From the NCBI GenBank assembly GCA_025331435.1, contig JAIWNI010000035.1, positions 186,001 to 250,000 of the forward strand: 64,000 nt of DNA. Reading direction: 5' to 3'. The stretch comes from Choanephora cucurbitarum. Taxonomy: Eukaryota; Mucoromycota; Mucoromycetes; Mucorales; Choanephoraceae. A model generated the notes under the pieces. That model saw only the letters and a program-made list of their open reading frames with translations. It ran no database searches and had not been told where the DNA came from. Each line of letters starts with the position of its first letter. Within the stretch, counting starts at the first letter, position 1. This document shows positions 1-64,000 of this stretch, piece by piece. The translations under genes and the position numbers were made by a program.

Positions 1-42
1 AAGGTTAGATGAGAGAAACGCGCATGGCATAACTAACTGTAC

Positions 43-317
43 CGAAGCGCTTCTAAAGTAACTTCATAGGGCTGTCTTAAATCATTGTATTGCGTTTGCA
101 TAGTCAAGACCTGATTGTTGCATTGGCGGTCCCAGAAAGGTGATTGAGCAAAATAGTCAAGTACCATCTGTTGGTTCTGGAAACCACCCATTCTCTATAC
201 TCTTTTCTTTTTAATAAGGAAAGGAGAAGAAAAGTCTCAAGACGCATGTACCTCGATCCAATTCATGTCACGCCATTCGACGCTTGTGAGATCTTCAGTT
301 GCTGTCATGCGCTGCAT
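43..317 (-). CDS. MED6: Mediator subunit Med6, 5' part (partial at left edge)
   Basis: Two minus-strand exons, 317..252 and 194..43, join in phase 0. A third would lie beyond the window, after the GTACAG donor at 42. Med6 is a head-module subunit of Mediator and links activators to RNA polymerase II in the nucleus. The fragment reads EWRDMNWIE, then VLDYFAQSPFWDRQCNNQVL, then TLEALR. This matches the family pattern of a W-x-D-x-x-W segment, VLDYF, S-P-F-(W/Y)-D-R-x-C-N-N and the E-x-L region. The start is the ATG at 317; a second in-frame ATG at 308 is equally possible. Both exons are too short to stand out as long ORFs. Identity is from recalled family motifs, not from a search. Confidence 0.75.
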
Positions 318-3300
318 AGTAAGTGTGGTTTCAGAAAGTTTGTTATTAAAGAAAGAAAAAAAAAAGAAAGAAAATCTACACGGCATCACTTTTTGAGATC
401 ACGACTATCTTGCAAACACGCACTAACTTGTCAACATATATAGTAGTCAGGGCCGTTTGTTGGAAATCAGTTCTTCCTAGATAATTTGCTTCTCAAAATG
501 AAGCAACTGGTACTTTTTTCTTTCTTCAAGTCAGAATACTAGAAGCAAACTTAATTGTTTAGCTTTCTTAAATTATGGAAAAAAATGCTGTACGCGAAGA
601 CAGAGTCGGAAGAGAACAACCAGAGGCTGATTGGTTTATTATGTGAACAAACTTTTATACTAGATGATATTTGGAATTATCCTCCTTTCTATCTAGCTCA
701 AACTCAACTTGAGATCTTCTCAAGCCGTTATGCAAACAATAGAACACGGACATGCTGTCCCGCTATGCATCACTTAAGACAAAGGCACATGCGTATCTAA
801 ATGTCGCTTTCATGTAGTCTACTTAACATTGGACAGTTGAAGTAAAACAACAATTGAATGATCAGACTAGCATAGATGTCTACGAGCATTTCGAATATAA
901 TAAGACATTTCTTCATATACAACCTGCTAATTGTCAGTGCGACTGGGCAAAATATGTGATTTGCAGTTCTAGACAGTATGTTTTTTAGATCTTGACATCA
1001 ACCATAAATCAGTAACGTGTTTGTTCTATCTAAGGAGGAGCAGTAGCAACTCCTTCATAATTACTTATCAAGATACTTCAATAACTAAGAATAATGAATA
1101 ATGGTATGTGGATAGAGTTTGTAAACGCCACTCTTCATATTGGAACTGGATCACTAAATAGTAGTCTTACAGATTGTTTTATTATATCAAAAGTTTAACA
1201 TGCCTTTCTCTGTGAAGTAGTTTATTTGTACGACAGACAGTTATAGATGGTATCATATGTTTCTTTTGTAGATTATCTTTATTGGAAGATGCACGGAATG
1301 CCAAAAAAACAGAAGGATTTGCAAATTTAAGTTTAGAACCAATATGCCCGAAATCTAGATTAGTATGCATGGTTGCAAATGATAACATACCTGGGCTAGT
1401 TAAACTCTATTTTAGTGTAACACCCAGAGTAAAATCGTTCAATCACAAATACGAATTAATTATCATAACACCTTCTTAATCGAGCAAATGTGTTGTTTAG
1501 TATCAAATGGTCATTGTAAAAACTGACAACGATAGAAGTCCATATATACATTTTAGGTAAACTATGCAAACAAAGCGGTTAATTTATTTACTTCTCTGGT
1601 TGTCTGTTACTCCTGCTTTTTGGATTTAATGGTCCGTTTGTGAGATCGAAAAAACCTATGCGCTCTGTAGCACACAAACTGAGTCTCTTTAAGCTGAAGC
1701 CACATTAGCGTTGATGTGACCAAAAAGCATCTTGTCTAAATCATACACAAACTTTTTCTCTTTTCCTTAAGCATTCGATAGTCAGTAGTTCTATTCGGAA
1801 TAGGTGCAAAATGAATTTCAATATACATACAAAAAGCAATGAGACAAGTTGATTTGCATGATCAAAAATAAGATTAGTTGTTTGCCTATTAATAAACAAG
1901 AAGTAGGACCAGCCCCTTGAAGCTTATCAAAGTTTAGTTTGGTCTCCATTCAAAACCAACTCCTCTTTTATTGTTGTTTTGCTGAAAGTGGTTCTTTGTT
2001 TGCTTTGAAATCTATCAAGCCTATTTTAATTCTTTAACTTGTGTACACGACTCAAGTTGACTAGAATAGATCATGGGAGAACAAAATGGAATAAGGGTTA
2101 CTCCGCATCCATTGAATCCCAAAGCCTGGGTTAATCTTAGAATACTTTATATTTACTTATAAATTAATCAATAATAGCCCTCCAATTTCAGATATTTATT
2201 AACACGTTTCTCTCCGTCCATTCCTTCCTTTTTGTTTTCATGATTCAAGAAGAAAAAAGCTTCCGTAGGAGTAAGGCAAGAAATCAAGCTACCAATCAAA
2301 CAGCATGTTTTTACTTTAAGTAGATGGACCTATCGTACAATATCGTTTTTTCTTCGACTATCGAAGCTCCTTAGTATGTTGCACGATCATTGCTAGCCAT
2401 GTAAGTTTCAAAAATGATTAATCCTCGATCTTCTAACAGTACTTCATAGCCTTAATACTTTTTACTTCCCTTACCAATTCGAAATGAGTTATGCTCAATG
2501 AGCAATGCTAAATCATATCCTTCTCTTTTCCTTCAAATGCTCACTCTATGTTCAGCCCTCAATTTTCCAACTTCGACAGTAGCCGGCATCTGACTTAATT
2601 ATCTTCTAGCTCAGCTCTCCTCGGAATGCAATTCAAACTCACGAAGTTAAAGTCGGTGCGCCAATGAGAAAAAAGATGAGAAATCAAAACTATATTTACG
2701 GAAATGTTTACTTTGACTTCAGCACATATTCAATTTCTAGTAATGCAAGAAGAAAAAAGAGACGGCTGCCTTTGATACCAAAAAGGACATTTCGATGCTC
2801 TTTCATGTAACTTTTATTAGATACAATGATTTGATTTTCACTGAGACCCACTTTGCAAGTAGATTGATCTAAAGAGCAAGATTTCGGATTGCGATTTGGA
2901 ACATTAATCAACTCAAGGGGTCTGTTATACAACCCGTTTTCAAATCTGAGATTCTTTGTATCGATATGATGAGGCTTAATTCATATTAAGTAACGAAAAA
3001 TGATCAAAGCTTCTAGTCATTCATTCCTTTATACTAATACTTCCTATTGTTCAATTTTATACAATAGAAGTCTTCCGCTCTCAAATATTATTCATTCTAG
3101 CTGCCTCTTAATCTGAGGGAGAAGAAACAACGATTTGAACTTATGTCTTATCAATAAACACTGTTACACTGTCTAATTAAAAGTTTAAGTTAGTTATACA
3201 AAAATACACCTTTGTGCTTTTGCTATTCATTTCTCAGATTTGAGTGTATCTCTGAAAACATTTTCTTTTAACATTTTCGATCATCACTTGGAACTTATTG

Positions 3301-3342
3301 CTGACTCAAAACTGAAGACTAATTTTAGCTGACCAAGCTGTT
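318..3342. other. Intergenic, no supported gene
   Basis: AT-rich sequence with scattered short ORFs that do not join through convincing splice sites. Two stretches look mildly coding but I recognise neither: 1282..1479 on the plus strand and 2708..2932 on the minus strand. They could be decayed gene or transposon fragments. I saw no tRNA, long terminal repeat or inverted repeat. Confidence 0.4.
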
Positions 3343-3734
3343 TTATTTATTGCCTTTTAGTTCAGACCCAATCCATGAAGAGTGGACCATCATTTTGATA
3401 TGAGAAGAGCATAGGCTCTTCAGACTAGAAAGAAAAATAATTTCTGATTGCTCACCAAACCATAAAGCTGAAGGCGGTACCGTAGCACTTTTTTTTTTCG
3501 AAATGCTTTGAGAGATTAGTCTTGAAGAAAACGTTTTCGCCATCTCTATTAATAAATTATATGTTACTTGAATATGCAGTTTATTTGACTCAAATGTCGC
3601 AGGATCTCTCAAGTAAGTAAACACTTACAGAGCTCTTCTTGATTGATATTGATGCAATAATGGCTAGCTCTTCTCATAGAAGCAGGTTTCATATGTGACC
3701 AAGGATCAAAAAACGAACTTTGGGAATTAGGCGG
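3343..3734 (-). other. Coding-like exons of an unrecognised or decayed gene
   Basis: On the minus strand a segment from an acceptor at 3735 reads DPWSHMKPASMRRASHY and NINQEEL up to a GTAAGT donor. After a possible intron it continues in frame as LLIEMAKTFSSRLISQ and SATVPPSALWFGEQSEI, to a stop at 3343. The composition is protein-like rather than random AT-rich translation, and donor and acceptor phases agree for this one intron. I could not find a convincing start: two frames compete upstream, and one begins MAGNSASKR near 3.8 kb. It may be the 3' end of a small multi-exon gene or a relic. No domain is recognised. Confidence 0.3.
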
Positions 3735-4295
3735 CTGTATTTAAAAAATCTGTACCCATCTTTGACTATCAAAGTTTAGCGCTATTGTCTTGACTCTGGG
3801 TTTTTACCTTTTTGAGGCGCTGTTACCAGCCATAATGCCGAGTTACCATATCAAAATCTTGATTGTCACCCCATTTATTATTTCTCTGAAAAGGCTCGAA
3901 TCTCGTTTTAATATGAATCTCCCCTCAAACCTCTTTTTGGTTTATCCCCTTGCTTATGTATATTAGTTTAAAAATAATCACCAAAAGCATTATTGGATCC
4001 GCTGAAAGTCTCAGGTTAATGTATTTGTATGTATATATGTATGTATGTATAATTTGTGTGAAAATGAAAATGTATATATGCATAGGGACTATTTAGATAA
4101 TGGAAGGAGAGTAAAGGGAATAAAATATAGTGACTCGAGGTCTACTGAAATGGAAAGATGAGCCACAGTCTTCTTCTTTCTAATTCTTGTGTCAAGAAGA
4201 GAGAGAGAGCATAATAATTACACAAGAACAAATTGGATATAAGGAGACGAATATGATAATAAAAAGGGGAAGTAGATTAATGAACATATATAGCG

Positions 4296-6244
4296 TTATT
4301 CATCTTGGTTATTGGGTGATGTGCTCTCTTCTTTTGGAGGCTGAAGATATGTTGACATACTAGGTCCAATTCTTGTATTGGCTCTTCGATTAGATTTACC
4401 TTTACTAGGATTCATGGCCTCAAAGTTTTGCCATATGTAATTTTTGCATTTGTCAGCATTAGGCAAATCTTGAATCATTTTGGCAATAGTATTCTTTCGA
4501 AGTCCAAAAAAATCAGGACCGACTGGGTTATGACCATAATCCATGTTTCGAATAGCAAAAGCTCTAATTCAAGCAAAGCATTAAAAGATAGAGCAGAAAA
4601 TCATGTTGTCTTACTACCTACCTTCTCACAGCAATCGTCCAAACTGTAGTGGGTGTGGGTCCTCGCCAGCATTCAGCTGGGTTGTCATCTGCGTTGAGTT
4701 GGAATATTGGCTCGTCACCACCATCAAGGATCTCACAAGTATATTGGGTATCACTATGGGGATCCACCATACTTCTATACCATCTGCAAGAGAGAAAATA
4801 GGAAGCAATTAGTAAAAAGAAGAAAAGAAATCAATTGAAGCTTTAATACATACTTCTTAACACGGTAGCCAACAGGATAGATGTATCTTTGATTATGGAA
4901 GGCAGCTTTGTCCCAGATGACAGTGCCCAAATTCAAAACAGTCCAAGAATCTACTTCAGCCGGCAATATATAGCTTCCATCTTCAGCTCGTTCAACTTCA
5001 ACAAAAGGACGAATGTCGCTAGCATTAGGAGGCTTTGTATCTCGCTTCTTTCTTCTTGACTGGTGGAAATATGTATCTGTTGTGGTAGGCATAAGTCTAG
5101 AATTTATTTGAGTTATATTAGGAGTTGCTGATTTGTTAACCATGGCAGAAGAATTTGAAACAAGAGCTTCATGCTGTTGTAGCTTTTTGGAGGGCAGATG
5201 CCTATTGCCATCATTGCTCTGATAATCTGGCGAAGTAGAAGAAGATGTCCTTTTTCTTTTAGGCGTATCTCGATGCTCATAATTGTTGTCTTCATAATGT
5301 TTTCCATGCCAATTAGGATGATCGCTGTAAAGTTTAGTTGGAAGGGGCGTAGAGAGAAAGGATGGTATACGCTGTAGTTGGGTATCGCTTCTTGATGACA
5401 TCGAATAATGATGTTGGTGCGGGGATGAATGATGATGTCTGTGAGTCGTTTGAAAATGAATAATGTCAACCATAGGAGGAGAGCAAGAGCTTGTGTTGGT
5501 ACTGGCTGAGGAATGAGGAGGAGGAGAGTAGGTCTGGCGGCTAGGTTCTGATAAGATGGATCGCATTGATGGAAGGTAGGTTTGGTTTTCGTTTGTGTTG
5601 AGAATAGGGGAATGACGCATCTAGTATAAACAAAATCAGCAGGTGGTATCAAACATGTTACAAGCTTATTTACAGGATGCAATTGTATTAGGACTTCTAT
5701 TACATAGTCATATTGATTTGTGCTTTTCGATCCAGCTATTTTGCCTGTTACTTGGGCTATATTGTTTTCGTCGTCAAGAATATTAGACAGAATGCCATGG
5801 CCTTCCCAAATAATATTTGTTTGCGAGTCATGCAAAGGCGACCAATTCTCGGCAGTAATGCTTTCTTCGAAGTTGGCACTGTAAACAGCAACATTACTGC
5901 TTATTAACTGATCTGGACTGTGAAAAAAATGAATACATATCAGCGTTTGTTCTCTTTTTTCTGTGTGGTACTTCTTACCAAGAGGAACAGACAGCTGCTA
6001 AACATTGCTTTAACGGAATGCTAACCCACTTCCTATCTTCCAAGTCTTCCAATGCCGTATCAAACGAACACAGGCAATGCTTGTCCAATCCTTTACACGT
6101 ATAAAAGATTTTGACTACAAAAGCGAGCGATTCAATTTACGTGTTATCCAGGACTTTATTTGCTTTGTTACCTTTTCCTTTGTACAATGTTTTGGATTCT
6201 TTCGGTTGCAGAATCTGCTTAAATGACATAGATTGATGGCTCAT
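4296..6244 (-). CDS. FYRN/FYRC-domain nuclear protein
   Basis: Six exons join in phase: 6244..6172, 6114..5979, 5917..5674, 5620..4854, 4783..4622 and 4563..4296, giving 549 residues. The C-terminal part has a FYRN segment (about 361-407: ILPAEVDSWTVLNLG, then the hallmark IYPVGYRVKKW) directly followed by FYRC (about 408-495: WYRSMVDP, YTCEI, PIFQ, ECWRGPTPTTVW). This FYRN-FYRC pair occurs in TBRG1 and in SET1/trithorax-type chromatin regulators. No SET, PHD or Jumonji domain is present. Residues 25-151 form a separate Cys-containing region (YTCKGLDKHC, CLAAVCSSC) that I do not recognise. A Ser/Pro/His-rich, probably disordered linker follows. The ATG at 6244 is the first in-frame Met of exon 1. 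A nuclear role is inferred from the family only. Confidence 0.8.
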
Positions 6245-7964
6245 GATTCCGATCTAGTAAGTTGATTAAAAATAGTTATCTTTTGGTATTTGGGCGGCGT
6301 AGAGAAATCGTTTAAAGACAAATGGCATTATCTTTCTCTGCAAAGAAAGAAGGGTAACAACAGTAATAATATCGATAGTGAGAGCAAGAAAAAGTATGGG
6401 AAGAAATGAAGGAGGAGATGCCAGAAGAAAGGAAAAGAGATGGAAAGTAAATTCAGAAAAGAAATAATCAAAAAGAAAGAGGAAAAAGAGAAAAAAGAAA
6501 GGTCGATGTAAAATATATAGGCTACGAATTAGGACCCAACTTGATGTACCCGAAACTACGACCAAGTGGCGGGATTTCTGCTCAAAAAATGTATGGCAAA
6601 TAAAACAAAATAAAAAAGGTTTGAGTGCAACAATAATGCTGTATTCTTTTAATTACTTCTATGCAATCAAATGACATATTGTTTGCTTTTCTTTTTTATG
6701 TTTATTTATGTACGCTTTGTTGTACCTTATTATACAAGTTGAAATAAGGGACTTCGTAGAGGGTACCTAAAATTACATTGTACTGTGAACGCAAGGGACA
6801 ATATTACAATGATCCTCAGACTCCTTTTTATGTGTTCTAGATGATAGGATCGATTTATTGTTTCTGTATGTTTCTTGATTGGTTCAGTAGCCGATTGACT
6901 GCATGTATCATTGTAAATGCTGAACACTGCTTATTGTCAGCAGTAGCTCCGCGGGATAGCAGATTTATCCGCTTCAAGTCATGATCCAAGGAGCAGAGTC
7001 ATTTGAAACTCACTAATAAAAAAAATCGATTGCTAAATCTCTATCGTTTGTGCCACTCAATGTTTGACAGTAAATTACACTTTTACTTATCATTACCTGA
7101 AGTGGTCTGTTTGTGTAACATGCTGGTTAGGAGACGACTTTCATTCCCATTTTATGGTAGAATTTTATTAAACTTACCATAGTTTAGGAAATTGACTGTG
7201 ATCCCGCGAAATCGTTCTGATTTCCAGAGCTTAACCAGCATTTACTTCTCTTCTACTTCTTTTTGTTTCCTTAAAGCCATATGCATTATCGCAAATAGAT
7301 TATTTTGTTTCTTACCGATAGCAATTTTTATTGATCAAGTTGAATAAGATCAAATTACAATAAAAAAAAATGAGATAAATAGAAAATAAGCGGACAACAA
7401 AAGGATATTTTAATGTACAGTCGATGATCTGTCTCTATTTGCAGTGCTACAAACGTGCCTAAGTTAAAAAAGAAGTTTCGATCTTATTGAACTTAATAAT
7501 TTAACCGGTCAGACAGCGGCTAAGACCGATTATGGGTTAATACACATCAAGTAATAACTAAGGTTTGAATATTATAGCAAAAGACTTGTAGCATGAGGAA
7601 TAAATCAATAACGTAGAAAAGAAAGGCTAAATAGGGTCGAGAAAAGGAAGTACAAAAAGCTGTAGTAACAAGAAAAAAAAGGATGGGGCGAGAGAGGGGC
7701 GGAGGTAAGCTCAATCAACTATGTGTCAAATATGCTGTCCCGAGGAAGTTTGTCGTGGAATGAAATTATTATAAAATTGGGAAATTAAACTTTTCTTGCT
7801 TGCTCATTGGCTCTGATACCAAAAGACCCCATTCTTATTACATAATAAACATTCGGTTGAGCGGATTTGTCAGCTGCTTGTCATCAAGGCATGTTGTCTT
7901 GATCTAAAGCTAGAACCCACTAATCAGTCTAACAAATTTAGTCCCGCTGCTATTGTCTCTTTTA
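6245..7964. other. Intergenic
   Basis: Upstream region of the FYR-domain gene and downstream region of the coiled-coil gene, which is also on the minus strand. The start-proximal part is pyrimidine-rich on the minus strand (6.35-6.52 kb) and gives a hydrophobic spurious ORF. I see no gene, RNA or repeat that I can support. Confidence 0.4.
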
Positions 7965-8909
7965 TTATTTATTGTCAGAAAGGTCAATGCCCGCAAAAAT
8001 GTGTTGTTGGTGATCCCGCCAACATTGTTCTTTGACTTGGATACAGGCCTGCTCCCACATCATTTTTTCTTGCCACATCTGCTTCAATCTTTGATATGCT
8101 ACTCCGCTTATTAGCTCGAGCTGATCATGTGTTTCTCGCAAAGCAGCTTCAAGTCTTGCGTTTTTCGTTCTTGCTTCTTGCAATTCTTTCTTGATACTCT
8201 TTGCGGAGTCACCAGTATCTTCTTTGTTGTCTTGATTTTCTAATGTTACAAAAGCGTTCTCTAATGACATCACATCTAAAGGCATGGTTTGTATCTGAAC
8301 ATGCCGAGCATTCTTCTGAAAGGTTTTCGGGTATTCAGTAGTCTTTCGAGTATCCAGGTAATCATGAGCTATTATTTTTGAGAGTGTGTCACCGGGCTTT
8401 TCCAAGTTAAGTTGCTCATAAAGAGCAAGTCGCTGTTTTAGGCCGTCCTCTACTATGTCATGCTCGTCTGTTGTTTCAATCTGTTCTATGAAACAATGAT
8501 CTTGTTGTTGTTGTTGTTGTTGCTGTTGTGAATATATAGCCTGAAACCTCAATGACGGTTGCTGTCGTACAAAACCTTCTTTTGTGAATGATGAAGGAGT
8601 GTCTGTTGTTGGACGTGTAATTATCTCGATGTGGTTCTTTCTGTAAACTAACTGCACATTGTCTAGATTAACTACACACTTGTTTTGACTTTTTGGTTTC
8701 TGTCTTTGAAAAAATGATGGCGATCTTTTGCTGTGCTGAGTCGACTTTTGAAACTCCTTGGGACTCGTTGTATTTAAGAACTCAACTAATGCCTGAGTCC
8801 CAGTCTTTCTCTTTCTGGGTTTTGTCTTTATCTCTGTTACGCTATCATCATCACTATATATTTCATATGATGTCGTTTTTGCACCTTTAGGCTCGAGTAC
8901 AGTCACCAT
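7965..8909 (-). CDS. Hypothetical coiled-coil protein with a polyglutamine tract
   Basis: Single-exon frame of 314 residues, taken from the ATG at 8909. The longer frame begins at 9020 with a hydrophobic, untypical leader, and the MVTVLEPKG start is followed by ordinary coding sequence. The N-terminal third is basic and Ser/Thr-rich. A run of about nine Gln is encoded by mixed CAA/CAG codons near 8505-8528. The last 80 residues are strongly charged and heptad-like (IKKELQEARTKNARLEAAL) and end in a Trp-rich segment (MWQEKMMWEQ). I do not recognise a family. The protein is divergent to Dcs1 and shares its upstream region. The coiled coil suggests a structural or scaffold role, which is inference only. 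Confidence 0.7.
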   Translation of the reverse strand: MVTVLEPKGAKTTSYEIYSDDDSVTEIKTKPRKRKTGTQALVEFLNTTSPKEFQKSTQHSKRSPSFFQRQKPKSQNKCVVNLDNVQLVYRKNHIEIITRPTTDTPSSFTKEGFVRQQPSLRFQAIYSQQQQQQQQQDHCFIEQIETTDEHDIVEDGLKQRLALYEQLNLEKPGDTLSKIIAHDYLDTRKTTEYPKTFQKNARHVQIQTMPLDVMSLENAFVTLENQDNKEDTGDSAKSIKKELQEARTKNARLEAALRETHDQLELISGVAYQRLKQMWQEKMMWEQACIQVKEQCWRDHQQHIFAGIDLSDNK

Positions 8910-9343
8910 TTTTTTTATGAAAAATAAACAAGGAAGAGAAGAGAAGAAAATGGTTTGGCCATTTATGTTAATTAAATACAGAATAGGGGGACTTTCAGGA
9001 GGAAAGACAAGGAGAAGCATCTAAAGCATTAAAGAAGCAAAGAGCTATTCACGCTTGCTTGAGTTCCATAATCTCGATACTACCGAATATCGCATTTATT
9101 AATGGCAGCAAATAGATGATATATTATTGTGCATATATAAATGCAACGGACATCATTTCGAAATAGTTTTCAGTGTAACATGTACGTCTCCTCAGCCTCG
9201 TTTCGCGACGCTACTTTCGTAATCAAACACAAAGAAAGAAAGAAAAACTTCTATTTCCAATCCGCTTCAATGATAAATCAAGAAACTAGGTTGATTTTGT
9301 TGAAGATCAATCCAGATGTTACACAGCTATTTTTTCTTTCTTT
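8910..9343. promoter_or_regulatory. Shared divergent promoter region
   Basis: 434 bp separate the start of the coiled-coil gene (minus) from Dcs1 (plus). A TATA-like TATATAA lies at 9134-9140 on the plus strand, about 200 bp upstream of the Dcs1 ATG. The sequence just before that ATG is pyrimidine-rich (TTTTTTCTTTCTTT), typical of fungal 5' leaders. Confidence 0.4.
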
Positions 9344-10228
9344 ATGGTTTCTTTAAGTGATATATTAGCCAAGTTTAGATTCGAGAGGGTTTTGTCAAAC
9401 GATACTCGTACAAAGCTACTTTATGTTCTGGGTCAGGTGAACGAACAAGACTGCATTCTTTCATTCGAAAGAACTCAGTTTGAAACCAACGTGATTTCTA
9501 CATTAGCATCACATGTAGATCAACAAAAGATACAAGATCTTGTCGAAAACAACATCTACGGATGGTGTACAACAGCTCTAAATAGTGATGACCTGGACAT
9601 CCGACTGAAGTATATTTTTCCGGCAACAGACGCCCATATCGCAAAATATGAAGCTCAACCACGCGTCATGTTGCTGGAAACACCTGCTCACTATCATGAT
9701 ATCACGTTACCTTACATAAAGAGTATACCTTTGAAGCGTACACAATGGGTTACAAACATATTGGAAGGCTCTGCAGAGGCAGAACGTGTCATTTATCACG
9801 ACCGTGATCCAGAAACAGGATTTGTGGTGCTACCTGATATGAAATGGGATGGTGAACTCGAGACGCTTTATTGGGTAGCTATTGCTATGCGTTCAGACAT
9901 TCTTTCATTGCGTTCGTTAAATCAACATCATTTAGCTTTTTTGAAAAAGCTCAGGGAGACAACTTACCGTCTTGTGCAAGAGAAGACTGGCTTGAATCCT
10001 CATCAATTGCGTTTGTTTGTTCATTATCAACCTTCTTATTATCACTTCCATCTACATATTACAGCTGTTTCTTTTAGTGATGCACCCGGTATCTTTTCGG
10101 GTCAAGCCCATTTACTAGACACTGTGATCAATAATATTGAACTTTGTGCAGACTATTACCAAAAAGCAACTATCCCGTTTACTATAGGCTCAAAACATGC
10201 ATTGTTCACAGAGCACACATGGCACTAA
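9344..10228 (+). CDS. DCS1: Scavenger mRNA decapping enzyme DcpS/Dcs1
   Basis: Intronless, 294 residues. DcpS hydrolyses the m7GpppN cap fragment left after 3'-5' mRNA decay, giving m7GMP and a nucleoside diphosphate. It acts in cytoplasm and nucleus as a homodimer. The N-terminal half (about 1-130) is the swapped dimerisation domain. The C-terminal half is a HIT domain with the catalytic histidine triad in HFHLHI (His234, His236, His238), preceded by LRLFVHYQPSYY. A conserved cap-pocket segment VVLPDMKWDG lies near 161-170, and GLNPHQLRLFVHY is also typical. The length is slightly shorter than animal enzymes (about 337) and close to fungal ones. The ATG at 9344 follows a pyrimidine-rich leader. 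Identification is firm from the HIT motif in this context. Confidence 0.93.
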   Translation: MVSLSDILAKFRFERVLSNDTRTKLLYVLGQVNEQDCILSFERTQFETNVISTLASHVDQQKIQDLVENNIYGWCTTALNSDDLDIRLKYIFPATDAHIAKYEAQPRVMLLETPAHYHDITLPYIKSIPLKRTQWVTNILEGSAEAERVIYHDRDPETGFVVLPDMKWDGELETLYWVAIAMRSDILSLRSLNQHHLAFLKKLRETTYRLVQEKTGLNPHQLRLFVHYQPSYYHFHLHITAVSFSDAPGIFSGQAHLLDTVINNIELCADYYQKATIPFTIGSKHALFTEHTWH

Positions 10229-10323
10229 GATTTCTATATTTGTACAAACAACAAATAAAGAGAGAACTTGAATTCTTCTTCTTTTCTCTGCTCTTTGCTC
10301 TTATATCATTTTTTCATACCATT

Positions 10324-11906
10324 ATGAATTCACAAAAAGGCTATCAATACAGGAGAACTTTTACAAATATAAAAAGTCTTTTGTGCTTTTTTTTTATGAT
10401 GCTTTTGGAGTATATGTACCGCATATTTGTCTCCACACCCTTCTTGGCTATGAAGACATACGCTAGACACCCAGTTTTCATCTCACTGGTTGTCGTGCTT
10501 TTCTTCCCATCATACCTTGTGGCTCAATGTTTTATTACCGCAATAAGATATGCATTGAACATTATATGTCTATCAAGGGAACAAAAATATCTGTTTATTT
10601 TTCATTTCTTTTTTGGACATGCCCATCCTCTAGCAGCGCATTTGCAACAACAAGAAAGAGCGGTACGTTCTGGTCATGCCGATAATGTGCAGAAATACAT
10701 AGAAGGATGTTCTATCTGCTTTGAACGAAAGTTTGACTTTTGCCTTGAGTATTGTCGAGACCAATTTTGTACTGATTGCTTTCAAAAGTATATCACTGAA
10801 GTGGTTAACTCAAGTTGGGGTTTAAGCATAACTAAAATCCGATGTCCTGTCTGCAAGGTCCATATCTCTCAACAGGAATGGGCCAAGTATGTGCCAGAGG
10901 CTACTATAGAGCGTTACAACAAATTTAATCGCCCTTATCGTACATTTTCGAGGTGTTGTCCTTATTGTGAAACAGAGATGACCCCATGTGAATCTCTACG
11001 ATATTCATCTTGCAGAAGGTAAGTTGTAATAGAGCTTCTCTTTGTTTGCAAGTCTTATTGAGCTTAATAAGTTTATCCAACGAAGTCGCTTTGATGCTAC
11101 AATCTTTTGCGAGTACAGTGCAGAGTTTTCCAGAGGAAGCATCTTGGATACGAATTTTTCGTAGTCAGGAATGGCGCAATTCAGCACTACCACATCTTCA
11201 CCATCGATTGATTGAACAACTGAAGTCTATATCCCAATCGAAGTATCAGCTTGAACAAGTTAAACTGATTTCGTGCAAGATATTGCAATTAGAAGTAAGA
11301 CCTGAATCATGGAAGAGATTGCAATTTGATCATATTCTCTATTTCCCTGATATTCAATGGTAAGTTTATGCAATGCAACATTATTTGTGTGTAGCTATGA
11401 TAATAATTACCATAAAAGCTCAAATTGTGATCAGTTTTTTTGTCTGCAATGCGGCGAAGGGACTCATAAAGGGTTGACATGTGAAGCCAATATGAAACAG
11501 TGCATTCTATGGCAACAACAAATAAATGATAATGATATGGAGACATTGAGATGGAAGCTCGAGTTTAGTAGAAAATGTCCCTGTTGCTCTATCATGATTC
11601 ATCGCGACGAAGGCTGCAATAAAGTAGAGTGCACACTATGTGGCTTTATCTTTTGTTGGGAATGCCGATTACCATGGTCAGAGGTAAGTTTAAGATGTGT
11701 CCTGTTTGTCTCTTGTTTTATTAAACAATTGATTGTAGAACTGTGGTTATTTTATCTGTGCTACTAATAAGAGGAGCAATTTAAGCAGACCCACTAGAAA
11801 CATGTTGGAAGGCGACTTGAATAGGGTAATAATAAAGCTCCTGTTGTTAAAAAACAGGTATAGACAAGGGCTGATTTTTCTCCATATTGTTTATAGTCTG
11901 AGTTAG
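10324..11906 (+). CDS. RBR-type E3 ubiquitin ligase with N-terminal membrane segments
   Basis: Model exons 10324..11018, 11072..11359, 11395..11683 and 11739..11906 give 479 residues. RING1 is at about 129-177 (CSICFERKFDFC, CTDCF, CPVC). An in-between-RING Cys cluster follows (CDQFFCLQCGEG). RING2 is at about 389-420 (CPCCSIMIHRDEGCNKVEC, CGFIFCWEC), with Cys402 in the GCNK context as the likely thioester cysteine. RBR ligases take ubiquitin from an E2 onto this Cys before transfer. Two or three hydrophobic segments at about 20-80 come before RING1; many membrane RBR ligases have theirs at the C-terminus. The first intron is uncertain: acceptors at 11062 and 11071 are both in frame, and both are weak. 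The 3' end after 11820 could hold another small intron. Confidence 0.8.
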
Positions 11907-13055
11907 GAGTACCAGATGTAAACAACATTTTTATTTGAAAAAGGAATCTCAAGCATGTGGATTTAGCAGGCTTCGCTTTACAATTCATAACTCCTCCCTC
12001 CCCCTCCCCATTTTTTTTATGAAAAAATAAACAAAGTGCATCTGTCAAGTTTCTGTTTGAAAAGAGAGTAGGTAGATAGAAAGGGAGAGAAGATTGTGAT
12101 CACACAATGCATGCTCACCTTTAGGTGCTTGCTTGCCGAAGGATTGATAAGTAGTCAAGATCTAATGACATCAAAAATGGAAGTGAAGATGAAAGGACAC
12201 AAGCGAGTAGCAACTTTAAAAGATGCCTTCAGACTGCACTAGCAAATAGTAGGCAGATATAAAGCAGAAATAGAATTATGTATAATGCAAGGTCGGAAAG
12301 GTGGGCAAGCAACAGAAAGCCCCATTTACATACAATAACCAACACTTGCCTAAACATGCTCAATGGTTGCTCGTCATTAAGTGGGAAGATAATCTTACAA
12401 TTGAATAGTTTTGGCATTTAGAAGTGCAATAATAAGTTGCTGCTAGGCTTATCAAAGAACGGCATAATCTTTGCCTGTCCCAAAAACATCAAGCAAAAAG
12501 AAATTTAGTTCAATTGAATCTATGTATATTCTTAACAATTGCAAAGTTCTATAAAATTGACTAACAGATAAAACAATGAAATAGTTTTATGACATATTAG
12601 TATCGACATAAACCAAAAAGAAGAGAACATTATAGCTAAAAAGCGAACATTGATCAAACTCTTGTAATTTATTTATGATGTGATTGTACATAAGCTCAAT
12701 ATAAGGCAGCAGCTCTTTGGGCCCAAAGAGAGGGCTTACAAGTCTATAACTTCTTTTTGTCTCTTTCCTTATCCTTTCCCTCCTCTGTCTCTTCTTTTTT
12801 TTTGGGTTTGCGAGAGGGATGATAGAGATCTGGTTCTTTTCTTCCTTTTTATTTCCTTATAATTTGCGCTTCTTTCATGCTACTGCCCTTCTCACTTCAG
12901 CTGACCTCAGCATCTTAGTTTTGAAAATGATTAGCTTCAAAAAGCTTTGTGTAGGAACTTATATAAATAAGAAGAACCGAATCAAAAGTCTTTTTTGTAA
13001 GGAAGAAAAAGACTACAGAAACTATGTGATGAAAAACCTGTTGAGGATATCTATT
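11907..13055. other. Intergenic between convergent genes
   Basis: Lies between the 3' end of the RBR ligase (plus) and the 3' end of the Nim1-type kinase (minus). AT-rich, only shadow ORFs, no RNA gene or repeat seen. Confidence 0.4.
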
Positions 13056-15953
13056 TTATTGAAGCGTAAAACTCTTCAAAAAAGTGATAAACTTCTGTGG
13101 CTTTAGATTTGAAGACATATTACTGCTTGTCTTTGTCGATGCTTTTTGAGGTGACTGAGAGTAACTGCTTTGGGTACTAGAACTTATGCTAGAGCTACTG
13201 TTTAGCGTACTTTCGTCCGACAGCAGTGCTGGGGGAGGCTGAAGGCTGGAGTCATGTTTTGACTGAAAAATAGATAAATCCAGCTGCTTCCTCTGTTTTT
13301 TTGTATTGTTGAATGTGAATCCAAATTTCTTAGTATCTTCATCGGTCTTGAAAGTATTCGCAATGCGTAATGAGAACTTTTTTGCATTTAATGTGGCCGA
13401 TTTCCTTGGACTGGTCGGCTCCTCTATTGATGTAGGATCAATCTTGTTACGTTGTAGTATATTTGTATTAGACATACGATGTGTGCCAGATTTTGAATTC
13501 TGATTACTTGAAGAATCTATGGTTATGTCGAATCTGTTGGTACCAGCATTTGATTTTTGGAATGGGTTTTTGCGACGCAAAGTGCCTACCCAAGTTGAAG
13601 ATGTGGGTTTGGAATTAGGTATAGGGCTCATTTGTGGTTCTTCTCTTGAAGGAGTCTCTTCTGCATAACGATTAGGCCTATTTGATTATAAAAAGTAAGC
13701 ACTTATTCTACTGCGCTTCTTTCCTATCTTCAAAATATTGCTTTCAAATAGAAAATTACCTATATACTAGCTCTTGTGGTGGATAGTACTGTTTTCGAGA
13801 AGGCGACAATACTGTCTTTACAAATTTGGCATAAAACGTCTCGCTTTTCTTCATTTTGTCTGGCTTAAGGGCTAATGAAGGTAATGGAGGGGACGAACAG
13901 GGAATATCTATTAAAGCCTTCTCGCTTCTCAATGTGGTCGTAGATTGTCTTTTTGAAAGTACGGGCTTAGCTTCTGGCATCCAAGGATTGGTGGGTCTTC
14001 GGGAGGATGGCATAGTGCTCGACACAGTTTTGGATACTGGGCTACCAGCTTTCGTTGGATGTTTTCTGCTTCTGACAGACTTACGGCCCAAAGTGTGATA
14101 CTGGCGCTGAGAATTATCTATTTTTGATCCAATGTGTTTTTAAAGGACAAATATTGTTTTTCATAGTAAGAGAAAAAAAAGGAGAAGAGAAGGGTTAGAA
14201 GGGGAAAAAGAAAGAATAAGGAGAGTAAAGAGGGGGAATAAGGTACCTGTACAACTGCCATCATCATCGCTTTCATCATTATTAGCTTGCCAATGCCTAT
14301 TTGCATGTCGCTGCAGCAATACATATACTACCTTTTGCATGTTGTGTCTATATGAGTAAAATTGAGTTAAAAGAGAACGATGCACGCGATTAAAAAACAA
14401 CTTACTCTTTTTGCATTAAAGCATCTACAACAGTTTGATCTTCTGCTTCCCCCCATAAAAATTTGATGGTTTCTAATAAGCGGTTATCTATTTCTGATTC
14501 AACTGTAATAGGTTGGCCGATTTCTCTTTTGGTAGGAGGGATAGGCAATGTGTGTAGATTAAAGGGCTCTACTTCTCTAAACCAAGGATGTAGCATAATT
14601 TGTTGCATCTATAAAGAACAAGGGTCAGTTTTTTTTTTGTATAATTTGAATCGCGTATTACATTCAATCTTTTAGAAGGATCAACCACTAATATACGCTG
14701 AATGAGATCTTGAGCTGATCGAGATATATTGTCTGGCATAACGTATCTTCCTGATCTTACTTTCTTTAAGAGCTGCCGAATATTCTCATCATCGAATGGC
14801 AAATGTCCAGTCAATAACGCATAAAGAATAACACCACATGACCAGATATCGCATGCTGAACCTTGGTAGGGCATTCCCTGCAGGTAAACCAAATTAATTA
14901 ACTTGGTTAAAGTGTCAGAAAACTCGACTTACTGCAACAATTTCAGGACTTGCGTAATGAGGAGAACTTTATGACAAATACAATGGTTTGGGAAATCAGA
15001 ACAAAAAAACTGTATTTTTTTTTGGTGTTTTCCTTACCCACAACTTGTTTCTAGCAAGGATCCAATCGGTTGAAGTGATGCCATACCGAAATCTGCAATT
15101 TTGATGTTGTTTTTTGAATTCAATAGTAAATTTTCTGGCTTCAGGTCACGATGACTACGAAAAATAGGAGTGTTATTACAGAAAAGGGAAACCGATGGTT
15201 CTTACTTACCATATAAGATGGTGGTGGCAGTAATCTAGACCCAAGATAATCTGTTGAAAGTGATGTCGAGCTTCTGATTCACTAAGACGGCCTTTGCTGA
15301 CCAAATACTCGAATAATTCTCCACCTTGAACATACTCAAGGATAAGATACCTAAACAAAAAGAAAAGATTGTTAAATGGCAAAAACGAATATGCGAGAAA
15401 ACCAATTGTTTATACGAATAGGCATGATACAAAAGTAAAGAAAGTATCTTACAAGTCTAGAGAAGAATCGTCGTCAATTACATCAATCAATGACATGACA
15501 TTTGGATGATGGATTAGCTTCATAATCGCAATTTCGCGGCGCACTGCTTTTTCTATAGCCGGATTAGCAGCCAAATGGGTTTTACTGATGATCTTTATAG
15601 CTACTTGTTCACCTGTATGCTTGTGAACACCTAGTTTGACTCGACCTTAATTGAAAGACAGTTGTTACAGCAAACTTTTAGACAAAATACAACAAAAAAA
15701 ATCACTTACCTGAGGCACCTTTCCCGAGCGTTTTGCCTACAATGTAGTCACCAATATATTTTTTTGGCTTATGTTGCGAGTGAGTCGAAACTGCACCTGA
15801 GCTCTGCCTTTTATCACGCATGGATTTGGATGATCTAGTACTGACTGCAGAGGCAGATGGTCTTCGAGAATTAGGTCTATATGTCTGAGATTGTTCTGGC
15901 ATGTGTTGAGGATATACAAAAGGTTGTATTTGATTGGAAGTTGCTGTTTGCAT
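13056..15953 (-). CDS. Nim1/Gin4/Hsl1-type Ser/Thr protein kinase
   Basis: Ten exons join in phase: 15953..15710, 15645..15453, 15350..15210, 15154..15038, 14966..14933, 14877..14662, 14608..14406, 14347..14247, 14117..13760 and 13677..13056, giving 742 residues. The kinase domain spans about 70-330: glycine loop [14 protein letters not shown] with Lys99, CHRDLKPEN with Asp196, ADFGMAS with Asp214, and [12 protein letters not shown] in the activation loop. This matches the Snf1-related Nim1 subgroup (yeast Gin4, Kcc4 and Hsl1; S. pombe Cdr1 and Cdr2; animal BRSK). In yeasts these sit at septin structures and restrain Wee1. The C-terminal 400 residues are Ser/Pro/Lys-rich with little order. 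A C-terminal KA1 domain, as in some Gin4 proteins, is not obvious. Exon 5 is only 34 nt. Confidence 0.87.
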
Positions 15954-16838
15954 AGTGTTGATTAGAACTTGATAGTTCAGACTATTATTATATTTATATT
16001 AATTAACTTTAAAAAAAGAGCAGAAAGGAAAGTATAAAACTAAAAGAAAGACACAAAAGAATAAAACAAAGCAAAATAAAAAGCAAGAAAGGAAGCAAAA
16101 GGAAAAAAGAACAGCTACAAATATATACAAATGTCAAATGAAAAGAAATAGGAGCAGATCAATGATTAATACAGGAGGTTATAAAAGTTTTTTTTTATGA
16201 TATTGGATTCTCTATTCATTATAGGTAGTTGTGCAAGTGTATAAGTATATGCACTAGGAGATCAAAGGGAGTGGATCTGGTTGAAAGGTAGAATCGTGCC
16301 AAAAAAGGAAGAAAGGAAGGCCATTTACAAAGAAAAGCCATAGGAGAGCACTCGGCCCTTTGAGTCTGTATCGACTAAAAATCGCTGAATAGTATGTACA
16401 AATGTTATTAAAGTTTAAGAAAAAAAAAACTACAAATGTAACAAAGTTTTGCATAATTTAACGACAATTTTATGGGTTTGGAGACATACAACTAGCTGTT
16501 TAAAACATCCAATTCGTTTTGCTCGAATAGCACGATGAATGCAAAAAATATATAGGAGTCGACTTTAATTCTTTAGTTTCTTTCTTCATAGCCAGTTTTT
16601 TTGTTTTTGTTTTTGCTATTTATGCTTATGGGCTTTTGACCTTATTCATATATATATATATACATCTAATTGCTTGGTTATCGTATTTGGCTTAGGATTA
16701 TATATGCCTACACGTAACTACAAAAAGCATTTCTTTATGACCTTCAATATTTCATTTCATACAGGTATTCAAGTAGTCAACAAAAAAAATGGACCGGAAT
16801 GAGAAGCGGGTTCAATACATTTTCAAAGTAATTTATTG
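15954..16838. other. Intergenic
   Basis: Upstream region of the Nim1-type kinase and downstream of the zinc-finger/DDT gene. Very A-rich near the kinase start. No gene seen. Confidence 0.4.
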
Positions 16839-18841
16839 TTACGAAAAGAATCCATCACCGTAAAATACCCATTCCAGTGCAGTCAGATGCTCTACACGCT
16901 GATACACTTTGTTTGCAATTGAGCCCAGTGCTTCATTGCTATGAATTCGTTCCTCTTGCTTCAACCAGTCTGCGAGCAATGATAGGTTTTGCTTGCCTCT
17001 TATTGACCACCATTTCCTTTCACCAGACTGTATGAATCCAGGCCCTATGATAATGATACCATAAGCCCAATAAGGTTCACTGTTGCGCAAATCGTTTCCG
17101 TGGTGAAGACTAAGCATGTTGCTAAACAGCCAATATTCATTGCCTAGATGGTCAGTGCCTAAGGGGCCTGTCCTTCGTTGCGCTTTAGCCATGTAAGTGT
17201 CACGCTCGATCTTCTGTGTCTCAAACTTCAAGCGCTCATCCCTTATAAAAGTTTCTAACGAATCCAACTCGATTTGAACCTTTCCTAATTCTTCTTGTTT
17301 ATCCCGAACAGATGAAAGCTGGTTCATTCTATTTTTGAGTGCATTTCTTCTACTTTTGTTCTTGGTGTCCTCTGCAAAAAACTCTTTACTCAGCTTTTTG
17401 AACTCAAGTTCTATTTCTTTTGTCTTGTTAGGTACTGAAAGCGATTGCCTGACTTCTTGCTCAAACAAAATAAGCTCAAGCAACATATGAATCAACTTCA
17501 ATTCATCTTTGAGCGACAGTAACGATAGACTGCGGGAAGACTTTTGAAAACGTCTAATCTTGAGCTCTGTTTCCCGAATACGCTCTTCTTCTTCTTCGTC
17601 GTCTATATCCATATCATTTGGATTCCTTGTTTTTCGACCAAGATCACGTTTAGTAGGTATAGGTAAATCCTCTACTTGCGCTGCTGCTAAGAGTTCTGCT
17701 ATCTCTAGCCATCGCTTGCCTGACATGCCTTCCTGTAAGACGATATCAAGTAGTGCCTGACGCCGTGTTTCTGCGTCCATATAAACCTGACTTAGCTTTT
17801 TCTCTGCCATCCACCCACTTAAAATACGCTTGGCCTTTTGAGGAATTGTATCTTCTGTGTCTAGACAGGTAAGATCATAGTGCATACTTGAACTAAGTAT
17901 GGTCAGTACATGACATACAACATAAGCGCCAAATCTCTTAAGTCGCCAATCGCCTTGCACATTTTGTAATGGCCCGATGAATCTATGATCGAAGTCGTGC
18001 ATATCTCCAAAACGAAACAGAAGCTCGCGTATCTGCAAACGGGTCCAAATCTCTTCTTCAGAATAAATCAAATCAATTGGTGTAAGCTCTGGAGGTTGTA
18101 GTATATTTGTTGCTTTTGCATTAAATACTAAGCGAGGTGCCCTATAAACAGCAGCTTAGCATTGATATCTTACATTGGTCTATCATACACGCTTACACGT
18201 TTTTGCAATATCTACGATACAAAGAAAAGAGATTGGAAAGAGCTCTATTTTTTTGTGCAAACAAGTTTACTTACTCGCACGGGCACATGCCTCTGCAGAT
18301 CAGGCAAGCCCATTTGTTGTTTGTCAATACTGATCGATGCTTTATGAGACGTCCATTTGTAGAAACGAAACTTGCATTGTTATTTTTGATCCACTCAAGA
18401 TCTTCACCTGTAACCTTTTTGACACAGTCAGTACAAAAGCTATAGGTACAAGGTTTGTCAGAGTTCTCTTTCAAAGCTGTACATTGAATTCTAGGTGTTG
18501 TTTTCTTCAAGAAGAATTAAGTATTAGATGTAAGGAAAGAGAGAGAAAAGACAGAAAACTCACTTCGCATTGGGAACATGGGCTAGGATGCTCATTTTTC
18601 TTTTTTGTGTCTCCAATGTCAAGGCGTTGAATTGATTTCTCTAGTTTGGACGATGGATCATCAGCAGTTTCTTTGGCTGGTGGTTTTGCAAGTATACTTG
18701 TGAAGCATAACCTGATAATACAAGGTATAAATAAACACAATATATATATATATATATATATCAGATTCATTGGTTAACAGAAGCTACTTGCTTTGTCTGT
18801 TGAAATTTCGGTTTTTCTTTTTTATTATCGATCTTTGCCAT
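16839..18841 (-). CDS. CDCA7-type zinc finger (4CXXC_R1) fused to DDT/WHIM-like region
   Basis: Five exons: 18841..18792, 18711..18564, 18504..18275, 18211..18197 and 18141..16839, giving 581 residues. Residues 62-147 carry paired cysteines in the order CSQC, PCTYSFCTDC, WACLICRGMCPCEYC. This is the pattern of the zf-4CXXC_R1 domain of CDCA7, a partner of the HELLS/Lsh remodeller. After it come a DDT-like helical region (SEEEIWTRLQIRELLFRFGD) and a WHIM2/WSD-like motif (GPLGTDHLGNEYWLF). Both are typical of ISWI-partner proteins such as Itc1, Acf1 and BAZ. A nuclear chromatin-remodelling role is likely. The first intron must use a GC donor (GCAAGT) to keep frame, and exon 4 has only 15 nt. 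Its five-plus codons supply the YC that completes the last Cys pair, which supports the model. Confidence 0.8.
18741..18761. repeat. (TA)n microsatellite inside intron 1
   Basis: About ten TA units lie inside the GC-AG intron (18712..18791) of the zinc-finger/DDT gene. Confidence 0.9.
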
Positions 18842-20473
18842 CTTATAATCTCACTGTGCTCAAAACACGCAAAATGAATTCCTTTCAAGTTCGCGTACTG
18901 TAAGCGCCAAAATGTAAAGTATTTTTAAGACTCCGGTAAAGCGATCCAACGAATTAAGGCTGTCACAAGGAAAATAAAGAGAATCAGTGAAAGTGAGTCT
19001 TTTTCCAAAGTCGTAAAACAGTTCAATTTGCGCCTTCCTAGAAGCCAAGGCCTAATGAAAGGTTCAGAACATGTCATCTCAACAATGAAAAGCATATCCT
19101 TGGTCTAATTGGTAAACTTTTATTCAGGCTCAAAATCGAGACTGTCTATTCAACTGTTGCATAACAGAATCAGTTCATTATTGATGCATTTTGAGATACA
19201 ATGACAGGAAAATAGAGTATTTATGTTCTGGCGATACATTGTTCTTGTTCAGCTATAACAGATTTGCTGATATCAACAATTATGACTTTTTGAAATAAAT
19301 CTAAATAAGTACGATGGAATTATCTATTCATTTCAGTCCTTAACATTGAACGTTGTGATTCGCGCCGAATCATTGAACAGTTTCAGCTTACTTCTAATAT
19401 ACTCCTATAGACTTGTGGTATTTGGCGCATCTGAAGATCAAATCCTCTTAAAGGAATAGTTCATAAAAGAATTGCAAAGAAAAGGCCTGGTAGTGACGAT
19501 TGGTGACTGTAGGCATGTTATGAGTTTGAGAATTCGAGGCAATTAAAGATGTTGTGGTACTTGGAAGCAGGATATGAACTTAAGACATGCAATTGTCTGT
19601 ATCACAAATGAAAACTGTACTTTGCAAAAGTGTGCCAACTGGTTCAATAAGCTTAATCATACAAAATTGCGTACTACCAAGCAAGACAAAGTAACATACA
19701 GGGAAATCATAGGCTGTTTCATCTGCTACAGTCTTAACTGTTCTTCTGTTCGAAATCATTGCAACACAAGTTCAAGAGACAAACTGTCTGTCTTGCTACT
19801 GCTATTTCTTAAATAACGAATTTGCTTTTCCGACCAACCAACATGTATTTTCAAGAACCACCAATTACTACAACACTTGTTTCAATAACAAAACGGTGCC
19901 CTTTTTCAATAGAAGCGATGCATTGGCAGTACGTGAAGTGGGATAAACGATATAGGCAAAGTCTTTATTGTCAAAATGTGAATTACTAATTTTGGTAGTC
20001 ATTTGGATACGTCGTTTTCGTAGAAAAAATATATACATGCAATTGCCCTTCTTGTTTGTGGCTTTTATTTGCGCTTAAAGACTAAATCAACAACAAGAGT
20101 TATCATGAATAAACCAAGTGGCTTGCTTCAAGCAGTAGAGATATTTTCCAATTTCCACAACCAATCTTCAAACAGTTTAGTTTGCATTCAATTATGAGAG
20201 CAGACAAACTTTCTTTTTATTGAAACTATCAAAGTAACCAATAAAGCGATATGAAACTAAGCAAACTACAATAATTCATGTTAGTAATAGTACATTTTTA
20301 AACTACACATTATCCCTTTCTGTTTCTTCTCTATGACAAAAAAAAAAGTAAACTCGTGTTCAAATAAAAGCTTTCTGAAGCATAACAACAAGGTATTTTA
20401 TACATGAGAAAGCAATAAATACAACTATACTGAAACAGCACAAGAGCAAAGGAAGAACTGGTATACTTCTTGC
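18842..20473. other. Intergenic with weak coding-like fragments
   Basis: No gene can be supported. A minus-strand stretch near 18.92-19.05 kb reads as a hydrophobic C-terminus (SLSLILFIFLVTALIRW). A plus-strand ORF at 19574..19816 has a Cys-rich end (GCFICYSLNCSSVRNHC). Both may be relics of inserted elements. Confidence 0.3.
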
Positions 20474-20961
20474 TTATGTTTCTGCAGTCACTGAGTGCAA
20501 TAGTTAGTATCTGACCAGATGGTTTGGACCAAAGACAATACCCGCTGCGCACTGACCATAAGTTGTCATGGATGAAAGAGCTTTGACCCATTCTTCGTCA
20601 TATTTACCATTAGAAGATAATTTAATCTTTATCCGAGTGGGCTCAATAGCAAACTGACAATGAATAGCTAGCATCGTGTGACTGAAAGTATGACTAATCC
20701 AAACCTACTTTTGCAATCCTCCCAAGTAATTTTTCACTGACATGACACTCTAGAGTTGGTAATATCTAAGAGACTGACCATTCCTATTTTTTGTTGTATG
20801 TCAGTTATGGTTTTGGAATCAGAACAATGAATGGTGTTCCTTTCTTTTTAATAAGCACAGGCAACTTAATTTCGGATAATCTATATCGAAGTTTTGACTG
20901 CTCCAGTAAGCATTTAAAGCTAAAACTGTCACAACTTAAATCATTGCCTTCAATAGAAAGT
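20474..20961 (-). CDS. 3' exons of an unrecognised multi-exon gene
   Basis: Four short minus-strand exons keep one frame: 20961..20826, 20765..20709, 20653..20542 and 20490..20474. They read LSIEGNDLSCDSFSFKCLLE, LSEIKLPVLIKKKGTPFI, then LPTLECHVSEKLLGRIAK, then FAIEPTRIKIKLSSNGKYDE and EEWVKALSSMTTYGQC, ending AAVTAET. The last intron has a perfect TACTAAC branch site 11 nt before its CAG. The intron before the third exon has a GTAGGT donor and TTGTCAG acceptor. The first intron's donor (GTTCTG) is weak. The 5' exons above 20961 were not found, so the start is unknown. I recognise no domain. Protein-like composition and consistent phase argue for a real gene rather than chance. Confidence 0.4.
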
Positions 20962-22037
20962 CTAACAAAGAGAGAACACACAAAAAAAAACTCAAAAAAT
21001 CAAGCAATTTGAACACGACCGAACAAGAATTGATGGAAGCCAATGTTTTTCTCAACGAGAACATGGGTTCTGTAGCATGTATATTGTGCTATACATTAGA
21101 TAAGGCATTAAAGAAATAGATCCGAAAAAACGGATATGTATAAAACTGAATGTCAATAGATTGAGGACATGTTTTCGCCGACGCTAACTATAGATAGGAG
21201 GTACACTATGCTGTAAAACAGTACTTGAGCCACTGAAAGTGACACACTTCAGATTTGTAAGTACAATCAACCAAAAAGTGCATTATGGTATAACAGAGGC
21301 ATTTTGGTGAGTATACAATTTGCTTGTTGGGAAAAAAAAAGAAATGCATGACAATTTCGATCAATAGCATAAAGGCAAATCGTGATCATAGGAAAGATAG
21401 TTTCTTCTTAATTGGCCTGCTTGTGAATTCCAAAAAGAATTTTCAAATTTGAGTAAGTATGGCACTAACAGAAAGGATATGATATAAAGAGAGAAAGAAA
21501 GGACATATTTAGAGATGGAATGTTAAGATTTAAACATTGTTCTTAACCTAATGATAAGAAAGAAATTCAAAAGACACACTATGCCATTATGGCTAGAGAA
21601 CACAAACACTTAAAAAAAACCTTACTGAATATGAGTCCGTTCTTGTGTCAATCAATGTTAAGCATAAATAAAAAGAACTAAGCCTGATTTTTTGTTGCTA
21701 AGGCCACAACAAAACTTTATTTTGCTTTTCTTGTATTACCATCCCTACTTCTTTTTCGTCTATGATGGGCTATAATGCAAGAAAGGACAGACCTGGCTTG
21801 TTGATCACACACTTTTACCAGATACCGTTCATGTCGAAATGAGAAGAAACATACCAAGACTGAAAAAGGAAGAGAAAAAAGTATAAAAAAGTTTTATTTC
21901 ATATGTTAGAAAAGGATGGTGGTTTAAATGAACGAGTAAGTTTTTTTTTCTTCATATACGGCTATTTTTATCTACATAATTGTGTGTATACATATAAATG
22001 CATATGCATTTGTCTTCCTTATGACATAACATTGAAC
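20962..22037. other. Intergenic, may hold missing upstream exons
   Basis: Lies between the unrecognised exons on the left and the 3' end of the ADP-ribosylglycohydrolase gene. Small coding-like pieces occur on the minus strand at about 21.0-21.3 kb but cannot be joined reliably. Confidence 0.3.
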
Positions 22038-23480
22038 TTAAAGCAAGGAGCAAAATTCATCTATTTTGTCTTCTAACCATTCCCAACGCTTCATACCAAC
22101 TACCCACTCTGTTGGCAGCTGACTGTAACCAAATCTCGCACCCAACATAGCACCTGCAGCTGCGGCGTTTGTGTCCGCTTCTCCGCCTTGCATGACAACA
22201 TCCATGAGCATCTTTTTGAAATACTCTGTCTCCATATGCGGAGGAACCTCTCTTGTCAAGCAAAAGAGAGCAGTACCAAGACATTTAAAGCTATCCTTGC
22301 AACTATGCACATCATCCAATTCGAATTCGGAGATTGACCGAGGCAAGATGCAGCAATCTGAAAGCTGATGATAATACTTTTGCATCTGTGTCATATCTGT
22401 CTCCGGTGTGATGAACAGCGGATCAGTTTGTGGGGCAATCAACATGGATTTGTTGGTTTCTATCACATTCTGCACAAGTGCATTCATTCGCTGATCCACA
22501 GGAAGTCCATCTATAAAATAGCTGGCTTCAGGTGATAGAGTGGTTTGATAACTAGGTTTAGGCGATTGATTTACTTCTATTTCGAGGTCTTGTCCTCTCA
22601 ATAGTCTGTAGCATGTTAGCAGAATCATATTATAAGAAGACTAGATTTCTTTTACCTTGCAACCAGAGTAGACATTACAACACATGATATAAGGCAGCGT
22701 GGATCAGGATGTGTGATACGGCAGCACTCAGCAGTATTCTCAATCACAGTTGTACCATCCCAGAACTTAATGGCGCCTAAAAGTGGTGCTCTAACGATTG
22801 ACCCATTTGCCCCCCTCAAAGTGTTTTCTGATTTCCAAATCTCTACTGCTGCTTGTTGCTTTTTTTTAGAAAAAATAATGAATAAGCACCAGTTAGTGAA
22901 AAATATGTGAGAATAAGACTTACAGGACTTGTTTTGTATGTAGGATTTGCTAATACTGCTTGATTGGTTTTGTTGATACCTATTGGTGGTTTCTGTAAAT
23001 CCTTGATACCCTGTTTTCCATAAGCATATAATCTGTTTGCAAAATCTTTCGGCAGGAAATGCCCACTATTTTCGAAGACGGATTCCATAACTAACAATAT
23101 CTGTTCAGCATCATCGCCAAAGTCACTGAGTAAAAAAAAGTGCATCAGTTTTGTTTCGCTGTTTCTAAGCAGTTGGCAATTTATTCCCCTACTTTACTTT
23201 TCGTCAAATTTAGATCGGTATTCATCGCGATGGAAAGGTATGCCTTCCTCATCCATGCCAAATCGTATTGGTCCGCTCCTATAGATCTGTTTGATTTCAG
23301 ATTTTGATAATCCTTCAGTTGCTATTCCTAAACTATCGCCCAAAAGAGCACCTAAAAACAAATACAATGTCAATATCGTGAATAGAAATAAACAAACTAC
23401 TACTTACCAAAGATTAGCCCTTTGACTTTATCTACAATTGCTGTTGTTTCTAATTTCGAACATCCTGATGGAACTCGCAT
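22038..23480 (-). CDS. ADP-ribosylglycohydrolase (DraG/ARH) family protein
   Basis: Five exons: 23480..23408, 23351..23198, 23125..22924, 22858..22656 and 22605..22038, giving 399 residues. The family removes ADP-ribose from proteins or related substrates with two Mg ions bound by acidic residues. The fold signature is present: GLIFGALLGDSLGIATEG at the N-terminus, a first metal motif DFGDDAEQ (about 77-84), a Gly-Ser segment GANGSIVRAPLLGA, and the second metal motif GGEADTNAAAAGAMLGARFG (about 351-370). In many fungal homologues the last motif reads G-G-D-A-D-T-N, so Glu353 replaces Asp here. The usual T-D-D-T of bacterial DraG is also changed. The protein may be active with altered metal binding or may be divergent. 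The substrate cannot be told from sequence. The ATG at 23480 gives the first in-frame Met. Confidence 0.88.
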
Positions 23481-24905
23481 ATTGTCTTTTCTGTTTTGTC
23501 TATTATTACTTAATAAGATAGAGAAAAAAAGAGCTTTCATTGTATTGATGGAGAGTACCTTAGTTTTTCTATTTATCTGCTCTTTATCTCTATAATTCTA
23601 AAGAGTAATTTGTTTTAGGCAGTAGAAAAATAAAAGCAAAAAAAGAAGAAGAAGAAAAATCAAGGAGGGAAGGAAGAGTGAAAGAAAAGAAAGTGGGAAG
23701 AGAAAGAAAGAGAGAGAGAGAGAGAGAGAGAAAGCATAGGTCTGACATTTTCGAATCAGCATGCAAGTAGATTAAAAGTCCTATTTTGTCATCCGCATGA
23801 TGTACAAGAATAAATTAGCGTTTTCAGAATGCTTACTATAGTATGATTCTATTTCATAGTGCATAAAGGACCACAACGCTTGAAATTAAACTCATAGACA
23901 TAATTATGTTCTTCATCATCTGCTGTAAGGATAGAGAGCAATGTCAAATCTCTGTGTTACTGAATGAAGGTACAGTCAACGTGATTAAAACCGCGTCATA
24001 GAGTGTTACATTTTGGTCTGTAAATGATTTATGGCCAAAAACAGAAATTTAACTCAAGACTAGAGGTATTCTGTTTCCAGAAAATCACAAATAAGCCCTT
24101 TTTGGTTTTTCCTTTATTTTATTGTTTCCTTTGCTACTTTCTCTTTTGCTTCTTATGCTATTACTTTCACTGTTGCTTTTGAGACTTCTACATAACACAG
24201 ATAACATATGGAGATACAGACACAAGGACAAGAGGCGGCTTTTCGTTCAATGTCGGTTTTTTAGATGTAGAAAGCAGAAATTTTCTAAGGTGTTCCTAGT
24301 AATTTTCTCCGCTATCTGTTTACATTCACATCAGATTTTTAGTGATTTCTGTGAAATACAGTTAAGGTTAAGCACATTCCTTTACAAATCATTTAAGACG
24401 TCTATTTTTCTCTATTTTTTTTTCTTACGCTATGGCAACATTTACTGAATACGAAAGCTAAGAGATTGATTAGGTAAAAAAGAAAAGAAAGAAAATGATA
24501 GACTAATTTACAAAATAGGTAATTGGTATGCCCAAATAAGGCAATAGTCTACTTTTTTTTGTTATGGTCAAAGCATCCAGGGTAACTTTCCCGGTCGACG
24601 CGGTTTTTGTATTTCTTTTTTTTAAACAGATTGAGTGAAGTTAACTACCTACTGACAACATGCATCGCTATAATAAGTTGTGTTTACCATTGTGATGGAA
24701 AGCAGTATCAAAACAATCATAAGAAACAATTTGATCGAGAATACAACGCTTCTATGGCTACAATGATGGCTACACAAAAAAAGAGTTGTTTCATGTTCAA
24801 ACACAAACAAAATAATAATGGAATGTATGTCTTTAATTCTTTTTCTTTAACGAAGCAAATAGGGGGAGGGGGTATAAAGAAATCTCTTTTTTGTTTTGGT
24901 TTGTT
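23481..24905. other. Intergenic with (GA)n tract
   Basis: Upstream region of the ADP-ribosylglycohydrolase gene. It contains a purine-rich block at about 23.63-23.73 kb including an uninterrupted (GA)n run at 23707-23731. The remainder is AT-rich with shadow ORFs only. Confidence 0.5.
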
Positions 24906-25907
24906 TTAGAGCCATGGTCTCCAGCTCTTATACTTTGTTGCTTCCTGTTGTCTCTTCTTTTCTTGCTGATCTTCATCCCACTGCTGAACATAAGCTGCTG
25001 CAGTTGCTAATATGTCCATTGGGGCCGAGTCAGGATGAAAAATAAGCTCATGAGGTAAGGAAGGAGATGAGGCTAATGAAGATTCTGAGGAAGATGAATC
25101 TAAGCAGGAGTTATTTGTTACCAAAGAAGGCATTGTTGTAGCTGTCGACCAATAATTAAATTTAACTCTTTTGTTCGTATAAGGATAATAGTGCTGCATG
25201 TGCTGTTGCTGTTGCTGCTCCTCTTGTTCTTGCAAGCGGATACGATTAACTTTTGCACGTCTATTTTGAAACCATACCTAATATTATTTTGTTTAGGTTA
25301 CACAATATTTATCACATGGCTAATTTACACCCCATTCAAAACAAGATGTATTTTTTTTTCTCTTTTTTTTAATAATGAAAATTTACCTGAACTTCACGAT
25401 TCGTCATATTGAGTTTTTTAGCAAGCTTTTCTCGCAATTCATGACTAGGCGTATCAGTTTGTTGAAACAACTCGCTTAAAAGACAGAATTGTTCTGGCGT
25501 AATTCTCTTTCTCTTTGGTTTATCAACTAATATTTATTGCTTGTTATTAAGATAAAAATTGATAAATGAAACCAATATTTTCTTACCTTCTTCCGACTTT
25601 TTTTGGCGCTTTATTTTGTTGTGTTGTGGGTATTCATCATTCAATCTGAAGGTTTTCATGGTATCAGGTAGCTCTTTGGTGCCAATTAAAGAAAAAACAG
25701 GGGAGATAAGAGAGAGAGAGAGAGAGAGAAAAGAAAGAGAGAAAAGAAAGAGAGAAAAGAAAGAGAGAAAAGAAAGAGAGAAAAGAAAGAAAGAGATCCT
25801 GTTGAACTTAAGGGATTGGCGCTTGCGAAAAAAAAATATGTTTTACCTTCCACAATAACCGTTGCCTCCGTTTCGACTCGAGATCTGGTATTAGCTCTCC
25901 GAGCCAT
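24906..25907 (-). CDS. Homeobox transcription factor
   Basis: Four exons: 25907..25847, 25673..25587, 25526..25387 and 25277..24906, giving 219 residues. The homeodomain is at about 54-109: KRKRITPEQFCLLSELFQQ for the N-terminal arm and helix 1, LREKLAKKLNMTNREVQ for helix 2 and the turn, and VWFQNRRAKVNR for recognition helix 3 with the invariant Trp98, Phe99, Asn101 and Arg103. An intron splits the domain exactly before the VWFQNRR codons, a common homeobox position. A Gln-rich stretch follows, then a Ser-rich C-terminus, possibly an activation region. It is a nuclear DNA-binding regulator with unknown targets. The start at 25907 is the first Met of exon 1. Intron 1 is unusually long (173 nt) because of a purine repeat. 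Confidence 0.88.
25705..25796. repeat. Polypurine GA / AAAGAGAG repeat in homeobox intron 1
   Basis: On the plus strand a (GA)n run is followed by about five units of AAAGAAAGAGAG-like sequence. On the coding (minus) strand this is a long polypyrimidine tract upstream of the intron's acceptor. Confidence 0.85.
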
Positions 25908-28900
25908 GCTTTAATTTAATTTTCAAATGGTGCAAGTTGTTCTCCTTTGTAATTTTTATTTTCTAAGCCGCGCTATAGCCTCTAAACTGAAATTTGTTGC
26001 CAAACTATGGCACAACACATTCCTAAAGAAATGAGGATATATTCAATTCAAGGTACGAAAGGCGTGTTTGTGCTATCAATTTGTCTTCTTTAAGCCGCGA
26101 AATTCTTCTACTCTACGAGGGGTGGTCTAACAAACATTCAAGTATTTATCTATCTAAATACATGACTTATAGATAGACTGAAACATCATTTAAGTGACCA
26201 GTTCCTCTTTGCAAAGGACAAAAGAAACTCGAGCGTTAGTTTGTGTGGCTAATTGATGCAGACATATATCTTATCTAGCAAGCCCTTTTTATTTCATCTA
26301 TTTTCGCATAAAAAAAAGAAAAAGCTTACATCCTTTTTCTCAAAAAGATGCCAAGTAAGACAATGGATTTGGTAGATCTCAAAGCCAGAGTAGATACTAC
26401 ATAGCCTCTGTGCTGGGGGAATCAACTGTACATTGCGCATCAGGTATACAGATAACTATGTTCAGCATGAAATTAAATACTTGCAACACAAACTATCATA
26501 AGAAAAAGTAGAACAGACACTGATTACTTGTAGATTTAAAACAGGAAGAAAGAAAAAAGCCCCAAATCAAAGTTTGCTGATCCCGACTTACCCAGAAAGC
26601 ACTATATGATGTTCACAGGAACAGTTACCTACAGTGCCTCAAGAGTTAATATTAAAAATACTTTGGTAACAATAATCACATGAGATGCAAATAGACATTT
26701 AAGGCATAAAGGTAAAGCCGATTTGCAGTGGACCCTAATGAGCGGAGATAGTTTAAGATATAAACCGTACTAGAGCGGGAGCAACATATGTAGTGGGGGT
26801 GGGGGTACGACCTACAAGAGTAATAGTACAGACGACGTGATATGGTCCCATCTTTAAACTGATGATCTTTTTTTTTTTCTTAAACAGCTCATTATTCCTA
26901 TCTGCTTGAGATACAAAAGGGCCTTAAATACACTTTTCTTCTTGAGATATCAACTTTACTGTATGTAAAATGAAGTCATATTTTGATTTGTTTTGATATC
27001 ATGATCCTTCTAAACTCTAATTGAATTCTCGTATATAAGTTGCCTATATCCCATTTGTAGACATTGGAGGCAAGGTACTCAGCAGTGATACTTATAAGTA
27101 GTTCTTGTATGAACAACTTATACGAGATTGCTTCAATTGGTGGATTCTATTTATGTACAAACTTTAATTGATCCGAGTGTTTCAACTATTTTCATCATCC
27201 CTAAACATCAAAACAATTGAGATTGTGGTTTTTTCTGAATTCCAACATGGCGTGAAGAAAAAATAATCCTAAATAGTCACTCATGAACTCCTAACTAGTG
27301 ATCTGATCTATGGCTGTACGAAGAAATGATAGCGACAGGACGAAAGCCTGTACTGTTCATTTTTCTTATTATACTGTAATTAAGCTGTAATGCTTTCGTG
27401 TTTTTTTGGCAAGCATATCGGGACTAGCATACGAACAATATGAGTGTGTATTTTTCTAGGTACATCATAAAGTTGTTCTTTTAAGCTCAATTTCAAGACG
27501 TTTCACTCATCTTCATTATAAGGAAAAAGAAAAAATCTTGTAAGCAAAAAGTAGAAACGCGAAAGCATAAATCAGCCAATATTTGTCAAAAACTTGAGGC
27601 GAGAAGAAAATGAATAAAGTTAAAGTTTGAATGAGTCATATCTTTGCAGGAATTATATGGTATAGCTCTGTAGAAATCATGACAGAACTGAAGTCGTATT
27701 GTAACATTAAAGGAACACAGAATGAGGGACAAGTGCGTAATGCACAAACATCTTTTTCTTAGATACTCAATAAGATAATCTCAGAAATTCCCTTCCATCC
27801 CAAAAAAACTTAATATCCTTTTTACTTTGGCACAGTCTCTTTTTCTTTAAAAAAAAAATAAAGTAAAATACGTACTCTCAACAGAGAAAGGGTTGATGGA
27901 CAAAGAACTGGGGCGAAGTGAGAGATATCATTGCAAACACAGTCAAAAACCTATCAATAATGTTGGCCACTTTGATATGCAGGCAAAATAATAGACTCAG
28001 TCAAATTATCTGTTGTATCAATATTTCATATGATTTCAATCTTGCCATAATAAACGTTAGATCAGATAGTTTGGGTTAATTTAAACGTATTCAGTTCAAT
28101 AAAATCAAGCCAAACTGTGCTATACAGCAAAAGGAAAGAGTTGTGATAGTATAAGACGCACGTGTACATAACAAGCAAGTGGCTTGCCATGTGCGTGACA
28201 TTCAATGCTAATAAGCCTTGTATGGATCTTAGCTTTTTCTGCAAACAATGGTAATCTGCATTAAATAATTATTCTAAATAAGACAAGAGAAATTTAGCCC
28301 ATAAAGATACACCAATTAAGAAATGTCAATTTTATTATCTAAACCCACGTTATTGATCTCAGTCTGAACTTTGTTTCAAGGCCGATAACGTGAAGGATTT
28401 TAAGACTATTTGATGGTGCCATTAAGTTCTGACACTCAATGAATAAGGGCAGTGATTGATAATCACTCTACGCTTTTCTGTAGGATAGTCACTATATCTG
28501 TACATGGGAATAAGTAGAAAGAGAGATAGAGTATAAAGGTGCTTATTGTGGCTACCAATAAGCGAATAGCATTGGCTAATCGTTTTATTGATGTTTAAAT
28601 AGAGTGAAAGTTTTTTTTTAGACTAAGAAGAAAATGCAACGTCACTATGCGTTTAATAGGTTTCAAATCATAACTTATGAACCACTGCAGAAATGAGAGT
28701 CTTTGACTCTAATTAGTCATGTGCAAAATTTACCTGATGTCTAGCAACGGACAAAGAAAATAAAGCTTCTGAGGGTGACGTAGAAAACTCAAGTATGGAC
28801 AGGTTAACAATTGTTCTTCGTACCTGAAAATAGAGTATCATCATGTCAAACAATCATATGGCTCATGAGTAACATCAGTGATCCCCACACACCTATCTCA

Positions 28901-29109
28901 GGTATAGCAAATGTATTTGTATGAATACATTGCTATGCATCGCCGAGATCCAGAAAGAAATAGTAGTAGTGGAGCAGCTGTTGTTGATCCAAATAGATAA
29001 GTAGGACAATGATATTGAAAAGTGTTGAACACCAAATGTATACATCAGTACTCAAAATATGCAACCTCTATCTAAACAAGAAGTAAACTGATGTCTTCAA
29101 TTGAGCTCG
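25908..29109. other. Gene-poor intergenic region
   Basis: About 3.2 kb with no ORF or joined exons I can support. A few short frames near 26.35-26.7 kb have mild coding flavour with several stops and may be a relic. A G-run (GTGGGGGTGGGGG) lies at about 26.79 kb. No tRNA, rRNA or inverted repeat seen. Confidence 0.4.
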
Positions 29110-29220
29110 TCAGATAGCCTTCTTGTACAGAGAGATAGTGGTCACGATGAACGGCAATGCACCAAATAAGCCATCCTGATATCGTAACCCATTGCTTGTT
29201 TTACTAGCATAAAGATATTT
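29110..29220 (-). other. Candidate C-terminal exon, unrecognised
   Basis: After a CTGTAG acceptor (29223-29221) the minus strand reads 36 clean codons, KYLYASKTSNGLRYQDG then LFGALPFIVTTISLYKKAI, to a TGA. The hydrophobic, protein-like ending is notable, but I could not build a consistent upstream gene: frames change several times between 29.28 and 29.65 kb. It could be the end of a small membrane protein gene or a pseudogene. Confidence 0.25.
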
Positions 29221-29689
29221 CTACAGAGAGATTGAGTTTGCCTACTGGTTGTATGACGAATATAGCATGGTACAAACATATCAAAACTTTATCTGATCTT
29301 AGCAATAGTATCCATTGTTTCAGTACAGACATAGTCAGAGTGATACGTAAGCTCAAAAAAGAAGGATAATGATAAAGTGAGTTTGACCTCTTTGGCTTTA
29401 CTCTTTTCGGCCTCTTTGCTTTTTGCCTTAACTGTTAAGGGTGTGATCTTGGACGTTAAAGAGACCTGACATCTTGGTGCTTGAATGGCAATCAACGAGG
29501 TTGGTGATGCCGTTCAGTACCTTAATGAGCACACAGCATAACATAAGCCACTATTTGTTCGTCAATCTCTCTAGTGAGCCCTCCAAAGCTCCTTCTGTAT
29601 AAATTCTGTCCGGCAGCAACAAACAGTTGGACTCACCGAAATAAAGCTATGGTGTGCCCATTTTTAGGAATCCAAAACTTGAGATCCGG

Positions 29690-29974
29690 TATATATAGAC
29701 TTTGATTTTCCCCCCTTTATTTCTTTTTCTTTTCTTTTTTTTTCTCTCTCTCTCTCTCTCTATATCCATATTCTTTTTCTTTTTTTGTTGTCAGGCAAGA
29801 AAAAAAAAGATTGTATCATTCACAGAAAGGGCAGTGTGTCACATAAAATCTTATTAAGTTTCCTTCGTTTCTCCCTCCCGCTTTTTTTTTCTCTTCTCTC
29901 ACTCACTCACTCTCTTTTTTCTGTGAAAAAGAAAGAAGAAATCACCTTTACATAATTACAAAGAAGAGTGGGTA
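29690..29974 (+). promoter_or_regulatory. Core promoter and pyrimidine-rich leader of the HAMP kinase
   Basis: A TATA-like TATATATAG lies at 29690-29698. It is followed by about 240 bp dominated by C and T on the plus strand, including a (CT)n run around 29740-29762 and CTCACTCACTCACTC near 29.90 kb. The ATG is at 29975. Pyrimidine-rich leaders of this type are usual for highly transcribed fungal genes; the start site is inferred. Confidence 0.5.
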
Positions 29975-32900
29975 ATGAAACGTTCTAGTACTGGAGATAA
30001 TTCACCAATAATTAAAAAGAAAGTTCGTGATAATACCACAGAAGAAGAACCCATCACAACAGATATTTTTTCGCCCATTCCTTCTGCAAACATGACACAT
30101 ACAACCCACACTGCAAGTGACTCTAATACATCACCTGCAGGCAGTATGAGTGTGATTCGTTATGTTTACGGTCTTGTACATAATTTAGAACAAGGAAACA
30201 TCGACCATTGTTTATCTCATTCCATAGACTCCTCTCAGTTTGACGAAACTCTAAGTGCGGCAGACACTGACTTGCTTAATGCACTTGATTCAAATCTCAA
30301 GAAGATTGCTCAACGTCAGTTGCAATTGGAGACAGAAAATCTTAGGAGTCGCATTATGATACAGCAGCAACATCAGCTTCTGACAGCCTCTAATCACGAA
30401 GAAAAAGACCATAGTGAGTCAAGCAAGGGACCAAGTCAAGAGGACAAAGAAAGGACAACGAACACTACACCTGAAGATAGTTTAACATCCGTTCACGATT
30501 CTTCTTTGCTCGAAAAATTAGAAAATTCATACCGCGAAATGCCCAAAATTCCCCAACAGAAAGAAAAAGGTAGCAAAAACAAAAAGAAAAAGTTTATTTA
30601 GCATCGTCTCATTTTCTCTTTCGTATCAGCAAAAACCTCCACAAATAACGATTTAGCTGCCGGCCTCGCTTCTCTATCATCTCCTCCACCATTCACTATA
30701 TCATCTATCGCTACTGCTTATCCTGTCTATTTTGGTTCAACATCTTCCTCTGCTATATCATTCCCTGCCGCTGCTGTTCAGACAAGCTCTGACAACATTG
30801 TATGCCCTGACTGTGTTATTCAAGCTGTTACTGTCGCCTGTGGTGTCTTTAACGGTGATTTAAATGGACGTATTACTTGTAAACATGAACGTTGTGTTGC
30901 TGGCACAAACGTCGAATCGGATGCCCCTATTAATACCTTAAAAAATGCCATTAATGCAATGGCCGACCAACTTCAAGGAATTACTGATGAAGTCAATTCA
31001 GTGGCTCATGAAACCGCTGTCAATGGCAAACTTGGTATTCAATGTAGCATCAAAGAAAAGAAAGGCTTATGGAAAGATTTTGTTGTCAACCTTAATCTAA
31101 TGACCAGAAATCATCTTGAGCAAGTGCGTGATATTGCTGATGTCTCACAAGCAATTGCTAGAGGTGATTTAAGTAAGGCAATGACCGCTCCTGTACGAGG
31201 TGAAACCTTATTGCTCAAGAACACATTCAACACAATGGGTAAGAATTTTTTTTGTCGAATTATCAAACCAGTGTAGCTCATCACTTTCTTTTCCTTGGTA
31301 GTAAACCAATTGAACTTGTTTGCTTCTGAAGTCTCAAGAGTGGCTCACGAAGTTGGTACTGAAGGTAAACTAGGTGCACAAGCCAAGGTACAAGGTGCAG
31401 ACGGTATTTGGAAAGAGTTGACAGACAATGTCAACACAATGGCTGCTAATCTTACGAATCAAGTGCGAGATATTGCTCAAGTTTCGAAGTCGGTAGCTCG
31501 AGGTAATTTAACCAAAAAGGTCACTGTGGAGGTTAGGGGTGAAATGCTGGATTTAAAAAACACCATTAACACCATGGTGGATCAAGTAAGTGTACCTCAA
31601 TCTAATGTCACTTCCCTAGACTAACCATTTTTGGAAACCAGTTATCCATATTTGCAACCGAAGTGACACGTGTGTCTCTAGAAGTTGGAACTGAAGGAAA
31701 ATTGGGTGGTCAAGCAATTGTTAAGGATGTTGCTGGTACCTGGAAAGATTTAACAGATAATGTCAACACAATGGCAACCCGGCTTACCGATCAGATGCGT
31801 GACATTGCAGTAGTCGCTAAAGCTGTTGCGCAGGGTGACTTGTCTAAAAAGGTTAAGGCCAATGCACAAGGTGAAGTATTGGAACTCAAGAATACTATGA
31901 ATAAGATGGTAAGTTCATGATGCGCTTCTTCTTTTTTTATTTTAAAGAGAGAAAAATGGCTTATCTCCTAATTCCTTTCAGGTGGATCAATTGTTACTTT
32001 TCTCTGCTGAAGTGCGAAGAGTATCATTGGAAGTGGGTGTTGAGGGTAAATTAGGTGGTCAGGCTGTTGTCAAAGATGTTGGCGGTACATGGAAAAACCT
32101 AACGGATAACGTGAACCAAATGGCCGCCAATCTAACCAATCAAGTCCGATCTATTGCTGAAGTAACTAAAGCTGTAGCAAACGGTGACTTATCAAAGAAG
32201 ATTGAAGTAGAAACCAGAGGAGAAATTCTCGACCTCAAGAACACAGTAAACGACATGGTGGATCAACTAAGAGTCTTTGCATCCGAAGTAACGCGTGTGT
32301 CTCGTGAAGTAGGAACCGAAGGCAAGCTAGGAGGAGAAGCTATTGTGCCAAGTGTCAGCGGAACTTGGAAGGATTTAACGGACAATGTCAATACCATGGC
32401 TGCCAACCTTACGACCCAAGTACGTTCTATCGCCGAGGTAACCAAAGCTGTTGCCAAGGGAGACTTGTCAAAAAAAATCTATGTTGAGACACAAGGTGAA
32501 ATACTTGACCTTAAGAATACAGTCAATAACATGGTGGATCAGCTGAATGTATTTGCTGCGGAAGTCACAAGAGTAGCTAAAGAAGTAGGCACAGAGGGCA
32601 AGCTAGGAGGTCAAGCGCTAGTGCCAAATGTCGATGGTACTTGGATGGATCTTACAGTGAACGTAAACCATATGGCCACCAACTTGACTAATCAAGTACG
32701 TTCAATTGCTGAGGTGACAAAAGCCGTAGCTCTTGGTGATTTGTCCAAAAAGATTGAAGTCGAGTCTGGTGGTGAAATCCTGGATTTGAAAAACATCGTG
32801 AATAACATGGTGGATCAGTTGAGAGTGTTCGCTTCAGAGGTCACGAGAGTGTCGAAGGAAGTCGGTACAGAGGGCAAGTTAGGTGGGCAAGCTGTTGTAC

Positions 32901-35900
32901 AAGGCGTGGCCGGTACATGGAATGAGTTGACGGTAAACGTTAATCACATGGCCACTAATCTGACCAACCAAGTACGTTCTATAGCTGAGGTGACAAAAGC
33001 CGTAGCTCTTGGTGATTTGTCCAAAAAGATTGAAGTCGAGTCTGGTGGTGAAATCCTGGATTTGAAAAACATCGTGAATAACATGGTGGATCAGTTGAGA
33101 GTGTTCGCTTCAGAGGTCACGAGAGTGTCAAAGGAAGTCGGTACAGAGGGTAAGCTTGGCGGTCAAGCTATGGTTCCCAACGTTGCTGGTACTTGGTTCG
33201 AGCTTACTGACAATGTAAACATCATGGCTGCCAACTTGACCAACCAAGTGCGATCGATTGCTGAAGTGACAAAGGCTGTAGCTTTAGGTGACTTATCCAA
33301 AAAGATCGAAGTTGAGTCCGGCGGTGAAATCCTAGACTTGAAGAACATTGTCAACAACATGGTGGATCAGTTGCGTATTTTTGCTTCCGAAGTAACAAGA
33401 GTGTCAAAGGAAGTGGGTACTGATGGTAAACTAGGCGGTCAGGCCCGCGTTCCTAATGTTGCGGGTACATGGTATGAGCTTACAAGTAACGTTAATATCA
33501 TGGCTGCCAACCTTACGACCCAAGTACGATCCATCGCTGAAGTAACGAAGGCTGTAGCCCTTGGCGACCTTTCGAAGAAAATTGAAGTTGAGTCTGGTGG
33601 TGAAATCTTAGATCTACAAAACATTGTCAATAACATGGTGGACCAGCTCAATGTCTTTGCATCTGAAGTATCTCGTGTTGCCAGAGAAGTAGGTACAGAA
33701 GGCAAGTTAGGTGGGCAAGCTGTTGTGCAGGGCGTAGCCGGTACATGGAACGAGTTAACAGATAACGTCAACACCATGGCTGCTAATCTTACGACCCAGG
33801 TACGATCTATCGCACAAGTGACAAAGGCTGTCGCCAATGGTGACTTGTCAAAGAAGATTGAGGTACAGACGAACGGTGAGATTCTTGACTTGAAGGACAC
33901 GGTGAATGACATGGTGGACCAACTGCGAGTGTTTGCTGCCGAAGTCACAAGAGTAGCTAAAGAAGTAGGAACAGAAGGCAAATTGGGCGGTCAAGCCAAG
34001 GTCGAAGGTGTTGCCGGTACCTGGATGGATCTTACAGACAATGTCAATACAATGGCTGCTAATTTGACGACGCAAGTAAGATCTATTGCGCAAGTAACAA
34101 AGGCTGTGGCTTTGGGCGACTTGTCAAAGAAGATCGAGGTCGAGTCTGGTGGTGAGATCTTAGAGCTTAAGGATATCGTAAACAACATGGTGGATCAACT
34201 GAGAGTGTTCGCTTCAGAGGTCACGAGAGTGTCAAAGGAAGTCGGTACAGAGGGTAAGCTTGGCGGTCAAGCTATGGTTCCCAACGTTGCTGGTACTTGG
34301 TTCGAGCTTACTGACAATGTAAACATCATGGCTGCCAACTTGACCAACCAAGTGCGATCGATTGCTGAAGTAACCAAGGCCGTTGCTCTTGGCGATTTGT
34401 CAAAGAAGATCGAAGTGGAATCTGGTGGTGAAATCTTGGACCTCAAAGTAACCGTCAATTCTATGGTAGACCAGCTGCGTATATTTGCCTCCGAAGTAAC
34501 TCGTGTAGCTAGAGAAGTAGGTACAGAAGGTAAGCTTGGTGGACAAGCTACCGTTGAAGGCGTTGCTGGTACATGGAACGAGTTGACCGACAATGTCAAC
34601 ACCATGGCTGCCAACTTAACTACACAAGTGCGTTCAATTGCACAAGTGACAAAGGCTGTCGCCAATGGTGACTTGTCAAAGAAGATTGAGGTACAGACGA
34701 ACGGTGAGATTCTTGACTTGAAGGACACGGTGAATGACATGGTGGACCAACTGCGAGTGTTTGCTGCCGAAGTCACAAGAGTAGCTAAAGAAGTAGGAAC
34801 AGAAGGCAAATTGGGCGGTCAAGCCAAGGTCGAAGGTGTTGCCGGTACCTGGATGGATCTTACAGACAATGTCAATACAATGGCTGCTAATTTGACGACG
34901 CAAGTAAGATCTATTGCGCAAGTAACAAAGGCTGTGGCTTTGGGCGACTTGTCAAAGAAGATCGAGGTCGAGTCTGGTGGTGAGATCTTAGAGCTTAAGG
35001 ATATCGTAAACAACATGGTGGATCAGTTGCGTATCTTTGCCTCTGAAGTCACGAGAGTGTCGAAGGAAGTCGGTACAGAGGGCAAACTAGGTGGTCAAGC
35101 TGTCGTACAAGGCGTGGCCGGTACATGGATGGATTTGACAGATAACGTAAACCAGATGGCTGCCAATTTGACTAATCAAGTGCGTTCAATTGCTGAAGTG
35201 ACAAAGGCTGTTGCTAGAGGTGACTTGTCAAAGAAGATCGAGGTCGAGTCTGGTGGTGAAATCCTGGATTTGAAAAATATCGTGAATAACATGGTGGACC
35301 AGTTGAACGTATTTGCTGCAGAAGTCACAAGAGTAGCCAAAGAAGTAGGCACGGAAGGCAAGCTTGGTGGACAGGCTCGTGTTCCAAATGTCGATGGTAC
35401 CTGGAAGGATTTGACGGATAATGTCAACACTATGGCCACCAACTTGACCAACCAAGTACGATCCATCGCTGAAGTAACGAAGGCTGTAGCCCTTGGCGAC
35501 CTTTCGAAGAAAATTGAAGTTGAATCCGGAGGTGAAATCCTGGATTTGAAGAACATTGTCAATAACATGGTGGACCAGCTCAATGTCTTTGCATCTGAAG
35601 TATCTCGTGTTGCCAGAGAAGTAGGTACAGAAGGCAAGTTAGGTGGGCAAGCTGTTGTGCAGGGCGTAGCCGGTACATGGAACGAGTTGACCGACAATGT
35701 CAACACCATGGCTGCCAACTTAACTACACAAGTGCGTTCAATTGCACAAGTGACAAAGGCTGTCGCCAATGGCGATCTGTCCAAGAAAATTGAAGTGCAG
35801 ACGAATGGTGAAATTTTAGAGCTGAAAGATACAGTTAATGATATGGTGGACCAATTAAACGTGTTTGCTTCAGAAGTTACTCGTGTTGCAAAAGAAGTAG

Positions 35901-38900
35901 GTACTGAGGGCAAGCTAGGTGGCCAAGCCAAGGTTGAAGGTGTTGCTGGTACCTGGATGGACCTTACAGACAATGTCAATACAATGGCTGCCAATCTTAC
36001 AACTCAGGTGCGTTCAATTGCACAAGTAACAAAAGCGGTAGCTCTTGGTGATTTGTCAAAGAAGATCGAAGTCGAGTCTGGTGGTGAGATCTTAGAGCTT
36101 AAGGATATTGTCAATGGCATGGTGGATCAGTTGCGTATCTTTGCCTCTGAAGTCACGAGAGTGTCGAAGGAAGTCGGTACAGAGGGCAAACTAGGTGGTC
36201 AAGCTGTCGTACAAGGCGTGGCCGGTACATGGATGGATTTGACAGATAACGTAAACCAGATGGCTGCCAATTTGACTAATCAAGTGCGTTCAATTGCTGA
36301 AGTGACAAAAGCCGTTGCCAATGGCGACCTGTCCAAGAAAATTGAAGTGGAATCCGGCGGTGAAATTTTAGAACTCAAGAATATCGTGAATAACATGGTG
36401 GACCAGTTGAATGTGTTTGCCTCTGAAGTCACAAGAGTGTCGAAGGAAGTCGGTACAGAGGGCAAACTAGGTGGTCAAGCTGTTGTACAAGGCGTTGCTG
36501 GTACTTGGAACGAATTGACTGACAATGTAAACATCATGGCAGCCAACTTGACTAATCAAGTGCGTTCTATTGCCGAGGTGACAAAAGCTGTTGCTAACGG
36601 TGATCTATCAAAAAAGATTCACGTTGAAACACGAGGTGAAATTCTTGATTTGAAGATTACTGTAAACGACATGGTTGACCAGCTTCGAGAGTTCTCATCT
36701 GAGGTTACTCGAGTCGCTCGTGAAGTCGGTACTGATGGTGCATTAGGTGGTCAAGCTAACGTACAAGGAGTTGCTGGAACTTGGAAAGACTTGACTGATA
36801 ATGTCAACACAATGGCTACAAACTTAACAACACAGGTCAGATCCATTGCTGTGGTCACAAAAGCTGTTGCAAAAGGTGATTTATCAAAAAAGATTGAAGT
36901 CGAGACACGTGGTGAAATCCGTGAGCTAAAGTTAGTACAATTTGATATCCAACTACATTACTGTTTATTGACCATAAATCTATAGAGAGACGGTGAATGA
37001 CATGGTGGACCAATTACGAGTCTTTGCAGCAGAAGTCACGAGAGTAGCCAGAGAAGTTGGTACTGAGGGTATACTTGGTGGACAAGCTACTATTGTGGGT
37101 GTCGATGGAACTTGGAAAGATTTGACTGATAATGTCAACCTGATGGCAAGTAACTTGACAGACCAACTTCGTGCAATTGCCGCTGTCTGTAAGGCTGTTG
37201 CTCAAGGAGACCTTAGCAAGAAGATCGAAGTAGAAGTACACGGCGAAATTGCTGAATTGAAAAACACAATCAATACAATGGTAGACCAGCTTAGTTCATT
37301 CGCTTCCGAAGTAACAAGAGTCGCTAAAGAAGTAGGAACGGAGGGTAAGCTTGGCGTTCAGGCTCAAGTAGAAGATATTGAGGGTTTGTGGCGTGACATT
37401 ACAAGCAATGTCAACACTATGGCTTCAAACTTGACTACTCAAGTACGTGCTTTTGCTCAAATTTCAGCTGCTGCTACCGAAAACGATTTCTCTCGTCTTA
37501 TTACTGTTGAAGCATCTGGTGAAATGGATTCATTGAAAACCAAGATTAATCAAATGGTAGGCTCCCTTCGTGACGCAATTCAGAAGAACAGACTTGCCAG
37601 AGAGGCTGCTGAATTGGCCAACCGATCTAAGAGTGAGTTCTTAGCCAACATGAGTCACGAAATCCGAACACCTATGAATGGTATCATTGGTATGACTACC
37701 CTTACTCTTGAAACTGAATTGACTAGACAACAGAGAGAAAACTTGATGATTGTTTCAAGTTTGGCTAACAGCTTGCTCACTATCATTGACGATATCTTGG
37801 ATATTTCAAAGATTGAAGCTGGTCGTATGACAATCGAGTCCATTCCATTCTCCCTTCGTTCTGCTGTCTTTAGTGTTCTCAAGACACTTGCTGTTAAAGC
37901 AAACCAAAAGAAGCTTGATCTTATTTACCATGTTGACCAATCTATTCCTGACCAGTTGATTGGTGATCCTCTACGTCTTCGCCAAGTCATTACTAATCTC
38001 ATAGGTAATGCTGTCAAGTTCACTACTCAAGGTGAAGTTGTTCTTCGTACCCGATCTGTCAGAATGCAGGATGGAACCGTTGTATTAGAATTCTGTGTTA
38101 GCGATACTGGTATTGGTATTCAAGAAGACAAACTGAATGTAATCTTTGACACCTTCTGTCAAGCTGATGGTAGTACTACGTAAGTAACTCCTTTTTTTCA
38201 TTCCAAACAAAATCTAATTTCTTTGAATTCTACATATAGCCGTGAATACGGTGGTACTGGTCTTGGTTTATCGATTTCTCGACACCTAGTTCAACTGATG
38301 GGTGGTGATTTATGGGTTGAGTCCAAATACGGTAGAGGATCTGAATTCTATTTCACTGTCAGCCTGCTTCGTTACAATCTTGACGACAAGGAAATCAAAG
38401 ACAAGATGCACAGATTCCGTAACAGACGAGTTTTATTCTTGGATAGCATGAACGATCAGACAGGCGCTTTGAACAAGATCAGTATGTTGGGTCTGAAGCC
38501 TTATCGTGTTGGAAGCATTGAAGAAGCTGCAGCTGTTTCAATTGCCAATTCAAGTAAAGTGAAGCATGCTCCTTTCTTTGACACTGTCATCATTGACAAG
38601 ATGGCGTTTGCTGAAAAGATCAGAGAGATTGTTCCACTACGCTATACTCCTATTGTCTTAATAGCTCCTGAAGCACATCTTCTCAACATGAAGCTATGCA
38701 TTGACCTTGGCATCACAGGCTATGCAAACTCCCCCTCAAACCTTGCCGATATGTTTGCAGTGCTCCTACCAGCCTTAGAAAGTCACGCAGCGCTGCCAAG
38801 TGATGCATCAAAGACTGTTCCATTAGAAATCCTTTTAGCTGAAGACAACGACGTCAACCAAAAGCTTGCTGTTCGTATACTAGAGAAATTCGGACATCAT

Positions 38901-39303
38901 GTTAAGGTCGTCGCTAATGGTAAATTAGCTGTTGAAGCTTTTGAATCTCAAGAGTTTGATTTGATTTTGATGGATGTGCAAATGCCTGTCATGGGTGGTT
39001 TTGAAGCTACGCAAAAGATTAGAGAAATTGAACATAGCATGAACAACAAGTCTCATATACCAATCATTGCTTTGACTGCCCATGCTATGATTGGTGATAG
39101 AGAAAAATGCTTACAAGCTGGCATGGTAAGCAATCAATTTTACTTCTCACTCATATTTGTTTGCTAATTCTTTTTTCTGTTAGGATGAATATGTCACCAA
39201 ACCACTTAGATTCCCCGAGCTCATTGCAGCTATAAAGAAATTTGCTCCCCAGTCAGCGCATATGATGGAAGGAAAGCCCAAGCCATCCTTATTAAAGAAA
39301 TAG
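29975..39303 (+). CDS. NIK1: Group III hybrid histidine kinase (Nik1/Os-1 type) with 23 HAMP units
   Basis: Eight exons: 29975..30569, 30630..31238, 31302..31585, 31642..31908, 31982..36930, 36986..38179, 38240..39125 and 39184..39303, giving 2,967 residues. Order: disordered N-terminus (1-260); tandem 92-residue HAMP units (about 262-2427); HisKA dimerisation helix with phospho-acceptor His2459 in [14 protein letters not shown]; HATPase with [20 protein letters not shown] and GGTGLGL; receiver domain with Asp2878 in [12 protein letters not shown]. No transmembrane segment is seen, so it is cytoplasmic. Family members act upstream of the HOG osmotic MAPK pathway and are the targets of fludioxonil and dicarboximides. 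Known members are about 1,100-1,300 residues with roughly five to seven repeats, so this one is more than twice as long, all of the excess being in the array. All domain signature residues are intact, so it is probably functional. Only the receiver of this hybrid protein is encoded; a separate phosphotransfer protein would be needed. Confidence 0.95.
30818..37560 (+). repeat. Array of 23 tandem 92-aa (276-bp) HAMP units
   Basis: Each unit carries (F/S)-E-V-x-R-V-x-x-E-V-G-(T/V)-E-G-K-L-G-G-Q-A, then G-T-W-x-(D/E)-L-T-x-N-V-N, N-L-T-x-Q-V-R-x-I-A, and G-D-L-S-K-K-I with G-E-I-L-(D/E)-L-K. I count one diverged unit in exon 2, one each in exons 3 and 4, 18 in exon 5 and two in exon 6. The edge units (first and last) differ most; the central ones are nearly identical. 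HAMP chains transmit conformational signals to the kinase core. Confidence 0.92.
32708..36309 (+). repeat. Exact duplicated blocks inside the HAMP array
   Basis: By eye, identical pairs are: 33812..34197 with 34640..35025 (386 bp, spacing 828); 35014..35205 with 36118..36309 (192 bp, spacing 1104); 33096..33267 with 34200..34371 (172 bp, spacing 1104); 32708..32853 with 32984..33129 (146 bp, spacing 276); and 33620..33756 with 35552..35688 (137 bp, spacing 1932). Every spacing is a whole multiple of 276. Confidence 0.9.
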
Positions 39304-41091
39304 CCATCTGATAGAATATCTTTGGTATATCTAATTATCTATAATAAAATGTAATACTAGAATATCCCTTATTGTCTTAACCATTGATTTCGAGCGCATT
39401 TGAAAGACTTATGCATCACAGGCAGACGAAAATATATTTGTTGGGTTTGTGTTGACTTCATAGCCAACTTTTCTTAGATAGAATATTACAGGAATGCAAA
39501 AGATGTACTCTTTTCTGCTAAGATAAATCTTTATTAGATTCTCTGAAAACATCATTCTTTATGTGTCTTGTCTTACGACTTAAGGTAGCTAAAAATACAA
39601 TGACATACGTTGACTTCTGGTAATTCTTATTAGCAATGGAAAAAGAAACGTTGGCACCATGGTTCTCAATTGATCCACACTTTGCCCAAGCCAATTTGCA
39701 TTTTAGAGTCTGAATAACCATATCAATGCAATCAATTAACAGATGAAGCTTTGCGTTGGATTACAGAATACGAAAGCACATAGGATTTTTTTGGCTTCAT
39801 CATAATCGACAGAAGCTTCAAGCTTATCAATAACTGATGAGGATATCAAATACGCGCAAGGCTTGTCCTAAAAATACGCTTTGTAGAGTTGATGGCTATC
39901 CATTCCAATATAATCTTTAACGTGTAGAGAAGCTACGAAAAACTCGCTTTCATTTTATCAAGCTACAGTGGCAATCATACTTCCTTTTTACAGAGAATAG
40001 AAACCCTCACTTTATTTACAGGCATTGATAAAAAATGAAGGCCTGTGCAAATATAGACAGAAGCGAATAATTGTACTTGTTAAGCTTAAGAGATATACAT
40101 GTGCAATCAACTAAAATAGTCATAATCGAAAAGTCTTGAGGGGGCAGCACATGCACTATTTATTGACGGTAGAAGCTATGGCTATATTTCAACCATCCAA
40201 AGGTGTGTCCATTTTAGTGAAGCATGGGAGCTTGGAAAGCTCAGTTTTTAGGCACGGGTATGTGTCACAAAGGAACACAACGTATCCTAAGTCTGTTTTT
40301 TACACTGAAAAATTAAGTCATTCTTTCAGAATTTTATGGGCTCAAAAGCATCTACTTGTAATGACCGTGTATCTTGAATCTGACAAAAAAACAGGCGCAA
40401 TTTAAAACATTCACTTCCTACGCGAGCTAGTGCTTATGGATTTACCTACCACAAAGTTTTGGGCGTTTTTAGTCCCACTCGTTAACAACAAACAATTATT
40501 CCTGCCTTGTTGGTTATTTTTTGCCGTAGTCTCTTTGAGAAGAAACACCTTTGGGCTAGTCGCCAATGACGTACATGCATCTTTTGAGTAACCTGTTAAA
40601 TAACTTTTTTCAGTTTTATATTCATTTCTTCATCATCCCTATCTTTGAAGAAGTACGGATCTTTCCTAAACGAGTCTCCAAAGAAACAAAAAGAAACAAA
40701 AAGAAACAAAAAGAAAAAACGCTAAACACTTTTTCTTTGCTATCTCTTTTATATATATCTTGTAGCCTTTAGTCGATCTACTCTCTCAGTCTCTAATTTC
40801 CATAAGCACATTTAAAGTTTATGTCGTCAAGTCAAAAATCTATTTTTGAAAGCTAAGTAGGTTGAAGGAGCTTTCTCTTTTTAAATGAGCGCAAAAAAAA
40901 CCAACTTAAAATATCGAGATACATTTCCTTTGGAGAGCTAAACTATGGAGATGTGATATACCTTCGGAAACTGGGATTTAATCGCGTACCTTGAAAATTT
41001 GCAATCACACAAAATTAAATAAAATCTTTTTTTCTTCTGATTCTTTTTACCCCTTTATACCAACTGTATACCATTATTTATAGAAAGCGAA
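39304..41091. other. Intergenic between the two signalling kinases
   Basis: Holds a decayed coding stretch (listed separately), a 10-bp AAAGAAACAA-type repeat at about 40678-40716, and upstream sequence of the OSR1-like kinase. A plus-strand ORF at 40136..40405 is unrecognised and probably not a gene. Confidence 0.4.
39518..39960 (-). pseudogene. Decayed coding sequence, unrecognised family
   Basis: Reading down the minus strand from about 39.92 kb gives VKDYIGMDSHQLYKAYF, a stop, then SSSVIDKLEASVDYDEAKK and ILCAFVFCNPTQSF, then a stop and frame change. It continues as CKLAWAKCGSIENHGANVSF and STYVIVFLATLSRKTRHIKN to a stop at 39518. The pieces look protein-like but are interrupted, and no splice sites rescue them. 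Likely a relic of a dispersed element or dead gene. No family recognised. Confidence 0.35.
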
Positions 41092-43870
41092 ATGGAGCGT
41101 GTTGAGAGCATTCATTCGATAGATGAAAGCAAGAATCAAAAATCAAGTTCGATCTCACACGGTCATCATCCCAGAAAATCTATAAGTGGCATAGATATTT
41201 TGAGCAATTTGAAGATCATGACGAATAACATTAGCAGTAACAACAGTGTCTTTGACAGCAGTATACCTGCCTCCCCTGTGCCATCACATTTAGTAGAGTA
41301 TCAGTTTAGTCAAATTGATGACTATGAGTTGAAGGAAGCCATAGGTGAGTCATTTATAGCTTTTAATTTTGAAGACCAGTGTAACCTAACAAGTCTGTTT
41401 CTAGGTTACGGTTCTTCTGCCATTGTGTATAAAGCCATATATAAACCTTTAAACAAGAATATGGCATTAAAAATAATTGATCTGGACAAATTTGAGCGAA
41501 ACCAAATAGACGAACTTCGAGTAAAGTATCGGACACACATATACACACTGAAGCATGCACACGCGGAAGCAAAAAAAGAAAGAAAAAGAAAAAAGGAGAA
41601 AGAAATTTAACGGACCTTTAACTTCTATAGCGTGAAACAGCATTGATGGCATTGTCTAAACATCCAAATGTATTGCGTGTATATGGATCGTTTGTAAACG
41701 GATCTAAGCTATATATTGTTACACCTTATCTATCTGGAGGTTCTTGTTTAGATATAATGAAAACGAGTTACCCCGACGGTTTTGACGAATTGACTATTGC
41801 TACTATTCTTAAACAGACTCTGGAAGCTTTAATCTATTTACACAAAAATGGGCATATTCATCGTGATGTAAAAGCGGGCAATTTATTGATGGATGAAGAT
41901 GGTACTGTCATGTTAGCTGATTTCGGTGTTTCATCGTCCTTGATGGAAACAGGTGAAAGAGGCATGCGAAAGACCTTTGTAGGAACAGTAAGTCATGAAT
42001 CTTTGTATAAATAGCTATATTGGTGCTAACGACTACTCATTAAAAAATAAAATAAAAGCCATGCTGGATGGCTCCTGAAGTTATGGAACAAGAAGAATAT
42101 GACTACAAAGCTGATATTTGGAGCTTTGGAATAACCGCTATTGAGCTAGCTACTGGCCATGCTCCTTTTGCTAAATATCCACCAATGAAGGTATACTGTT
42201 TAGCTGTGGTTTCATGATATCAACAAGGTCTTAATTTTATATCTTTCTAGGTTCTTATGATGACCCTCTCAAATGAACCACCTACATTGGATCGTGAGAA
42301 TGCAACTCATAAGTACTCTAAAGCCTTTAAAGAGATGATTGATATTTGTCTCAACAAAGATCCACAAAGAAGACCAACAGCAGAAAAGTTAATACAACAT
42401 CCTTTCTTTAAGCAGGCTAAAAAGAAGGACTATCTTATCAAGGCAATCCTTTCTGATTTACCTCCTCTTGAACAAAGACCTCGAAAAAAGATACCCCAAA
42501 AACAAGTGACAATTACAAAGACTGACGAATGGGATTTTGATGATGACAATGACGACGATGATAATAATAATAGTGCAGAAGAAGAGCTGCTTAATCCTAA
42601 CCAACTGATGCCAAACCAATCAAATGGCTCACACAGCCGCTCCATATCTCATGACAGTAGCAACATGAACAATAATAAACCAAGGTTAACAACAAAACGG
42701 CACATCTCCTTTGGGGATGTTGTAGTGCGTAACAACAGTTCCATACATCCAGCAGATCCAATATTGAATGCTTCTTCTGCTTCTTTGCCACCTTCGCTTA
42801 ACCAAGCAAACACTATGCCACCTGCCAGAAAATCACGCTTTGTCATTGAGGAGACAACAATACCGAGAGAGCCAGAAAGTGGTCAGTCAACATCAATTCG
42901 TTCTTTGAGTCCAATGCCGACAGAAGATGAGCATACTCAGCACAGTACAGTAGATACATCAGGCGAAATTATGAAAGGACGCTTTTATGTAAATCAACCA
43001 TCTAAATCTACAACTGTACTGGAATCATCTAACGTAGAAGATGAGGAGCAACAGCAGCAAACGCAACAACAACAGCAACAACAACAGTTACATAAGACCT
43101 CCAGCCAAGATCATCTCAATTCTCAAGGTACCAACGACCGCAAGTCCCGTTTTGAGATACAAATGAATAGTAACAACCTACCCATTCTTTATCAGCCTGT
43201 TCCTCTCTCACGCGACGGCTCAAATTATTCATCTTCTTCTAACAAAACTACATCTATTGTAGAGAAAAAGAGTCCTAATACAGAATTACTAACTACAGAA
43301 AACGTTGCACTTTTGACAGAATCATCGCGAAAGATTGGTCGATTTGAATTGACAGGCGGATCAACCACAACTAGCAATTCATCATCTATTGCAGATGTAA
43401 CTCCACGAGGTAGCTTTTCATCAAATTACTTACTGGATCAAGAGAAAATGTCGCAGAATCAACAGACACAAGAAAACAATACGTTCCATAGTCATACACC
43501 TCCCAATGTTCATCCCCAATATCAATTGGAGGAATTAATACGCATGAATGAAATGCAGAGAGTCATGTTACAAGAGTTAGGAACAAATCTGAAGAAAAAC
43601 ATGCCCCAGTCATTTTCTAATAACACTCTTAATCATCAAAGCGATCATTATTTTGATTCTCATTCAAGGTTTGTATTTTATCTAAAATAGACTGTTCTAT
43701 GGCTCATAGTGTTTTATAGTTCTATGTCAATCAATGACGATCTATCGTCTACTGTCGAACATTTAGACAAATTAGTTCATCAGACATTGTTTGAAAATGC
43801 AAGACTACAAAAGGAAAACGAACTTCTTAGAAAAGAATTGCGAGAGCTAAAATTGACTGAAAAGAAATAA
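41092..43870 (+). CDS. OSR1/SPAK (Fray)-like Ste20-family protein kinase
   Basis: Six exons: 41092..41344, 41405..41520, 41631..41987, 42059..42190, 42251..43668 and 43720..43870, giving 808 residues. The kinase domain spans about 79-345: glycine loop [17 protein letters not shown] with Lys107, [10 protein letters not shown] with Asp202, LADFGVSSS with Asp220, and activation loop [18 protein letters not shown], in which Thr238 matches the WNK-phosphorylated Thr185 of OSR1. The following [20 protein letters not shown] and KYPPMKV are diagnostic of OSR1/SPAK. The long tail is Ser/Asn/Gln-rich with an acidic stretch and polyGln, and ends in a coiled coil ([16 protein letters not shown]). The animal CCT docking domain is not evident. 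The tail carries four R-F-x-(V/I/L) motifs. In animals the family controls cell volume and cation-chloride cotransport; its fungal role is unclear. Confidence 0.9.
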
Positions 43871-44323
43871 AATCCTAATTATTTCAGAGATGTAGTTAGA
43901 CTAGCACTAATAGAGTTTGGACAAAGGCTAATTGCCTATTAACTTATCTTGTTGTTGATTGTAACAAGGATTATATAAAGCTAGATTATATCGATGAATT
44001 TAGCAGTTGACGATAGAAAGCTATAGTTCATAGGACTTCAAATATCCTTGTATTATGTCACCCTCCAAGTATAAATTATACAATGTATTTGAGCTCTTCT
44101 TCTTCTGCTACTACTGCTTTCTTTAAGACACCAGGACTCATAGAAAAGAAAGCAATGAGAGTAAGGCTTCTCATTCTGAACAAAATCAACGTTTTCTTCA
44201 GTTCATTTAGTCTTGCTGCATTAGGATACATTGTCCTGTGTCACGTGAAATCGTATATGATCTAAAGTCAGCATTTGCGTTCATGCGCCCTTATCTTCTT
44301 TCTTTTTCACTTTTTGTGTTTTC
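43871..44323. other. Short intergenic region
   Basis: Downstream of the OSR1-like kinase and upstream of the BTB gene; AT-rich, with a TATA-like TATAAATTATA near 44071. No gene seen. Confidence 0.4.
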
Positions 44324-46509
44324 ATGGAAGAATACAGTCAGCAGAGAATAAATTCAATACAAACAACTCCTCAGGAGAACAGAAATAAGTCTACCAAAGT
44401 AACTGATCATCCATTTCTACCAAGCAGTGTGGCTCAGTCAGAATTCCACACCACTTTTGCAGAATCAAAATCAACTAGCTATACTGCTGCATATAGTACT
44501 GCCACAGCTAACAATAGTTCAAAGTATGACTGGCGCATACACTCGTTAGCTCTTTGCCGTCATATATTAAATAGAGGTCTTCTTGATGGCATTGGAAGCG
44601 ACATACAGATATATATACCTAGTTGGAAAAAAACTTACCATCTACACAAATTAATTCTTGATCAAAATCCCTATTTCAAACTGCTCTTACAGGGTCCATT
44701 CCTTGAATCAGAAAAAAGCCAGATTGACTTGTATTTGGAAAACGAAGACAACCCGTTTATAGATATGGAGTCATTTCAGTTTGTGCTTGATTACCTTTAT
44801 GGAAAAATCGAGCAACCATCTATTTATCAGTCCAATGTGAAACAGATATTAGCTACATGCTCCTATTTCCAGATAGATGCTATCTGCAACTTGTGCGTAG
44901 ACTTTATTTTGAAAAGCCTCAATCAAACAAATGCCATAGATTACCTGCTTTTCTCAAATGAATACATGGTCATAGGGAATGATCGTATATGCGATGCAGT
45001 CTGTGCATTTTTATGTAGAGAAGCTTATGGCATGAGTCGCTCTATCCTTGTGGCATTGCCACTTGAATGGCTCGAAAAAATCATTGGAAGTGATGCGTTT
45101 TGGGTTCCCAGGTAATTAATGTGTTTTATTTCATTGATATGCTTTCTAACATGCTTACAGTGAGTTTGAGCGATATACATTCATTAAGCAAGTCATTACT
45201 GCACGATATGCTTTTTACATGACAAGGAAGGATAGTTTTGTCATGTCAGAACTGGATACTAACCCAGAATGCCATATCATCTGTAAATCTATATACTACA
45301 TGCATATGACATTTGAGCAGCTTGAATCGATTCGGAATGATAAGAACCCTTTCACAAAGAAAAGCCTTGTGCCAGAGAAAGTATTGAAAGATGCTCTCTG
45401 GTTACAAGTTCAATTGCGATCAAGAATTGAATCCATACAGGAAAAAGACACAAAACTGGGCATGGCAGTTTCGAGAGACGAGCGAGAAGAACAGGACAGC
45501 AAAGAAGACAATTATGATGAGGCTTACAAATACCATTACCCTATACCGACTGACGACACAACCACTTATACTGGTGAATCAGCTATTTCCCTTGCTTCCA
45601 TGTCTACTCTTCAGACAAAAAAGAAAATATCAGGAAAATCAGAGCAGTATTCTGTTTATCCTCCTTTTCGCTTTAGTGTTGAATTTACAGATGTTGCCTC
45701 TCTGAAACACGGCATGCGTGTTTATTCTGACACTGTGTTCTATGCTGGGTAAACTACCATCCTCATGTATGATATATTGATTGGCTAATGAACTTAAATC
45801 TTGAGTAGATCCAACTGGAACATGTACATTCAAAAGACAAGATCACAAAGAAAAGGTATACTGCAGTTAGGTGTTTATCTTCATCGACAATCTGTTCCAC
45901 AAGGTTACAATTCTTGTCAAAACACAGCTTCTTCTAATTCAGCTCCTACAACAATACTTGCATCAAGCTCTGATCCACTCAACAGTCGTTGTACAGAGGG
46001 CTCGAGTAGCGACACGTTTTCATTTTCCAAATATATTGATAAAAGAAAAGTAGTCAAAACTTGGTTCAAAATATATTGTCCCACAAGAGGCCCAAAGCAT
46101 GCTTTGACTCTGTTCCAAAGTAGTCCTGACAATTTCTCTATTCTGCAAAGCTGGGTAAGACAAATTCTATGTTAGTAAATACATTTCTGATATAAGCATA
46201 CTCTAGGGATGGAGAAGTACAACTTTATGTGCTGATGAAGAAGCTCATGGCTCTCAATCAACAGATGCTTCTAATAGCAGCTTGGCAGATCTAAATGAAG
46301 GACCTAATTCCAGTTCAACAAGTAACGACCTTTTTGCTACATCTGTTGTGCATGCATCTAATACACCAAACCAGCTACAATATCTACAAAGTATGTATGA
46401 TCTGAGGACACTCAAGTCCACTTCAAATACCAACAACCAACAAGGCCACAAACTCAGTGTCTCTGCTGGCCCAACATTACGCTTCACTGTGGTAATGGGG
46501 CATGTCTAA
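44324..46509 (+). CDS. BTB/POZ-domain protein (germ-cell-less-like)
   Basis: Four exons: 44324..45111, 45161..45748, 45809..46154 and 46207..46509, giving 674 residues. The BTB fold is at about 88-190: SDIQIYIPSWKKTYHLHKLI, PYFKLLLQGPF and FQFVLDYLYGKI, then QILATCSYFQIDAICNLC leading into a BACK-like helical region. The C-terminal half holds a beta-rich region (FRFSVEFTDV, HGMRVYSDTVFYAGSNWNMY, KGILQLGVYLHRQ). Together with the BTB it resembles germ-cell-less (GMCL1)-type proteins, which serve as Cullin-3 substrate adaptors. Ser/Asn-rich inserts separate the parts. A substrate-adaptor role is inferred from the BTB domain; I am less sure of the germ-cell-less assignment. Confidence 0.75.
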
Positions 46510-46732
46510 AAAAAAAGGAAAGATGGATATAAGATCAACAGATATGTCCAAAGCAATTCTTTATGTATATTTTGTGGTCAATATGCATTTTTCTGGAATA
46601 TGAGCAAACTGATTGAAGTAAGCATAGTCTGAATGGATATGTGCATCCATGGATAACAAAAACTTGTCAAATCTAAAGTATTTCAAAAACATCAGTACAT
46701 TCTTATTTGATTAAAAAAAAAAGACACTATAC

Positions 46733-48235
46733 TCACACTCTCTCTTGAGTTTCTTTTTCAAAGATTTTGGAATACACAAACTCGTTTTTGAATGCTTCGA
46801 TCTCATCCTAACAATCAATCATGTTAGATTATTTACTTATAAATAAATAAAAAAGGATCAAGTTACTTTGAACCTGTCAAAATCGACAGATTGTCTAGGA
46901 TTGCCAACTGCACTCATATGTCTATTGTAATTTCGAAACACAGGTCTATCTAACAATAGTCCTAATGCTGGTGCTTTTGGAATATTGATTTTGGTCGACT
47001 CAAATGTCTTTGGTATAATTGATAAAGGTGTTTCTGTTCGCACAGATAGCATCGACATTGCTTAAGAAACAAAAGAAGTATGACAAGATAGTTAATACCA
47101 GAAAGAAACATCATAACAAGCTAGTGAGTTACAGTACGTACATAGCATCTTTCTTATTTGATGAAGCATGAATGATTGACCATGTAATTTAACACTGATC
47201 CATTCTGTATCATTGAAGATCATGGGCTTTTCCACCTGTCAAAACGAATAAATCAATGTAAGTTACAGCATGTATCCAACAGTAATTACATACTTTGATG
47301 TCAATGATGTATCGATTGGAAGATTTGTCATGAAAGTTCCTTGCTATTGTATAGTTGTGAAAGTTATGTGTCCCAACAAAATGAGATATAGCTTCTTCAA
47401 ACTTATTGAATCGTGCTTGACTGATTCTGTAGCTAGACAACAGCTGGGGATCAGTAGGTTTTACATATTTCAATACTGATCCATCTGATGTGGCTATCTG
47501 AATGTCTCTGTCTGTTTGAGGAGTCGATGTCCATTCTTTGTCTTTCTCCAAGCACTTTAAAGCATATGAAGGGAGTAGATATTCATAGACACGAGAGTCA
47601 CATTTTGTTTTTGCATGAAAACTTCTCTGTGTCTCCACATAACCTATCCAAGTTGATATGTGATCAGAAACTTGAATTAAATTACGAACAAGAACACTCA
47701 CCCCAAACTCGAATATGTCTTGGCAGTAAGTCATTAAGTTTCTGAACAATGTGGTCATCTTCACAAATCATCTTTAAGGATACGACATTACATGCTGCAT
47801 GGACACCTTTGTCTGTTCTAGCAGCTCTCATGAGCTGAACCTTTCTCTGATCAACAGAGTTAGACTGTGAGACTGCACCTGCTTTACATAAAGCATCGAA
47901 CAAGACTGATTCAATAGTATGTGCCCCTGGATTACTAAAAAAAAACACAAAGGCAATGGGTTGGCTTCTTCCTTTTCGATGTTGCGATTCAACATAACAT
48001 GTGCTTACGCTTGCATGCCCTGATATTCTGAGCCATTGAACCCGATCATAAGTGCAACCTTCTTTTTAGGTAGCCTTGGTTCTTCAGTATTCAAAGTCGT
48101 TGGGTCATCACTGATCTCATTGGCTGCTCTAGAGTTCACTGACTGAAAGTGTAGTCTACGATCTCTCGATGTTTTTATGGCGCGATCAAGACATGTAACG
48201 CTTGTGTGTAGAGATCGAGTGAATCTGATCAACAT
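46733..48235 (-). CDS. PUS1: tRNA pseudouridine synthase Pus1 (TruA family)
   Basis: Six exons: 48235..48009, 47934..47702, 47643..47294, 47235..47142, 47060..46867 and 46807..46733, giving 390 residues. TruA-family enzymes isomerise uridine to pseudouridine in tRNA. Motifs in order: [19 protein letters not shown] at the N-terminus, the catalytic [11 protein letters not shown] with Asp117, [23 protein letters not shown], and the substrate-binding [15 protein letters not shown] near the C-terminus. The intron after IRKML interrupts this last motif. The N-terminal 40 residues are Arg/Ser/Thr-rich with little acid, compatible with mitochondrial targeting as for dual-located Pus1, but this is inference. 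The gene is convergent with the BTB gene, with 223 bp between stops. Confidence 0.92.
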
Positions 48236-49888
48236 GTCAACGCAGTAAACAGAAAAACTAAACGAAAATTTGACTGTTAGGTTGTAAGCTTGTAGATTAT
48301 GTTATCCAATCATAATCGAGAAACAGAGTGTAAAGGGGCGGTTACAAGTTTGTTCAAAAAAGACAAACATCAATCATTATTAGATCATCCATAGTATGAG
48401 TGTGGTTTAGAGATATGATGCTCCTGAGTGGCTGATAAATATTAGTCTGTGCTATGGCTAACGAAGTCTATTTCTTTTTTTTTATAAGAACTGAGACTAT
48501 ATCCATAACAAGTGTCAATTTGAGAATTAGTCCTTACTGTCCACTGTCAGAAGCTTGTTTAAAGAAAAAGATACTGTCTTATTGAGACTGAACATTTGGC
48601 AACTTCTAGGAATCTTCTATGCCCATCAAAAATAGCTTGCAACCAATTCTGGAAATACAGCTGATAATAATTTGCCCAAACAAGATAGTACTATATTTTG
48701 AGTTAGCTATCTAAAGAATATGTAAAATAGAGCCTACAATAATACTAGATGACGATTATCACTGATAAAACTTTGGGAATGCTAATATCGTTCGCTTACA
48801 CCAAGACTTTATCAGCAATACTCATCTTGACCACTTGAGAAGTGCCAAACAAGAGTTGGTATATCAAATCTCTTTCAAAAACCAAGACAACAATCAATTT
48901 GAGCGGTTTGTGGTTTATGACAGTATTAGTCGTACTAAAAAAGAAGCAAGATAGGCACATATGGCAGTTATTTTTGTTTCTCTAATTTTCAATTTAAACT
49001 GAACTCAAGATTTTTGAAAAGACAACTCAAGTTAAGTGAAGCTATAAAATACTTCACTCAATACGTAGCTACATTAGCCTTTGATTCATAATTCAGTACA
49101 ATAGCTATGTCATTTTGTCTACCACTTAACTTCTAGAGAGCATAAAAAGTAAATGAGTGAAAAGTACATTAGGAATTGGCTTCGACTACTAATTTGATCT
49201 AGTACTTCTGGTAGCTTGAATTATCCTTGACTAATATGAACAGTCTATAAGTATTTAGCTTTTTCTATTTCTCTTCTACTCCTTGTACCTGAACAAAAAA
49301 TAGATACTATATAAAGATATGAGTTTATTTGCCTTTCATTCTGCTCTTTCTCTTAAGCTGAATCATATTGAGTCATTTTGGTCTGTGAGTGACAACAAAA
49401 CAAACGCTGTTAAACAAGAAGACCTCGAATCCCAAAACAAATATACTATTATGCGACTACTCTAAAAAAAGACTCTCTTCAGGAGTATATAGTTGTGAGA
49501 TTAATATCTATTTTTCTTTTTCTTTTCCGAAAATGGTGTTAGAAAAATGTCAAACAAACTCAGACGTCAACTATTAAAAATACAAACCTGTGTAACTATG
49601 ATCAAAGTTATAGAATTACAACTTCAAGCTGAGTCTCAATTACGATCTCAACAGCCGTGCTTAAATGACGCATGTAACATGTTGGCCAGTTACCTTTCGT
49701 TGTTAGAAATAGATGATCTCTGTGACGGCCAGCTCTGATTTGCTGCTTTAGTTTAATCTCAAATGCTATCCACCATTCATATTTCGCATGTCTTGATCTT
49801 CATCTAACATTTTCAATTGATTCAACTTTTTCTTTCTGACTCTCTTTCTCTTCCTCCTTTTTTTCTGCTATTCTATTTTCTTCTTATC
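48236..49888. other. Intergenic, one possible small ORF
   Basis: Upstream of Pus1 (minus) and of aspartokinase (plus). A TATATAAAG box at 49308-49316 is followed by a 63-codon ATG frame at 49547..49738 (starts MSNKLRRQLLKIQ, ends EIDDLCDGQL). It has a helical, charged composition but no recognised family. It may be a small gene, an upstream ORF or chance. Confidence 0.3.
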
Positions 49889-51813
49889 ATGCACCTTGGT
49901 TTAAGGAAAAATCCCAAAGATCTACCATGGATTGTTCAGAAATATGGTGGAACTAGTATTGGAAAATTCTTAAACGAAATTGCAGATACCATTATACCGT
50001 AAAGAAAGACAAAGTAAAGAAGGGATGTTCTTGATATACTAATTGGTTTCTATACATAGTACTTATTTAAACACAAACAAAGTTGTCATTGTCTGTTCAG
50101 CAAGAAGCGGGGACACAAAAGATAAAGGCACCACCAATAGGTAAAGAAAGTAAACACAAATCAAAAGCAAATATATTCATGCTCTTGCATCTCTCTTTCT
50201 CCACTTAAAAAGGCTACTAAATGCAGCAGAGGAGGCTCTTTCAGAAGGTTCTACCAAACATTTAGACATCGTACAAGAAATTGCAGAAGACCATCTTAAT
50301 GCAGCAAGAGCGGTTATTAAAAATAAAGAGTTATTAGCTTTGCTTGAATCACAACTTCGAAAAGAGTGCTTGAGATTACGATCGTTTTTAGAAGCTGCCG
50401 AAGTATGATATGAAATACAAACATATTTTTTCTTTCATACTAAAATATAGTCTTTTTTATTATAGATACTGGATGAAATCTCACCTCGATCTCGAGATAT
50501 TATAGTCGGAATGGGAGAAAAGCTTTCATGTATCATTGTTGAAGCTGTCCTGAAAGATAGAGTAAGCCAATAATGGAAATCACACACCAATTCACTTTTT
50601 GCTCATTTGCTTCTAACTCATGTAGGGAATTGACAGCCAGCTTGTTGTTCTGAACAATCTTATCAAACAAGATTTTACATGTCTAGATCAATCTTTTTAC
50701 GATTACATAGCAAATTGTCTACGTCAAGCTGTTCTTGATTGTGGTGATCGTGTACCTGTATTGACAGGTAAGAGAAATAAGAAAGATGATGAAAAAGCGG
50801 TTCGTTTTACTAAAGGAAAAACTAAACTCTCTTTTTTTTGTGACAAACAGGCTTTTTTGGTAACGTTCCTGGTAGTTTACTATCAAGTATTGGCCGAGGA
50901 TATACAGACCTCTGTGCTGCACTTACAGCCGTTGGCCTTCAATCACAAGAACTTCAGATCTGGAAAGAAGTGGATGGCATTTTTACTGCAGATCCTCGTA
51001 AAGTACCTGGTGCTCGCTTGCTACCCATCATTACGCCAGAAGAGGCTGCTGAATTGACTTACTATGGCTCCGAAGTTATCCACCCTTTCACTATGGAGCA
51101 GGTGATCAAAGCAAATATTCCTATCCGTATTAAAAATGTCGAGAATCCTACTGGATCAGGCACAGTCATATTCCCTGATATCACTCCAAAGAGTGCACAT
51201 GATTACGCTACTCCTCCACCTACACCTGCAGTCTTGGCTCAGAATGGATACCACTTAGATTTAACTCGCAAACACCCAACAGCTGTCACAGTAAAGAACA
51301 AGATTTGTGTACTAAACGTTCATTCAAACCGCAAAAATGTGAGCCATGGCTTTTTGGCAAAGATCTTTATGGCATTGGATGAACATAATATTGTAGTGGA
51401 CTTGATTTCAACCTCTGAAGTGCATGTATCCATGGCTCTTTCGAGTGATGTGGTTGAAGCCAATCTACAAAAAGCTTTATCAGAATTAGAGAAATTAGGC
51501 ACGGTAAGGATCCTCATTTACGACATTTAGCTATGATTACTGAAATCTCTTCTTTGAAAAGGTGGATGTGAATCATGATATGGCCATTTTATCACTCGTC
51601 GGAAAGCAAATGAAGAATTTGGTTGGTGTAGCAGGAAAGATGTTTACTTCTCTGGCAGAGGCTGGTATCAGTATAGAGATTATTTCTCAAGGTGCTTCAG
51701 AGATCAATATATCGTGTGTGGTGGAAGAGAAGTATGCTCTTCAAGCTATGAAGGCAATCCACCAAAAGTTATTAGATCTTGACCCTAGTGTTGAATTAAA
51801 TAGTGTAATATAA
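49889..51813 (+). CDS. HOM3: Aspartate kinase
   Basis: Seven exons: 49889..49998, 50060..50140, 50213..50402, 50466..50561, 50626..50767, 50851..51503 and 51562..51813, giving 507 residues. It phosphorylates aspartate, the first step toward threonine, methionine and isoleucine. The amino-acid-kinase domain shows VQKYGGTSIGKF near the N-terminus (Lys18), VVIVCSARSGDTKDKGTTNR, VGMGEKLSC, GRGYTDLCAAL, the allosteric-linker segment IWKEVDGIFTADPRKVP and ELTYYGSEVIHPFTMEQ. Two ACT domains follow (about 350-507), including ISTSEVHVSMAL and EIISQGASEINISCVV, consistent with feedback control by threonine in fungi. The start at 49889 lies after a pyrimidine-rich leader. It is a monofunctional enzyme without a homoserine dehydrogenase fusion, as in other fungi. 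Confidence 0.95.
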
Positions 51814-52125
51814 ACCTTATCACAAAAGGAAACATCAGGTAGAAGTTTTTGTAGACTTGTGAAAGTCTGTGTTACAAGATTCATGATCATCCCTAGAATG
51901 ACATACCACATCGTATGGTATAAATGAAAGCTTACTGTACAAATCACAAGGAAAAGACGTTCTCGGTTACAAGACCTATAGTATAACTATGTTTGTGTCT
52001 ACAGTCTGTGCTTTTACATCATATCATTTAGAGCCCCGCTTCTGAATATCATATGCCTTATCAGAAAAAAAGAAGAGAAATATGTGATCATCTTAAGAAA
52101 AGAGTACTTTAATTCAGTTCAAACA
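51814..52125. other. Intergenic between convergent genes
   Basis: About 310 bp between the stops of aspartokinase (plus) and histone H3 (minus). Short ORFs only. Confidence 0.4.
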
Positions 52126-53994
<1,869 letters not shown>

Positions 53995-54486
53995 ATGTTG
54001 ATCTATTTAGCACTCTTCTTATTGTTTTTATTATGTAAGCCATTAGCACAGAATAACAGAGCGTTTAATTGACTGAAATTCAATAGTATGTTGGTATTTT
54101 CGCCAATATCTTATCGATGTTGCCTCTTTCTTGGCAAACAAAGCCAACCGATTCTTTGGCTATCGTTTACTGCCAACCAATGAAGGCTCATTTGAACAGG
54201 ATATCGAAGACGGTTTGACAAGTTCTCAGTTTGATTTACATGCCAATCTAGACGAACAAGACAGTAGAGCTGGACTAAAAGACAAAGAAGAGATCATGAG
54301 GATCATGAAGAAACAGAAAGTAACTTTTGATGAGGCTCGGTTGATTCGTCAACAAAGACTCTTAAAGAAAAACGTAAGTTGTCTCTCAGTGTCTCCCTAT
54401 ATGTTGTTTAGATAGCTTATGCTTTTAATTAGAATATTGACCCTGAAACTGGTCTTCCTTTGGATCCCAAATTTGTTCAGTTTTAA
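53995..54486 (+). CDS. DUF2015-type small membrane-anchored protein
   Basis: Three exons: 53995..54034, 54087..54373 and 54433..54486, giving 126 residues. The first 15 residues are hydrophobic (MLIYLALFLLFLLL) and form a signal anchor or single membrane segment, followed by CWYFRQYL. The conserved block is DSRAGLKDKEEIMRIMKKQK, then VTFDEARLIRQQRLLKKNNI, ending DPETGLPLDPKFVQF. This matches the fungal DUF2015 family as I recall it, where D-S-R-A-G-L and D-P-K-F-V are hallmarks. Its function is unknown. The first exon is only 40 nt and holds just the membrane segment. The Rpp14-like gene follows 94 bp downstream on the same strand. Confidence 0.75.
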
Positions 54487-54580
54487 AAAAGAGAGACGAG
54501 AAACAGATTGTACATACATAAAAAAAGCCACGTTGGGGTTTCTCTCTTTTTTTTTAAATTTTTCTTTTATATCTGATACC

Positions 54581-55055
54581 ATGTCCAATAAAGTTGCCAT
54601 TAAACCTTGGTTCAAGCAAAATAAACGAATTCAAGATTGGCAGTATCTTAAAGTGAGAATGTAGTTTGTCTCTATTTCTTGATTTCACCCATCTCTCTAA
54701 CATGTCATGCACCCACCATTATAGTTGGTCTGATGAAGATCTCCATGTGGAAGTGACTGAGTTATCTTTTCGAATGAGTATACAACAAGCTCTTCAGTCT
54801 ATTTTTGGCCAAATAGGAACTTCTTGTTATATAAATATTCTGGATTGGAACAAGTTTACCAATGAGGGTATTATCAAAGCAAAGCAGAGGTAAAAGGCAT
54901 TCATGGAAACAAGTCTCTGTATACTGACTTTACTCTTTAGCGAGCTTACCACTGTCTGGTCTGCTCTTTTAAACCATCAAATGACAATTGCAAACAAGCT
55001 CTGTGTTCTAGACGTCTTATCATCTTCAGCTTATTTAATTAGTCTTGCTAATTAG
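54581..55055 (+). CDS. RNase P/MRP subunit, Rpp14/Pop5-like
   Basis: Three exons: 54581..54660, 54725..54889 and 54941..55055, giving 119 residues, the usual size. The fold markers are WQYLKVRIWSDEDL at the N-terminus, ALQSIFGQIGTSCYINILDW in the middle, EGIIKAKQSELTTVWSALL, and a C-terminal beta segment. This order (Y-L-x-V-x-I; helix before a Phe-Gly; G-I-I-x-x-x; V-W-x-A-L) is that of the Pop5/Rpp14 family. These subunits help assemble the RNA of RNase P, which matures tRNA 5' ends, and of RNase MRP. The first donor must be the GTAGTT at 54661 rather than GTGAGA at 54653 to keep frame. It restores the conserved V-x-I, which supports the call. Confidence 0.65.
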
Positions 55056-55106
55056 AATAAAATGCGTGTGTATATTCCTTATTTTTTTTATTTATTTCAA
55101 ATAGCT

Positions 55107-56856
55107 TTATCCTGCATGTTCAACAGTAACAGTGACAAGCTTACCATCCACAATAGTAGTTTTGAATTGTTCAGGAACAGGCACTTCCTTGTATTCAATA
55201 TCATCATGTTCTGCAGCCTGTTCAGGCAACAAAACGTTCAAAGAAGTTGATTTGGCAGACAAAAGTTCAACACCCAAACAATCCTTTGAAAGATAGATTT
55301 CACCACCATCACACTTATCAACAGCAATAGTAGGAACAACCTTGAAGACCTGCAAGGCAAATGATTTGGAGTTGACCACATCCACAGTAGACACAGTGGA
55401 ATCAACAGCAATACCACACTTTGTACATGAGTCAATAGTTACAGCGTTTACCTTACCCTTGATACGGATAGTGGAGTTCTTACAGTTGAAGATATAGACA
55501 GCCTGGTTAATGGCTGTTTCCTCGATCACGATATCATGGTTATTTTCATGGTTCTCAACAACCCATTTGTTGGCTTCCAATGAGGTTTTGGCAGCTTTCT
55601 TAAGAGTGTACTTGTCAGGTTTATTGGGTGTGGGAGGACCTTGGCGCTTGGGTGAAGTAGGTGTGGCTACGGCTACAGAAGAACTTGCACGTAAACTAGG
55701 GTTCTTGTGTGTCATTTCACTCTTGTCCACCTTACGCAAGTTAGCTGTCACACTGGATCCTTTGTTGATTTCGGCAAAGACAGCAGCAGCACCACTGTTG
55801 GCAGCTTGAGCAGGCTTTTGATCGTCCTCAATGACCATAGGTGGGGGTGGAGGTGGAGGTGGGGGTGGACCACCTGCAGCAGGAGCAGGAGCAGCGGGAG
55901 TAGTAGTAGTAGTAGCAGAAAGCGATTTATCAGCAACTGCTTCAGGCTTCTCGCCATTGACATTCCAAGTCAAACCTGTAGGGAAGTTCTCCTTGACATA
56001 GACAGCCAAACTTTCAAGAAGGCCCAAGAAGGCTTGAGACCATTCAACATGTTTAGCATCTCTATAAACAAATAAAGGTCAATCCATGCTCTTTCCTTTT
56101 CTGTTTCATGTCTTTACTTTTCTTTCCATTCTTTGACAACGCGGTTTGAATAGAATTGAGCTGCATCTTTCATGTCACGAATAAAAGGCACAGGAGTGGG
56201 CTCCTATTGGCCAAAAAATGCTAATTAATATACATATTTTTAAACGCGTATCGTATACAAATTGCATGACTTTACACAAGTGAACCAACCGAGAGCAGGA
56301 ATACCTTCGGCTACTGTGCTCAAGTGATTAAATAGAGGATCAGGACGATTGGCATCCTTGATTTCCATGATACTGCCCAAGGATTTTTGGATAGGCTCTA
56401 GCAATTTCATAAAAGTAGGTGATGTCATATCAGGCTTTTGTGAGAGGGTTGAGATGTAAATAATGTCTTTTTCGGCAGCAATGGCTTGCTTGACTAAGGC
56501 AGCCTAAAAGAGAATAAAGACAATGGTCAACTATTGAGTCTTACTTTAGGATAAGAAATAGACTTTACTTGTTCTGCTACAAGACCACCTAATTCTTGAG
56601 ACAAACTCAAGTATTTCTCGAGAGAAGCCTTGATGGCATCGTCATGCTTTTCAACAGCAGCTGGTATTTCGGTGGTTGAGACAGCACCAGTAGAAGTAGC
56701 AGTTGTGTTGTTTGCAGGAGCGATGGCCTTAGGAGAAGATGGTGATTTGGCAGCCACTGCAGAAGCAGAAGAAGAAGACATGGCCAAGTCTTCGAGACGT
56801 GTGGTAGCTATCTCGAGCCGTTTGATGAGATTAGCTAGTGAATGGAATTCAGACAT
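55107..56856 (-). CDS. SRV2: Adenylyl cyclase-associated protein CAP/Srv2
   Basis: Four exons: 56856..56569, 56503..56276, 56203..56118 and 56061..55107, giving 518 residues. CAP recycles actin by binding cofilin-bound G-actin and catalysing nucleotide exchange, and links Ras to adenylyl cyclase in fungi. The N-terminal segment SLANLIKRLEIATTRLEDLA is the cyclase-binding coiled coil. The helical folded domain includes PALGWFTCEPTPVPFIRDMK and FYSNRVVKEWKEKDAKHVEW. A run of ten prolines (PPPPPPPPPPM) and an SPKRQGPPTP stretch form the profilin/SH3-binding linker. The C-terminal beta-helix CARP domain reads KWVVENHENNHDIVIEE, IFNCKNSTIRIKGKVN and DCLGVELLSAKSTSLNVLLP. Its stop lies 51 bp from the stop of the convergent Rpp14-like gene. 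Confidence 0.95.
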
Positions 56857-57359
56857 GGTATTGTATGTCTAACGGAAACAAGATGAAGATGAAAAAAAAA
56901 ACAAAAAACAAAAATAGAAAAATAAGGGCTTTCTTTTTTAACCCAATTAAGTATCCGAATCAAAAAAAAAAAAAGGTCATGCTTTAATCATTTTTGGCAG
57001 GTCATCAACAGCTTAAGAATAAGCTGACATTATAGGACTTCAAGTACTTGTCTACTTTAAGCATGAGTCGTTCAGTTGATTATGCTTCCTCTCTCCATAC
57101 GTTATATAATGACTTGACATGAAAAGCACCAAGAGCTTCTATCATTTGGACAAAAGTAGTAAAATGGTGCAAATACAAAAAAAAAAGAGTACTTTGCTGC
57201 AATGATATCCCATAGTACTCGATCAAACCAATATCTGATAACAGCAAAAAAAAAAAGCAGAAGAATGACCAGTAGTTTCCTCTCTTTCTGTTGTATTTCT
57301 CTGCATAAAACGCTCATTGTATTATATAGGGTGTTTATTGTATATGGTACATAGTGAAT
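56857..57359. other. Intergenic, CAP promoter region
   Basis: About 500 bp, very A-rich next to the CAP start, with two poly-A runs. Only shadow ORFs. Confidence 0.4.
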
Positions 57360-57842
57360 CTAAATTTCGTGTTCGGCTAATAACATGTTGGGAATACCGT
57401 CTCTGATCTTATATACATGGTTGCAATTAGGGCAAACCATTTGGCCTTGCTGAACATGAGTCTATTACAATTTTGTCAGTGATATCCATAATACAAAATG
57501 AGAGAGACAAACTTACCTCTAAAATGACATTGTGCACAAGTTGCAAAAATGCTTCATTTTCTTCAGCGTTTTCAGGCATTTGAGCGGGGAGGGTATTAAT
57601 GCCAAGCTAATGATATGCCTGAGTCAGCCATCTGGTTCAATGCTTAGTCTTCTTTGGTTTACCTGAACAGCAGTAGAACACAATGCTTCCCATTCAAGCT
57701 TGTTTAACATGTTGGCGACAAATTCGGGGTTGAAATCAGCCTCAATCTGTTCGACTTGAACATCTTCGAAACGAAGAGGAAAGTTGTTATTGTTGCAGTT
57801 CTTGACATGACATTGCAACATGTTGTGTGTGATGAGTCTCAT
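57360..57842 (-). CDS. TRM112: Trm112, activator subunit of methyltransferases
   Basis: Three exons: 57842..57663, 57606..57517 and 57461..57360, giving 123 residues. Trm112 is a small zinc-binding partner that stabilises several methyltransferases acting on tRNA, rRNA and the release factor eRF1. The N-terminus [16 protein letters not shown] and the C-terminus [20 protein letters not shown] place the zinc residues Cys11, Cys16 and the C-P-N-C pair at the family positions. LLAEHEI is the typical end. An upstream in-frame start at 57869 would add a hydrophobic leader; the ATG at 57842 gives the conserved M-(K/R)-L-(I/L)-T-H-N start. Confidence 0.95.
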
Positions 57843-58091
57843 AGTGCTTATAGTGAAAATAAAAATCAAGAAAACAATATTTTTTTCTTTAAAAAAAAAC
57901 TATATTTATACATATAAGCCACATGAGACGAGAGGGAGGGGGTTTATGCTACAATAGAACTACAGTGTAGCCAATAGGATGCATTGGTCTGCATCCATTC
58001 TAGTTTTCGGCATACAGCTGTCTATTGTTTATATCAATTCAACCAATGGATTATCTTTTTTGCACTTTATTATCTTGTACTTTAAACGGCT
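57843..58091. promoter_or_regulatory. Divergent promoter, Trm112 and RNF220-like gene
   Basis: 249 bp between two starts on opposite strands. It contains a G-rich GAGGGAGGGGG tract near 57930 and TATTTATACATATA at 57902-57915. Confidence 0.35.
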
Positions 58092-59476
58092 ATGGCTTCT
58101 CCTAGTTCTTATCCCTCTTCTTTGCAATCTGTGTAAGTTTGGGTTCATTCTGACATCCTCAGCGGAGAAATTGATAGTCTTGAAATAGCTCGAAAAAAAG
58201 ACCCAAAGTATCTAAAAGAGAACTGGCCAGACTTGAAGCTGACAACAATAAAAGAAGTAAGACTTAAAGAGACGAGAGATTTGGTTTTCGATAACTTACT
58301 TTTTATTAGCCAAACGAGATCTACCTAAATGTCCCATTTGTGAATACCGCATTGAGCCAGCTTACTGGGCAGACCATTATCAGTATGAGCTCAGTCGGTT
58401 AGCAGAACCTACTTCAGAAGCCTATGCTAATTCATCTACTGCAACGTAAGTACCAAGTACTTGATTTGATTTAAAAGAAGCACTCACTATAGCATAGTAA
58501 AGGAAAACGCGGTGCAGCAGTAGCCGCTAAGCGTCAGTTAGAAGGCAAAGGCAAAAAGAAGCTCAGTCTATATGAAGAAACACTAGAGAAAATACAAAAG
58601 AATCGCAACAAACGCATGGATCGATTAAAGCAGATCAACAACAAAAGTGTATTGGACATATCAACAGCGGATACAACTCAAGACGATTCTGAACTTGCCC
58701 TAAGAGTTCAAATGGAAGAGCAAGAAAACTCGGGCGAAGTACAGACATGCTTCATCTGTAACGAACGCCTCTGCGGAGACTCGGAGGCAATCAATTTACA
58801 TATCGATAATTGCTTGAGCAATCCCAAATCACCATCTGAAAATGAAGAGCAAGACGATGATGATGATGATAGCGACACATACAACGATACACCACAAGCC
58901 TCTTCAGGCTGGGAAGAATACGAATGGGCTGGTCAACGACGTGTACGTGCAACAGCCATGATGGAAGGTGGATATGGAGGAGCAGGTTTTGCTACAGCCA
59001 GTAAAGTAGAAGAAGACAATGATGAAGATCTAGATGTTGAGGATGATGATGCAGATGAATATGGCGAGAGTCAATATACCGAAAGAGATGTTGTAAATAA
59101 TGGTGACGACGAAGATACATCTGCTTTACGTCAAATGGTCTCTGGCAGTACTGGACAAACACGACAGGGATTTGAGGAAAGCGTTTCTGAAACTGGTTGG
59201 CAAGAGCATCTAAGTAAAGAAGATAAAGTGCCATCTGCAGGTCGATCCAATCTGTTAATCGACTCTCTAAAGGCTCGTATTCATCAATTGGAATCAGCTT
59301 CGAAATCTGCCAATTGTTTGATCTGTCTAGAGCCTTACAAGACACCACTCACTTCCATTGTTTGCTGGCATGTTCATTGTGAACAATGCTGGCTAGAAAC
59401 ACTAGGCACAAAGAAGCTTTGTCCTCAATGTCAAAAGATTACTACGCCTGCCAACTTGCGTCGTATCTATCTTTAG
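58092..59476 (+). CDS. RNF220-like RING E3 ubiquitin ligase (frame break at one intron)
   Basis: Exons 58092..58132, 58163..58256, 58310..58445 and 58498..59476, about 416 residues. An N-terminal zinc motif LPKCPICEYRI is followed by a conserved H-Y-Q-Y-E-L segment. The middle part has a second Cys pair (CFICNERLCGDSEAINLHI), acidic stretches and the block WEEYEWAGQRRVRATAMMEG that is specific to RNF220. The C-terminal RING is CLICLEPYKTPL, CWHVHCEQCW, CPQC and ends NLRRIYL as in RNF220. Such ligases transfer ubiquitin to nuclear substrates. The first 40 residues are short. Intron 2 does not keep frame: exon 2 ends in phase 0 but exon 3 needs two leading bases (CC) plus one more, so the summed exons are one base short of a multiple of three. 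Confidence 0.8.
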
Positions 59477-59512
59477 ATATGTATATAATATTTCTTTTTT
59501 CTTTTACATATA

Positions 59513-60161
59513 CAGTGTGTCCACTCTCAATTGGACACTTTTTTTTTTGAAGAACTGGTTGAATTTACAACCCAATTACCTACTTTTGTAAGACCCAACC
59601 TAATTGTCCATAAAGTTGAAGTCCCACTGGTCACTTTTTTAAGCTCCATTTGGACAACTATTCATTTGATCGTTTTTATTTGGTCATTATTAAATCTCTT
59701 TCTACATTGCTATATTCGAATAGACACTTGACAACATGAAACTTGTTTTATAAAGATGGTACTGAAACATTTTTGACGAAAGAAGACAAGAAGCGACTAC
59801 TTCTGTTAAAGAGAAAGTTATTTCACCTGAGAAGTTTAACTAATCTTCGAAAATGCATCAATTTCTAGATGATACGATGAACATGATGGATAAGTTGTCT
59901 GAAACAAAGGGCTACTTTATTGCCAAGGACAATATCTCAATCCATATGCCTGACCCAGTAGTTATAAAAAGAGGCTATATGTCTGTTTGTCTTCCTCTCT
60001 ATTCGCACAAACAGAATCTGATTAAGCAGTTCTGGGCTATTGTAAAGGCAAAGATTAAACGGGATAAGCCTACAGATTTAGAAAACCTTACTTTGCATAG
60101 CACTGTAGCTGCTGAATCCATGCTTATTGAACATCTTAAAACTTTATTCAACATTCTATAA
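59513..60161 (+). mobile_element. Decayed Tc1/mariner-type transposase remnant
   Basis: The frame 59853..60161 reads GYFIAKDNISIHMPDPVVIK, then YMSVCLPLYSHKQNLIKQFW and AIVKAKIKR. This is the C-terminal part of a DDE transposase: (M/K)-D-N-x-x-I-H holds the second catalytic Asp, and Y-S-x-x-L-N-P-I-E-x-F-W is the usual next motif, here altered (the catalytic E is replaced: LIKQFW). Upstream pieces in other frames (59.52-59.85 kb) look like the broken N-terminal half. A sequence CAGTGTGTCCACTC at 59513, next to a TA dinucleotide, resembles a mariner terminal repeat end. I did not find its partner. It starts only 36 bp after the RNF220-like stop. Non-functional. Confidence 0.55.
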
Positions 60162-62334
60162 ATCAGTTCCAGAACTGTCTCAACAAGGTTCCTATATACG
60201 CATTAAATAATGATACAGAATAAAACTATATCTCAAAAAAAAAACGACCAAATGAAGTTCGAAGAGCTGTCCAGCTGTGGGCGGGCGCACTGTACTCTTG
60301 CTCTCGTCGAATTTTCAACAGCTTTAGTAACTCTTCCATACAGGTCGTGCTACATCTCACCCAACTGCCTTCCATGAAGAACGAATCATATCTGCTTTAA
60401 GCTCAAATCCCGTCATGCTCTTTATAACTCCCTCTTGATGCACTCCTTTATCCTCTGCTAATTCGCACCCGCCCTTCCTCATACAACTCTACTTGTTGTC
60501 ACCTCTCCCAATCTCCTCTCTGGTACAAATGACAATTACGATTTGCTACTACCACCTGACGCGTCCCTCGTCAACTCTTCTTGAAAGATTGCAACGAGTA
60601 TCCATCATATAAACAATTCTATACGAACTTGCCTACCTACAACATTCTAAGATTCCGCAGTTTCCACCCAACTATCTTGGGCAAAAAATCCTTGCAACTT
60701 TCTCTTCTCCTCCATCTATCAATGCTTTAACACCTAAACCACCTATCTAGCCATTCTTTTTTTACCTTTATCCTAGAAAAATTTTTAGCCTCTCATTCAT
60801 GTCGATCTATACCAGGCAATCTTTTCTCATCACATTGTGTGCTTAATTGAGGATTTCTGTAAAAACTAAACCTACGTTTAATTGTATGTTTCTATAAGTT
60901 CTCTTCTCAATCCCACAAAAATGATCATCTAAAAGTTAAAACAAGCCTGATTGAGGGACTTTAGATTTGTTGCAAAATAGAAAAGAATAAAAAGAGATTA
61001 CTTCAATTAAACTTGAGTAGAGACAGAATTGATTGAGCGAGATAGACATCATGTTTCATTGTTATAGTTACTCAAAATAATCATACTGATGAAACACAGT
61101 TGACAATATATGAATGGAAACATAAAACCTTAGCATCTAAGGAAGAGCAAACTAAAAAAGGAATTGTAAGATTTTCGGAGTGATAATCAATACAATGAAG
61201 AACAAGTATGCGATGTTGGATTTGAACAAACTTGTGTTCGTATTAACAAGATAAGACTTGTAGAAGACAACGGTTTAGAAGCTTTCGCGAAGAAAACAAG
61301 ACAGAACTTAAAGAGCAAACTTTTTTTGATGTATTTTATAAGAGTATCAACTAAAATAAGTTGAAGTACATAGATTCGTGGTGCACTGATAAAAAGGAAT
61401 TTGGGATGCGAACACTCTTAGCATTCTCATTTCGCTTATCTGGACGCGCTGTTTTAGTCCTTGTTACTCTATTTTGTTTTCTGGCCATTTACACTAATAC
61501 TCATATTGGTAAACAACTTTCTCACAAAATTATGGTAGCTGGAACAAGATATTGAGATGGCCAAAGCAAGAATAAAAGTCATCAGAGGTCGACGTATGAC
61601 GCAAGAAGTTAAGGACATTATAAGACATTTGGCGCTCTTTTCTATTTTGGTTGTCTTGAGCCCTTATAACTGCTGATACCATGGCTAGTATTAGAAAATG
61701 AAGCAGATTCATTGCCATAGAGAACAAACTGTTCTATCTTGCGTTCACTCAAATTATAAATACTTTGCGTGTCTTTGTGAAAAAGTATTCAACAGCCATG
61801 ATACTTCTCTGCTGCGACACTTTTATGTATAAAATTATCCAAAGGGTTTATCTCTGAGTCATCATCTATCCTTACTTTTTTTTTTGGACAGTAAATATCC
61901 TAAAGTAGTGTTAAAGTTTGAATAAAGCTATTTACCGCCACCGAAAATTCTTATTTACAACCACTGACCCGATCCCTGAGTTTAAAATAATCTGGTTTAC
62001 AGCCACTTTATTTACAACCACCTTATTTACAACCACCACCTTATTTACAACCACCCTTATTCACAACCACCCTTAGACATACCATCAAACCATAGTTTCT
62101 AGCCTTTCTTGAAATAATGATAAGTGAAAATTTACAAAAAGTTCCTGAAGGCCTTCCCGAACTTCCTCGAAGCATCGATAAAGAATCACTTATAATATAC
62201 TGAAAAATCGAATAAAAAGTTACTATCACGTGACCTGACTGCTCTTTTCTATTTTACTATCTCTTACAAATAAATTTAAACCCACCTTTTATTAATTATT
62301 ACCCATTTATTTCTTCCCTTTCTCTAAACATAAT
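60162..62334. other. Repeat-rich intergenic region
   Basis: No intact gene. 60.25-60.75 kb is distinctly richer in C than its surroundings, with protein-like but stop-broken frames, possibly an old element. 61361..61555 (plus) is a hydrophobic ORF without a recognised family. The region ends with the 15-mer repeats and the start of the Helitron gene. Confidence 0.4.
61951..62072 (+). repeat. Degenerate tandem TTATTTACAACCACC repeats
   Basis: Contiguous units lie at 62008-62022, 62023-62040, 62041-62056 and 62057-62072 (15, 18, 16 and 16 bp; the last has TTATTCACAACCACC). A single unit at 61951-61965 and a diverged one at 61993-62007 precede them. They lie about 260 bp before the Helitron Rep start. 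Confidence 0.85.
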
Positions 62335-64000
62335 ATGAGTAATCAAGTAAACGCTATTTCCAAGACCTGTTCAAGCTGTGGAACTACCTTCTATCACTCT
62401 AGATTCGCAACCTGTGACTCATGCCGAGTAAGATTCTTGCCTATTTCCTATTGCAATTAAATAAGATATTCTAATTTATGGTCTTTTTCCCTTTTATTTA
62501 TTTCAGGAACGCGCAAGAATTAGAGCTGCAAGCAGACGTCAAAACGCCCAGACTCCCAGTCGTAGACGATCTGTTCAACTTCCAGCAGGCTTTATTTCTG
62601 AGCTTAGCCGCCTTCAGCCTTTTGATCTTGGACTAATGGACAAGGTATGTGCCGACTGTGGTGCTAAGCACTGGGAAGCTGAGCTACCCACTCAATGCAC
62701 TTCTCGAAACAAATTTTGGATGAGCTGTTGTAAGGCTGGCGCAGTGAAACTGGAACCTCTTCAGTCACCTCCCACTTTTTTGAAGACTTTGTTCGAAGAA
62801 GCTAGCACTCGGGGCCGTCATTTCAGGGAAAATGTGAGAAGATTCAATGCGGCCTTTGCTTTTACTTCTTTGAGATGCGAAATCAGCAATGCCAATTTGA
62901 CCAACATGCCTTTTCAAATCCTTGGTCAAATGTACCACATGCAAGGCCCTCTTTTGACAGACAACAACGACAATGCTCGATATGCTCAACTGTATGTTTT
63001 CGATCCTCAATATGCAGCATCTATTAGAGTAGCAAACAACAATGATTTGGATAATGAGATTATCAGGGAATTGTCTTTGATGATCCATGAAAAAAATCCT
63101 CATGTCAGATTGTATAAGACTGCACATGAGCTTCTCTTGAATGCTGAGATTAGTGAAAGTGAAACTCCTTTTATTCGAATTTGTCCTTCAATGAGAATTG
63201 AGTTAGTAGCTGGATCCGATAGACGCACTGAGAATCTTCCCACTTCTAATGAAGTTGCGGGAATCATTCCAAATGAGCACGATGCTGAAGGGTTTAGAGA
63301 TATTCGCATCTACCTTCGAGATAGTGAAGGCGTTTATTCTCATACAAACATCTCTCAAAACCATGCATTATATATGCCTTTACATTACACTCTTTTATTT
63401 CCTCATGGTGATTTGGGTTGGCACTGGGGCTTAAGATTGAATGATGGATCAACTCGGTTAACTCAAAGAGTATACTATCGTTATAGACTCCATCAAAGGG
63501 CAGATGAGTATCCACTTCTTTTTTTGAGTAAAAGATTGTTTCAGCAATACTTGGTGGATGTTTGGGCTATTTGTGACCAAAACAAGCTCGACTGGATCAA
63601 AAACCATCAATCCAATATTAGAGCCGATCTTTACAACGGTCTTCAAGATGCTCTAATCAATGATGATGTTGATCCTGCCTCTTTGGGAAGACGTTTTATT
63701 CTGCCCAGTAGCTATACAGGTGGTCCCCGGTTTATGGCCAAGCTGTATCAAGATTCAATGGCAATTGTTAGGTATTTCGGCAAGCCTTCGTTGTTTATCA
63801 CTTTTACTGCCAATCCTAAATGGATAGAAATTCAAAGAGAGCTACTCCCCGGACAAAACGCTTCAGATCGACCTGATTTAGTCGCAAGAGTCTTTGACTT
63901 AAAAGTGAAAGCCTTGCTAAAAGATCTCAAGGTTAAGCAAATATTCGGATCTTACAAAGGCTTAGTTCGAACTATTGAGTATCAAAAACGAGGACTCCCT
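62335..64000 (+). mobile_element. Helitron Rep-helicase gene, N-terminal half (cut by window end)
   Basis: Exon 1 is 62335..62427. Exon 2 starts at 62507 and is open to the window end, giving 529 residues so far. The N-terminus has cysteine pairs (CSSCGTTF, CDSCR), then CADCGAKHWEAELP and MSCCKAGAV. The Helitron-like N domain follows: QILGQMYHMQGPLL, YMPLHYTLLFPHGDLGWHWG, LFQQYLVDVWAICDQN, then LPSSYTGGPRFMAKLYQDSM. Next comes the Rep-entry motif LFITFTANPKWIEIQREL. The window ends at EYQKRGLP, which in Helitrons directly precedes the HUH residues (H-x-H). Rep nicks and rejoins DNA ends and the helicase unwinds for rolling-circle transposition. No stop or frameshift is seen so far, so the element may be young. 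The gene is preceded by TATCACGTGAC at 62224-62234. Confidence 0.88.

Follow-up and report, generated by a model that had tools for sequence, protein, structure and literature searches.

A group III histidine kinase with 23 tandem HAMP units and its long-array relatives among fungi

What is to be made of a stress-sensing kinase that carries 23 tandem HAMP units, when reviews give 5-7 repeats for group III histidine kinases (PMC5159414)? The question is raised by a gene in the window, a stretch of 64,000 nucleotides (C279:186001-250000) of a genome of 33.4 Mb in 357 contigs, and its 23 units place it outside that range. The first-pass annotation of this DNA measured the gene against Nik1, Os-1 and DhNik1 at 5-7 repeats, a comparison that holds for Dikarya and fails as a yardstick for the clade of the window gene. 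The published 5-7 is mostly a Dikarya figure, and the number of repeats does not define the family. The window gene is an ordinary member of a stress-sensing kinase family that is often equally long in related moulds.

Gene model, kinase core and a repeat unit read as a pair

Joining eight exons (Table 1) yields a protein of 2,967 aa in which the sole stop is the terminal one. All seven introns have GT...AG ends and measure 55-73 bases, and the splicing is inferred from the sequence and from the similar layout of the paralogue described below. The first-pass annotation had proposed about 2,967 residues in eight exons, an array free of stops and frameshifts, an intact HisKA-HATPase-receiver core and membership of group III. 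The joined reading frame bears out the first two, the core is confirmed by Pfam matches and catalytic motifs, and the group III hybrid identity is supported by the Pfam core, the motifs and the tandem HAMP units. HisKA, HATPase_c and Response_reg all score above the Pfam cut-offs, and the core contains motifs that we take to be the H-box (SHEIRTP), N-box, G1 and G2, together with the DD, D, T and K of the receiver (LILMDVQMP at aa 2874 and YVTKPL at aa 2931). The published alignment of the group III H-box signature takes the form of a figure. In sequence clustering, the window core falls with proteins whose source records call them NIK1 or osmosensor. The highest 19-residue Kyte-Doolittle mean is a borderline 1.65, at aa 2488 inside the kinase, and is the sole such stretch in the protein.

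Table 1. Coordinates of the kinase gene and its parts in the window
Feature	Position	Strand	Basis or remark
Group III hybrid histidine kinase gene	29975..39303	+	Exon model from GT-AG sites, open frame and homology
Exons 1-4	29975-30569, 30630-31238, 31302-31585, 31642-31908	+	Predicted model
Exons 5-8	31982-36930, 36986-38179, 38240-39125, 39184-39303	+	Predicted model
N-terminal region, aa 1-305	29975..30949	+	Composition; intron 1 inside
Array, aa 306-2421: 23 units of 92 aa, 46 HAMP half-units	30950..37544	+	Profile count
N-terminal end units 2-5	31226..32521	+	Unique counterparts in 12/12 orthologues
Middle units 6-20 (fluid)	32522..36661	+	Unique counterparts in 0-2 of 12 orthologues
386-base exact repeat, copy 1	33812..34197	+	Sequence comparison; holds unit 11 (33902-34177)
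386-base exact repeat, copy 2	34640..35025	+	Sequence comparison; holds unit 14 (34730-35005)
Kinase-proximal units 21-23	36662..37544	+	Intron 5 inside; units 22 and 23 with unique counterparts at the same end distance in 12/12
HisKA	37626..37823	+	Pfam PF00512, 3.9e-19; SHEIRTP at aa 2458, phospho-accepting His codon 37656-37658
HATPase_c	37962..38366	+	Pfam PF02518, 9.7e-13 (exon 6) and 6.4e-10 (exon 7); interrupted by intron 6
Receiver domain and C-terminus	38829..39303	+	Pfam PF00072, 4.9e-22 in exon 7; interrupted by intron 7

Ahead of the array, aa 1-305 are rich in S, T, Q, N and P (0.39). Pfam and NCBIfam scans of exon 1 gave zero matches, and no other sensor domain was found there. 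The end of this region may hold a degenerate first canonical HAMP half; at the equivalent N-terminal place a canonical half was detected in the paralogue only (half-unit profile, score 9.0).

The array itself is regular to the residue, with all 22 unit-to-unit steps equal to 92 aa, a last unit of 92 aa too, and zero insertions or deletions. Tandem Repeats Finder independently reported a period of 276 bases in 17.4 copies over 32120-36920, and Pfam marked 18 HAMP stretches within exon 5 alone. A decayed array was rejected on the strength of the open frame and the uniform unit length. The first-pass count of 23 units of 92 residues is exact for the assembled sequence; its equation of one unit with one HAMP gives way to a reading as pairs, preferred on account of the alternating half-units and of the published layout of CaNik1, for which nine HAMPs are reported, in four pairs of 92 aa and one single (PMC3848655). 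On this reading of each 92-aa unit as two HAMPs, the window chain would comprise about 46 HAMPs against the nine of CaNik1.

Two half-unit profiles found 46 half-units in the window protein, 23 of each type in unbroken alternation. In a survey of 223 proteins with at least eight half-units, which covered 6,508 neighbouring half-unit pairs, canonical and divergent halves alternated without any same-type neighbours in 215, while eight proteins broke the alternation with one such neighbour pair each; the profiles were built from the proteins counted, so the exercise tests the order of the halves, not their existence. The final half-unit of the array is canonical in 216 of the 223, and in the window protein this terminal canonical half runs into HisKA. 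Pfam assigns one HAMP to each unit, the best matches of HAMP and HAMP_2 overlapping on the canonical half, and direct comparison of the two half profiles gave a weak match (score 14.6, P 0.009; best of 20 shuffled controls 12.1). The PDB chains 9trk (E 2.3e-75) and 9trj (1.9e-34), deposited as 'histidine kinase,Gcn4p', match the array.

HAMP matches in the genome number 34, with 22 on the window's contig, 12 on contig C46 and zero elsewhere. The second gene, on C46 (L009 1874-8443), encodes 2,053 aa with 14 units and shares 89% identity with the window core over 206 aa. It is without the window gene's fifth intron and keeps the other six; the equivalent of intron 6 reads open in frame. Its product belongs to a separate clade, which it shares with a 12-unit Blakeslea protein and with Mucor proteins that have 21-22 units. 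The idea that a short group III kinase does the work elsewhere in the genome was rejected, because the two HAMP genes found are both long and leave no short group III kinase for the job. On six more contigs there are matches to the kinase core (40-47% identity) unaccompanied by any to HAMP, and one HPt locus was found. Other open reading frames in the window match ordinary genes: a DcpS decapping enzyme at 9290-10225 (+), an adenylate cyclase-associated protein at 55110-56078 (-) and an RNF220-like RING ligase at 58493-59473 (+).

Array length among related kinases

Three protein searches, with the best 120 matches taken from each, gave 225 distinct proteins in which units were counted by profile. 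Among those listed, 142 bear fungal names, the 83 without a fungal name were pooled, and four of the 225 contain no unit. The counts depend on database gene models, include strains and partial models, and use clades assigned from source names. Most entries listed by the third search, intended as a control for Dikarya, were Mucorales, bacterial or metagenome proteins, and the Dikarya range used here comes from papers plus 14 rows (two Ascomycota, two Tilletia and ten Mycenaceae).

The first-pass claim that 23 units are exceptional does not survive this survey. At least 20 units are found in 48 of the 142 fungal-named proteins listed and in 27 of the 53 listed Mucorales from outside Rhizopus, so that 20 or more units are ordinary in the clade once Rhizopus (2 of 33) is set apart. 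Among the fungal-named proteins, 22 have at least 23 units and 11 have more than 23, up to a maximum of 37 in Coemansia. Listed Mucorales as a whole range from 6 to 26 units, with 29 of 86 at 20 or above; outside Rhizopus the minimum among those listed is 9, which counts against tolerance of any length. The corresponding shares in the other groups listed are 12 of 16 in Mortierellomycotina (range 11-30), all five in Kickxellomycotina and Dimargaritomycotina (21-37), one of ten in Mycenaceae (14-20) and one of five in Basidiobolus (9-20). Both listed chytrid rows have 11 units, eight Glomeromycotina rows have 7-9, three Umbelopsis rows have 7 and one has 17, two Ascomycota rows have 4 and two Tilletia rows have 6. 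Individual examples are Blakeslea P0041 with 19 units, Helicostylum P0031 with 26, Mortierella alpina P0121 with 30 and Coemansia P0131 with 37, and congeners may differ, as do Linnemannia zychae (28) and L. elongata (23). An oddity confined to the window genome was rejected, long arrays being frequent in related moulds.

Some rows call for caution of their own. Orthologues under the name Rhizopus delemar (for example P0055, P0057, P0061, P0065 and P0069) count 10-13 units, fewer than the 17 of strain RA 99-880 (P0046); the short arrays are either true strain variation or collapse in small contigs. The two Coemansia proteins that were tried (P0122 and P0131; 4,990 and 5,170 aa, 37 units each) do not contain the H-box pattern used, nor does Syncephalis P0123, and all three may be either divergent kinases or products of gene-model faults.

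The kinship of the window gene was placed with two quick trees, both without bootstrap. The first used 87 of 90 rows, P0122, P0131 and P0123 being dropped for want of the H-box pattern, and omitted 16 Rhizopus rows of the window clade as well as P0099. The second restored those Rhizopus rows and P0099 and comprised 88 cores, P0150 being dropped as short; in it the window core groups with 29 others (SH-aLRT 100), which have 10-26 units. With the added rows, the share of the orthologue clade at 20 units or above changed from 8 of 12 in the first tree to 9 of 29 in the second, and the nine clade-mates from outside Rhizopus have 18-26 units, seven of them at least 20. The nearest kin among the proteins listed is Blakeslea P0041 (99% core identity), and the host mould is, judging from its two HAMP kinases alone, close to Blakeslea trispora.

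Conserved ends and a middle that appears to change by whole repeats

The first-pass proposal that selection keeps the array in frame is supported by the divergence among its units. For units 4-21 the mean pN is 0.11 and the mean pS 0.73, and amino acids shared between units have differing codons in 54.3% of cases, against 61.2 +- 0.8% for random synonymous codons (0.543 versus 0.612), a value near saturation that has not reached it. Both measures reject a wholly recent expansion, and they indicate that most of the units are old and that purifying selection acts on them. Set among these older units are pairs that mark recent exchange or duplication, since units 11 and 14 are identical and pairs 15/19, 8/12 and 10/17 share 89-91% of their DNA.

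Position along the chain was compared by reciprocal best units in 12 orthologues, those of the first tree (Table 1). Units 2-4 keep their distance from an end in all 12 and unit 5 in only 3, while unit 21 has an unambiguous counterpart in 8 and unit 1 in 2. The last unit, 23, is 99% identical to the last unit of the paralogue. The Blakeslea P0041 array is colinear with that of the window at 98-100% identity per unit, with units 8-11 absent. The same pattern extends to 12 other, more distant proteins, both short and long, in all of which the last unit has window unit 23 as its best match; in 8 of the 10 non-Dikarya proteins among them the second and third units match window units 2 and 3, the exceptions being Funneliformis, shifted by one place, and Phycomyces, without a unit-2 match. 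By these comparisons the ends of the chain look fixed, and the middle looks to change by whole repeats.

Middle units tend to resemble each other within a protein more than they resemble those of the window, with similarity within the protein and to the window at 83 and 74 in M. alpina, 77 and 67 in Coemansia, 81 and 69 in Mycena, 87 and 71 in Basidiobolus, and 92 and 84 in Phycomyces. The window's own middle units stand at 86 within the protein and 85 to the paralogue, and the within-protein excess is small in Mucorales, Phycomyces apart. Because this likeness exceeds that between distant lineages, the long middles arose, or were homogenised, more than once.

A proposed tolerant rod, its alternatives and known systems

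With a probability of roughly 0.7, the gene encodes a soluble Nik1-type kinase whose poly-HAMP rod is conserved at the ends and tolerates recombination in a middle of about 15 interchangeable units, the number of which differs between relatives. Paired in parallel, two chains would make a coiled-coil rod; at 0.15 nm per residue, 46 HAMPs with 16-residue helices (PMC5159414) would give it an estimated length of about 110 nm. Neighbouring HAMPs would adopt opposite conformations, a stress input would shift the pattern, and the last pairs would switch the kinase, whose output would reach the HOG pathway by a phosphorelay that includes a Ypd1-like HPt protein, a connection that, like the dimeric rod, is carried over from other species. 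The middle would grow and shrink by unequal recombination or conversion between units. Gain or loss of whole pairs would leave coiled-coil register and output parity unshifted, which would explain why drift by whole pairs is tolerated, and array length would be loosely constrained rather than finely set, with each unit under purifying selection. The conserved ends fit the published control sites, as control of DhNik1 is placed in the kinase-proximal HAMPs (PMC5159414), and the osmotic response of TcsC is lost on removing the N-terminus, not the HAMPs (PMC11253588). Group III kinases are targets of fludioxonil. Long arrays may keep the usual response, to judge from the 19 units of R. stolonifer P0054 and from the listing of Rhizopus among the fungi that fludioxonil is used against (PMC5159414).

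Alternatively, array length could be adaptive, the number of HAMP pairs serving as a tuner, ruler or tether that sets gain, threshold or reach at a value proper to each lineage. The recurrence of long arrays in separate lineages, with middle units more alike within a protein, and purifying selection on every unit agree with this idea, which is nonetheless unlikely, as close relatives differ in length (23 units in the window against 19 in Blakeslea at 99% core identity, and 28 against 23 in Linnemannia) and selection on units is itself no proof of selection on their number. A version of comparably low probability would make the variable middle a heritable tuning dial, with copy number changing in steps of about 4.8 nm, parity kept, and the end pairs acting as input and output couplers; if so, lineages could shift the threshold or gain of their osmostress kinase by copy number alone, along a rod of about 110 nm.

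A little less likely again is that sensing falls to the extra HAMP pairs, which might respond for instance to crowding, ionic strength or a small molecule, with more pairs raising sensitivity. The scans of exon 1 gave no other sensor domain, and HAMP mutations in Bos1 are reported to alter fungicide and osmotic responses (PMC3418262), but the osmotic response of TcsC depends on the N-terminus rather than the HAMPs (PMC11253588), and no residue pattern in the middle units was tied to binding. An assembly error that expanded or collapsed the array is very improbable: the copies of the 386-base repeat around units 11 and 14 lie 828 bases apart, so that short reads could mis-circle in steps of three units, and Blakeslea has four units fewer, but the next longest exact repeat is 192 bases, other unit pairs reach at most 91% DNA identity, units 8 and 9, which Blakeslea lacks, have colinear partners in Gilbertella that align at 98 and 91%, and proteins of other species show 17-37 units.

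Like the window protein, the Dikarya group III kinases Nik1, Os-1, Bos1, DhNik1, CaNik1 and TcsC have 92-aa units read as HAMP pairs, a HisKA-HATPase-REC core and no clear transmembrane segment, for the window protein as judged by hydropathy (PMC3848655, PMC5159414); they differ in having 5-7 repeats (PMC5159414) against 23, and in the window protein position-specific units occur at the ends only. Roles numbered in the manner of DhNik1 HAMP4 and HAMP5 (PMC5159414) may need restating as end-position roles, because only the end units were position-specific in the 12 orthologues compared. The long-array kinases of Mucorales, Mortierellomycotina and Kickxellomycotina have the layout and unit length of the window gene, which belongs to the Mucorales set, and differ from it only in the number and order of middle units, the Coemansia rows being without the H-box pattern searched for. 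From 4 to 37 units, the family forms a natural length series in which the fate of a HAMP signal along the chain, be it decay, inversion or unaltered passage, could be tested. No description of the long-array family or of the series was found in the available text of the literature searched, which covered few subscription journals.

Aer2 and the bacterial poly-HAMP receptors and kinases have concatenated HAMPs with alternating conformers (PMC3570549), as proposed here for the window protein. Aer2 differs in that its haem PAS domain is flanked by three plus two HAMPs; its match to the array reaches only E 0.0045. Arrays of this 92-aa unit, with up to 17 copies, also occur in the bacterial-named and metagenome rows listed, many bacterial rows having GAF domains. 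Bacterial-named (Streptomyces, Rhizobium) and unnamed rows (P0155, P0174, P0154, P0156 and others) usually have a single spacing of 97 or 102, which points to an insertion at one place in the chain.
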